Translations under genes and position numbers: made by a program
Shown: piece by piece, positions 1 through 64,000 of the stretch
Layout of the letters: every line of letters begins with the position of its first letter
How positions within the stretch are numbered: position 1 is the first letter of the stretch
Notes under the pieces: model-generated
Told to the model about the DNA's origin: nothing
Database searches by the model: none
What the model saw: only the letters and a program-made list of their open reading frames with translations
Assembly (NCBI RefSeq): GCF_000002425.4
Contig: NC_037263.1
Span: 4,495,199-4,559,198, forward strand
DNA: 64,000 nucleotides
Source: Physcomitrium patens
Taxonomy: Eukaryota > Streptophyta > Bryopsida > Funariales > Funariaceae
Direction: 5' to 3'

Positions 1-2278
1 TGATACAAAATATGTCATCTTGGTGAAATAATCTACTATTATAAATGTAGAGTCATAAGAACATGAAATCAAAAGATTTGTAATAATATACATAAAAAGA
101 AAAGACCATGGTTATTCAAGAACATGAAAAGGCTAAAGAAGTTTGTAAGATTGATGAGAATGAATTTTTAATCTTAAAAAAATGTCACACGATTGTATAA
201 AGTCTTTGATTTCCTTCTACATTTGACACCACTAAAAATATTAAGATATTAATTCAAAAATATTATATCCAAAATATCCAACTCTTAGAAAGTTGTAACA
301 AGCTTGAATAGAAAGTAATTGTGCTTCACCATTTGGAATATATAAGAGACCCTCAAAACAAAATAGATTATTTTTTAACTTGAATTTCAAAGTATCATAA
401 GATTTAGAAAAAATATTCTTAATATTATGAACAAAAGAATCAAAGGACATATTCAATTGAACTTATTTGAAAAAGTTTAAATCAATAATTAATGTTGATT
501 TTATTTTTCACAAATAAAAATACTTTAACTTCAAGAAAATTATTCTTTATTGATTAAAAGTTGTATCTTCTACTTTTGATACAAAATAAGAATATTTAAA
601 TAAGGCATCTGACAAACCTTATGAAAGATATACTTCAATAATTCAAAATGCAATCTTCTATTCATTTCTTTCTTTAATGTGTACTAAGTTTTATGTTCCT
701 TGTAGATCTATTTTTGTATAGATCTTTGTTTGATTGAATTGAATAAGAAGTTTTGAATTTAAAAATAAAAGATACTTATTGTTGATGGTGATTTTATTGA
801 GCCCTCAATAGTCTATTCACATCTTCAATGATTTATCTTTTTTCTTCACAAATAAGATAAAAGTTCTTATTGAGAATTTTCAATGGCATTTGAAGTTTTT
901 AGTGAAGTTCTTATTAATTTATTTCTTAAGTGTTGTTAATCTATTTTGTAATAAGCTATAGATTGGTCTAAATGGCAATTGAGATCCTTCTTGAATAATC
1001 ATATAAGTAATATTTTAAGAAAATAACTATATACTTCTTTTCAAAAATATCTTCATAATCATTATACTGACTTGAAATATTGATTATAGACTTTCTACTA
1101 TTAGAAAATAAACATGATATATATAATAAAATATGATCTTTCTTTTATAATATGTATGAAAGTTTGTGTACTTATCAATAAAATTTTGGTTGTATTGGAC
1201 TTATGAATTTCTACTTAACTAACAAAATCTTTAATCAAACTATAGAAAAAATCAAAGTTAAGAGAAATCCAATCTATTGAAGGTTATACTTCTCTAGCCA
1301 CAATAATTCTAAAATGATTGGATTGGAAAAAAATCCAATTATATTAAATATAACTAAGCTATTATGATTATTAATTTTTATATCTAAAAGAACATTTTTA
1401 TAGATAACATCTTCAAAAGACAATAAACAACTATTTATTACTTCTACATGGACAAATTTGATATTCTTAATTAATAATATTTTTATTTTTTAACAAAGTC
1501 TTTGTCTATAAAACAAGTTAAGCCTCATGAATTTAAAAATACAAAGACTCTGTAATTTTTTGATCTTAAACAAACTTTTATTATAAAGTAAAGAAAAAAA
1601 TTTCATGAGAGAATAAGATCTTTATTGGACGTTGCATATGATTTCAACCACATAGTTTCTTTTGTAATTAAAAAAACTTATTTTTTGACACATCATCTTT
1701 TTTAGCAACCATGGTTTTTATTTTATAGTTGCAATGTTCTTAGATTCTCTACAATATAAGCAGAAACCTTCTCGACAACATGAAGATTTTTCTTACTCAA
1801 TAAGAAATATAAAATATATTGTATTGATTTGCATAGATTCTAATCTTAATGCATAAGTTTTGTGAATTTAGAAGCTATTGTCCTGACTTAATTTGTACCT
1901 CTCTAACCAAATCTTTGTTCTTAGCTTCTTTCAAAGAATCAATTATTACATGCAATGGCTTGAGCAATAAATTACTCCAATAAGTCTATCCTTGGTATCA
2001 TTAATAATAAATCTTTGACATTATCTTTTTATCTATATCAAAATTGATTGACAAAGGCTTTATTATTCCAATCCTTATCATAAAAAAGGTTTAGAAATTA
2101 ACCATCATATATGGTCATTGAATATAATCCGTGTTGTAAAGATATGAATTTGACCTTTGCTATTGTTTTTCAATTATTTTCTCTAAAAGTAGTTGTAATC
2201 ACTTTTAAAAATAAATTTAGATTATAGAAAAGATACAAATTTTTTTCTATCAAAGATGCAAATTAAAAGAAAGCAATC
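1..2278 (-). pseudogene. Ancient minus-strand Ty3/gypsy relic: end of gag, protease, RT and integrase N-terminus
   Basis: Read on the minus strand, this stretch matches the A elements piece by piece in the expected order, but with many stops and frame breaks. Around 2278-1900 there is degenerate gag. Near 1790-1740 lies a broken zinc knuckle (EGFCLYCRES, against EGLCLYCGEEGH in A2). Near 1560-1440 is the protease region (LTCFIDKDFVKK). Near 1300 is ILELLWLEKYN, against VILGLSWLEDHN. Near 860-790 is RT (FVKKKDKSLKM). At 456-241 is the linker and integrase zinc region (LYIPNGEAQ, GYFGYN). The relic continues at 14767-15206 on the other side of element A1, so A1 inserted into it. It is the oldest layer of the left nest and cannot be functional. 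The identification rests on collinear short matches, not on an alignment program. Confidence 0.85.
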
Positions 2279-2312
2279 TGTTAGGGACATATTCCTTAGA
2301 ACTTTCTAGAGA

Positions 2313-2459
2313 GAAGTTTCTAGAACCTTCTAGAAAACAAGCCTTTGGAACCTTCTAGAAGAGAAGTCTCTGGAACCTTTTAGAGAGAAGTTTCTAGAAG
2401 CTTCTAGAAAAGAAGTCTCTGGAACCTTCTAGAAGAGAAGTTTCTAGAAGCTTCTAGAA
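2313..2459 (+). promoter_or_regulatory. Heat-shock-element arrays in the A1 U3 region
   Basis: Three perfect runs of five alternating GAA/TTC units spaced by exactly two bases lie at 2313-2335, 2387-2409 and 2437-2459. Shorter runs lie between them (for example 2348-2360 and 2422-2434). Alternating inverted nGAAn pentamers are the binding site of heat-shock transcription factors. They sit about 150-290 bp upstream of the TATA box, a suitable distance for an enhancer. In the 3' LTR of A1 the second and third arrays have each lost a unit by point mutation. Heat induction itself is an inference. Confidence 0.82.
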
Positions 2460-2605
2460 AAGAATCCCCTGGAACTTTTTAGAAGCTTCCTAGTTAATAG
2501 AAGTAGCTCGAGAAGTTTCTAGAGCCTTCTAAAAAGGAAGCCTCTGGAACCTTCTAGAAGCTTCCTAGTTAATAGAAGTAGCTCGAGAAGCTTCCTAAGT
2601 AGGAG

Positions 2606-2613
2606 TATATATA
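2606..2613 (+). promoter_or_regulatory. TATA box of the A1 5' LTR
   Basis: TATATATA is present in the same context (AGTATATATAGG) in the LTRs of A1 and A2, with TATATATT in A3. The sequence matching the self-priming complement begins 33 nt downstream, which is a normal distance for a plant transcription start. Confidence 0.8.
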
Positions 2614-2775
2614 GGGATCGAGGCTGAAGAGTTCTTCAATCTTGACAACACATCTCTTGGAGTTTTAGCTCACCTTTCTGGTGTTGTTCTTGTACTCATC
2701 TGTTTAATCTAGTTCTGCCACTTCTTCTTGAACTTCTTGTTAGATTTCAAGTCTGTATTTTGTGTCCGTGACAGT

Positions 2776-2786
2776 TTGTCGAGACT
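2776..2786 (+). other. Putative self-primer binding site of A1
   Basis: TTGTCGAGACT starts two bases after the LTR end. It is complementary to AGTCTCGACAA, found in the R region of related LTRs. In A1's own 5' LTR the partner (2639-2649) has two transitions and in its 3' LTR one, consistent with decay. A tRNA-Met-like sequence (AGATATCAGAGC, 2798-2809) lies further downstream and has lost the leading TGG. Confidence 0.65.
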
Positions 2787-2825
2787 ACACTAACTTGAGA
2801 TATCAGAGCTAGTTCTTTCTTAGTA

Positions 2826-3002
2826 GAGTGTGGATTACCCCTCTACTTGAAGATATACTAGCATTTTTTAGAGGTTGCGGATTACCCTCCTCTAAACTGA
2901 TACTTCTTCTGTTACAATATTGGAGTCTTATTCTTCTTGGAGAGAGTGGATTACCCCTCTTCTTGAAATTCTTAAGGCGTTTTATAGGTTGTGGATTACC
3001 CT
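2826..3002 (+). other. A1 leader: four GGATTACC stem-loop motifs
   Basis: GGATTACC occurs at 2832, 2879, 2948 and 2993, forming two tandem units of about 115 bp. Each copy is flanked by short complementary arms such as AGAGG...CCTCT or GAGTGG...CCCCTC, so each could fold into a small hairpin. The same array is found in the leaders of A2 and A3 and, degenerate, in the old relics at 35.7 kb and 15.3 kb. A role in packaging or translation is possible but unproven. Confidence 0.6.
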
Positions 3003-3053
3003 CCTATAAACCAATATTGCCTCTTATAGGGTCATTTTTGTCCTTCTTTTAGA

Positions 3054-4010
3054 ATGGCCGGAAGTCAGGGTCATTTTTGTCCTTCTTTTAGAATGGCCGG
3101 AAGTCAAGACATTAGTATGATAGAAAGTTCGGAGTCTAAGTTAGATGCTATTATGAATGCCCTCGCTACGTTATCAAAAAGAACTGCATCTGGGATAGCA
3201 CAATCTAAACTACACCAGCCTCAAATTTCGGCACTTGGAGAAACAACTTTACCTTAGGTTCGACAAGAACCACTAGTTTTACAACATAAGGAGTCTCGAG
3301 TTAGCCTTCCAGATAAGTTTGATAGAAAACGTTCCAAGTTTTGAGGATTCGTCAATCAAATCAGGTTGATAACAGTTTTACAGCCCGAACGATATCCAAT
3401 GGAGGAGTCACGTGTTGGGCTTGTTGGAACCTTACTTACGGGACAAGCTCTATCATGGTTTGCTCCTTTGTTTGAGAAACGATCATCCATATTAAACAAC
3501 TTCGAAACCTTGTTGGAAGCATTTGCGGAAGCATTTGGTGAACACGATAAGGTTCGATGGGCTACAACAAAGATCCGGTCGCTATGACAAGGGATGCGTT
3601 CTACATCAGTCTATGCTTCGGATTTCAGGCAATTAGTATGCAACATCAATTGTAATGAAGATGCGTTGATAAGTCAATTCTATTGGGGTTTAAGAGATGA
3701 TGTGAAGGATTTGCTGTTAACTCTTCCTGATCCACAAACGCTCAATGAAGCCATTAGCCAAGCTGTGAAGTGCGATAATCGCCTATTCCAACGTCGCCAA
3801 GACCAACGCTCAAGAGAACATACAATTCGCCATGCTCCAACTATGTCGGCAAGCAGTGTGAATTTGCATTCAGAGGTAGAAGACATGCAAATTGATGCGG
3901 TACGTATCAAATCTCTTACTATAGAAGAAAAAAAGCGACGTATGGAAGAAAATTTATGCTTGTATTGCGGTAGAGAAGGCCACAAAGTCGGAAACTGCCC
4001 CAAAAAGTAA
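3054..4010 (+). pseudogene. A1 gag (broken)
   Basis: This is the capsid/nucleocapsid gene, colinear with the intact A2 gag. It starts at ATG 3054, just inside a 39-bp tandem duplication (3029-3106) that repeats the start-codon region in frame. Recognisable parts are SKLDAIMNALATLS, then a stop after LP at about 3255, then the core from 3366 (QPERYP, GLVGTLLTGQALSWF), another stop at about 3585, and the segment 3594-4010 with a CCHC zinc knuckle (CLYCGREGHKVGNC). It ends early where A2 has CAA. Several stops are CGA-to-TGA or CAA-to-TAA changes. Not translatable as a whole. Confidence 0.9.
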
Positions 4011-4081
4011 AATCGAGGCATAGTCAAGACTAGGGGAGTATTTGTTTAAGAAAACGAGGATGCCCAGTCACAAAAGGAACC

Positions 4082-4576
4082 GTGCGGCTGGACAATGAAA
4101 TATCCCAACAACAATCAGGTTCCTTTCTTTCTACCCAACCTGCACTTTGTTTTACAATCCCTCTGTTTATCGGCCCTCAAAAACTGAGAACCTTAGCACT
4201 ACTAGACTCAGGAGCATTTGCTTGTTTTTTAGACAAAGAATTTGCAAAGTGTCATAAGATCCCTTTAGTACAAAAATCAAAACGTATTCATGTTGAGGTC
4301 ATAGATGGGTGACCTTTATTGTTTGGTAGCATCACCCATGAATCAAAACCTATAGAAGTAACATTTAAAGATCATAGTAGTCATATTATTTTTAATATTA
4401 TTAGAACTCCATCAAATCATATTATTCTTGGTCTTTCTTAGTTGGAAAAACATAATCCATTGATAGATTGGAGGTTGCGGAAGATGACTTTTCTCACAAA
4501 ACCACCCAAGAAAAAACCTAGTAAAAAACCTCAAAAAAAGAAATCCTTATTCATTGGAGCAAGAGCGTTTATAAGA
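4082..4576 (+). pseudogene. A1 pol, 5' segment (protease), up to the A2 insertion
   Basis: This carries the aspartic protease active site LLDSGA, as in A2, in the -1 frame relative to gag. CGA-to-TGA ends the frame at 4310-4312, and a TGG-to-TAG change follows near 4440. The segment breaks off after ARAFIR at 4576, where A2 is inserted. The reading frame resumes exactly at 10774 (SSKEGTPF) once A2 and one copy of the TAAGA target repeat are removed. Confidence 0.93.
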
Positions 4577-5009
4577 TGTCATGGACATATATTGGAATAT
4601 TCTTCGAATATTCTTCTAAAATATTCTCTAAAGATTCTCTAAAGATTCCTTTAGAAGGTTCTAGAAGATTCTTAGAATATTCCCTAAAGATTCTTTTAGA
4701 AGGTTCTAGAATATTCTTAGAAGGTTCTAGAATATTCTGATAGATTCTAGGAAGTTGCTCGAGAAGTTTCCTAATTAGTAGAAGTTGTTGGAGAAGCATC
4801 CTAGTTAGCGGAAGTAGCTCGAGAAGCTTCCTATTCAGTAGTATATATAGGAGTCGAGGCTGAAGGGTTCTTCAGTCTCGGCAACACATCTCTTGGAGTT
4901 CTAGCTCACCTTTCTGGTGTTGTTCTTGTATTCATCTGTTTAATCTAGTTCTACCACTTCTTCTTGAACTTCTTGTTAGATTTCAAGTCTGTATTTTGTG
5001 TCCGTGACA
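4577..5009 (+). repeat. A2 5' LTR
   Basis: This LTR begins TGTCATGG and ends GTGACA. U3 is made of AATATTC, TTCTAGAA and AGAAGGTTC motifs and is unlike the U3 of A1. The TATA box (TATATATA) is at 4842-4849. The candidate transcription start CAGTCTCGGCAA is at 4873-4884, and R-U5 is shared with A1 and A3. Two perfect 18-bp heat-shock arrays lie at 4699-4716 and 4720-4737. Confidence 0.97.
4699..4737 (+). promoter_or_regulatory. Tandem heat-shock elements in the A2 5' LTR (21-bp minisatellite, 2 copies)
   Basis: Each 21-bp unit holds four perfect alternating units, GAA-TTC-GAA-TTC with 2-bp spacers, followed by TTA. There are two copies here and three in the 3' LTR (10437-10454, 10458-10475, 10479-10496). 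The array lies about 105 bp upstream of the TATA box. Copy-number change between the two LTRs of one element shows that this regulatory minisatellite is unstable. Confidence 0.83.
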
Positions 5010-5011
5010 GT

Positions 5012-5023
5012 TTGTCGAGACTG
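5012..5023 (+). other. Putative self-primer binding site of A2
   Basis: TTGTCGAGACTG, starting two bases after the LTR end, is a perfect 12-nt complement of CAGTCTCGACAA in the 3' LTR (10632-10643). It is complementary with one G-U pair to the same site in the 5' LTR (4873-4884). That site begins 31-32 nt after the TATA box. In the yeast element Tf1 the first 11 nt of the RNA anneal to a site directly after the LTR and prime reverse transcription; this matches that geometry. Confidence 0.72.
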
Positions 5024-5032
5024 CATTTTCAC

Positions 5033-5044
5033 TGGTATCAGAGC
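5033..5044 (+). other. Initiator tRNA-Met-type primer sequence, displaced from the LTR
   Basis: TGGTATCAGAGC is the standard plant retrotransposon site complementary to the 3' end of initiator tRNA-Met. It lies 23 nt after the LTR end instead of 0-5 nt. A1 and A3 carry AGATATCAGAGC at the same place, lacking the TGG needed to pair with the tRNA CCA end. It may be an alternative or a vestigial primer site. Confidence 0.6.
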
Positions 5045-5059
5045 TACTTCCTTCTTGTT

Positions 5060-5245
5060 AGAGAGTGGATTACCCCTCTTCTTGAAGGTGTGCTAGTGTT
5101 TTAGAGGTTGCGGATTACCCTCCTCTAAACTGATATCTCTTCTTTCTCAATATTGGAGCCTTATTCTTCTTAGAGAGAGTGGATTACCCCTCATCTTGGA
5201 GTCTTAAGGCGTTTTAGAGGTTGCGGAGTATTCTCTTGTGAACCA
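5060..5245 (+). other. A2 leader with GGATTACC hairpin motifs
   Basis: GGATTACC occurs at 5067, 5112 and 5181, with a degenerate fourth copy near 5225. These are the same positions and flanks as in the A1 leader. The leader then runs to the gag start at 5313 without another gene. Confidence 0.55.
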
Positions 5246-5312
5246 ATATTGTCCTCTTGTCAAAACTCTTTTTTCTTCTTTCTGAAGGTTAGCCGAAGGT
5301 TAAGACGTTAAA

Positions 5313-6314
5313 ATGGCTGAAAGTTTGGAATCCAAACTAGACGCCATCATAAATGCTCTTGCCTCGTTGTCACATAGGACAACAGAGATCGAAGGAGTCA
5401 TGGTAGGACTCCATAACAATGGAGCATCTGGGATAGCGCCATCTAAAGCATATCAGCCTCAAACTTCTGCGCCAGAAGAAGCAGTTCTACCTCCATTTCA
5501 ACAAGATCGAGTAGTCCTACAACGAAAGGAGCCTTTAGTTAGTCTTCCGGATAAGTTTGATGGAACTCGTTCCAAGTTTCGAGGTTTTGTCAACCAAATC
5601 AGGTTGATAACAATTTTACAGCCCGAACGTTATCCGACGGAGGAAGTGCGTGTTGGGCTTGTTGGAACCTTGCTTACAGCACAAGCTCTGTCTTGGTTTA
5701 CTCCCTTGTTCGAGAAGCGATCGCCAATCCTGAGCAACTTTGAAACGTTCTTGGAGGCGTTTGCAGAAGCATTTGGCGAGCATGATAAAGTTCGATGGAC
5801 TACAACAAAGATCCGATCGCTACGACAAGGAACACGCTCTGCATCAGTCTATGCCTCGGATTTCAGACAATTGGCAAGTGACATTAATTGGGGTGAAGAG
5901 GCGTTGGTGAGTCAGTTTTATTGGGGCTTGAAGGATGATGTGAAGGACTTGCTGTTATCTCTTCCTGATCCTCAAACGCTCAACGAAGCTATTAGCCAAG
6001 CTGTAAAGTGTGACAACCGCCTATTCCAGCGTCGCCAAGACCAACGTTTAAGACACCAAATGACTCGTTACGACGTGACTATGTCTGCAAATAGCTTAAA
6101 CTCACATTCGGAGGCAACAGACATGCAAATCGACACGGCGCGTGTCCGATCTCTTACTCCAACAGAGAAGAAACGGCGTATGGAGGAAGGGTTATGTTTG
6201 TACTGTGGAGAAGAAGGTCACAAGGTTGGAAATTGCCCAAAGAAGCAAAATTGGCACCCTGTCAAGACTAGAAGTGCGATGATTCCGGAAAACGACGACG
6301 CCCAGCCACAGTAG
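5313..6314 (+). CDS. gag: Gag polyprotein of A2 (capsid and CCHC nucleocapsid)
   Basis: This intact 333-residue frame begins MAESLESKLDAIINALASLS. The order is an N-terminal helical part, a retrotransposon-type capsid domain (about residues 75-240, with LPDKFDGTRSKFRGF, LVGTLLTAQALSWF, VSQFYWGL, LPDPQTLNEAI), an arginine-rich stretch, and one zinc knuckle CLYCGEEGHKVGNC (from about residue 295), which fits CX2CX4HX4C. It binds and packages the element RNA into cytoplasmic particles. The A1 and A3 gag genes are colinear but broken. The stop TAG at 6312-6314 lies in a short overlap with pol, which is in the -1 frame. This is the only complete gag in the window. Confidence 0.95.
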   Translation: MAESLESKLDAIINALASLSHRTTEIEGVMVGLHNNGASGIAPSKAYQPQTSAPEEAVLPPFQQDRVVLQRKEPLVSLPDKFDGTRSKFRGFVNQIRLITILQPERYPTEEVRVGLVGTLLTAQALSWFTPLFEKRSPILSNFETFLEAFAEAFGEHDKVRWTTTKIRSLRQGTRSASVYASDFRQLASDINWGEEALVSQFYWGLKDDVKDLLLSLPDPQTLNEAISQAVKCDNRLFQRRQDQRLRHQMTRYDVTMSANSLNSHSEATDMQIDTARVRSLTPTEKKRRMEEGLCLYCGEEGHKVGNCPKKQNWHPVKTRSAMIPENDDAQPQ

Positions 6315-6319
6315 GAACC

Positions 6320-9300
6320 GTGCGGCTGGACAATCTAATATCACGACAACAATCAGGTTCCTCCTTCTCTGTCCAACCTGCCCGTTGTTTTACAATTCCT
6401 TTGTTTTTAGGCCCTCAAAAACAAAAAACTTTAGCTTTATTGGATTCGGGGGCATCTACTTGTTTTTTAGATGAAGAGTTTGCTAAACGCCACAAGATCC
6501 GTTTAGTACAGAAGTCCAAACCTGTTCACGTAGAGGTGATAGATGGACGACCCTTATTGTCAGGCAACGTTACCCATGAATCAGAACCTATAGAAGTGGT
6601 GTTTAAGGACCATAGTAGTTACGTTATTTTTAATATTATTAGAACCCCATCAAGCCCTGTTATCCTTGGTCTTTCTTGGTTAGAAGATCATAATCCGTCC
6701 ATTGATTGGAGGCTACGAAGGATAATATTTCCTAAAAAAAATAATAATAAACCTGTTGGTAGAACCTACATGAAGAAATCCATATTTATTGGAGCGAGAG
6801 CGTTCCTAAGATCGTCCAAAGAAGGCGCACCATTTGTCATTTATGCAGCTCCAACTAGCGGCAAGAATATCTCAACATCGAATATACCAGAGCAATATAG
6901 GGATTTTGAAGACGTGTTTCAGAAGAAGAACACTGATATACTGCCGGAACATCGACCATATGATTGCGCCATAGACTTAGAGGAAGGAGCGCAACCACCT
7001 TTTGGTCCAATATACAACCTATCGCAGACGGAGTTGGCAGAATTGCGGAAGTACATCGATGAGAATCTAGCCAAGAATTTTATTCGACATTCAAAGTCGC
7101 CAGCTGGAGCACCAATCCTATTCGTGAAGAAAAAGGATGTCTCACTGCGGATGTGCGTGGACTACCGAGGACTCAACAAGGTGACCAAGAAAAATTGCTA
7201 TCCCTTACCTTTGATCTCCAGCCTCTTAGATCAACTTGGACGTGCAAGGATTTTTACAAAGATTGATTTAAGAGGAGCCTACAACCTTGTGCGAATCAAA
7301 GAAGGAGATGAATGGAAGACAGCCTTTCGTACAAGGTATGGCCATTTTGAGTACAATGTCATACCTTTTGGTCTTACCAATGCTTCAGTGATCTTTCAGC
7401 ATATGATGAACGACATCTTTCGGGAGTACCTCGATGACTTTGTTGTCATCTATCTGGATGATATTTTGATGTTTTCCAAGAATGAAGAAGAACATGAGAA
7501 GCACGTTTGTTTGGTTCCTGAAAAACTACGCGAACGAGGACTCTACGCCAAGTTGGAGAAGTGTCAATTTCACCAGAATGAGATGGAATTTTTGGGCTTC
7601 ATTGCGACTACAGAGGGCTTGAAGATGGATCCAAAACAGGTAGAAGCAATTATATCTTGGGAAGTTCCGAAGACGGTTAGAGATGTTCAGTGTTTTCTTG
7701 GATTTGCTAACTTCTATCGGATCTTCATCAAGAATTATTCTCAAGTTGCTGCACCACTCACGCGTCTAACAAGCAAAGACAAGCTCGAATGGGGATCACA
7801 AGCAGCAAAAGCATTTCAAGATCTCAAGACGGCATTCACTACGGCTCCAATCTTTGTACACCCTGACTTTGCAAAGGCTTTCTATTTAGAGACCGATGCT
7901 TCAGATTTTGCTTTGGGAGCTGTGCTTTCACAGATGGGCATAGACAAGAAGCTTCACCCAGTTGCATTCTATTCACGGAAGTTCTCTGCTGCTGAGATCA
8001 ACTACAAGATCCACGACAAAGAGCTGCTTGCTATAGTGGATGCCTTCCAAGAGTGGCGTCACTTCCTCGAAGGAGCTGCACATCCAGTGACTGTTTATAC
8101 GGACCACAAGAATTTGGAGTACTTCATGACAGCTCGAATTTTGAATCGTCGTCAAGCTCGATGGAATATGTCTCTATCACGATTTGACTTTATTATCACC
8201 TACCGCCCTGGAAAACAGCAAGGATTATCTGACGCATTATCGAGGAGATCGTATCTTGTGCCAAAGGCTAGAGAAGCAGCGTTTGATCAACAATGTACAA
8301 CATTGTTGAAACCAGAAAAATTCAGGATTTTTGCTACTGTTGCAACTATCGATGACGGCTTCCTCAGCGAGGAACGTACTGCGACCATTGAGGATTCTAT
8401 AGCTCTTGACATCAAACAACGTGTCGATAATGACAAGTTTAAGGTGGAGGGAGATCTTCTGTATTTTGAGGAGCGGTTGTATATCCCAAAAGGACCAACT
8501 CGACTCCGAGTACTTCAATCTCGCCACGACTTTCCAACTGCGGGACATTTTGGATTCAACAAGACTTTGGAGCTCATTTCACGAGATTTTTGGTGGCCCC
8601 AAATGTGGAAGGATGTGAAGGAATTTGTCCTTTCTTGTGATGTTTGTTCAAGATCCAAGATCCCTCGACATCGTCCGTATGGACTTCTCTAGCCATTGCC
8701 TATTCCGCACCGACCATGGTCTTCAGTTTCTATGGACTTCATTACGGATCTACCGCCATCGAATTCATTTGACAGCATCTTTGTTGTGGTGGATCGATTT
8801 ACAAAGGTGGCGCATTTCGTGCCTTGCAAGAAAACATCGTCAAGTGAAGACACCGCAAGACTCTTTCTTGATAACATATATCGTTATCATGGCCTACCAG
8901 ATGATATCGTGTCGGATCGAGGTACTCAGTTTGTATCCAAGTTTTTGAGGTCCCTCTTTGAGATATTGAAGGTGGATATTAAGCTCTCTTCGGCTTTTCA
9001 TCCTCAAACTGACGGTCAAACGGAGCGGGTGAATCAAGTTTTGGAGCAATATTTACGATGCAGCATCAACTATCAACAAGATGATTGGACTGCATATCTA
9101 CCGCTTGCTGAGTTCGCATACAACAACACTCTTCATGCGTCAACTCAACAAACACCATTCTTCTCCAACTACGGATACCACCCCAAGCTCGATTTATTGA
9201 GTTCTTCAGCAAATAACAACCCAGCAGCTGAAGGATTTGTGAAGCAACTATCGGAGCTTCAAGCAACGTTGAAGCTTCAATTGCAATCTGCCCAAGAGAG

Positions 9301-9790
9301 TTACAAGGCATCTGCAGATAAATATCGAAATGAGGCGCCTACTTTTAAAGTTGGAAGTAAAGTATGGCTTCTTCGACGGAATATCAAGACCAAGCGGCCA
9401 TGTGACAAATTGGACTATCGGAGATTAGGGCCATTTGTTATCGGGAAGCAGATCAATCCGGTGGCATATCGTCTGGAGTTACCAGCTACTATGAAGATAC
9501 ATCCAGTCTTTCACGTGTCTTTGTTGGAACCTTATCGAGAGTCAGCTTTTCCCCAAAGAGTACAAAGTCCGCCACCAAGTATCGAAATTGAAAACCATGA
9601 GGAATACGAGGTGGAAAAGGTACTAGATTCACGACGTAATAGAAGAAAATTGGAGTATTTAGTGCATTGGAGTGGATACGACATCAATGAACGAACGTGG
9701 GAGCGTGCCAAAAATCTTGCCAATAAGCCAAAAAAGGTACAAGAATTTCATCAACGATATCCTCATAAACCTAAGTCGATTCAACGATAG
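6320..9790 (+). pseudogene. pol: Pol polyprotein of A2: protease, RT, RNase H, integrase with chromodomain; one in-frame stop
   Basis: The frame is open from 6272 and has no ATG near its start; it lies -1 relative to gag. Counting from GTG 6320, the first 790 codons hold the protease (LLDSGAS, D42), RT (FVKKKD, VDYRGLN, YLDD at 378-381), RNase H (TDAS D526, DKELL E569, YTDHKN D595, DALSR D638) and the integrase zinc finger (H736, H743, C773, C776). TAG at 8690-8692 interrupts it where A1 and A3 read CAG. The same frame then continues from 8696 to 9790 with the integrase core (D14, D73, E109 of that part, a D-D35-E triad), the GPF module (RRLGPF) and a C-terminal chromodomain (YLVHWSGY...ERTWE). 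The chromodomain defines the chromovirus clade and probably directs integration to marked chromatin. All catalytic residues are present, so one substitution event separates it from an intact frame. Confidence 0.95.
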
Positions 9791-9916
9791 CTTCTTGTTG
9801 AAGCTTGCTCATCAAGTAACATAAAAAGGGAAGAGGGCACCTCCAAAACCCATAGTTCGATAGTGTAGAACTTTGTTAGCAACTATAGTTTGCTCTCATC
9901 ATTTTAGCCTTTAGAC

Positions 9917-10264
9917 ATGGATAGTCAAGATACTACACTTCTTATGTCATCTCAAGCGACTAGCTCACGAAGACGACCGTGAGATGAAGAACCGCCTGCA
10001 CCACGACGACGTCGGAGGATACCGAGCAACAGATCGCTAGTAATTATATTTGAGGTCGAGCCTGCCTACGACGGTCAGCCAGAAGGTGTGTTTGGAGGAC
10101 AGTTTCACAATGAAGACACAGAAGTCCACGCTTGGTCAGAGGTTGAAGGTGTTGGTCACTACCGTTGGCTCCAAGGACCGATGAATCATTTGCCTCGCGA
10201 ACAACAATTGGAATTCATAGCGGATGTGATGCGACAGATTTTCATTTTCTTGCGTTGGTATTGA
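9917..10264 (+). pseudogene. A2 accessory 3' ORF (unknown function, one in-frame stop)
   Basis: This small frame lies 126 bp after pol and ends 50 bp before the 3' LTR. It starts MDSQDTTLLMS and ends IFIFLRWY, with a CGA-to-TGA stop at codon 22. The protein has an arginine-rich N-terminal part (SSRRRP then RRRRR), resembling a nuclear-import or nucleic-acid-binding segment. A conserved C-terminal part follows (EVEPAYDGQPEGVF, HNEDTEVHAWSEVEG, HYRWLQGPM, LPREQQLEFIADVM). No signal peptide or membrane segment is visible, so it does not look like env. The same frame is present in A1 and A3, and the only length difference is two whole codons. I do not recognise the family. Confidence 0.75.
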
Positions 10265-10300
10265 CTGATAACAACATTGCTTCTCGGAGACCTCGAAGCT

Positions 10301-10314
10301 AGAAGAGGAGGTGA
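10301..10314 (+). other. Polypurine tract of A2
   Basis: AGAAGAGGAGGTGA directly precedes the 3' LTR. It is the expected primer for plus-strand DNA synthesis. The A1 (14253-14266) and A3 (20254-20267, minus strand) equivalents read AAAGGAGGGGGTGA. Confidence 0.85.
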
Positions 10315-10768
10315 TGTCATGGACATACATTGGAAGATTCTTCGAATATTCTTCTAGAATATTCTCTAAAGATTCTCTAAAGATTCCTTTAGAAGGTTCT
10401 AGAAGATTCTTAGAATATTCCCTAAATATTCTCTTAGAAGGTTCTAGAATATTCTTAGAAGGTTCTAGAATATTCTTAGAAGGTTCTAGAATATTCTGAT
10501 AGATTCTAGGAAGTTGCTCGAGAAGTTTCCTAATTAGTAGAAGTTGTTGGAGAAGCGTCCTAGTTAGCGAAAGTAGCTCGAGAAGCTTCCTATTCAGTAG
10601 TATATATAGGAGTCGAGGCTGAAGGGTTCTTCAGTCTCGACAACACATCTCTTGGAGTTCTAGCTCACCTTTCTGGTATTGTTCTTGTACTCATCTGTTT
10701 AATCTAGTTCTACCACTTCTTCTTGAACTTCTTGTTAGATTTCAAGTCTGTATTTTGTGTCCGTGACA
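10315..10768 (+). repeat. A2 3' LTR
   Basis: This LTR is 454 bp and identical in layout to 4577-5009 but with a third 21-bp heat-shock unit (10479-10496). The TATA box is at 10601-10608. The R-region sequence CAGTCTCGACAA (10632-10643) is a perfect complement of the self-primer site. It is followed by the target repeat TAAGA (10769-10773) and then by A1 pol. Confidence 0.97.
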
Positions 10769-10773
10769 TAAGA

Positions 10774-13749
10774 TCATCTAAGGAAGGCACTCCATTTGTC
10801 ATTTATGCGGCTCCAACTACCGAGGAGAAGATCTCAACAGCAAGTATACCGGAGCAATATAAAGATTTTGAAGACGTGTTTCAAAAGAAGAACGCCGACA
10901 TACTACCGGAACACCGACCATATGATTGTGCCATAGACTTGCAAGAAGGAGCACAACCACCTTTTGGCCCAATCTACAATCTATCGCAAACGGAGTTGGC
11001 AGAGTTACGAAAGTACATCGACGAGAATCTAGCCAAGAACTTCATTCGTCATTTAAAATCATCAGTTGGAGCACCCATCTTATTTGTGAAGGAGAAAGAT
11101 GGATCATTACGGATGTGTGTGGACTATCGAAGCCTCAACAAGGTAACAAAGAAAAATCGTTACCCATTACCCTTGATTTCTAGTCTCTTAGAACAACTTG
11201 GACGTGCGAAGATCTTTACAAAAATTGATCTAAGGGGAGCTTATAATCTCGTACGAATCAAGGAAGGAGATGAGTGGAAGACAGCATTCCGTACAAGGTA
11301 TGGTCATTTCGAATATAATGTCATGCCTTTTGGTCTTACCAATGCTCCAGCGGTTTTCCAACATATGATGAATGACATCTTTCGAGAACACCTCGACGAT
11401 TTTGTTGTCATCTACTTGGACGATATTCTAATATTCTCTAAAAATGAGGAAGAGCATGAGGAGCATGTTCGTTTGGTCTTGGAGAAACTACGTAAGCGAG
11501 GACTATATGCCAAATTAGAAAAGTGTTTATTTCACCAGACGGAGATGGAATTTTTGGAATTCATTGCAACTACAGAAGGTTTGAAGATGGACCCCAAGAA
11601 AGTAGAAGCAATCATGTCTTGGGAGGTTCCGAAGACGGTTAGAGACGTACAATGCTTTCTTGGTTTTGCTAACTTCTATCGGATCTTCATCAAGAATTAT
11701 TCTCAAGTTGCTGCTCCTCTCACTCGATTAACATGCAAGGATAAGTTGGAATGGAGACCTTTGGCGGAGAAGGCGTTTGAAGATTTGAAGACAGTATTTA
11801 CTACAATTCCAATTTTGGTACATCCAAACTTTACAAAAGCCTTCTATTTAGAAACTGATGCTTCAAATTTTGCTTTGAGAGCTGTGCTTTTACAAATGAG
11901 TGAAGATAAGAAGCTCCATCTAGTTGCATTCTATTCTCGGAAGTTCTCTGCTACTGAAATCAATTATGAGATCCATGATAAGGAACTTCTTGCTATAATG
12001 GATTCTTTCGAAGAATGGTGTCTCTTTCTTGAAGGAGCTGCACATCCAGTAACCATATATACGGATCACAAGAATTTGGAGTATTTCATGACGGCTCGAG
12101 TTTTAAATCGGCGTCAAGCTCGGTGGAATATGTCGCTATCTAGATTCGATTTTGTTATCACTTATCGACCTGGAAGGCAGCAAGGACTATCCGATGCTTT
12201 ATCAAGGAGATCGTATCTTGCACCAAAGGCTGGAGAAGCAGCGTTTGATCAACAATGTACAACGTTATTGAAGCTAGAGAGATTTCAACTTTCTGCTACT
12301 ATTGTATCATTTGATGCTGACTTCCTAAACCAGGTACGTACTATGACCATTAAAGATTCAGTAACCATTGATATCAAGCAACGTACCAATGACGACAAGT
12401 TCAAGGTGGAGGGAGATCTTTTATACTTTGAAGAGCGATTGTACATTCCAAAAAGACTAGCACGACTCCGAGTTCTTCAATCTCGCCATGATTTTGCAAC
12501 TGCGAGACATTTTGGATTCAACAAGACCTTGGAGCTTATTTCCCGAGATTTTTGGTGGCCCCAAATGTGGAAGGATGTGAAAGATTTTGTCCTCTTTTGT
12601 GACATCTGTTCAAGATCTACGAATCCTCAGCATCGCCCTTATGGACTTCTACAGCCATTGCCAATTCCACGTCGACCATGGTCTTCAATTTCTATGGACT
12701 TCATCACGGACTTGCCATCATCAAACTCATTTGACAGCATCTTTTTCATGGTAGATCGGCTTACGAAGATGGCACACTTTGTTCCTTGTAAGAAGACATC
12801 GTCCAGTGAAGTCACAGCAAGACTCTTTCTCGATAATGTGTATCGATATCATGGACTACTAGATGATATCATATCAGATCGAGGTACCCAGTTCGTGTCA
12901 AAGTTTTGGAGATCTCTCTTTGGGATATTGAAGGTGGATATCAAGCTTTCTTCGGCTTTTCATCCTCAAACTGATGGCCAAACGGAATGGGTGAACTAAG
13001 TCTTGGAGCAGTACTTACGATGCAGCATCAACTATCAGCAAGACGATTGGACTGCATATCTACCGCTAGCCAAGTTTGCATATAACAACACCCTCCATGC
13101 GTCGACTCAACAAACACCATTCTTTTCCAAGTATGGGTATCATCCGAAGCTTGATTTATTGAGTCCGTCAATAAATAACAATCCAGCAGCTGAAGGATTT
13201 GCGAAGCAACTATCAGAGCTTCAAACTATGTTGAAGCTTCAATTACAATCCGCTCAAGAATCCTATAAGACATCTGCAGATAGATTTCACAATGCAGCAC
13301 CTACTTTCAAAGTTGGAGACAAAGCCTGGCTTCTTCGATGAAATATCAAGACCAAGCGACTATGTGATAAGTTGGACTATCGGAGATTGGGACCATTTAT
13401 CATCCAGAAGCAAATTAATCCAGTGGCATACCGGTTGGAGTTACCAGCTTCTATGAAGGTACATCCAATCTTTCATGTTTCTCTGTTGGAACCTTATCAA
13501 GAGTCATCTTTTCTTGGAAGAGTGCAATGTCCGCCACCTAGTATTGAAATCGAGAACCACGAAGAATACGAGGTTGATAAGGTATTGGATTCACGGCGAA
13601 GGTGGGAAAAGTTAGAATATCTTGTTCATTGGTGCGGCTATGATATTAATGAGCGAACATGGGAGCCAGCTGAAAATCTTGCGAATGCACCACAAAAGGT
13701 ACAGGAGTTTCATCAACGACATCCCGATAAACCTAAATCAATTCGATGA
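10774..13749 (+). pseudogene. A1 pol, 3' segment: RT, RNase H, integrase, chromodomain (broken)
   Basis: This continues the A1 protease frame directly after the A2 insertion (SSKEGTPFVIYAAP). It keeps RT ([29 protein letters not shown]), RNase H (ETDASNF, DKELL, YTDHKN), the integrase zinc finger and core (SMDFITDLP, SDRGTQF) and a chromodomain ([21 protein letters not shown]). Stops interrupt it at 12997-12999 (CAA to TAA, just after DGQTEWVN, where the catalytic E also reads W) and at 13339-13341 (CGA to TGA). Both are transitions. Not functional. Confidence 0.95.
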
Positions 13750-13865
13750 TAGCTTCTTTCTAAAGCTTGTTCTCCCAATAATATAAGAAAAGGGGAGAGC
13801 ACCAGCAAAATTCATAGTTGATGTAGTTATTTTCTCCAAGATAGATCGTAGTTTGGTCTTTTGAT

Positions 13866-14219
13866 ATGGATAGCCAAGAGTTAGATACTATGCCAGTCAG
13901 AGTATCGCAACCGAGTAGCTCACGAAGGCGACCCCGAGATGAAGAACTACATGTACCATGACGACGACGGAGGATACCGAGTAACCAATCATTGGTGATC
14001 GTATTTGAGATCGAGCCTACTTACAATGGTCAACCAGAAGGCGTGTTTGCAGGACAATTTCACAATGAGGACACGGAAGTTCATGCTTGGTCAGAAGTCG
14101 AAGGCGTGGACCACTACCGTTGGCTTCAAGGGTCGATGAACCACTTGCCTCGTGAACAACAGTTGGAATTCATAGCAGAAGTTATGCGACAGATCTTCAT
14201 TTTCTTGCGTTGGTACTGA
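13866..14219 (+). pseudogene. A1 accessory 3' ORF (one in-frame stop)
   Basis: This is colinear with the accessory frames of A2 and A3. It starts MDSQELDTMPVRVSQP and ends IFIFLRWY, 117 codons with a TGA at 13959-13961 inside the arginine run (CGA in A3). The conserved core HNEDTEVHAWSEVEG and LPREQQLEFIAEVM is intact. It ends 47 bp before the 3' LTR. Confidence 0.75.
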
Positions 14220-14266
14220 TCAACAACATTGCTTCTCAGAGACCTCGAAGCTAAAGGAGGGGGTGA

Positions 14267-14761
14267 TGTTAGGGACATATTCCTTAGAACTTTCTAGAGA
14301 GAAGTTTCTAGAACCTTCTAGAAAACAAGCCTTTGGAACCTTCTAGAAGAGAAGCCTCTGGAACCTTTTAGAGAGAAGTTTTTAGAAGCTTCTAGAAAGG
14401 AAGTCTCTGGAACCTTCTAGAAGAGAAGTTTCTAGAAGCTTATAGAAAGGAATCCCCTGGAACTTTTTAGAAGCTTCCTAGTTAATAGAAGTAGCTCGAG
14501 AAGTTTCTAGAGCCTTCTAGAAAGGAAGCCTCTAGAACCTTCTAAAAGCTTCCTAGTTAATAGAAGTAGCTCGAGAAGCTTCCTAAGTAGGAGTATATAT
14601 AGGGATCGAGGCTGAAGAGTTTTTCAATCTCGACAACACATCTCTTGGAGTTCTAGCTCACCTTTCTGGTGTTGTTCTTGTACTCATCTGTTTAATCTAG
14701 TTCTGCCACTTCTTCTTGAACTTCTTGTTAGATTTCAAGTCTGTATTTTGTGTCCGTGACA
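14267..14761 (+). repeat. A1 3' LTR
   Basis: This is the 495-bp partner of 2279-2773. A perfect five-unit heat-shock array remains at 14301-14323. The second and third arrays each lost a unit (TTC to TTT, TTC to TTA). The TATA box is at 14594-14601. The LTR is preceded by the polypurine tract AAAGGAGGGGGTGA (14253-14266) and followed by the target repeat CAATC. Confidence 0.97.
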
Positions 14762-14766
14762 CAATC

Positions 14767-15206
14767 CTAGAGAGAAGTGTACCTATAAATCTAACTTGAA
14801 TAATTCTATCAAGATATTGAAAAAGATGTAACCTTAGATAAAGCTTTATTTGTTGTAGAAATCTTCAAGATTTTGATTTTGTTCCATCAAACTTCTTCAA
14901 CATACTTATCCTTATTTCTTTTATACTTACAGTAGCAAGACTCTTTAAATTTAGTTATGAATTTGATGTAATTACTTCTCTTAATTGCACAACTTCCTAG
15001 CATAAACTTTGAACATCATTATTGATTACTTTTATAGGTATCAGAATACTTTCTTTTAATCCTCTATGGTTGGCGTTAGAAATACATGAAATTTCTATCC
15101 TAAGAATATTGACAAGTTTGTGAAAATCTACAATACTTATAAATCTATTCTCATTTATGACAAGACTAGCATCCAAAATTTTTTCTTCCATAGAAAACTC
15201 AAACAA
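14767..15206 (-). pseudogene. Ancient minus-strand relic, gag N-terminal half (continues at 2278)
   Basis: On the minus strand the frame MFEFSMEEKILDASLVINENRF (15206 down to 14997) is the start of a gag related to the one at 35839. It is followed by KKFDGTKSKS and further degenerate gag reaching 14767. Removing element A1 joins it to the gag remainder at 2278, so one old element ran across this site. It has several stops and is not functional. Confidence 0.8.
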
Positions 15207-15540
15207 ATCTATAAGTCAAATTAAGATAGTATAATTTGCAACCTCTAACATCAAATAAAATTTTTTACAAAGAGAAGTAGTCTACTATTTTTAAAAAAAA
15301 ATAAAATTTACTTTAAAGGTGGATAGTCCACAACCTTCAAAATACTACAATAAAAATAGAATAATCTAGCTACTTCTAAAAAAAGACAAGAACAATAAGT
15401 AAGTACTGTGATCAAATTGTGAAAATCATGAATCTTAAAGATCCAAATAACCAATATACTTTTGAATCACATAAAAAGACTAGATAATCACTCAAATATG
15501 TTATAATATTAATTTCAAATGTCTATTGTTGAAGAAAATA
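15207..15540 (-). repeat. Leader and LTR end of the ancient minus-strand relic
   Basis: On the minus strand this contains TTTTGAAGGTTGTGGACTA, which matches the leader motif of the gag-only element at 35.7 kb. It also contains GAGTGATTATCTAG, which matches the end of that element's LTR (GAGTGATTTTCTAG). The outer LTR boundary is not recognisable. From about 15540 to 15780 I see only AT-rich sequence. Confidence 0.55.
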
Positions 15541-15779
15541 TTTAATTATATATTTTTATAATTATGAAAACATAAAAAATTTATTACTTGGAATTTGAAT
15601 AAGAAAAAAATATTTAATATAGTAAAAGATAGTATATTGCTTTTATAATTTTATAGCTCTTTTTTAAAAGATTTTTTATTTTTATTTTATAATGAGAAGC
15701 TAGAAAGCAATAAAAATTATTTTGTTAAAGAAATAATATAGTATAGTTTTTAAAAATTAAGAATTAATAACTTTAAAGC

Positions 15780-16600
15780 CAAGTTGTAGGAGAAATGTTA
15801 ATTTTTGTTGTAAGTAATTTGCTACTTTTGGAATCAAGATGTTAGTTGAAGATATAACTTTAGAAGGCAAGAATAAGAAGTTTGAGATAATTTATGCACT
15901 CATTTTAAAAAAAAACAGAGTCATCTAAATTCAAAATTTTAATAAACTAAAAAAAACTAAAAAATAATATAAAAGACAAGGTCATGGAACTCAATTTTAT
16001 AGAAGGAGATTTGTTGCTTTGTTGAGTTAAAGCATCAACTTTGTGGATTTATATTTGAGGGATCTAAACAAATTAAAAAAAGTAAAATATAGGAAATAAA
16101 TGTATTTTAAAGTCTTCTTTCTATTAATACTAATTTGGCTAAATTTACATCTTAGTAGCAAATTTGGTATATTATTTAATATTAAGACGTGCAATAATAA
16201 GTTTAGAAGTTCTAAATCTTCTTGGTTCTTTATCTAGATATTTTTTTAATATATTAGTTAGTTTCTATAGATGAATTATAGATAAAATGTTAAAAAAGAT
16301 ACAAATTTTTAGTTTAGATGAGTAATTAAAACAATAGAGGAAATTTTTAGATGAGTGTAATAATTAGACAAGGTTGTTAATTTAGATATAATGTATTATA
16401 TAGATAAAAAATTGAAATAAAATCAACTATCTAAATTAAAATAAATCTTGAATGGATGGATTTATTAGATTTAAATTATTAATATAATAATAGATTAATA
16501 TGGATTATAAATGATTATTAATTAATTTAAGATAATTAATTATTATTGATTTATGTATGAATTCTAAGACATTTAATTGGATGAATTTAATTTCTCTTAT
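15780..16600. repeat. Old dispersed repeat, probable LTR (family D), copy 1
   Basis: This is clearly similar to 57640-58400 over several hundred bases. Shared landmarks in the same order include TAGCAAATNTGGTAT, CTTGGTTCTTTA, TTAGTTAGTT and GATGGATGGAT-like sequence. A pol relic follows it here and precedes it at the second site, which fits a 5' and a 3' LTR of the same old family. The boundaries are approximate. Confidence 0.65.
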
Positions 16601-16689
16601 ACGTTTCTTCTATAGTTTTTGTATTAATAAGAAACTATAAATTAAAATCTATTGATATTTTTGGAAGCTAAAAATTACAAATAAAAATA

Positions 16690-17350
16690 ATAGTTTTTAT
16701 TTTTATTTTTTACTTATATAATTTTAGACCATGTGATTGATGAAAAATTTTAGAACTTTTTATATGGTTTCTTTGGATATAACCGAGTATTCATTTGTTT
16801 AGAATATTAATTCAAAGTAATATTCACTCTTCAATGAAGAACATTTCTTTTAATAAGGTGATATTTGGCTTGAAAAATGTACCTTATACTTTTGAAAAGC
16901 TAATTATAACTATATTTTAAACTTCTTCAAATACTTTATAAAATTATATATTGATAATTTTGATATGGTTAAAAGTTAAAAAGACCATTTAGAGTTATTT
17001 AATAAGACGTTTTAAAAATGCATGGATGCAAATTTAAAGCTACACTTTGAAAATTATTTTATTGGAATAACCAAAAGTATACTTCTCAAATACATCATGA
17101 AGCAATGAAAGGTACATATAGACATTAATAAAGTAAGGCCATTTTAGCCCTTGTACCATCTTCTAAAATTATTTAAATTGAAGATTTTTTAAATCGTATT
17201 AATTAATTTCATAAGTTTAAAGATTCTTATAGTAAATTAGCAACTATACTTATAAGGTTACTAAAATAGGATGTAGAATTTAAATAGATAAAAAAAAGTG
17301 CACTACTATTAAGCGTAAATGCCTTCAAATATTTAGTAAATAAAACAAAT
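16690..17350 (+). pseudogene. Old Ty3-type reverse transcriptase relic
   Basis: The translation holds fragments in RT order: LYMVSLDITEY (for the first catalytic region), YIDNFDMV (for the YxDD box, mutated to IDN), HLELFNKTF, KLHFENYFIGITKSILLKYIM, then the connection region with DSYSKLATILIRLLK. Frame changes and stops are frequent. It lies just after a family D LTR-like repeat, so gag and protease have been deleted or lost. It is probably part of the same old element whose integrase is found at 19790-27725. Confidence 0.6.
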
Positions 17351-19789
17351 ATTTTGGATAGATTAACTAGGTTGATTATTTTATTATAATAATTCAACTA
17401 AAAAGTACCATTGAAAGTGAAAAAAAAAAATACAAATGCAATGTTTTTTCCAATCAACAAAAAAAAAAATTATACAGATTTAACAAAAAATATCTTAAAT
17501 AAGATTTTAGATTTTAAAGTGTCAAAAATTCATAAAACTAAAATAAAGAGATAAAAATATTTTAAATACATATAAATCTTGTATTTTATTACTAAAATAT
17601 TTAAAATTACTAGAATATTGGAAAAAATCCAAAAGAATTCATTCTAGAAAAAAAGAGGGTTTTTTAGTACAAGGCTAGAATTTAATTTAACATAAAAAAG
17701 TCATACTTGATTTGAAAATATATGTAAATATAACATAATATATAAAAAGAAAAGAAAAGTATTGTATCATAATTAATATGCACATAGATAAATTATATGG
17801 CCATTTTGTGGTCCTTAGTAGAATTAAAAAATCAAGATGATAAGATATTAGTGATTAAGCCTAACATGTGATTTATGGATATATGTAAAATATTGTGGCT
17901 AGTATCAAAGGTTGAGACCTCTTTGTTTTTTTAATAAATGATCTTTTATTCTTGTAATATTATATATATTTTTTTGTAAGTAAAGCATTGATTTATGGAA
18001 CCAATTTATCATGTATACAAAAAGAAGGGAAACATGTATGTAAAAATGATTATGTACATCCAAATAGATATCATAAATTTTTTATACTTAAAATTAATAT
18101 TAATCAATTAAACTTGATTATCTACTATAAAATTTATTTTAAATTAATTGATTTATATTTTAATTTATTAAGGTTTATATATCTATCTAATCTAAATTCA
18201 ACTAATTCACAATTATCTAATTATAAAACATATGTTATCCTAATATTTCATCTATATAATACATCCATTAAAATTCAAAAATTCGTCTAAATATTACATC
18301 CTAAAGTTTTTATTATTAATCCAAAATTCATCTCCAAACTTGTACAATAAGATTTAAATTCGTTTCAAAATATGTAAACAGATAGATACATTACAATTTA
18401 ATGGAAAATAATCCTTTTCATCTAATTAGGTGCCACAAGATTTGCTAAGCTTTAAATTAAGTTAACTAAGTCTTGCTAGAAGTATAGCTTAAATATGCAC
18501 CACCTTTACAAATCTTAGCTTCAAACTCCAAATAGTTAAGGAAATATGGCACTTCAATTTGGCACATAAAATTTCATAAGCAACAATATCTCTCATCGCT
18601 TAATGACATACTACAATCACTACAAAGCTTTGAATCAAGTTAATATAGTCTTGTTAAAAGCAAAATTCTAGGATGCATTTATCTTCCAAAAGCTACTATC
18701 AAATTTATCTTAATATCTTCAATCTTTGTCTTCAAAGTCATGACTTTAAATTGGTAGGATAATAAAATCTTTTTGTTTTTTTTTACTACCAAATTCTTTT
18801 CTACAATAAAATTAAACAAAATTTATTACTATAAGAATAAAAAAAATAAAAAAAATAAAATTTGAAGTAATTGTAATAAAGAAATATGAAGAATTTTTGT
18901 CGGAAGGTAAACTATAGAATTGTGGAGGCACTTGACAATGCATCAAAGTCTTTCCATTCAAACATCTACAGAAATTTGGTCATTTATCTTTTTCTAATGA
19001 GCTTAGGCTTGTTAAAAGCCAAATTTTATATTTTTTGGCTCTCTTGAAGGCTAGCATGAAAATCATCTTTGTACTCTTGATCTTATTCTCTATAGTTAAG
19101 ATATTAAATTAATAAAATAGTAAAATCCTTATGTACTAAAATACCCATTAGTTCTTTATCTAAACTTCATATCAAGTGATTTTTATGCATATAGAATCAT
19201 AATAAGAAGACTTATTCTTCTAAGAAATCTTAAAATTTAAATTGGAGTATTGAGAGAAGAATGAAAAAAAAAATAAAAAAAAAATGATTATATATTTTTT
19301 TAAATTAGCATGATTTTATCTACTAAAAAAATAAAAAATAAAGAAAACCAAATGAGCCATGAGAACTTTTGTTTTTCTTATCAAAAGACTTGAAAGTGGC
19401 GGACACATTTCATCCCTTAAATTCCAAAAAGCCCAACCAGTATCCTTAGCTCTCATTGATCCTAAGACCAAAATCCAAGATTAAGGTTTGTAGCCATCAA
19501 ATGAGCCCTAAAATTGTATTTTGGCCAAACTATCTTTATTATAGTATTTAAATAAATTTTTGAATAAAAATTAGCTAATTATATATTCTAATCTATAAGA
19601 ATCTTTAATACTTATAAAGATTAAAAGAATAACAATTAGAATAGAATTTGGTTTATTCTTAAATTATTTCCAACTTATATCTAGCTTTTTTATAACATCT
19701 TTGTTTATATAATTAGATAAAAGAAATTCTATTATTAAGAAAAAATAATATAAATAATATAAATTAATACTAAATCAACTTGTGATCTA
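17351..19789. other. AT-rich stretch without a recognisable gene
   Basis: No convincing coding region is visible. Around 18440-18490 and 18610-18665 there are two related short segments (AGCTTTAAATTAAGTTAACTA and AGCTTTGAATCAAGTTAATATA with CTTGCTAGAAG or CTTGTTAAAAG), an old local duplication. The rest is AT-rich with homopolymer runs. Confidence 0.5.
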
Positions 19790-19832
19790 TTTACCATACT
19801 CACAATATTCATTATTTTAGCTACGGACTATG
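19790..19832 (+). pseudogene. Old Ty3-type integrase relic, left half (interrupted by A3)
   Basis: The last codons before element A3 read LTIFIILATDY, the start of the integrase core around its first catalytic aspartate. The frame continues after A3 at 27368 as ETK-stop-IEAKNKC, giving the usual ATDYxTKWxEAK motif with TGG changed to TAG. The target repeat CTATG lies within the TDY codons. Confidence 0.8.
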
Positions 19833-20253
19833 TGTCACGGACACAGAATACAGACTTGATATCTACCAAGAAGTTCAAGAAGAACTGGCAAGAACTAGAT
19901 TTATCAGATGAATACAAGAACAACACCAGAGAGGTGAGCTAGAGCTCCAAGAAATGTGTTGTTGAGACTGAAGAACTCTTCAGCCTCGATCCCAATATAT
20001 ACTCCTATTTAAGAAGCTTCTCAAGCAACTTCTATCAACTAGAAAGCTTCTAGAAGGTTCCAGAGACTTGCTTCTAGAAGGTTCCAGAAACTTATCTCTA
20101 GAAGGTTCTAAGGACTATGTCCCTAACATCTTCTACCAACTAAGAAGCTTCTAGAAGGTTCCAGAGACTTGCTTCTAGAAGGTTCTAGAAGCTTGTCTCT
20201 AGAAGGTTCTAGAAACTTGTCTCTAGAAGGTTCTAAGGACTATGTCCCTAACA
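19833..20253 (-). repeat. A3 3' LTR
   Basis: This 421-bp LTR has an internal tandem duplication: the LTR start (TGTTAGGGACATAGTCC on the minus strand) occurs at the true end (20253) and again internally, ending at 20128. This duplicates about 125 bp of U3 with its heat-shock units. Perfect GAA/TTC runs include 20173-20190 (four units) and 20202-20214 (three units). Confidence 0.96.
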
Positions 20254-20309
20254 TCACCCCCTCCTTTAGCTTCGAGGTCTCTGAGAAACAATGTTGTTGT
20301 CAATCAGTA

Positions 20310-20657
20310 TCAACGCAAGAAAATGAAGATCTGTGGCATAACGTCTGCTATGAACTCCAACTGTTGTTCACGAGGTAAGTAGTTAACCGGCCCTTGAAGC
20401 CAACGGTAGTGGCCCACTCCTTCAACTTCTGACCAAGCATGAACTTCCGTGTCTTCATTGTGAAATTGTCCTGCAAATATGCCTTCTAGTTGACCATCGT
20501 AAGCAGGCTCGGACTCAAATACAATTACCAGTGATCGATTACTTAGTATCCTACGTCGTCGTCGTGGTACAGGTGGTTCTTCATCTCGGGGTCGCCTTCG
20601 TGAACTAGTTGGTTGAGATAATCTGACTGGCATAGTATCTATCTCTTGGCTATCCAT
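20310..20657 (-). CDS. A3 accessory 3' ORF (unknown function)
   Basis: This is the most complete copy of the accessory frame. The 115-residue ORF starts MDSQEIDTMPVRLSQP at 20657 and ends IFIFLR, where A1 and A2 have a further WY (TGG changed to TGA here). The N-terminal third is rich in arginine (SSRRRPRDEEPP, then PRRRRR). The remainder has conserved acidic and aromatic motifs (ESEPAYDG, HNEDTEVHAWSEVEG, HYRWLQGP, LPREQQLEFIADVM). No signal peptide, membrane helix, zinc finger or catalytic motif is apparent. It lies between pol and the polypurine tract on the same strand, so expression would need the genomic RNA or a spliced or subgenomic RNA. The function is unknown; a nuclear or RNA-binding accessory role is only a guess. 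Confidence 0.7.
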   Translation of the reverse strand: MDSQEIDTMPVRLSQPTSSRRRPRDEEPPVPRRRRRILSNRSLVIVFESEPAYDGQLEGIFAGQFHNEDTEVHAWSEVEGVGHYRWLQGPVNYLPREQQLEFIADVMPQIFIFLR

Positions 20658-20788
20658 ATCAAAAGACCAAACTATGGCTACTGAAAAAATTCTATTTTAT
20701 CTTGGAGAAAATAACTACATCAACTACGAATTTTGGTGGTGCTCTCTCCCTTTCTTATATTCTTGGGTGAGCAAGCTTCAGAAAGAAG

Positions 20789-23700
20789 CTATTGTCGAAC
20801 CGGCTTAGGTTTATGAGGATGTTGTTGATGAAACTCCTGTACCTTTTGTGGCGCATTGGTGAGATTTTCAGCTGGCTCCCACGTTCGCTCATTAATGTCG
20901 TAGCCGCACCAATGAACAAGATACTCCAACTTACCCCCACTTTGCCGAGAATCCAACACCTTTTCAACCTCATATTCCTCGTGGTTCTCGATTTCAATAC
21001 TAGGTGGCGGACATTGCACTCTTCCAGGAAAAGATGACTCTCGATAAGGTTCCAATAGAGAAACATGATAGATTGGATGTACCTTCATAAAAGCCGGTAA
21101 CTCCAACCGGTATGCCACTGGATTAATTTGCTTCTGGATGATAAATGGTCCCAATCTTCGATAGTCCAACTTATCACATAGTCGCTTGGTCTTGATATTT
21201 CGTCGAAGAAGCCAGGCTTTGTCTCCAACTTTGAAAGTAGGTACTGGATTCCGAAATCTATCTGCAGACGTCTTATAGGATTCTTGAGCGGATTGTAATT
21301 GAAGCTTCAACATAGTTTGAAGCTCTGATAGTTGCTTCGTAAATCCTTCAGCTGCTGGATTGTTATTTGTTGACGGACTTAATAAATCAAGCTTCGGATG
21401 ATACCCATAGTTGGAAAAGAATGGTGTTTGTTGAGTCGACGCATGCAGGGTGTTGTTATATGCAAACTTGGCTAGCGATAGATATGCAGTCCAATCGTCT
21501 TGCTAATAGTTGATGCTGCATCGTAAGTATTGTTCCAAGACTTGGTTCACCCGTTCCGTTTGACCGTCAGTTTGAGGATGAAAAGCCGAAGAAAGCTTGA
21601 TATCCACCTTCAGTATCTCAAAGAAAGATCTCCAAAACTTCGATACGAACTGGATTCCTCGATCTGATACGATATCATTTGGTAGTCGATGATATCGATA
21701 CACATTATCGAGAAAGAGCCTTGCTGTGACTTCACTGGACGATGTCTTTTTGCAAGGGACAAAGTGTGTCATTTTTGTAAGCCGATCTACCACGACAAAG
21801 ATGCTGTCAAATGAGTTCGATGATGGCAGGTCCGTGATGAAGTCCATGGAAATTGAAGACCATGGTCGACGTGAAATCGGCAATGGCTGTAGGAGTCCAT
21901 AAAGGCGATGCCCAGGATTCTTAGATCTTGAACAGATGTCGCAGGAGAGGACAAAATCTTTCACATCCTTCCACATTTGGGCCACCAAAAATCTCAAGAA
22001 ATAAGCTCCAAGGTCTTGTTGAATCCAAAATGTCCCGCAACTGGAAAATTGTGGCGAGATTGAAGAACTCGGAGTCGTATTGGTCCTTTTGGGATATATA
22101 ACCGCTCTTCAAAGTATAAATGATCTCCCTCCACCTTGAACTTGTCGTCATTGGCACGTTGCTTAATATCAATGGCTACTGAATCTTCAATGGTTATAGC
22201 ACGTACCTGATTCAGGAAGTCAGCATCAATTGGCATAGTAGTAGCGCACAGCTGAAATTGCTTTGGCTTCAACAATGTCATACATTGTTGATCAAACGCT
22301 GCTTCTCCAGCCTTTGGTATAAAATACAATCTCCTCGATAAGGCATCAGATAGTCCTTGCTGCTTTCCAGGTCGATAAGTGATAATAAAATCGAACCTAG
22401 ATAGCAACATACTCCATCGAGCTTGACGTCGATTTAGAACTCGAGAAAACATGAAATACTCCAAATTCTTGTAATCTGTATATACGGTGTCATGTTGTAA
22501 TATAAGTATACAGTGAAAATAAAAAGAAAGGAGAATTTTATTAATATTCTGTTATCTCAAATATTGGGAGCATCAACCAACTCCAGTACAAATACTGAGT
22601 GGTGAAGTTCAGTCACTCCGTTACAGTCAGCCGGGGCATACTGAAATGCTCCGTTCGATTCCAATAACGGGAGTCAGCAGGAAGAGAAGGACCAATTCAC
22701 ACGACGGGTTTGAAGAGCCAATTGGATCCAATTTTGAGAATCCAATCCGGATCTTCTTATCCAATATGAGACCTGAATTGGCCGGTCAGCCCAATGTAGT
22801 CTAATTACGAGAAATCCAGGTCTTACTACGGGTCTTAGCCAATCTGACGCGAGGACCAATTTGACCCAATTACGGGAACATCCAGGTTACTACGGGCATC
22901 TTTTCGAATATGGGACCTGAATTGCTCGGGCGACTCAATGTGGTGCCGATTACGGGGTTCGATTCTGTTTCAGGCTGTCCTGTTCTCTGTGCCGTTTCAG
23001 GAAATGTTGTTTTCGGTAAATGGATTTCTTAAAGGTAAAAATGGAGGAGAAAGCTCTGACAGCGAGAGCCAATTTTGGATCCAAGCTTGACGACGAGAGC
23101 CAATTTCGGATCCAAGCTTGAGGTGGGAGCCAATTCCGGATCTAAGACGGAAGATTGAAGAAATTCAGAGGATAAGGTTAGGGGGGATATAGTTTTGAAA
23201 GGGGGGTTTTTTTTTTTTTCTCTGGAGAATCGGGGGGGAGCTAGTTTTCAAGCTTTTGTAAGGTTACTAGTTCGGTTTTCATTGGAGGTTTTTGAAGATC
23301 AAAGGGATTAGAGAGAGGAGCTTCATGCTTCGGGTCGGGGAAGGAAAGACAGAGAATTTGGATTTTTCTTCTTCGTAGAGTTTTGGGAAGGCTGAGGCAA
23401 TCGCTGCTGAAGTCAGTATTGTAATGATGAATCGAGATTTTTAATGAAGTGGATTTGAATACTCTTGACTGTTTTGTGAAATCGAGTTACGTCTGTGATT
23501 GAAGGATTAAAAGGGCGTCTATAGGATTGAGTATGCGGAGTGAATGAAATTTATTGGGTTAATCTAACAAGATAGTCAGTGGATACAAGATCGTAAGTAC
23601 AAAGCGGTATTGAAGATTAACAGTTTGGGTTGTTCGGGGTTCTCTGTAACGTCTAGAGACCTATCGGCTGGAGCAAAAAGGACTTCGACAAGCAGTCGAA

Positions 23701-25628
23701 GAGCATCCGTATAGATTTACGGTACATTGTTGCAGTCATTTATATTCCAGCAGTCAAAACTGATAGACTGCTTGACTATCGACGAATCTCCATACTACCT
23801 TCTACAGCCAGACGTCCGGTGCGTTCTCGAGCAGGAAAGCACGTAATACGACAACGGTCACTGGATGTGCAGCTCCTTCAAGAAAGTGATGCCATTCTTC
23901 GAAAGAATCCACTATAGCAAGAAGTTCCTTATCGTGGATCTCATAATTGATTTCAGCAGTAGAGAACTTTCGAGAATAGAATGCAATCGGATGGAGCTTC
24001 TTGTCTTCTTCCATTTGTGAAAGTACAGCTCTCAAAGCAAAATCGGAAGCATCTATTTCTAAATAGAAGGCCTTTGTAAAGTCTGGATGTACCAAGCTTG
24101 GAGCCGTAGTAAATGCGGTCTTCAGGTTTTGAAACGCCTTCTCTGCTAGAGGATCCCATTCCAGCTTATCCTTGCATGTCAACCGAGTGAAAGGAGCAGC
24201 AACTTGAGAGTAATTCTTGATAAAGATCCGATAGAAGTTGGCAAAACCAAGAAAGCATTGTACGTCTCTAACCATCTTCGGAACCTCCCAAGACACAATT
24301 GCTTCCACCTTCTTGGGGTCCATCTTCAAGCCTTTTGTAGTCGCAACGAACCCCAGAAACTCCATCTCTATTTGGTGAAATAAACACTTCTCCAACTTGG
24401 CATATACTCCTCACTCACGTAGTTTCTCCAATACCAAACGAACGTGTTTTTCATGCTCTTCCTCATTTTTGGAGAATATCAAAATGTCATCCAAATAGAT
24501 GACAACAAAATCGTCAAGGTACTCTCGGAAAATATCATTCATCATATGTTGAAAGATCGCTGGAGCGTTGGTAAGACCAAAGGGCATGACATTATATTCA
24601 AAATGGCCATACCTTGTACGGAACGCTGTCTTCCACTCATCTTCTTCCTTGATTCGTACGAGGTTGTAAGCTCCCCTTAGATCAATTTTTGTAAAGATCC
24701 TTGTACGTCCAAGTTGTTCTAAGAGACTAGAAATCAAGAGTAACGGATAACGATTCTTCTTTGTTACCTTGTTGAGGCCTCCATAGTCCACGCACATCCG
24801 CAACGAGCCATCTTTCTTCTTCACAAATAAGATGGGTGCTCCAGCTCATGATTTTGAATGACGGATGAAGTTCTTGGCTAGATTCTCGTCGATGTACTTC
24901 CGCAACTCCGCCAACTCCATCTGTAATAGATTGTAGATTGGGCCAAAAGGCGGTTGTACTCCTTCCTATAAGTCTATGGCGCAATCATATGGTCTGTGTT
25001 TTGGTAGCATGTCGGCATTTTTCTTTTGAAACACGTCTTTAAAATCCTTATATGCTCCGGTATACTTGTTGTCGAGATCTTCTCTCCAGTAGTTGGAGCC
25101 GCATAAATGACAAACGGTGTGCCTCCCTTGGACAATCTTATAAACGTTCTTGCTCCAATAAATAAGGATTTTTCTATTCGGGGTTTTCTACTAGGCTTGC
25201 TCTTGGGTGGTTTTGTGGGAAAGGTCATCTTCCGCAACTTCCAATCTATAGATAGGTTATGCTTTTGCAACCAGGAAAGACCAAGAATAACAGGATTTGA
25301 TGGGGTTCTAATAATATTGAAAATAATATGACTACTATGGTCCTTAAACGTCACTTCTATAGGTTTTGATTCATGGGTGACACTACCAGACAATAAAGGT
25401 CGTCCATCTATGACCTCAACATGAACAGGTTTGGATTTTTATACTAAAGGGATCTTATGATGCCTTACGAATTCTTCGTCTAAGAAACAAGCAGATGCTG
25501 CTGAATCTAATAATGCTAAGGTTCTCAGTTTCTAAGGGCCAATAAGCAAAGGGATTGTAAAACAAAGGGCAAGTTGAGCGGAAAGAAAGGAACCTGGTTG
25601 TTGTTGCGATATTTCACTATCCGGCCGC
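20789..25628 (-). pseudogene. A3 pol (broken, interrupted by a solo LTR)
   Basis: Read on the minus strand, pol begins about 25628 in the -1 frame relative to gag, as in A2. The protease active site reads LLDSAAS where A2 has LLDSGAS, so the DSG triad is altered. RT is seen at 24824-24411 ([17 protein letters not shown]), the RT end and RNase H at 24395-23860 and, beyond the solo LTR, 22464-21994 (to the integrase zinc region). The integrase core lies at 21997-21503 (SMDFITDLP, SDRGIQF, DGQTERVN) and the GPF module plus chromodomain at 21313-20789 ([21 protein letters not shown]). Stops and frame breaks separate these pieces. The solo LTR cuts the RNase H motif TDHKN. Confidence 0.95.
22488..23853 (+). 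repeat. Solo LTR of family B inserted in A3 RNase H
   Basis: This 1366-bp sequence runs from TGTCATGTTG to ACGACA, flanked by ACGG on both sides (22484-22487 and 23854-23857). A 5-bp repeat with one mismatch, TACGG/AACGG, is equally possible. It has no internal coding region. It is related to the LTR at 59698-61370 throughout, e.g. the shared blocks CAGTCAGCCGGGGCATACTG and GAAATGCTCCGTTCGATTCC. It is richer in G and C than its surroundings. Removing it restores the A3 pol alignment exactly. It most likely formed by recombination between two LTRs of a full insertion. Confidence 0.93.
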
Positions 25629-25635
25629 ACGATTC

Positions 25636-26661
25636 CTATTGTGGCTGGGCATCTTTATTTTCCTGAATAAACGCACCCTTAGTCTTGATAATACGTCGAT
25701 TTTGCTTCTTGGGATAGTTTCCAACTTTGTGGCCTTCTTCACCGCAATACAAGCATAGACCTTCCTCCATACGCCGCTTTTTTTCTTCTAGAGTAAGAGA
25801 TTTGACACGTACCACATCAATTTGCATGTCTTCTACCTCTGAATGTGAATTCATGCTGCTTGCCAACATTGTTGGGGTGTGGCGAACTGTATGTTGTCTT
25901 GAACGTTGGTCTTGGCGACGTTGGAATAGGCGGTTATCGCACTTTACAGCTTGGCTAATAGCTTCATTGAGTGTTTGCAGATCAGGAAGAGTTAACAGCA
26001 AATCCTTCACATCGTCCCTTAAACCCCAATAGAATTGACTCATCAATGCTTCTTCATCCCAATTGATGTCGCATGCTAATTGCCTGAAGTCCGATGTATA
26101 GAGTGATGTAGAACGCATCCCTTGTCGTAGTGACCGAATCTTTGTTGTAGCCCATCAAACCTTGTCGTGTTCACCAAATGCTTTCGCAAATGCCTCCAAA
26201 AAGGTTTCAAAGTTGTTTAGTATGGACGATCGTTTCTCAAACAAAGGATCAAACCATGATAGAGCTTGTCCTGTAAGTAAGGTTCCAACAAGCCCAACAC
26301 GTGACTCCTCCGTTGGATAGCGTTCGGGCTGTAAAACTGTTATCAACTTGATTTGGTTGATGAATCCTCGAAACTTGGTACGTGTACCATCGAACTTGTC
26401 CGGAAGGCTAACTCGGGGTTCTTCATGTTGTAGAACTAGCGGTGCTTGTCGAACCTGAGGCAAAGTTGCTTCTCCAAGTGTAGAAGTTTGAGGCTGGTGC
26501 AACCTAGATTGTGCCATCCCAGATGTTCCATCATTATGAAGCCTTGCCACGACTCCTTCAATCTCTGCAGTTCATTGTGATAACGTAGCGAGGGCATTCA
26601 TGATAGCATCTAACTTGGACTGTGAACTTTCCGTCATACTAATATCTTGGCCCTCGACCAT
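25636..26661 (-). pseudogene. A3 gag (two or more premature stops)
   Basis: The frame starts at ATG 26661 (MVEGQDISMTESSQSKLDAIMNALATLS). It meets a TGA near 26574, runs through the capsid region at 26550-26155 (LPDKFDGTRTKFRGF, LVGTLLTGQALSWF), meets another TGA where A2 has CGA, and continues at 26118-25636 with the CCHC knuckle (CLYCGEEGHKVGNY, the last cysteine changed to tyrosine). It ends at the same TAG context as A2 gag. The zinc-knuckle change and the stops make it non-functional. Confidence 0.93.
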
Positions 26662-26941
26662 TCTAAGAGAAGGACAGGAATGACTCTACAAGAAGACAAT
26701 ATTGGTTTAGAGGAGGATACTCCTCAACCTCTAAAATGCCTTAAGAGCTTCAAGAAAAGAGGAAATCCACTCTCTCCAAGAAAAATAAGACTCCAATATT
26801 ATAACAAATGAAGTATCAGTTTAGAGGAGGGTAATCCGCAACCTCTAAAGTGCTAATACACTTCCAAGCAGAGGAGTAATCCACACTCTAACAAAGAAGA
26901 AACTAGCTCTGATATCTGAGGTGAGTGAAGTCTCGACAAAC
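26662..26941 (-). other. A3 leader: self-primer site, degraded tRNA site, hairpin motifs
   Basis: Directly after the 5' LTR on the minus strand lies TTGTCGAGACT (26939-26929), a perfect 11-nt complement of AGTCTCGACAA in its own 5' LTR (27078-27068). That partner starts 32 nt downstream of the TATA-like box at 27103-27110. AGATATCAGAGC at 26917-26906 is the degraded tRNA-Met site. Further on are GGATTACC-type hairpin motifs as in A1 and A2. Confidence 0.7.
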
Positions 26942-27362
26942 TGTCATGGACACAGAATACAGACTTGATATCTACCAAGAAGTTCAAGAAGAACTGGCAA
27001 GAACTAGATTAATCAGATGAATACAAGAACAACACCAGAGAGGTGAGCTAGAGCTCCAAGAGATGTGTTGTCGAGACTGAAGAACTCTTCAGCCTCAATC
27101 CCAATATATACTCCTATTTAGGAAGCTTCTCAAGCAACTTCTATCAACTAGGAAGCTTCTAGAAGGTTCCAGTGACTTGCTTCTAGAAGGTTCTAGAAAC
27201 TTATCTCTAGAAAGTTCTAAGGACTATGTCCCTAACATCTTCTACCAACTAAGAAGCTTCTAGAAGGTTCCGGAGACTTGCTTCTAGAAGATTTTAGAAG
27301 CTTGTCTCTAGAAGGTTCTAGAAACTTGTCTCTAGAAGGTTCTAAGGACTATGTCCCTAACA
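26942..27362 (-). repeat. A3 5' LTR
   Basis: This is the 421-bp partner of 19833-20253, with the same internal U3 duplication. Heat-shock-type GAA/TTC runs occupy the distal half (about 27150-27340). The TATA-like box is at 27103-27110 on the minus strand. Confidence 0.96.
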
Positions 27363-27725
27363 CTATGAGACTAAATAGATAGAGGCTAAAAACAAATGCA
27401 TATATAGATATCATCTTTTTTTGGAAGTAGATTATGAAAAAGTTTAATTATCAACTTGAATTGGTTAATAAATAGAGACTTCATTTTTTAAATGATAATA
27501 TGATCACTCTAAAAGAGGCCTATATTATGAACCAATGTAAGACCACACCTTAAAATCTTAAAGCCAATGGCTTAATTGAACGAGCTAATGAAACTATAGA
27601 CTATATTGTCAAAAAGATGATTTCAGCACACAACACCATTTGGAATATTAAGTTGTCATCAACAATCTACACATACAATAAAATGTTTAAGATGATAATA
27701 TGACAAAATCTTTGTTAATTAGTTT
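27363..27725 (+). pseudogene. Old Ty3-type integrase relic, right half
   Basis: This continues the integrase from 19832. It holds EAKNKC, then NRDFIF near the second catalytic aspartate, NDNMITLKEAYIMNQCKTTP, and NLKANGLIERANETIDYIVKKMISAHNTIWNIKLSSTIYTYNKMF (written in the frame around 27500-27690, with one stop). The glutamate of GLIERAN is the third catalytic residue. Frame breaks separate the parts. It is a decayed insertion older than A3. Confidence 0.82.
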
Positions 27726-30700
27726 ATAAAAATATACCACTTCATGAAATAGATGTTCCAACATATTAAGTGATAGCTTAGTATTATTAATTAATAATGT
27801 CAAAAAAATTAAAAGTTAGATAGAATGATATTGGTGTTTTAGAAAAAACAAGGAAGGAAGTTCTAAAATAAAATAAAAAATCCAATATACATGAAAAGAG
27901 ACACATGATTAAGGGATTTAGATTTCATAATTATTTTAAATACTTAATTAAATTTTTTATTTAGTTAATTTAATTATTTCATAATACAAAATTCCTAAAA
28001 TTGAATTTAAAATTATAAAATTTTTACTGAACCTAGTTCATGTATAGAGATAAATTTTATAATTTAAAATATATTCTTCCATTCAAAATCTTAATCTTTT
28101 TTACAAAATAAATATTATATTAATGAAAATTTTTTTTGTAAATCAATAAATTAAATTTCTATATAAGTACCATATATTTAAAAATAAATAAATTTTTGAT
28201 AAAAATTAATTTTATTATAGTACTATTCAAAAGATGGCCAAAATATTAACTTTACTGTTGAAATTAAAAGAAAAAAAGAAAAAAAAGAACGCTTTATTAT
28301 CTCTAATATGTCTCATATAACTCAAATTTCTCTATTTAAGAATGTCTACATTATAAAAATTATTTTTATTTTTTTAGAAAATTATGCTAATTTTTATGTT
28401 ATGTTAAAATAAGATCTTTGTATAATATCTTGGTTTCTTTGAAGAAAAAAAAATTCTGTTATAAAAATACCTTACAAATCTCTAATTTTTTAGTAAAAGT
28501 TTCTTTTTCTCTTATTCATTATTTTATGATTCTTTTGAGTTAATAATAATTAATAGAAGATATAATTACAAAACTTTGTTAATAAATAAAAACATAATCA
28601 GAAATTATTACTATTATAAATACACATATAAAAATTTATTAAAAATACAAGTTATATAAATTAAAAATTAATTTAATACAAATTTTTATAATCATCTAAA
28701 ATATAATTTAGAAGAAAAAACGCAAATCGTATAATGATTCAGTTTATTTGATATAAAAACAATATATCCAACTCAACATGTATTTTTACGTTTTATTGAT
28801 ATTATTATTAAAATAGAATGTATATTAAATTGGATAATAAAAATCTCTGTTTCTCTTTCCATTAAATTTTGTTTCTAATTTATCTAAAAACTTTAGATTA
28901 AATATATCTTTTGAACCACAAATATGTTAAGAATCCAAGCAATCAAGATTTTAGGCAAGTTTATTTTAAGATATCTTTCATATTGATAGAGAATTATTTA
29001 CAAAAATAAGGCAAAAAATGTTGAATGGATATTTTAGAAGGTCTTGAATTTTTTCCAAATATAGAATTTACTTAAAATTTATCAATTTTGTATAATTTAT
29101 TTTTAAAATAATTAATTTAGAAATAGAATCATCCAATTTTTCAAGTCTTAATTAAAACACATAGGAGAAACTTTAAGCAATAGCTAAGATGGTGTTTATT
29201 TTATTTTATTTTATTTTTTTCGCACTATGAGCTAATAAAACAAAATATAGAATTGATTACAAATGTATATGCTAATAGAATTGATCTTTTGAATAAAAAT
29301 ATTGATGATAATGAATAAAAATCTTTCTACTTAGTTATTTTTAGTTTTATAATAATATATAATAGAAAAAATCAATCATATTATTAATCTCACTTAATAC
29401 ATAAAGTCCTAATCTCATCTATTTATTCAATTATTTCTATATGTTTTAATTATTAATGCTTTTGGATTTCTTTTTTGTATATTTTAGATAGGTATCTCAT
29501 TGAGGCTTTTTGATTATTTGATTATTTGTATATTTTAGTTGGTTGCATTGTTACAGCTAATAGAATAAAAATTAGAAAAATATAATTTTTTATTTTTAAT
29601 CATCTAAATATTTATTTTTAATATTTGTAATTAATGACAAAATATTATTAGATTTTATTTATTTAAATTCAAAAATCAAAAATCTTTATGTAATAACATT
29701 ATTTTACATTTTAGCTTTATATATAATTACATTGTGTTTTTTTCTTTTTTCTTTTGTAAAATTTTATATAATTCTTTGATTTGTAATAAGAATTTTATTT
29801 TATTTTATTTTTTATTTAATCATGGCTTTTTCTATTGTTTTATCTTTTAGTTTTTCTTATTGATGTGGTGGTATACATATAAATCCTATTGAATTTGTTT
29901 GCACTAGTTTATATACATTAGTTAATTGCACTACTTTCTCTTTATATTTTTATAATAAAACCACGTGTCAATTTGATATATTTTTGCAATTGAACTTGTA
30001 ATTAACCTACTATTGCATGTTTAGCAAATTATCTGACACAAGACACTTATTCTCATAAATCTGCATGAATTGCTTATTTGAATTGATAACCAACGTCTTT
30101 TTGCATTAAAAGATTCTCAAAACATTATTTTTTTCTTATATTGCTTACTCTTATAAATTTTATGATTAATAAAGTGCACAAAGTTGATAGTAATGCTTTG
30201 TTGTAAGCATTGCTACTTACAATATCTACTTTGGCTAATGAATAATTGTATTAATTTTATTAAAATATTTAAGCACTAATCAAAGTTCTATATACAAATA
30301 ATAAAATTTCTATTACCAACTATAAACATGTTTAATATTTTATCTTAGAAAGAAATCAATTTTTTAAATAAAATGTAAATTAATTAATTTTTAAAATATA
30401 CATATATTATATTTTAAAAAGAAAGTATAATTTATATAATAAAATTATATTTTTTTAGTTTTATAGATTCATATAATTTTAAAAATAAAATAAAATTTAA
30501 TCCATCGATAATAATGATTAATGCATAGAAATATTACAAAAATTTATATAAAAAAATACATATAAACAATTATGCATAAACTTTTATTCATAATTTTAAA
30601 ATTAAAATATGGTATCTCAGAGTTTTTTATTTATTTTATAATTTTTTAAATTATTATATTGTGGATGTTTACAAATTTAGTATTTACAAAATTTTATAAA

Positions 30701-31400
30701 TAAATAAAATTTTTAGTATAATATACAAAAATTTATAAAGCAAAGTTTATTGACTAATATTTTTATTTTAAAAATTATATATATTTTTATAATATTAATT
30801 AAATCCTCTGAAAATTCACTGAAATTGTTGGTAATGTATTTTTTTGCTTATTTTATCATACATTTTAATAATATATATAAATATAAATATAAATATATAT
30901 ATATATGTTATTATCTTTGTCTATCAAATTTTAATTTTTTTGTTAATTTTAATTTTTAATATAAAATTTAAATAATTCTTTTTGGTAGTTCTTCATTATA
31001 TTCTAAATGCAATAATTATCTATTGTAACTTTTGCATAACATATTTTAGGTATGGGTATTTTTGGTACTGCCCTTTGTATATTTTTATGCCTCGTCTTGC
31101 AATAATTTGTTATCTGCGAAGCTCTTTTCAATGAGGAGGATGGGAGCTCAATCTAGGTGAGCTTGCAGAATCTATATCTATATTTTTTAAATTTCAATTT
31201 TTTCACAAAACATTTTTTATTTTTTTATTGTGCATTTTTTTCCCTGCAATAAATATTTGGGTAAAATTCATGATTAAATTTATCATTTAGATCATATACA
31301 AATTCTATTATGTTTTTTTTTTAACATATAGGTGTATGTTGTTTAAGATCTTGTTTAATATATATATATATATATATATATATGTTACAATGTAATGTTT
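27726..31400. other. AT-rich stretch without a recognisable gene
   Basis: Very AT-rich sequence with homopolymer runs and short microsatellites, such as TTTTA repeats near 29190-29218 and a TA repeat at 31358-31383. No coding region, RNA gene or LTR could be supported. A few degenerate frames directly after 27725 may still belong to the integrase relic. Confidence 0.5.
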
Positions 31401-32640
31401 TTGAACAAGAAATAAAAAATGAAACCCTCTTCTCATGAAAACGTGGTGTCAGTGAGAATCAGCACTGAAGACATGGATGGACCAGGTTGTGAGCCTTACC
31501 GACACCTGCAGTCGATGCTGAAGCCGACGCCGCATCAGTTCGTCGAGGAAAAACGATGCTCGGATTAGTCGAGGCTACTCTTCGATCGTCGAAGCGTAGA
31601 TCGGAAACACAATTTCTATTCTGTTGACCCCTGCGAACAATTGCACAAGCAAAACGCCCCTGCTTTCGATGGCCAATTCGTCTCACCGGTACTGGTTTTC
31701 ACGACTGAGCTTGTTTCGCGGCATGGCGTCTGTGCTGAGACCAAAGAGGATGGTCCTTTCTAGTGGCTAATGTTTTTTAAGAAGCAACTCTCACGTTGCA
31801 ACTTCGCCTCATCAAGCGCAGGATGCTTGGATACTGCTTGATATCCTAAGCAATAATTTTCTTTGGGTTTACTCTATTCTCCGTCAGGTCCCCTCCGCTC
31901 GCGGTTGCAGAGAAGAACTGCCGTTTAATTCATTGTAAAGTCTTGCTTAAGAGAAGCACGAACATGTCGTAGACTTCGAATGGTTGATGAACAAGCCACC
32001 TCTCTACCGCACGTTTTCCATAATACCCCTGGATGTTTCTCGGCGCAGCCCCTCCTCGAATCCGACGTCACAACACACGAAGTTTTTCTTCAACCTCTTC
32101 TGAACCATCTCCAGGGTCCTACCTCGTGCTCTGATGCCGGATCGTTCAAGTCTGTCATCAGCAGGACTACTTCTTGCATTGGAACCTGTAAAACTAGAAC
32201 AGGATTCAAGACTTGAAGTTGTTTAAAAAAAAGAAAAAAAGAAAAAAGAAACATTCCCGAAGTTGCCACCACAGCTTCACGCAACTGTAGACAATTGCAG
32301 CGTCGTCACAGCGTGACGGCACATGGTCCCATCGGAGCACGTGTGCGGAAGAAATTCCGGCAGGGTGGCCAGGGTGGTGATCCAAACTATCAGTGAAACT
32401 TGGGATGCTCGGGTCTAGATGCGCGTCTGGGGGCCGCGTAATCGATCTTTGTTCCGGTTCCTGGTTTTAATGCTTCGCCGAATTAGAATTCTGGGGTTGC
32501 TCGTGAGGTTGTTGAGCAGCCTACTGGGGCTGCTTCGAAGCATGTGCGACGTGGGTCAGGTTCATCTCCTACCCCTTTTGCCGTGTTCAATTGCGTACAT
32601 TATTTTCAAAGAAAACATTGAATAGCTGCATTTGATTTTA
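31400..32640. other. GC-richer island of unknown nature
   Basis: The base composition changes sharply from the AT-rich flanks to near-balanced sequence with many CpG dinucleotides. The longest frames are 60-78 codons on either strand and match no family I recognise. It could be a remnant of a gene, an untranslated exon or promoter, or an inserted fragment. Confidence 0.4.
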
Positions 32641-35085
32641 AAATAGTGTTGTTATTTGCTCATCTGTGCAAGTGGTTTGGGAGTATAATCGTGCGTTATG
32701 GAATGTATACCTTGTTTGAAATAAAACTAACACAAGGACACCTTCATTTTAATCAATTCTACTTATGTTCATCAATTATTTTATTTATTTATTTGTGTGT
32801 CTGTATGTATGAATTGTAAAAACTCTAATAATGACAACAGTTGTAAATGAAAATCGGTTGTGTGTGCGTTCATTTTATTTTAACATTTTTTAATGATCGT
32901 CTAAAAACAAGGAAAACAATGCATTCTTTTAGATGCTTAGCTCAAACCCACATTAACAACTAATTAGACATAAATTTGGATGTGTCAAAGCAGATTTTGT
33001 TAATTTGATATGCACATTGTTATTCAATAATTTTCAATCTGAACAACATTCTTGCAGACACCTCATTTTCATTTTTTTGTTTTATATTTTCATCAAAATT
33101 ATCTGTAGAGATTGAATTTAGAGATCAATATATATATATATATTTTTTTTCCTAAACATTTTACACAACCTTCGAGAACAAAACTAAAATTACCAATATG
33201 TATATTTTTTCTTTGAAATCAGAATAATGAGTTAAGAATTTTTTTTAAAAATTCATCATTTTTTGTATAAATAGATAATTTATTGTTTTGAGTAAATCAG
33301 TTTTGTTATTTTTATTCCAATTAAGAAATAAAGTGTGTACTCATATCATTTGTATACTGAAAGTTACTTTAGCATAAACTTATATCACATATCTATGTGT
33401 TTTTGCTAAGTTGGAACCATTCTTTGAAAATCATTGTATGGTATTGTATGGACTTCATTATAGGTAAAAAGTCCTGGAATAGCAGCACTCCTTTAATTCT
33501 ACAACATCAAATTCATTACATCATGATCATAAACATAAACATGCAGTACGATGCATGTACAACATAACCAACGAAAGCCATCTGTGTCTAGAATCTTACC
33601 ATGATAGACGACACTTACTACAACTGTAGATACAATTTGATAGAATTAAATTGGTTTTTGTAGCAAGTATTATACTCACTAGATAGCATACTCTCTTGTA
33701 GAGGTAACAGTGAACCCTAATTTTGCCCACTTGGTCGGTGACTATAGCTACGATGTTGAATAGCAACTTTGTATGGTGATCTGGACAAGGTCAGGTTGTT
33801 CAAGCTTTTCTGCAAACTATGCCATCAATGAAGCGCTTTTGCAAATAGTAGCCCCCCTAAAACATGAACTATCTGCAGAAATAGCAGTCCAAATCCATCA
33901 CATTCAGATCTAGTTGGTTGTGGATCCCAAATCCCTTAGTGTCGTCAAATCCCACTCCTGAACGACAACAGTGATCAAGTTTGCCAATGAAATTTCAGAA
34001 TGCTCAGAATAGCGATAGAGTTAAAGTGGAAAGAACCAACAAGTGGGGTGGATTTGAACAAGAGTAATGGTATGTGAACTTTGACCCTGCTGCAACTGCA
34101 CTGCCACGATCCGAGGAGGACTAACACATTGCATTTCTGAGTGATACAAATAAAATGTTGATTCTCGGTCTCACTCACGCAAGTCCATTACTACAGCGAA
34201 ATGCAATCAGATTGAGTCACAATAGGGTAGCTTGAATTCGTAGAAAACCAGCATCTTCAGAGATAGCTAGTTTGTTCATCCAAATGCTATCTCTAATGCA
34301 TTTGGATGAACAGACTAGCTCTAAAACCTTACATGTCATAGTCCAAATTTCATTCAAACTCATTATATAATGAAGCACCTTGTACACATTAAATCTCACT
34401 TGTTATACTTATTACAACATGGCATCAAAGTGCACTTAGTGTCGGATAGAACAAGTGAGTTAAGAAGCATAGTGTCCAACTAATAAAGAATTGTAGGGTT
34501 ACTTAAACAAAGTCCTAGTTGAGAGTAGAACAATCTTGTTTTCCTACTTTACTCACAATTGTAGATTTGACAGTTAGAAAGGTATTCAAATTAATGAAGT
34601 TGGAGGCACATTCCAAGTACATGATATAAAATTACAACATCAAGATAATCTTGATACAAGAGGATCTATAAAAATACATAGTAGTAGCAAAAAGGCATCA
34701 AATTTAAAAACCTCAAATGATAGAGTTTCTCAAATTAAAAGCCAAACAACAATCACAGTAGGAACATGCATTGTTGTTCCATAGTTTTTTACAAACATAT
34801 ATATAAAATGCATTAGAGCTACACAAATCATAATATCTAATATATGTAATTAAAATCATGTTAGTATTTTACATATCACAAAATCAAAAGAAATTTGGTT
34901 ACAATAATTTTATAATGTCAAAATAACTCACAACAACTATCTTTGATAGAAAAATTCTATTCTTTATGACTAATATAAAAAAAGTTGATTGAAACTCATT
35001 TTTAGGAAATAAAAAATTTTATAAAGGAACTAGCAAATTTATCCATAGTTATAATCAACAAAGACTTAGTTAATTTTATCATATC
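32641..35085. other. Intergenic sequence, no gene seen apart from a hairpin
   Basis: Moderately AT-rich sequence of mixed character. The part at 33460-34580 is less AT-rich than its flanks but has no frame over 70 codons. The notable structure is the hairpin at 34266-34319, listed separately. Confidence 0.5.
34266..34319. repeat. Near-perfect hairpin, 22-bp arms and 10-nt loop
   Basis: The arms 34266-34287 and 34298-34319 are inverted copies with a single difference (T against C, giving a G-U or A-C pair depending on strand). The loop is TATCTCTAAT. The arm length is close to small-RNA size, but the loop is shorter than in most plant microRNA precursors. It could be a small-RNA precursor, a tiny inverted-repeat element footprint or a fold of no function. 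Confidence 0.6.
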
Positions 35086-35089
35086 AAGT

Positions 35090-37690
35090 CTTTGCCATGA
35101 ATATATATATTTACTCTAATGGTTACCTATATGATTAAAAAGAAATAGATAAATATAGATTAATTTCATAATATTTTATAGAGAAGCTTCTTAAAAGCTT
35201 TATAAATATTGCTTTGGATTTTAATGTATTTGTAGTTGATTAGAAGATTAGAAACTTTATTAATAAGTTAACTACATATTTGTAGCTTGTGGAACAAGCT
35301 AAATATGTGGTACACATGTAGAAAATTTACCTTGCAAGTTAAAATATGTGTTATGCAAAGTCAACATGTTTTGGAGGTCCTGCAAAACATTGCAACATAG
35401 CTCTTAGTTAGATAGTATATATGAATGCAAGAATAAAGCCTTCTTCATTCTTATCAATGCCTTTTTAGTCCTTAGTCTCATTTCAAGACTTTTTAGTCTT
35501 CTTGTCTTTGGCAATAGCTATTCTAGTTTAATAATATATCATCTTTGAGTGATTTTCTAGCTCTTTTGAGTGACCTAAGAGTGTATTGAGGATTTCTTTC
35601 TTCAAGATTCATATCTTTGATAGTTAAAAAAAAATACTAATTCATTATTCTTACCTTTTTTTAAAAGTGAGTGGATTATTTCACTTCTATTTTTGTATTT
35701 TGAAGGTTGTAGATTACCTCCCTTTAATCAAATTATTTAATTTTTTTAATAATATTTTTTTTCTTTAAAATAATAGATTATCTTTCTTTGTAGAAATTTT
35801 TAGTTAACATTAGAGATTACAAATTACCCTCTTATAATTTGACTTATAGATTTGTTAAGTTATTTGAAATGAAAGGAGAATCCATGGATGCTACACATGA
35901 TAGAAGTAAGAATAGATTTGCAACTATTGGAGAACTTTACAAACTTAACAACTTTCTAAGGATAAAAATTTCACACATCATTAGTACCAACTACAAAAAC
36001 ATTCATCCTACACTTAAAGAAAAATTTCAAAGTCTACTTTAAGAAATTGTGTAACTGAAAGAAACAAATAGATTGATTTTACAATCAAAGCTAAGAAGTT
36101 TTGCTTCTACTATTACAATAGGGACAAAGATTAGTATGCCTAAGAAGTTTGATGGAACAAGATCAAAATTTTGAGGATTTCTATAACAAGTCAAGCTTTA
36201 TCTAAAGTTGCATCTTTTCTAATATCTTGATGGATTTACTCAAGTTGGATTTATAGGTGCAATTTTATTTAGAAGTGCTTTTTCTTAATTTGTATCTTTG
36301 ATAGAAAAAAATTCATAATTCATTTGTGATTTGAATTTATTTCTAGAAGTATTTACGGTCACATTTGAAAAAAAAATAATTTAGAAGAGTAGTAAAGACC
36401 AAGGCCTTATCTTTACAACAAGGATTACGACCAGCTATTATATATGCTATTGAATTCTAAAATCTTGCTTATAACATGGACTAGAATGTCAAAGCCTTTA
36501 TCAATCAATTTCGATACGGATTAAAATATAATGTCAAAGATTTATTATTGACAATACCAAAAGTAAAATCTTTGGAACAATTTATTGCTCAAACTATTGC
36601 ATGTAATAATCAATTATTTGAAAAGTATAAAGAACAAAAATATGGTTGAAGAAAAATAAATCAAGTAATATGGTATTGTTGTAGTATAGAAATAAAGAAC
36701 CAATAACCAACAAATTCAACTTAAGAACTAACATTTGTTGAATTATTAAATAAGTCTTTACAATTGTCACAATCTTCAAGACAATCTAATAAATATAAAG
36801 ATCCTAAAAAATGACATATTCTACCTCAAATAGATGGTGAAATATAATATATTTGATATCATAATCTTAGAAGAGATTCTTAATATTTGATAATATTATT
36901 AAAAATAATAACCATTTTTAACAATATTTCAAATATTTTATTTGAAGGGAGTTATAAAGGCCACAATAATGATCAAATATTACGGCGGTATTCCTATCCT
37001 AAAATGAGATGTTATCAATGGCTAAGAAAACCTATTAGCCACCTTTGAAGAAAATAAAGATTGGAATATATAACAAATATAATTTTCCGCACCTTAGACT
37101 TTTTTAATATATGATTATTGCTTTTTGTGGAACTTGTCTTTAGAAGCAAGGATAATATCAAACATATATAATTATTTAAATAAGAAATATTAGATAGAAA
37201 ATAAATATAGATATATTTAATAATATATTATAGCAAATCTTCTTAGAAGCTTTACAAATATAAATTTGACTTTAGACGTATTTTTAATTAATTAGTAGGT
37301 TAAAAACTTAGCTAAGAAATTATCGACATGTTGTATGTATTGGTAGCTTATGATATAAGCTAACCATATGGCATACATATAAAAAACTTGTTTTATAAGT
37401 TAAACATGTATTTTACAAGTTAAACACATATTGGAGGTACTATAAAATGTTGCCATATAGCTTCTAATTAGATAATATATATAAAAATAAGTATAAATAT
37501 TTCTTTATCTTTTCAATGCCTTTATTGCTTTTAGTCTTTTTTTAAGAGATTCTAATTTTCTTATCTCTAATAACAGCTAGTTAAGTGTAATACCATATCA
37601 TCTTTTAGTGACTTTCTACTCTTTTCAAGTAATACAAGAGTATATTGATTCCTTGGTTCTTTGGTTCTTTGAGATTCATATTTTCGAAAT
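35090..37690 (+). mobile_element. Old gag-only LTR element related to family A
   Basis: Two direct repeats of about 530-560 bp, roughly 35090-35620 and 37130-37690, are similar along their length. Shared landmarks include CTTCTTAAAAGCTT or CTTCTTAGAAGCTT, AACATGTTTTGGAGGTCCT or AACACATATTGGAGGTACT, TTAGATAGTATATAT or TTAGATAATATATAT, and GTGACCTAAGAGTGTATTGA or its degenerate partner. Between them are an A-type leader and a degenerate gag, but no protease, RT or integrase that I can find. This is a deletion derivative, now decayed. The boundaries are approximate. Confidence 0.75.
35839..36830 (+). pseudogene. Degenerate gag of the old LTR element
   Basis: The translation contains an N-terminal helical part (MDATHDRSKNRFATIGELYKL), KKFDGTRSKF, a stretch homologous to the capsid (LQQGLRPAIIYAIEF, NQFRYGLKYNVKDLLLTIP, FIAQTIACNNQLFEK), then loss of similarity. 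Matching A2 gag segments are KFDGTRSKFRGF, VSQFYWGLKDDVKDLLLSLP and ISQAVKCDNRLFQ. Stops and frameshifts are frequent. Confidence 0.75.
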
Positions 37691-37700
37691 TATATGGCTC

Positions 37701-39773
37701 AAATATTTTTTGCATGATACCTTTGATATAATTGATTTTAAGGAAATCAAAAGATATCTTGCTATAAACTTTTAAAAAATTCTACATGATATATTTTTAC
37801 ATTAAATGGCATACATTTTTTTTTTTTTATTCTTAACCAATTTGAGAAATCCAACTACAAGAATTTTAAAATATCTTTGCCAAAATGATTAATTCTTATT
37901 AGTGACAAAAATTCTTATTATACTAATTCAATTTATTATTCTTAATCAATAAATAAACTAATCATTTTAAATATCATTATACCAAGTATCTCATGTATTA
38001 TAAGTCAAGTCATTAGTTACATAGCTAATCCATAAGAATGCTACGTAAATATTACTAAATATATATTATAATATATAAAATAAACCTTACACTATAAAAA
38101 AATTTATACATAAAAAAAATAGTATAATTAAAATTTTCACTCATGTAGATTAGAGAATATGTCCAAAAAACATGCTACTCTTTTAAAGTCTATGGTATCA
38201 TACTTGCAAGCAACTTAGTTAGTTAAAAAAGTAAATGCCAACTTATTATCTTTTAATTCTTAATAGAATCAAAATATTGTACCTTCAATGATGAAGCCTA
38301 AGAAGGCAATTACTATTTAGTTACAACAACTATTAAATAAAAATTAAGCTTATTATTGCAATTGTCTCTATCATATACAAGAATATAGAAAGGTATCAAA
38401 ACATTTCAAATCTCTTCCTACAATAATCTATTATTACAGAGTATAATACTCAAAGTTCAATTAAATTGTCACAAAATCTTGTTTTCTATGCTAAAACCAA
38501 GCATATCAAAATACACCTTTATTTTATTAGAAATTAGGTTTTAGAAGGAGAAATTGTACTTCTTTATAATATTACAATTGCCCAACTAACAAATGTACTT
38601 ATAAAACCATTAGTGAAAATCAAGTTTGAAATCTATTGAAATAGATTAGGCATTCAAAGTCTTAGTAGCCTAACCAAAATCTATATACACTAGAAAAATT
38701 CATTCTTAAGGAATATTGATATGTATTCTTTAGCAAAAAAAAAATAACTATAGAAGAAAAATTCATACTTAAAGAATATTGATATGTTTTTTTTAGCAAA
38801 AAAAAAACTATAGAAGAAAAATTTATTATTTTTTAGCCATAAAGCTTATATAAATTAAGTTTATATTATTAATTCTTTATTATTCATATATATCTAATAT
38901 TAAAAAAGAAAAAATCAAATGATACATAGGATATAGTATACCTCTAACAATAATGCTGGGAAGACACAAACTTCTTCATATTAAAAAGTAATGATGTTTG
39001 TATAGCATGGACTTCCATCAATATTAATACTATTGTATTAACTACATTGGCTTTATCAATGACTCCAACTCAAAAATAAATAAATAAATAAATAACTAAA
39101 ATTAGCACTTAAATACATTATTATATACATTTCTTAAAAAAAAATACTAAAAAAATAATTATAAGAAGGTCTATCTGAATACAATCCAATAGCATTGATA
39201 AATATTCCATCTTAAAATACATGACATAGCACCTCATTAATAAAAATCAAAAGCATAGTAATACAACTTATATAATAATTCCAAAATTATCCATGCGGAC
39301 AATTAAAAAAAACTTCTTTCACTAGAAAAACACAAATCCTTATAAACACAATATTGTACTTAAATGTGACATAATTTATTAAAAAAAATATAAAATATCA
39401 TAAGAATTTGATTTACAATGAAAAAAATTATATATATATATATACATATATATATAAACAAAAGGATAGAAAAAATTATGGAAGAGATCAAAAGAACAAG
39501 AGTAGTAAAAAAGAGGATTGTAGTTGTATCCACAAATTTTGGATGGACTACATCTTGTCACAGCTTAAAGAATAGGAGGTTGATTGATTATATTATTTTC
39601 TTGCCTACTATTTATACTAGCTCTTTCAAGCCATGCACTCTTCTCTAGGATATAGCTAGCTATTCTTTTGAGGTTTTATTATAATATATTTAGAATTTAG
39701 GTTTAAAAATTTGAAGAGTTGTTTCTCTCTTCATAAGCTTTTTAAAAAGTTCTTGCTTGCTTTAAAAGAAGTT
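37701..39773. other. AT-rich stretch with a local tandem duplication
   Basis: No gene is visible. Between about 38692 and 38821 a unit of about 65 bp is present twice in tandem (AAATTCAT...TTAA.GAATATTGATATGT...TTTAGCAAAAAAA...CTATAGAAGAAA). TAAATAAATAAATAAATAA at 39078-39104 and a TA-rich run at 39428-39456 are simple repeats. Confidence 0.6.
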
Positions 39774-40330
39774 AGTATAAAGTTGTGGTACTTTTTTGAA
39801 TAAAAAAGAATCAGTTATCTTACATTAATATGATCTATGGCTTTGTTTGCTCATAAAATATGTTATACAGAATTTTGAAAAGTGAAATTTGGTGTATATA
39901 TGTATGAACTAAGTAGATTTTTAAAGAGCCATCATATAATCAAATTTAATAAAGTATGGAGCTATGGCACTTAATTGAATGAAGAAGAGTGTCAGTTATT
40001 ATATACTATCAAGAGCTACCATGTATAGTAACTTTGGTTGCTCATAAGGTTTTGTACACAATGTTTTAGACAATAAACTTCCGTGTGTGTATAGCATAGA
40101 CAAGTAGCTTTCTAAAGAGATATCATGTACTCTATTTTAAGATAGTATGGAGCCGTACTATTTACTTGAGTCAAGGATAGATCAATTGCCATGAATTCCA
40201 TAAACAATAACTTTGAATACCTATAGAATGTAATAAGTAGTGTTTTAAAGAACAAGATTTAGTATGTATAAAACATATAAAGGTAGTTTTTCAAAAACTT
40301 ATTATATGTTCTATATCAAGAAAATAGAAA
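39774..40330. repeat. Degenerate tandem repeat, about 180 bp per unit, three units
   Basis: Related units start at 39774 (AGTATAAAGTTGTGG), 39953 (AGTATGGAGCTATGG) and 40144 (AGTATGGAGCCGTA), with a fourth start near 40322 (AAATAGAAAGTGGTGG). Unit lengths are about 179, 191 and 178 bp. Each unit has in the same order a TTGCTCATAA- or TACCTATAGAA-like block, a TTTTGAAA/TTTTAGAC/TTTTAAAG block, TTTTTAAAGAGCC- or CTTTCTAAAGAGA-like sequence and ATCATATAAT- or ATCATGTACT-like sequence. Units are strongly diverged. Confidence 0.65.
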
Positions 40331-41871
40331 GTGGTGGAATTTATTTAAATAAAAAAATAATATTTGACTATTTATTTTTAGCTAAAAATCTTGTGTTTTC
40401 CTAAAGCAAATTCTTTTTCCATAACAATAGTCAAAATAGTAAAAAAACATCAATATAAAACAAAAAAGATAAAAAAAAACACATACCATAGTCATTTTCC
40501 AAATGGTATAGAAACAATCAAGTCTTCGTTTATGCTCTCTATATTATGATATAGCTATAATTATAAAAAAAAGAAAAAAAAAAGAAAAATAATAATAAGA
40601 AGAAGAAACCTTGAAGTACATGTACTTTAACATTAACAAAGTTAGGAGTGTATCAAATATAGCAAATTTCTTGCACAAAAATATTTTAAATAAAAATACA
40701 TAAAATACAATAAATTAAAGAGATGTGCTACTTAAGGAATAAGGTGAGGTCACAACTTCAAAATCTTTCCATTGATTAAAACTAAGAAACTTCATTGAAT
40801 TGGATTCATGTTTATTAAATTTAATCAAATTTCTTTAAAATAAAAATAAAAGAATAGATTGAATTTTTTTCTTAGAAAGAATTAATAGTGTTATTTTCTA
40901 AAACTTCCATTAGACTTTTTATTAGAAGAGGTGGTTTATAGAAAAATGTAAGTTGTGTAAAAAAAACCTATTTTTACTTTAAAATATATTCAAGGTGTTT
41001 TTTAAAAGTATTTTTTTTAAATCTTGCATGGAATTTTTGTAAGAGTTTTAAACCAAGGCCTTTTGAAGAGGGCTTCTAGATATAAAGATCTATAGAGTTT
41101 ATATTTCAAGGACTATCTACTTTTAGTAGATTGTAAATAACCAAACAACATTAGTATATTTTAACTTGATTTTAATTGGATTATTTATTGATATTATAAT
41201 AGTAATAATAATATAATTTGAGGATATAATACATTTTTCATATAAAAATATATGAAATATAAGTAAGATATGTATTATTATTGAATATTAAATATTATCT
41301 ATTTTTTTTTTTATAGAAATATACTTTATACTATAAAATATAAAAGTAGATGCTTTTTATGCATATGTAAAGTTTTTTATTATAATATAATTCAAATATT
41401 ATCTTGTTGCCTTATTCAAGTCTGCAGTAGTATATTCCCAACTTTCCAATTTGATTTACTTGGCTAATAGACAACTAATTTGGTGCAAATAATTTTAAAA
41501 TTGAATAATCAAAAAACTCGTGAAAAATATAGATTTTATTATTTATGAATTTTTAGTTCTATAAGTAATGAAAATGACTTGTAAATATGTTTATCAATTA
41601 TATCTTTGTAATACTTGCTTTTTTATCTTACTTTAGATATTAAATTATTATCAACTCAATATAGTCTATTAGTTACTAAACACCAATTTTCTTTTAGAAA
41701 ATAAATTATGATAGTACACCATATTTTTTACTAATTTTAATACAAAAAACCATTAAATTTATTCATAATTTTCTAAAAAAAATTATTTTTTACTTTGTTA
41801 TTGATATTTTTATATTTAAATCTATATCCTTTATTCTTCTACAATTAAAATATTATCTTAAATAAATTTTA

Positions 41872-41931
<60 letters not shown>

Positions 41932-44495
41932 TACAGATAATTATTTTTTAAAATATTGGTCATTAATATAGTTGTGATGCTTTAGAATACATACTAAATA
42001 ATTAGTTTAATAAGACTAGTGAATACTAATGTTTTCAATATTGAACTCACATCTTTTTTTTAAAGAAGAATGATTTTGCCTATGATAAGAAAATATATCA
42101 TTATTATTTAATATAATCTAATTCTATCTTAAAATTTTAATAATAATTTAATTATATTTAAAATTATATTTAATCATATTCTTTAATAACTTCATTTCTA
42201 AACTTATTTAGAACAAGTTTTATAATATATATATATTTTTTTTGCTTAAAAAATTGTCAATCTGACGTAAGATTCTATGAGATTTGTATGTTAATATAGA
42301 TTATTGGAATTTATATATTTTTAGACGTTATTTATATATTTTCATAAAATATTTAATAATTATAAATATATAATATTTTGATTTATATTTTTTTCATAGA
42401 TTTCTTGATTATATTGATATTTTAGCTCTATTAAACTTAAGTATAAATTTTTATCATAAATAAGCTTGACCTATTATTTTTTGTTTCCATTTCTAATCCA
42501 ATACTATTTGGTTTTTTTTATCTTTTCAATCTAAGACTTTAATTTTTAATATTTTTTAATATCATTTTAATATTTGGTTACTTATTTGATGTGATTTAGA
42601 TGAAAGATTGTTTTAAAGTGACACCTAAGACTTGTTTAAATTGAGTATAGCATTTACTTTTTTAAGAATAATTTTTAATGTATGCAAAAATCATGATGCA
42701 AAAATCTTATAATGTATGCAAAATCATGATGCAAAAATCATGATTTTTAAGAATGATTTTCAATGTATGCAAAGAATTTATAAAATCATATAAATCTTAT
42801 TAGCCTTGTTAAAAATTCCATGTCTAATTTAAGTATATCTGTATTTTACTAACTTAAGTATATGTTGTGGGATCTTTTGCAAATATAAAATTTACCTTTT
42901 ATGACAATTTTAGTCTAGTTATTTATATTGAATTGATACTTATTTCTATCAAAAAATGAACTAGTAGAAAAATATTATGTTAAATGCAGAATTTGCTGAT
43001 TTTTATTAAACAGTGTATCTTTATCTGTATTTACTTATTCAAGAATAATAGTAACTTGATTTTATTTTAATATCATCTAAGGTAAAATTTAGACTGTTTA
43101 TTTAAATAAAGAAGTCTCACAAGTTTAGTCTTATCTCAAAAAGATTCCAAAAAAACAATCTTTATAATTTAAATCATAATAGCGAGCAAACATTTTTTGA
43201 AACTTGATTCTATCAAAATAATAATAATAACAACAACAACAACAACAACAACCTGTTTTGGCTTCTAAAGTAAATTATCAATCAAGCCCTAATATAATTA
43301 GTATTGTTTTATGAGAATATTAGAATCATATATTATAGCTATTCCTTATTGGTTCTTGGATTTGTCATTCAGTATTATTTACAATACTTTATTACCTGAA
43401 AGTTTTTTATATTTTATATTAAATAGTTAGTATGTAATAAAATAATAAAACAAATCTTACTTGCTTCTAAACTATCTAGGACATTTACGAACCTTAAATA
43501 TTCTTCTAAATAAAAAAAAAATGTGTCTTTCAGTTCATACTTTGACTTAATTTTTTTGTCTTTTGATTTCCAGGATTATTTCCAGGATTATATCTGTGCA
43601 ATGTGAGAATGTCATATCAATGTATATATACTATATATGTAGCTTTTTCATTGAAGAGTTGTATTTAAAAATATCTAGATCTTTAACTTTAAATTTTAAA
43701 AACTATTCTTATTTAGTATAATTTTAGAAAGAAAATTGATATATTAATACTCACAAATAAATGGATAAATAAACAATCATCTTATTAATCTTTGTGCTTT
43801 TATGAAGCAATCTTCTTCTTTTCTCTTTGTACATGTGCAATTTTTTTGGATTGAATCATGTCTTATCTTGCTTATTACAAAAATTCTATTTACAAAAATA
43901 GATAAAAAATACTTAGATCTAATCCAAAATATGATTTAATTTTAAATATATTTACAATTCTATGATTATTTTGTTTCCTAATTTATTACTAACTATCATA
44001 TTAAATTCCAAACTTACCACCAAACATAATTAGAAGTAATGCTTGGTATATTTTTGGATCTTTCTTAAATTTAAATTAATATTCTAATTTTATAAATGAC
44101 TATATTGTTGATTATATAAATTTAGAAAATTACATTATTAAAACTAAGTGTATTGTTTAAGTAAGCTACCATAAAAGATCTTATTTGTAAGGGCGACAAT
44201 GGCCACCTTGACTATTACATGTTTATTTTGTAATTTAAATCATTTTTAACAATAATCTTAATGTTTATGTATACAATCTATTTGGTTGTTTTAATGTTGT
44301 GCAAAGGTAAGTGTGTATTAACTCTAATATAAATCTTTTGGTTTTTATATGATATTTTGTAAGATATCTTGAATTAAATACAACTTTTACGTAATTTTTC
44401 TTTTGATTTTTTTTGATTTTTTGATTATGTTAATTTTATTAAAAGCACATGATATGTGCCAAGATATTTCTAAAAAAATGTATATATATAAATAT

Positions 44496-44534
<39 letters not shown>

Positions 44535-44800
44535 TTTATCTAAAACAAATCTCAACCTTAAATTAGCCTCCCATACAGTACTTATGAAAGGATTCTCATT
44601 GTTTAAATTTAACAATGAACTTATAATTAATCAATAATTAGGTGGTTTTATAATTCTTTTTAAATAGTCATAACAAAATATTATTAAGGTTATCAAAATT
44701 GTAGATATCTTTAACATATTTTTTTGACTTTTATATAAATTAACAAAAATCAATAACTTTATAGTATTCTTGCAACCTCAAAGTACTATATATCAACACA
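40331..44800. other. AT-rich stretch with simple repeats
   Basis: No gene is visible. Noted structures: a TA microsatellite at 41872-41928, an interspersed repeat of AATGTATGCAAAAATCATG at about 42675-42775 containing the perfect palindrome AAAAATCATGATTTTT, an AAT/AAC trinucleotide run at 43220-43253, and a TA run at 44480-44531. Confidence 0.5.
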
Positions 44801-45800
44801 AATTATTGGAATTAGGCAAACTAAGCTCCGTCGTACGAAGAAGACGCTGTGATACTTCATTCAAGTCTTGCCTAATGCGCCCGGGCTAATATCCCACCTA
44901 CACCTCACGTTCACGAATGAAAAATAAGAAACAAATTCTTATCAAAAGACATCAAATGTATTTAACCTCCAACAACCAATCTATCAAGAAGCTATTACTT
45001 TCATCGAAGATACAAAATCATTACAGCACTTGGTTGTTAAATCAAGCTTTTGGAAAACTTCAAAACAAATATTCAAATATATATAAAAGAGAGAAAGAGA
45101 GAGATTCGTGCCTCTCCGCCGCATACCGACAACAGGTTTCTTCAGGTCTTCAGCCACTGATCCAGATGTCGCCGTTACCTCGACGAAGTCTGACACCATG
45201 GCGATGGTGGATGGCAGCGGCTTCCAGTCACAGCCAACCGTTACTAGATGACGAAGATTCGTCAAGTTAGAAAAGTTTCCCTGGTGGTAGTGACGCCGCT
45301 GGGAGCTCAACGCTTGTCATCACAACACCTTAGCTCCCACCTCTCGGAAGCATCTCCCCTGCAGACCTTTAGCTATCGACAAAACCGTGAAGCTTTGAAA
45401 GTCGTAATGGATCGAAGCCAGACACACAAATTCGTTCTATATATTGGGTACCTGCGTCCAAGGCATTTTGTAGCACATGGGTTACCGTAGATAGGCAGTG
45501 GGCGGCGCATGCGCTGCAGTGGGGCGTCCACTTCCCCTGTCCACGGTGAACTTTTAAAACATCCACCTTCAAAAAGCGTCTGCTGGCATCATCTCTGGGC
45601 AACCGACACTGTTGCTGACTGCCCCACGACCGTTGATCCGTTTGCCTTGGCGCTAGTGCTTCCGCTGAACCATCCAGTCCTGGCGCTGTGATCGAACTAC
45701 TTGACGATGGTCGATGCACTGAAAACAAAATCCATACATATTGCATGTGATTCTCCATTACACATTGCATGTCCTCACTTGAGGATGGATTCTACCGGTA
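44800..45800. other. GC-richer island of unknown nature
   Basis: This stretch is much less AT-rich than its flanks. Open frames of 60-133 codons occur on both strands (longest at 45369-45770, minus strand) but none shows a known motif, and overlapping frames on both strands are expected by chance in such composition. It may be a gene remnant or part of an untranslated transcript. Confidence 0.4.
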
Positions 45801-46850
45801 GCTTTATAGATGATATATGCAGCTATATGCTTCCGCACACAGAGCAGTTATAGATAGATAGTTAAATGTGTAGGTACATTTAATTATTCCCTCTAATTCT
45901 GGCTTTGTAAATATGCACACAAAAAACGCGACGTTATATGATATTGGAGGGTATGTTGAATTGCATGTGTTCAGTTTTTTGTTCTTTATGATCACTTCGA
46001 TGAAACGAGTTTGTGTTCTGCTTTCAGACAAAATGTGTTCTTCTTTTTTTGTATTGTTCTTTACTTTTAGTTTATGATACTGTTCGCAGAGAAGGGGGGT
46101 TGCTACTAAAATTTTAAACATGTGTGTCTTAAAAAGAATTTTGATTCTGGATACTGTTTGGTAATGTTTCAGGTTTCCTTCTCAAGTGCAAAATTGTTTT
46201 GATCTAGTTGCGAAATTTTAGTTCTGACTCTGTTGTACGTGTTCTGTGGGTTTGTTTGATTAATTCTGTTGTATTTAAGTGTATCTACTACAAGTAATAC
46301 ACTGACATAATCTAATCAATGATTTATTCTGCAGATGCTTTAACTTTCATGTACACTAATACACGTAGTTATATAAAATGAATATTAATAATAAAAATAA
46401 CTTCCAGGTTGAATATTTACGATTGCAAGTTAAAGTTTTAAAGAACATTTTGAAATTGTATGTTTTTTTTAGTGGATACTCTATTTTTTTTTGGCTATCG
46501 CATTTTCAAAGAAATACAATTGATGCAGGAATATTGCAAAGATTATTTCAGAATATTCGATTTTGCTACAACATAGGATGTGCAGTTCTCAAATACATGA
46601 ATAGATACTTTAATACGTGTACCATTTATTTTATTTTTATTCCATGTTTAGCTTTTTAACAGTAAAGACTATTTTTTAAGTGCTTTCAACACATATGTTT
46701 GCTCTAAGGGTCAGACATGCATTTAAAGTTTTTTGCAATAACTACTCACCAAAGAAATTCGTGTATATATATATATATATATATATATTCCAGTTTGACT
46801 AGACAATGAAGAAGAATAAAAAGAAGAAGGCAAAAGAGGAAATTCCACAT
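45801..46850. other. Intergenic sequence
   Basis: AT-rich, no supported gene. A TA microsatellite lies at 46763-46788. Confidence 0.5.
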
Positions 46851-48050
46851 CCTCAACAAAAGGTTTGCAAATATCCCAACAATGAATGCCAATGCAACAG
46901 AACACGGTCTTGAGGGACACGGTCATGAGAGGCAGGGTGACAGGGGAGCCAGCACCACCCCTGACTGAGCACGAGCGTGAGTGAGAGAGAGGTGGGCCGC
47001 GGTAGCGTCGTCGGCGCTAGACTGAGGGAGGTTGCGTCGCGTCGCGTCGCGGCGTCATGGTTTCGAATGCTTGTGCACGATCGAGGCGGCGCAGAGAGGC
47101 GCACTCCCCACTCTCTCTCTCTCTCTCACTCACTCACCTGTGCTACTTCTGGATCGAAACTCACGGCTTTCTAATTCTCATTATCTGCCCACAGTTGGGC
47201 TCCACTGGTGCCCCCCCCACCCCCCCCCACCTCCCCTCCCCTACCCTCCGCTTTCCAACCCTAACAACTCCATGATCCTACCTTGACGCTTCGCCTTGTG
47301 TGATGGTCGGGGTTATCAAGACTTTCTCTCGCGGGATTCCGATTCCACATGTGGATCCTCATCCTGCTTGCTTCGGTCGGCGCTTTTTAATCGTTGGCTC
47401 AGACTGCACACAGCTGGGTCGTCCAGCGCGGTGCCGATTTGTGGATACCTACCGACAGATTGACACAGTGAGAAAGAGAGATAGATAGATAGAAGCCTGA
47501 CCCCCCCCCCCCCCCCCCCTCCCGATGGATCTAGTCATCTTCAGTGGTAGTGACACTGTTGAATTCCGTGATCTAGCGTTAGAGATCCGTAGATAATCCT
47601 CTCGTCGTGGTGCCCGCGTGCATTGAGCGAGTTAGTGAACGCGGGAAGTTGCAGTATCGCGTAGAACGTGCTGGTGTTGACTCTCACTGATGCCCATCCG
47701 AAATTGAGACGATGAACTAATCCCTGTGTGAGGTGTAAATGAGCTATGTGTCGTTGATCTGCCTTTGATCTCGTTGAGACTCGAGGACCGTGTTGTGGCA
47801 TGTAAGTAGTCTAGGCTCCGTTGGACGAAGAGTTGAATTGTCGGGATGGACTTTAGCAACGTGCTGTTCTACGCGTGAAAGGATTTAGGTCTATAAGTGG
47901 GATAAATGAGAAAGGAGACGCGATTTTCGTCATGGATGGCGAAGAGAGTGTTCGCGAGACGATGAAGAGCAGCTAGCAGAGCCGCATTTCCCATCCTTTC
48001 AGTGAATTCTCTAAATTATGCGAGTTTATGTAGTTTGAATTATAATCAGA
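46851..48050 (+). promoter_or_regulatory. Probable promoter and 5' untranslated region of the GT14 gene
   Basis: GC-richer than the surroundings and directly upstream of the glycosyltransferase start. It contains a CT-rich tract (about 47109-47140), two C-rich tracts (47211-47250; a run of 19 C at 47501-47519) and a GATA microsatellite (about 47480-47492). Pyrimidine patches are common near plant transcription starts. No clear TATA box could be fixed. Whether an upstream intron exists cannot be told from the sequence alone. The last in-frame stop before the chosen ATG is TGA at 48036-48038. Confidence 0.45.
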
Positions 48051-51000
48051 ATGCGGAACTGTTGGAATAGTATAAGAAATTGTAGGTACAGTGATAAATA
48101 TAGGAGGAAAAAGCTGCGGGTATGGCATTATGTTGTGGGAGTTTCGACGATTCTGATCGTTTTGGCGTTGGCTTTCTCGTCGAAGCACCTTGGGAAGTCC
48201 GTTAGTATGAACCCCTGCGACTTGTTTGGCGGAAATGTGTGTGCCGGCTTTCAGGCGACCGTGAGACCCTTTACCGACGATGAATTGGCCATTCGAGTAC
48301 TCGCCAAGGAAATGCTCTCGGAACGGACTGCGGTCACGGACTGGAATCCAAAGGTTGCGTTTATGTTCCTGATTGCGAGTGATCTCCCATTTGAAAGAGT
48401 TTGGGAGAAGTTTTTCCAGGTTCGACTTGTACATTGCACGCTCTGTTTCCACACCTGAACTCAACTTGTTGCGGATGATATGGGTGCATGTTTCCAATTC
48501 CTTACGACTAGTACGCTGCTACTAGAAAAATTACTATCCTCTAGAATTTTAGCGGTAGTCCCAGGCATAGCTTCATGAATCAATCAGTTTAAAGAAAGTT
48601 TGCAAAATGCTTTGCCTCAACCTAGCTGTGTGTGTCGCAGTGTCGCCTGGAATTTGGTTAATACACAAGTGCCCTTTTCTCTGTCACTCTCCTTTGACGA
48701 GAGTTTGAGCCACCATATTCATATGTTAGGGTCGTCGTGTATTCACCTCTTTCTAATGCGTGGGCAGGGAAACGAAGGTTTCTATTCCATCTACGTGCAT
48801 GCCTCCAACCGCGACTCATCAAAAGTTTGGAATTCTACTGTATTTGCTGGTCGAGAGATACCCAGTAAAGAGGTGATGCACTTATCAACTGTCAAGTTTC
48901 AGCTTTCGCAGCAATGCTTGAACATTTGACTCTTGTGTTTTCAAATGCGATTACTTCTGAAACGTGGTCCTTTAAATATTTGGGATTATCCCACGCCTCT
49001 TGAAATACCAGTCGATACCACGATGTTGTAGGTTATTCACTGATCAGTTTACTTAAATTTATTAAGATTATACTTACCGAATTGGCGTACGTTGCCTGCA
49101 TTCTTGCTCTACATTTTTCCTACCTTCCCAATGTACAGGTTAATGTTGGGGTATTCATGCTGGTGCCTGTTTCGCAGGTTCATTGGGGACAAATTGAAAT
49201 GATTGATGCAGAGCGACGGCTTCTCACCTTTGCGCTCCAGGACTTGGACAATCAGTATTTTGCTCTACTATCTGAATCGTATGTAATTTCTTCCTTACAC
49301 TGAATTCATGGTTCATGGTTATTCGTGGAACGATTATGGAAATTGAACAGTAAATCTTCCATAAAATCACACCGATCTCGTTGTCTGGCAACTGAAGTGA
49401 TTTGTTTGACTGATTCATTTTTGCAGATGCATACCTCTTTACAACTTCGAGTACACCTACCACTATCTTATTCGCTCTCGCATGAGTTTCGTGGACAGGT
49501 TGTTTAAACTATTCATTTCACCTCCTGGAAATTGTTGCACATTTTTACGTTGTCTGTTTTCAGCTTGAAAGGTCACTTGTTTGAATATTTCTCACCTTGA
49601 AACAATGAGAGTTAGATAGAATTGTCGATACATCTCAACCGCGGTTTGGAGTCATCATTTCATCATAATTATGGAAGCGAACTCTTGTTTGGCGCTCTTG
49701 AAGAAATTATCTAGTTTGACCTATGCGTTGATACGTAATTGTTTCTTAAGGAAGCCAGTTATTGTTTTCAGTATGTGGCGTTCCACTATAGCTGTATTTA
49801 CCTATTCCACGCCATTGCTCTTAATCGATGTTTTTCTTTGATCATGTATACGGTCACAGTTTCAAAGATCCTGGCCCTCATGGACAAGGCCGCTACTCGG
49901 AGAGAATGGCTCCTGAAGTGTCATATACCGCTTGGACCAAGGGTGCTCAGGTATGCAGTCAGAACTCATTCATAATATATCTTTGAATAATAAAATCTAA
50001 AAGACAGTACTCCAAGTTGTATTGCAGATTCTTTTTCATCTACACTTCTTACTTTTGATCGTGTCAAAACTTTTTTCTAAAGAAATAAGCATGGAGCACT
50101 GCATGTACATTTATCAAATTTGATATACTCTGGTACCGAATCATGTGAAAATTCTCTCAGCTAGAAACACGTAGCTTTCACGGACCCACATTCATCAGCC
50201 ACATCGTACAAACGCATATACCTGGCCACTACTGATGCTGTTTTATATCGCATGCACATGTAGTGGTTTGCAGTTCATCGGAAACATGCAGTACTGATTA
50301 TAGTAGATTATCTTTACTACAATAAGTTCAAGGATTTCTGCAAGGTGCGTATGCATCTTCTTTAGTTTTCCTTTCTTTACGTGAAGCTTATGAAAAAGAG
50401 AAAAATTGCCATTCTATCGGTGTATAATTTTGTTTTCAAGGAACGCCTTACTTATTAGGTCTTGCCTGGCATTTGCATCCAGGCATATTATAAGTTTTGC
50501 TGTGCTCTGGTCGATGAGCTGTCTATTCTTTTTGAGTTGGTTTTTGAGTTCAGAGTGCACTGAACTTTCTTTAGGTTTCCTGACATTTATGGACACTGTG
50601 GAGAATGCAGCCTGGTCAGGAGAATAAGAACTGCTACCCTGACGAACACTATATTCAGACTTTTCTACATGTACGTAACAAAATCCTTCACAAAATAAAA
50701 TTAATTCACTAAATGGACACTCGGTAGATCGGCTTCACACGGTCAATGCTCGGAACCTATAGGGTCATTGGATTATTTTGTTGAAGTCATAATCAAAGCA
50801 GCGTTACTTTCAGAACACTTTATAACTAGGGGAACATTTAATCGTCGTATGGATTGACCTTGTTTAGTGTAGGATGAAATTCTGTGCTCCCTTGTTGTGA
50901 TATTGGTGTGTTTCTTGAAAATATGTAGGGTCTTAGTACGCGCCTCAGTTTAACTGCTATTCAGCTAAATTAGTATCAGGATTTGTAACTCCTCGTCGTG

Positions 51001-51936
51001 ACTAGTACCGGAATACTAAATTCTAACAGCTATAGTGCAATGTTTCTGGCTCAGATTATGGATCCTAGTCATCTCTCAAATTGGACTGTTACCTATGTGG
51101 ATTGGTCTGAGCATCTATGGCACCCCAAGTCTTTCGAAGAGGGCGATATCGCGGAAGATCTCTTTCGAACTGTTAAGGTAGCATTCGCATATTCACATCA
51201 AAACTTGAATGTCTTTGTTTAAGGACTATAGATTGGATTTTTCAATACCAGAAAACCCTGGAGAAGCCAGCAGTACTATTTTGAAGTCTTTGTATTTCAT
51301 GGGGTTTATAGTGGAATTTTGAAGCTGTCTTCCAAGCCCTCTATTATCCTGCCATTTATTGTTCCGTCACTGAAATTATGCAGGCTATCCAGAATCATGA
51401 ACATGTCACAAGTGAGACCTATGTACGTAATTTCTGAACACTAACTGTAAATCTGTGTGTTGTGGCCTCTAGTTCGTGAAAGCTTCATTTTTATAATTTA
51501 CGCAATTCATGGGTTTAGCATTTCAATGCAAGTCCAACGTTTAGGAGCGATTGGTCAATCAGCACTTACAATTATGAAATATATCAAATATCGAGAATTG
51601 TCTGTGTACGATTGACAAAAACGATGACTTTTGTTTACTGATTGCGGGCTGCTGATTTTCTTCATTCAATCCAGTCTACACTTCATTGTGGTCCCTTGCA
51701 CACATCGTCTCGAATTATTAGTATTCATATTGTGGGTCTTTCACGATTTGGTGCAGCCTGTACAAACCTCTAAGCCATGCCTGTGGAATGGGCGCTCTCA
51801 AGGATGTTTTCTATTTGCACGGAAATTTCGCCCAGAAACAGCGGAGGCTCTAGTTAATCTGCTTCCAAGCAAAGTTTGGAACAATTCAATACACCATTCA
51901 CGATCTTCAGCCACTCCGGATGATAATAACCGATGA
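48051..51936 (+). CDS. Core-2/I-branching beta-1,6-N-acetylglucosaminyltransferase-like protein (GT14, DUF266 type), 10 exons
   Basis: Exons: 48051-48419, 48768-48872, 49178-49278, 49427-49498, 49860-49950, 50264-50344, 50620-50670, 51055-51177, 51384-51422, 51757-51936. All introns have GT and AG ends and the joined frame is uninterrupted for 403 residues. The N-terminus is short and basic (RRKK at 18-21), followed by one membrane segment (about 24-42, VWHYVVGVSTILIVLALAF), so a type II Golgi protein is expected. The catalytic domain (about 100-370) shows family motifs in order: GFYSIYVHA, LDNQYFALLSESCIPLYNF, DPGPHGQGRYSERMAPEV, WTKGAQWFAVHRKHA, NCYPDEHYIQTFL, TYVDWSEHLWHP, CLWNGRSQGCFLFARKF. 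Plant members are Golgi glycosyltransferase-like proteins whose donor and acceptor are mostly unproven. Length and intactness fit a functional gene. It is the only convincing host gene in the window. The start codon is the first ATG after an in-frame stop. Confidence 0.93.
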
Positions 51937-54352
51937 TGCCTTCGCCAAATCCGGACGTCAAGATTATGAAAGCCATTGCTCCTTTCTGCTTTGTTCTCTT
52001 GTATTAGTGAGCTCGTTATTTTTTTCATTCGTAACTTTGGAACATCACCTTTATTTATCGCTGGCACTCTGCTGAAACGAGAGCTATCAGCAAGAAAAAG
52101 AGGCGGTTGAGCATTTATAATTGTCGACCTCGCCGGATGCAATTTTAGGACCTGAGTAACTAGTAGAAGACAGGTTTTAGGCAAGCTTGCAGATCTTCTG
52201 TTTACCATGTATCTACCACTGGGTCCAACTTAAGATGGGCACCCTTCAAATCCCATTTTTAGTGTAGCTTGTGAGTATCTCAGCTCTCGTACTCGAAGGG
52301 AAGCAATTAGTGTCCTTAACTGGATGCAGAAACCATTCCTTAAACTTGATACCGCTAGTGCACTCGTATTGCTAGATTTCGGTGTATATGTGGCAATTGG
52401 TATATTACACATCAATTTTCATTGAATCGCTAGTGATATCTGGCGACCTGTGAACCTCAGGCTGTATTATGTCGTAGCATTCCATGTTGATTTGTTTCCA
52501 TGCTTTAGTTTCTCCATGTTCGGAAGTTTCAGAGTTCAGGTTTATTTGTACATATGAGATCTTACAACCTACTTGCCCCTATGCTTTGTACAGGACAATA
52601 ATAGTTTCCAGCATAAACCACTGAAATCAACACTGTGATTATCCTAAGTTGTTAAAGTGCAATGCCCACCGTTCCTGCATGATTGGGATACAATGCATTG
52701 TTGAAGATCAAAGTAAGGTAGCTGACCTATTGTCGACCACCCCCCATTTCAAACCACAAAGGTGGGATATTTTTATGAGTTTGGTGACCTATAGTCAACT
52801 AAGTTTGACATTCTTTGCTTAGAAATAGGTTAAGGGCTGGTTAAAATAATGTCAGACTTTAGTTGTGAGTAACAAATAAAATTTAATATACTTAGAATAG
52901 GTATGTTTGAAGTATCAATATAGGTGGCAGTTGTTGATTGGTTGAAGTGGGATAACAACATAATTAGGATCCACACTTCTTGGTTTTATAACCCACCATT
53001 GATCGGAATTAAATTGGCCCATATGTCAAAAATGGATCATAGAGAATCTTTAGCTGAAAATTTTATACAAAATCCGTTTTTAGATTAAAATGCAAGAAAA
53101 CACTTAAAATCCTCTTGATTTCTACTTCCCTATATGGGGATATATTTTTAAAATTATTTTTACATTTAATGCAAATAAGCTGAAACGTTTAAGTTATTGG
53201 AAATGGATCATCTACCTTGCATCTTACTATTCACTGCTAATTTTAAATGTGCAAATTGAGTTCTGATTATTTGTGAAGTGCAAATATACTACTCTGCACA
53301 TTGAGTTAGATTAGTACAATTATTGCTATTTTCTATTTTGATGATATATTTTTTCCGCATTTTTATTTATGTATTTGTACAATTTTCAAAATAAAATTTG
53401 TAAAAACTTTTTATTTACTTCGGTTAATGTGTAATACATGTTCCTCAGTTAGATTAAAAATGCAGTTGATGTATTTATTGTTATTAAATAATTGTAAATA
53501 TGCTTAGTTTTTGTAGGCTGGATATTATCCATGTACTTTTAAAGCAAATTTCAATATTTTGTAAAAGTAGTTCTTTTTTCACACATACAAGTTTGAACAT
53601 ATGTTGCATTTGTTGCATGTTTGATTAATGATGTGTAATATGTTGGATTGCATCAGCATAGCATTCCATTCAATTGATTTGATTTTTTAAATGTTTTGGT
53701 TTTTGTGTATTTCGTTATGTTTGCAAAGTATTTAAATTTTTTTCCGTACATTTACACAACTTGACATACATACACAAACATGAAAGCTCTGCACCAAAAA
53801 CAACCAAAAAGACACATAACAATAATAATAATAATAATTACATAGACCAATTCTTGGTGATGGATTCAAAATACAGTTAGACAAACTCAAAGAAAGTTAT
53901 TAAATAGGGAGAATAATTCTACTTGTATTAAGGAAAGAATCAAACCAATTAGTGTAAAAAAATAAAAGAGGGGACAATATAATAGATCTTTGATGCCTTC
54001 CAACATGCATATTTAGAATGAATCTTGTTTTGAATTTAAATCTATATTAGGGACTATTGGTTTATTCACATAGACAATACCAAAGGGAGGTATAAATACA
54101 TTAGATTTTAAAAATTACCATATTAGATTGTATTTAAATAATAGTTAAAATTTCTAAAGTATATAATTTATTATATTAATTTAATTAAATAATTTAATAA
54201 ATAAAATACTATAATTTGGCAAGGTAAAAACATATAAATTTAATTAAAATATATAAATATATACTAAGATAAAATCATATATAAATATTTGTTAAATAAA
54301 TTTTTAAAATATATGCACTTAATTAAAAATTACACATTTATAAACATATTTA

Positions 54353-54396
<44 letters not shown>

Positions 54397-54691
54397 TAAA
54401 TTTTAATTACTACCAAAAATATCATGTAGTGGTAAGATTTACAATTATGTGAACATAGATGAATATCAAAGACAACTAATTAAAATTAATAATTTTTATA
54501 TCGAAATTGTTATATACTTAAATCCAAAAGAAGGATAAAATATTACTATAGTATTTAATTAAATTCATTCATACCAATCTTAAAAATTACCAAATAATGT
54601 TTAGAGTGATATAAACTTGTAAATAGGTAAAATATCCAAAATATCCAAATATTCAATGAATTATAATTTATAACTATAAATTTTTGAAGAG

Positions 54692-54731
<40 letters not shown>

Positions 54732-55560
54732 ATTAAATATTTAAAAAAGATATCTCTTAAGATATATAATTTTATGAATAAATCAAAATTAGATTTATTA
54801 TTAATTATCTAATTATAGTATTAATTGAATCTCAAATATATTATATTAGTAAAAAAAAGAATTTATAAAATACTTAAAATCAAATTTATATATCCAATAT
54901 CTATAGTGAATAGATATCTATTATAAAAAACGATAAGCTTTGAATTTGTTAAGAACTCCCAAATTATTTAGCTTAAATAAAGCTAAATAATTATATATAT
55001 ATATAGTTTTTTTTTAACCATTTATGGATTTAACTTTAGACTTTGTTGATGGCCATGGCAGTTAGCTTTCACAGATAGATTCATTTCATATTATTAAGTC
55101 CAAATCAATCCACCACACAAACTATAATTCACTTTTATAATTGATCAAAGAAAATTTGTCTTCAAGATAATATCGTTTGATTTGTAAAACATACTAGCCA
55201 CTTTCTAACACATTATGATTATTTTATTTCAATAATAAAGATACAAGTTTATAAAGATATATTTTTAAAAAAATTATGTTTTTATTAATAAATAATTATA
55301 TAGAGAAAATATATTATAAAATATTTTTAATAATTATAAATATTTTATATTTTACTAAACATTGTTAAGTCATAGTTCTTAATTCTATTTGAAATTTATT
55401 TAGATCTTATTATATCTATAGATGGTATTGCCATAAACCTTAATAAATTAAATGTATTTTAATTAGTCACAAAAGTTTATAAATTCTTGTAACATGATAG
55501 AAGCTATTTTTTACTTTATTATTATCTATGCTATCTTAATAAAATTTCTAAGGAAATATG
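51937..55560. other. 3' flank of the GT14 gene and AT-rich intergenic sequence
   Basis: The first several hundred bases probably include the 3' untranslated region; I cannot fix the polyadenylation site. Beyond about 52.7 kb the sequence becomes AT-rich with simple repeats: AAT at 53819-53839, TA at 54357-54394 and TA at 54695-54727. No coding region is visible. Confidence 0.5.
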
Positions 55561-57320
55561 ATGTAAGAAACAACTTGTCTTAGACTCCAATATGACCAGA
55601 ATTTTTAAGTATTAAAACAACATTTAATTATATTCTCAATTTAAGTTCACCACCATGGAATCAACTATTCCATAGTTGTATTGATGCTTTTAACATTGCT
55701 ATAGGATATGTATTAAGCCAAAAATATGATCAAGAACATAATCATCCTATTACTTATGCTACTAATCAATTGAACATTGTTAAGTAAAAATTCAACACAA
55801 GGGACCAAGAAAATTTAATTAAAATATTTTATAGTCTAATATATTGCCACTATCTATTAAATTACAGCTTTATATTTTATATTGATTATTGTGCTTTAAA
55901 ATATATGCTAAATAAACCATTTATTATATAGTTTTATTTATCAACAAATCTTGTTATTTCAAGAATTTAAATTTATAATAGTAGTATAACCAGACAAGAT
56001 ATATAATAATACAGATTATTTTAGTTGTTTGGTTAAATTAATAAATAAACTCCCAGTAAATGATATTTTTTAATGTTCAATTAATTTATATTAATATGCT
56101 AATATCCTATATTAAATAAGTATACAAAAACTCTTTATTAACTATACCAATAAACAAAAACATTGTTAATAATGTATACAAGACTTTTTATACTTATCAA
56201 GAATATCTTTTATAAGTAAAGCTACATTGGAAATCTTTATAGGTGTAATTTATTAGAAAAATTACTAGCCATACTTAAAAGATATTATAGTAATTTTTAG
56301 AGAGGCCATTTTGTAAACTAAAATCACTACTTATAAAGAGTTAATTTTGGCTATTGGTATCCATTAGTTTTTAAAGATGCTCATCAATTTTTTCTACATC
56401 ATGATATTTGTCAATATGTTAGAAAATCCACTTCATTTATCTCCATGCTATTGAATCCTATCTTCACACAACATTCCTTTGAGAAGTAAGACATTAATTA
56501 CATTATTCTAATAGCACCAACTTCATAATGAAGAAAAAAAGTCTACATCTTAGTAGTGATTAAGTATATTAAGAAATAAAAAAAATAAAAAAATAAAAAA
56601 CTATAACTATGCAAAAATATGATGCTAACATTGTCTCTTATTTAAAAAAATATGTATCATCACTTTTTTTGGCTATTCAAAAGAATTTATAATAAATAAA
56701 GACACTCACTTCTTAAACACCACCATAGAAGCTTTAACAACCATATATATGATCAAACATTATGGAACCACACCTTATTACACTTGTACCAATGATAAAA
56801 TAAAATAATATAAAATAAAATAAAAAATACAATAGCATTCTTTATAAAATTTTAATTAAAATTATTTTGATAATAATAGTAATTAATATATTAAATTCTT
56901 TTGTGCACAATGGACTTATTGTACAATTTATAAAGTTGCCATCAATACTTATCTCTTTTAATTATTCTATGATCAAATAGTTGTTCTTCCTATAAAATCT
57001 AAAATCTAAAAATCTTTAAGAAACCATTTGGATGATAGCACTTTTCTAAACTATTATCTTTTTATTTTAAAATAAGTGAATCTATTGAATTAAAAGTTTT
57101 TGACAAAAATCCATTGAAAAAATATATAAATAACAATGAATTGAAAGTTTATTTTCATGAACACTATAAACAACTGTCATCTTTTATAGAAGGAAAGAAG
57201 GAATTTTAGAACATATTGATATCAGATCTAAGATATAATTACAATCAATAATGTTGAAAGCATCCCTAATAAGTTTTACTACCAAATAAGCTGAGATACA
57301 AAACTTAAAAATTACAAATA
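55560..57320 (+). pseudogene. Old Ty3-type pol relic: RNase H and integrase
   Basis: Fragments in order: RNase H at about 55660-55920 (CIDAFNIAIGYVLSQ, HPITYATNQLN, YCHYLLNYSFIFYIDYCALKYM), the end of RNase H (LFQEFKFIIV), the integrase zinc region at about 56345-56460 (YWYPLVFKDAHQFFLHHDIC and QYVRKSTS), and the integrase core at about 56665-56800 (FIINKDTHFLNTTIEALT, then MIKHYGTTPYY). Stops and frame breaks are frequent. It is followed by a family D LTR-like repeat, so this is the 3' part of an old element of the same group as the one at 16.7-27.7 kb. Nothing here is functional. Confidence 0.8.
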
Positions 57321-57639
57321 TTTAAAAATTCTAATTATAGAAGAATTAAGTATATATATATATATATATATATTAAAAAAATAGATATCATTATCAGTGA
57401 TTTTATGAAACACTATATTAATAAGTATCTAAAACACTAATTTCAATCTTTTGTTTTATTATTATTATTATTATTATTATTTGTGTCTTTTTCCTTCCCC
57501 TCTTTATTCAATGGTTTATGTTTTTAGTAATAGTTGCTTCTATAGTAATTGCAAGCATCCTATTACACAATTACAAAGTAGTCACAATTAAACAATTATC
57601 TTTATAAGTGTTTTTTTAGAATTCAATTCTTAATAAGTT

Positions 57640-58400
57640 TTGTGATAAAAATTGTAGTTGAAGTTCTAGTTTTTGTAGAATTTTTTATTGAGAAGAAGCT
57701 ATCATTTGAAGTTATGATTCTAATAAGCTCAATTCTACTAGAGAGCAATCAAGGATAAGATTCTAGCACTCAATTTTATAAAAAGGTATCTATAATTTTA
57801 ATAAATTAGAATATCAACTTTGAAATATAAGAGATGAGGCTATATATTAAATTTAAAGTTAAATTTTGGATAATAAATGTGCCTTCAAGTATTCTTTCTA
57901 ATAAAACTAAGAAAACTCAATTTGGTGCTTGGTAGCAAATGTGGTATGTTATTTTGTGAAGGGAGGTGTTGCAATAGGTTTCAAGGTGCCAAGTTCCTTG
58001 GTTCTTTACTTGGATGATTTTATAAGTTTATTAGTTAGTTGCTATAGATAAATTCTAGATAAAAGATTAAAAAGGATTTAGAGGTTTAATTTAGATGAAT
58101 AATTAAATCAATAGATAAATATTTTAAATGAATGTGAAATTAGGATAAAGTTATTAATTTAAATGTGATATATTCTATAGATGAAAAAAATAGGATATCA
58201 TCTATTGTACAATTTATGATGAATGTTGGTTGGATGGATGGATGAAACTTAAATAATCAATAGATTAATAACTTAGATTGGACTAAAAATTTATATTAAT
58301 TAATACAAGATAATTAATTATCATTAATTAGTATGTAGGATTTTAAGATATCCAATTAGAATCACAAAACTTAAAAGATATATAAAAGAGCATTATAATT
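57640..58400. repeat. Old dispersed repeat, probable LTR (family D), copy 2
   Basis: Similar to 15780-16600, in the same orientation. Landmarks: ACTCAATTTTATA, TGGTAGCAAATGTGGTATG, CCTTGGTTCTTTACTTGG, TTATTAGTTAGTTGCTATAG and GATGGATGGATG. It directly follows a pol relic on the plus strand, the place of a 3' LTR. The ends are not sharp. Confidence 0.65.
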
Positions 58401-58883
58401 TATAAAAAAATCAAACTACAATAAATAAGTAATATAAATAAAGTGATATTTTGTATTATATATATTTTTTAGTTATTGAAAGGCTCTCATATCTAGATCA
58501 AAAGGTCATGGCTCAAAAATATTAGCAATGTCCTTTGCTTAATAAATAAATAATTAATCAAATAAATAAACAATCCACTATATTTTTTCTTCTTATGATC
58601 TTTGGAATTAATTTTCTTTGTATACACCCAATTTAATAAGACTTCTTCATTTCAATCAATCAAAGAATTTAAAAGTTATGGCATCTCACCATGTCTCTTA
58701 AATATAAATGCCTGCTTTGGTCCATTTTGGTGTAAAATGATACGACCTAAGATGGTATGCAACACTTCTATAATTAATCTAAACATTGAATAAATTTTGT
58801 ATTGTTTAAGACTATAAAACAAAATGATATAAAAATAAATAAAAAAGAATGCATGCAAAATCTAATCTAATCCTCATAGTCCA

Positions 58884-59157
58884 TGTTGAGATCATTAAAT
58901 GTAGCCGACGATCTCCATAATATTTACTGTAGACTATAGTAATTATTGTAGCTACAATATTTAGAGTCTAGTGGAGAAGTACTGTTCATCCTCTTATCTT
59001 CTCTCTTCTTGTGTACGAGATACAACCAAATCAATAGATTTTTGTGTGTGTGAAGCTCTATCTCTCCTTAGAAACCCTTGTGTGTGTATGACTTACTACT
59101 ACTCGTGTGTATATATGGCTTACTATTACTCTTGTGTCTTTCTAAACATTCTCAACA
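58884..59157 (+). repeat. Probable Copia-type LTR
   Basis: This 274-bp segment begins TGTTGAGA and ends TCTCAACA, a perfect 8-bp terminal inverted repeat of the type found on Copia LTRs. It is followed at once by CATTATCAGCACGATT, which resembles a primer-binding region. The second LTR and coding region are absent, so this is a 5' end fragment truncated by later events. No target repeat can be checked. Confidence 0.55.
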
Positions 59158-59588
59158 CATTATCAGCACGATTCTCTTCTACACACTATCATAATTTTTT
59201 TTGCTCTACTCTTTGACTCTTCAAACTTGTTGCTACCCTTGCTTAGTGTCTGGGTCATGATCTTGTTCTTCTTGCTGGCACCTCACACATTAGCTGTTTG
59301 CTTAGAGCACTTGTTCCACTCTTTGCCTTGCTTGCTCTGAATACGTGATCAAGCCCAACTCCACCCTCTGCTTGCTTCCTATCGCCGCTGACGCCCGCCG
59401 CCCGCCGCCGTCGCCGCTGTCCGCTGCTGCCTGCCACTGTCGCCTACCATTGCCTGCCATTGCCAGTCACTGCTGTCCACCATTGCCCGTCGCCGCTGCC
59501 TGTCGCTGCCACCCCGCCGCCCTACCGCTACCTGCTGTCGCCATTTTATTACTATTTTACTGCCTTAATCTACAACTATCTCTACTTA

Positions 59589-59590
<2 letters not shown>
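59158..59590 (+). other. Leader remnant with a GC-rich imperfect repeat
   Basis: This follows the probable Copia LTR. From about 59386 to 59545 it is strongly GC-rich, built from CCGCCG, CTGCCTGCCA, CATTGCC and CGCCGCTG blocks, in sharp contrast to its flanks. Open frames through it are low-complexity products of the repeat. Confidence 0.45.

Positions 59591-59641
<51 letters not shown>
59591..59641. repeat. TA dinucleotide microsatellite
   Basis: An uninterrupted TA run of about 50 bp, 57 bp before the LTR of the family B element. Confidence 0.95.
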
Positions 59642-59644
<3 letters not shown>

Positions 59645-59697
59645 TTTTTTCAAGTTCAAGTTTATAATTTTATTTGACTTTATATTTTAAGGTACGT

Positions 59698-61370
59698 TGT
59701 CGTGTTGTAACACGAGTATACCGTGAAAATATAAAGAAAGGGGACTTTTATTAATGTTCAGTTACCTCGAATATTGGAAGCAACGACCAACTCCAGTGCA
59801 AATATTGAGTGGCCAGGTTCAGTCACCCCATTACAGTCAGCCGGGGCATACTGAAATGCTCCGTTCGATTCCAATAATGGGAGTCAACATGAAGGAAAAG
59901 GACCAATTCACACGACGGATGAGCCTAGTTTGAAGAGCCAATTGGATCCAATTTCAAGAATCCAATCCGAGTCTTCTTACCCAATATGAGACCTGAATTG
60001 GTCGGGCAACCCAATGCAATCTAATTACGGGAAAATCCAGGTCTTACTACGGGCCTCAGCCAATCTGATGTGAAGGACCAATTTGATCCAATTACGGGGA
60101 CATCCGGGTCTTACTACTGGACTGTTAGCCAATATGAGACCTGAATTGGTCGGGCGACTCAATGTGGTCCCGATTACGGGGTTTCGATTCTGTTTATGGC
60201 TGTCCTGTTTTCTGTGCCGTTTCAGGGAACGTTGTTTTCGGTAAAAGGATCTCTTAAAGTTAAGAACGGGGAAGAAAGCTCTGACGGCGAGAGCCAATTT
60301 CAGATCCAAGCTCTAACGGTGGGAGCCAATTCCGGATTCAAGACGGAAGGAGCCAATTCTGGATCCAAGACGGAATATTGAAGAAATTCAGAGGCTAGGG
60401 TTTGAAAGAGGGGAGAATTAGGGTTAAAAGGGAGGAAGGTTAAGAAATGGAGGGGATTTTTTTCAGATCGGGGTTTTTTTGGATCAAAGAGCTAGCTTCA
60501 AGCTCTTTTCAAGGTCACTAGTTTGGTTTCATTAGGGTTTGTGAGGGGAGAGCAATCACTGCTCAAAGTCAGTGTTTATTTTGGTGTTTCGGATTTTATA
60601 TAAAACATTGATGGTTTGCATTCTCAAATGGTTTGTGCAAGTCGTGTAGCATCTATGGATCAAAATTTGGTATTGTCTGGATAGTTGGGTGTGTTAAGTA
60701 TATACAAAAATTTGTGTTAATCTAACGATGCAATCAAGAGATATCTGGGTTTTAGTACAAAGGGTTGTCAGAAGTTGGTTGTCTAGGGTTGGATAGGGTT
60801 TCTAAGATATCTGAAGATCTACTAGTTGGATCGACGTAATTTTTAGCTTGGTAATGGAAGATTTGGAGATCAAGCGGCTATTCAATTTTGAGCTAGAGTT
60901 AACGGTTGACAAACGAGAAATCACTTCTGGAGTTTCTACATCAAATTTCAAGGTTGCGGCCGAGTGTCATCAGTGCGGACTTTGGGCGTTTTCTTGCAAT
61001 CTGTAAGTTGAGTTGGACTGAAATTTTTTGAGCATATAGAAGGCTTATACTGGTATTTGGGTGCAAAATTTCACACTAAGTGGACGGCTGGATCAAAAGT
61101 TACAGCTTGTCAAAGCTCACTGGCTAGGATTAGGGCTTGTTAAGAAAAACAAAAACAACTTAATTATAAAAGAAATAAAGCAATTGGAATATTGTATGGT
61201 TAAAATGACTATGAGGAGTATTTTTAAATCCTTGGAAATTGATATTTCAACTATATTCTTCATACATAGATAAAATCTATTAGGATTTCTTTATTATTTG
61301 CAAAAACAACTATATCTTCCACAGCCAAATACCTAGTGTATTCCCGAACAAGACAACATTTAATACGAGA
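59698..61370 (+). repeat. Family B 5' LTR
   Basis: About 1670 bp from TGTCGTGTTG to TACGAGA, where the solo LTR ends TACGACA. It is related over its whole length to the solo LTR at 22488-23853 but about 300 bp longer. It contains direct repeats of a module around GACCTGAATTGG and ATTACGGG (for example near 59985 and 60140), and three copies of GAGCCAATT...GGAT..AAG at 60288-60370. The primer site and coding region follow. Confidence 0.88.
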
Positions 61371-61374
61371 AAAG

Positions 61375-61390
61375 TGGTGAACCCGACGTG
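61375..61390 (+). other. tRNA primer-binding site of the family B element
   Basis: TGGTGAACCCGACGTG lies four bases after the LTR end. The leading TGG fits pairing with a tRNA CCA end. I cannot name the tRNA with certainty. Unlike family A, this is the ordinary position and form of a primer site. Confidence 0.6.
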
Positions 61391-61515
61391 AAAGCTTGAG
61401 AAGGAAGGTATTGGATTTCGGTTGATTTTATCTTTATTTTATAGAAAACGAAAATAAAAATTTTGAAGGATTTTTGGGACGAGTTTCTGGTGGGGATTCT
61501 TTTAAAGGACAAGGT

Positions 61516-62729
61516 ATGCACATGAATCCGTCTATTGCTAGTATGTTTCAAGCCTTCTCATTATCAATGCAGCAACAGTAAAGCAATGATCGAAACGAAG
61601 CTTTGGCAACCAAAACATTGCAAGCAACGGACAATAAAATTGATCAATTTGATAGGAGGATCCTGTTGAGTCTCTTTCAGTTCATGCATATATTGCTAAG
61701 AGCCAACATGAAGCTTTGATGGAAGAAAAGAGACGAGGAAATTTTGATGATACTAGAGAAGGAAATTCTTCTAAGAGGCAAACTCGAGGAGAGAAGGCTC
61801 GGGAGGCAGCTTCACAAGAATTGCCTATAAAGGATACCTGAGCATCATTGGGAGAAAAAACAAAGGAGACAAAAGATAAAGGCAAATCAATTGCTTATAA
61901 GCTACTTTCTGACATTGAAGCGGCAACAAATTTGAAAGGGGTGTTGGAAGAACGTATATTAAATGCTAAGGTGGAATTCACATTGAAAGAAGTTTTGAGA
62001 ATTGCAAAGAAGGAGTTTCATGATGTTATCATTGACAGCATTAAGCGAAAGAGGCAATTAATGGGCGAAACCGGAATGAGTCATGCTATTGATGCAAGAA
62101 TATATAGAGATGAAGAAGAGGTTGATATTGGTTACAAGCAACCAACAAATGAAAAGAATGGATATAATCAACGAGTACGTTTTGAAGATTATAGTGACAA
62201 GGAAATGGAAACTTCGAGCCATTATAGTCGAAAGCATTGGACAAGGGCAACTATTGAGGTATTGGTGAAAGTAGGAGATATAGAAGAACCAATTGTTGCT
62301 TTAGTCGACCATGGTTCTGAAATAAATCTCATGTCTAAAGATCTTTACAAGAAGCAAAAATAGCCAATTGATATGGAACATGGATGGAAAATTCGAGCAG
62401 CTAATAACACACGGGGCGAATTATATGGAGCTTGTCCAGATGTCAAAATTCGGATTAGGGATGTTGCGATAGAGCAACATTTCTTTGTTCAAGATACAAT
62501 GTCTTATCTGTTGATTTTAGGAAAACCTTATATTACGGCAACATGGATGGAAACAAAAGTACTTGACGATGGTTCTGCTTATGCAAGGATACATAGCGAG
62601 GATGGGAGGAAAGCTGTACAATTTCTAACAGTACCTCCTAATCATGAACGGAATCGAGATAGGTTGAGGGAGAAACCATTGCCAAAGATTGTTGAAGGAT
62701 TTAAGGATTTTGGAGAGGTACCACTGTAA
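61516..62729 (+). pseudogene. Family B gag remnant and aspartic protease region (broken)
   Basis: A gag start at 61516 (MHMNPSIASMFQAFSLSMQ) breaks off near FDRRI at about 61663. The text then resumes in another frame (ESLSVHAYIAKSQHEALMEE), so most of the capsid core has been deleted. TGA at 61839-61841 and TAG at 62361-62363 interrupt what follows. The protease region reads VALVDHGSEINLMS, with D-H-G-S in the active-site position instead of D-S/T-G. It continues from 62373 (MEHGWKIRAANNTRGELYG, LILGKPYITATWMET, LDDGSAY) to TAA at 62727-62729. Such a D-x-G-S-E form occurs in some Ty3-type elements, so the histidine may be natural. Confidence 0.8.
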
Positions 62730-64000
62730 AGCGAGATTATGGAGGTACAAAAGAGGAGGTACTCTCCCGAAATAAAGGTGCCTTTGATGCAAGTTTTATT
62801 GGTATATTGGAGAATGGAAATATTATGTATAAGAAAGTTGATGATTTTAAAAGAAAAGAAAGAAAAAGATTATATGATATTGAAGGACAATTATGCAAGA
62901 TAGGTACATTGCAAGAAAATGAGAGGATTTTAGGTGTTTATGAAGAAAATGGACTGGAAGATTCATTGGAATTGATTACATCTATTGGGTTAGGGGATAA
63001 TCATAAGATTGTTGAGATTCATTCAAGAGAGGTTTATACCATACTTGAATCTTTTCAAGCACCAGAAGTCACTATAGAGACGAGATATAAAACGACAGAT
63101 AAGAAGGTAAAGCCTGTTGTCGGACCATTGCCAGAAGATTCTAAAGAACAAATGGGAGAAGCATCAAAAGAAGCAAGTTTAAGAGATCCAATGAGTATTG
63201 GACATCAGTTTACTGAAGAGAGTTTTGAAGAATTGAAGATTGGTTCTGATGGTTCTGTATTGCCGAAGGAAATTACTTGCTTCAAAAAGATGTTGGCTAA
63301 ACATGATAGATCGTTTGCCTTCGAATCTCATGAAATTGGGTGTGTGGATCCAAATATTATAACACCTGTGGTAATCTTCACTGTACCGCATGTACCTTGG
63401 AATCTAAGACCGATTCCAGTATCGAGGGCATATTTACCTAAATTGGTTGAGCTATTAAAAGAAAAGATAAAGATGAAAATATTGGAACCTTCATTTGCGC
63501 CGTATTCTAGTCGATGGTTTATGGTACCTAAGAAGAATGGGTCACTACGGTTTATTCAAGATATGCAGCCGGTGAATGCTGTAACTGTCAAGAATACAGG
63601 AATTGGACCTATTGTGGATGAATTTGCTGAGGCGTTTGTTGGAAGGGCGATCTATTCAATGGGTGATTTGTATTCAGGTTATGATCAATTTCAACTTGCT
63701 GAAGGAAGTAGAGATATGACAACGATGAGGATACCGCTTAAATTAGTTAGAATGTGCACTCTTCCTCAAGGCGCGACCAACTCAGTTGCGCATATGATGA
63801 ATGGGATGAATAAGGTATTGAGAGATTTTATTCCGGAAAAGACTATGCTTTTTCTCGATGATATTCCTATAAAAAGGTGTAGAGAAGGAGACAAGTATGA
63901 AACTTTAGATACGAGGGGGTGTCGCACATATGTTGTTGATCATATACAAGATTGTGAAAAGATTTTAACTCGGCTTGGAGAAGTTCATCTTACATTATCG
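62705..64000 (+). CDS. pol: Family B pol, reverse transcriptase part (open at the window end)
   Basis: The frame is open from 62705 to the last base, 432 codons without a stop and with no end in the window. It overlaps the end of the protease frame in the -1 frame. After a linker (GTKEEVLSRNKGAFDASFIGILENG) come the Ty3-type RT motifs: NLRPIPVSRAYLPKL, MVPKKNGSLRFIQDMQPVN, IYSMGDLYSGYDQFQL, TLPQGATNSVAHMMN and the catalytic FLDDI at 63851-63865, then a region reading YVVDHIQDCEKILTRLGEVHLTLS. RNase H and integrase would follow outside the window. It differs clearly from the family A RT (LYSGYDQF against LRGAYNLV). Whether it is intact cannot be judged here. Confidence 0.88.

Follow-up and report, generated by a model that had tools for sequence, protein, structure and literature searches.

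The 64,000-nt window (the whole stretch of DNA analysed) comes from the moss Physcomitrium patens, a non-seed plant, and carries three LTR retrotransposons, A1, A2 and A3, whose features are collected in Table 1. A1 is split by the inserted A2. The two LTRs of an element differ by 11 substitutions in 495 positions for A1, 10 in 433 aligned positions for A2 and 13 in 421 for A3. A repeat of approximately 600 nt (pieces 87–90% identical) lies within A3 at nt 22483–23087 and occurs again 37 kb off, at nt 59693–60312. An open frame at nt 61842–62363 has a weak match to DUF4100, below the family cut-off, and looks like part of another retroelement.

Table 1. Features of elements A1, A2 and A3 in the window (TSD, target site duplication; PBS, primer binding site).
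Feature	Position	Strand	Remarks
A1 5' LTR	2279..2773	+	TSD CAATC; 3' LTR at 14267-14761
A1 primer site AATCTTGACAA	2638..2648	+	in 5' LTR
A1 PBS TTGTCGAGACT	2776..2786	+	
A2 5' LTR	4577..5009	+	ends TGTCATGGACA...TGTCCGTGACA; LTR pair, TSD TAAGA on both sides
A2 TATA box TATATATA	4842..4849	+	primer start 32 nt on
A2 U3 arm	4853..4865	+	complementary to putative RNA start; hairpin with 4870-4882, 4-nt loop
A2 self-primer site AGTCTCGGCAA	4874..4884	+	putative RNA start at 4874 (C/A, TATA + 32)
A2 spacer GT	5010..5011	+	2 nt between LTR end and PBS
A2 self-primer binding site (PBS) TTGTCGAGACT	5012..5022	+	
A2 iMet-type site TGGTATCAGAGC	5033..5044	+	23 nt behind LTR; rejected as primer site
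A2 gag	5313..6311	+	Pfam Retrotrans_gag, Ty3_capsid
A2 pol open frame	6272..8692	+	RVT_1 in 6800-7500; TAG end in frame with integrase part
A2 integrase part, Tf2-type SH3 and chromodomain	8693..9790	+	Pfam SH3_Tf2-1 5.7e-20, Chromo 2.1e-16
A2 3' LTR	10315..10768	+	paired with 5' LTR; TSD TAAGA
A2 3' copy of U3 arm and primer	10612..10643	+	13-bp hairpin by folding
A3 5' LTR	26942..27362	-	TSD CATAG; 3' LTR at 19833-20253
A3 primer site AGTCTCGACAA	27068..27078	-	
A3 PBS TTGTCGAGACT	26929..26939	-	

The pol frame of A2 is -1 relative to gag and overlaps it by 43 nt (nt 6272–6314), an arrangement that suggests a programmed frameshift. This copy is broken, since an in-frame TAG (nt 8690–8692) interrupts pol ahead of the integrase core. 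By eye, the chromodomain retains three aromatic residues (Y, W and Y in EEYEVE and HWSGY) at what we take to be the cage positions. The leader (nt 5045–5245) contains repeated GGATTACCC blocks with short complementary flanking arms, duplicated in A1–A3 and fewer in the related copy L003 (described below). These repeats were ruled out as a structured signal, their fold (z-score -0.31) being no better than that of shuffles.

A first-pass annotation had proposed that A2 primes its own reverse transcription in the manner of Tf1 of fission yeast, on the strength of a 12-nt complementarity between the sequence directly behind the 5' LTR and a site in the LTR placed 31–32 nt past the TATA box. The complementarity is present: nt 5012–5022 pair with nt 4874–4884 through one G-U, and perfectly with the copy in the 3' LTR (nt 10633–10643, AGTCTCGACAA), and the TATA spacing was measured at 32 nt (4842 to 4874). 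Its twelfth pair (4873/5023) occurs in A2 and in L003 but is missing from A1 and A3. The claim of a perfect 11-nt match at the same places in A3 was borne out (27078–27068 with 26939–26929, 11/11), the primer again starting 32 nt from the TATA box, and the imperfect version described for A1 was also found, with 10/11 pairs counting one G-U. In both LTRs of A1 the site is AATCTCGACAA or a derivative of it, whereas AGTCTCGACAA would fit the A1 PBS; either the pairing was already imperfect when A1 inserted, or both LTRs have since changed.

The target duplications fix the LTR ends of all three elements and thereby place the start of the PBS 2 nt past the CA of the LTR. At the 3' LTR of all three, the duplication directly follows ...TGACA, which puts the cDNA end at the self-priming PBS: a cDNA begun there would end in CA plus GT, and retroviral integrases trim two bases at this position. 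The corresponding spacer is GT, GC, GA or AT in relatives.

A first look through the P. patens genome with the A2 LTR and leader gave 1,382 candidates; 40 of these, A2 among them, were scored, and all match. The perfect pair is present in 38 of the 40, the other two being A2 itself and an LTR without a following PBS. Five further genome copies comprise one with 11/11 pairing, two with 10/11, one with an intact PBS and no partner within 350 nt, and one without the LTR end motif. On the contig of the window, which was sampled as 14 stretches of 10 kb (five adjoining the window and nine spread), a second subfamily has the primer ACTCTTGTCAA and the PBS TTGGCAAGAGT (L037) or TTGACAAGGGT (L044), each pairing through 10 Watson-Crick pairs and one G-U; its gag (L044) is 42% identical to that of A2 over 249 residues. 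At the corresponding spot in another copy, L038:3369 (ATTCTTGTCAA, gag 33%), a decayed site is seen (8 Watson-Crick and 2 G-U pairs of 11); this copy was left out of the covariation table described below, while L037:2124 and L043:4403 are LTRs without a following PBS. Among the 120 gag relatives listed, the one bearing a name is a P. patens protein; residues 62–268 of this protein (P0088) have a 98% match in the genome of the window and at most 92% at the other listed places (143 scored of 19,048 candidates). A fungal host, which the look of the RT might suggest, is rejected in view of this homologue and of the genome, both of which point to moss. A2 probably belongs to the abundant P. patens chromodomain family RLG1, which is transcribed, with expression in protonema, and makes up 47% of the class I space of this genome (PMC7466625, in its available text).

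When genome contigs of bacteria and archaea were scanned with the gag alignment, four plant-like contigs came up. One of them, L003 (gag 81% identical), is from a cyanobacterial bin and the other three are from a Trichormus bin. Trichormus is a symbiont of the fern Azolla, so the plant-like retrotransposon contigs in this public bin (L004–L006, L010–L012 and L025–L028) are probably fern DNA that contaminates it. In a search of both bins, 18 matches fell on 13 contigs, and the perfect 11-nt pair was found at the same places in L003, the one matching contig of its bin, and in six of the 12 Trichormus-bin contigs with a gag match (the fern-like loci). The remaining Trichormus-bin contigs are L025, with 7/11 pairing; L026, in which the primer site is present and a PBS was not found; C263 and C433, which are cut off and were judged by coordinates; L027, which has a gag match and in which no such LTR was seen; and L028, which represents another element and has TTGGTATCAGAGC as an ordinary iMet motif. 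L003, L004, L005 and L006 recur as L007, L008, L009 and L013, and each entered the counts a single time; L029, L030 and L031 are fuller versions of L011, L010 and L012. Two further candidates, L001 and L002, were rejected as chance phage matches, and three other scans of viral contigs found no relatives.

Covariation of the two sites, the check proposed in the first-pass annotation, was assessed over 12 loci (A1, A2, A3, L003, L037, L044, L004, L010, L011, L012, L005 and L006). These share a common geometry, with the PBS 2 nt after CA, the primer 31–32 nt after the TATA box (34 in L006) and a primer ending in CAA. The letters themselves differ: AGTCTCGACAA/TTGTCGAGACT is found in A3 and L003 and, with changes, in A2 and A1, AAGGCGAACAA/TTGTTCGCCTT in L004, L010, L011 and L012, AAGGTGAACAA/TTGTTCACCTT in L005, and CTCTTGATCAA/TTGATCAAGAG in L006. 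Positions 1–8 of the 11 have changed on both sides, while positions 9–11 (CAA/TTG) are invariant in the 12 loci. Each primer paired with its own PBS gives 127 Watson-Crick pairs out of 132, and PBSs permuted among the loci give a mean of 83.6 and a maximum of 125, with 127 reached in none of 100,000 permutations, a figure that is not a strict probability because the loci were chosen for their layout and are related to each other. In a gag tree of nine rows the branches are long; the moss-like copies group together, and the fern-like copies without L006 do so less firmly. In Tf1 the primer can be copied into a new PBS, so that primer and PBS evolve together; copying, and not selection alone, may thus account for the covariation, and both fit self-priming. 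The joint change of primer and PBS from moss-like to fern-like copies is, at the level of sequence comparison, strong support for the self-priming that the first-pass annotation proposed.

A1, A2 and A3 are thus very probably self-priming chromodomain Ty3/gypsy elements, presumably of the moss and club-moss Tcn1 kind, kin of Tf1/sushi, for which the layout has precedent (PMC6317226 and PMC10085805, in the parts available). Judging by the TATA spacing, transcription of A2 would start at nt 4874, and the first 11 nt of the RNA, being complementary to the stretch that begins 2 nt past the 5' LTR, would fold back onto it. By analogy with Tf1, RNase H would then cut after nt 11, between CAA and CAC, and the freed 3' OH would prime minus-strand DNA. 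The resulting cDNA would end in CA plus 2 nt, which integrase would trim, in keeping with the LTR ends seen.

Priming of A2 by initiator tRNA-Met at nt 5033–5044, as in most plant chromoviruses, with another role for the 11-nt complement, is improbable, although the 12-nt site TGGTATCAGAGC, which we take to be identical to the plant initiator tRNA-Met PBS, is perfect in A2. Of the 40 scored copies, counting A2, 39 have the full site, a figure that is biased because the query contained the site. Its core, TATCAGAGC, recurs 10–14 nt behind the PBS in A1 (nt 2801), A3 (nt 26914, minus strand), L037:9563, L044:709 and L043, but in all five the TGG, the partner of the CCA end of the tRNA, is missing, and the core is absent from L003, which has a leader without the block, and from the fern-like self-priming loci. 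A tRNA site would also be expected within a few nt of the LTR. That of A2 lies 23 nt away, too far to explain the LTR ends, and integrase would need to trim all 23 nt, whereas the target duplication directly follows CA in A1, A2 and A3. The displaced site may be a relic of tRNA priming, or it may pair with CTAGCTC in R to make a crossing duplex (p 0.03–0.17 in A1–A3).

The predicted self-priming fold was examined in RNA extending from the putative start to 40 nt beyond the PBS, for ten loci (the 12 without L037 and L044). The helix of primer and PBS has a mean probability of 0.72–0.99 in eight of the ten and of 0.00 in A1 and A3, and it is part of the minimum-energy fold in seven, that of A2 not among them. 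In Tf1 two more duplexes stand beside this helix and complete a pretzel (PMC10085805, as far as its text was available). The inner duplex, between the stretch behind the primer (AGTTGCGG and similar) and the LTR end (CCGTGACA and similar), is present in the six fern-like loci (shuffle p 0.007–0.14), weak in L037 (p 0.08) and L044 (p 0.48), and was not found in A1–A3 or L003 (p about 1). For the crossing duplex, p is 0.02–0.05 in L004, L005 and L006 and above 0.7 in the other six loci outside A1–A3.

A further pairing partner of the primer, the U3 arm, lies between the TATA box and the putative RNA start. Arm, loop and primer read GTCGAGGCTGAAG-GGTT-CTTCAGTCTCGGC in A2, GTTCGCCTTGGT-CCCA-ATCAAGGCGAAC in L004 and GACAAGAGTGAAG-CCTT-CTTCACTCTTGTC in L037. 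A stem scoring at least 9 was found in nine of ten loci and also in L037 and L044, giving 11 of 12; the shuffle p is 0.022 for A1 and at most 0.002 for the other eight of the nine, and L006 fails (p 0.21). Since the arm is included in the transcript at the 3' LTR but not at the 5' LTR, the hairpin would lock the 3' copy of the primer and leave the 5' copy free to prime at the PBS. In 11 of the 12 loci, the computed binding of the PBS is -10.3 to -16.7 kcal/mol to the 5' copy of the primer and -2.0 to -6.0 kcal/mol to a primer preceded by its U3 (represented in this computation by the U3 of the 5' LTR in place of that of the 3' LTR), while in L006 the values are -12.8 and, with U3, -11.8. Shuffled U3 sequences gave means of -5.7 to -12.3, and at most 10% of 50 shuffles masked the primer equally well in those 11 loci. 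By computation, therefore, the U3 hairpin would mask the 3' copy of the primer and not the 5' copy, and the model suggests that it keeps the PBS from the wrong RNA end, though it could equally be a promoter palindrome. We put forward only tentatively, as a proposal that may well prove wrong, that the masking hairpin tells the identical RNA ends apart and that the U3 arm, the primer and the PBS form a trio of sequences that stay matched as they evolve.

The 11-nt complement might instead serve a fold of the 5' leader RNA (in packaging, dimerisation or translation control), with something else as primer. A leader duplex would also covary, and the U3 arm shows that the primer sequence is able to join a second duplex. 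Priming, however, needs what a general fold does not, namely the constant 2-nt offset from the LTR end and a TATA spacing that hardly varies, and on inspection no other primer site was seen directly at the LTR end of A1–A3, so this reading is a shade less probable even than tRNA priming. Least probable by far is chance or shared ancestry, a single ancestral accident inherited by the copies: A1–A3 and the 40 copies are close kin and their agreement therefore represents one event, but five primer/PBS letter sets keep their pairing through changes on both sides, and when three loci were shuffled by dinucleotides (20,000 shuffles, 45 registers), an 11/11 match (G-U allowed) arose 15 times for A2, 12 times for L004 and once for L006.

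The layout of A1–A3 is of a kind already known, since self-priming has been predicted for most elements of the moss and club-moss Tcn1 clade (Neumann et al. 2019, PMC6317226) and P. patens elements branch with Tcn1 (Novikova et al. 2010, PMC2864245); one P. patens element is also present in the tree of PMC10085805. According to the available text of PMC2864245, no evidence of priming, whether by tRNA or by the element itself, was found for SM-Tcn1 of Selaginella. The first-pass annotation regarded the layout as a departure from tRNA priming, and the latter is indeed the rule in most plant chromoviruses, yet the Tcn1 clade was already on record as a predicted exception (PMC6317226, in the part available). 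A1–A3 resemble this clade (PpatensLTR elements, probably RLG1) in being chromodomain Ty3/gypsy elements of a non-seed plant with a Physcomitrium homologue, and add to it pairing shown by covariation, a hairpin formed with the U3 arm and an iMet site set back from the LTR.

With Tf1/sushi they share a self-primer at the putative RNA 5' end, a PBS behind the 5' LTR, and a Tf2-type SH3 domain with a chromodomain, and the self-primer of Tf1 is likewise 11 nt long. Tf1 differs in having a single ORF, whereas gag and pol of A2 lie in overlapping frames, and its three-duplex pretzel was only partly found in A1–A3 and their relatives. The tRNA-iMet-primed plant chromoviruses (Tekay, Reina, Galadriel and CRM) are also Ty3/gypsy elements with a chromodomain, and A2 has their 12-nt site; in A2, however, this site is removed from the LTR, in relatives it lacks TGG or is absent, and A2, unlike them, keeps the three aromatic cage residues. 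As far as the literature search reached, the new points are the evidence from covariation, the members on fern-like contigs, the hairpin of the U3 arm and the displacement of the iMet site. Mention of the hairpin was found neither in the available parts of PMC6317226, PMC2864245, PMC4600332, PMC10085805, PMC5006619 and PMC3601003 nor in a literature search on self-primer hairpins.

The first demonstration of self-priming came from Tf1 of fission yeast (PMC4600332, as far as available). If the reading given here is true, P. patens has a retrotransposon family that copies itself without a host tRNA and probably occupies a large part of its transposon space, and the moss would offer an abundant plant system for direct tests of self-priming. 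If the U3 hairpin works as proposed, it would also explain how the PBS of a self-primed element is kept from pairing with the wrong end of the RNA.
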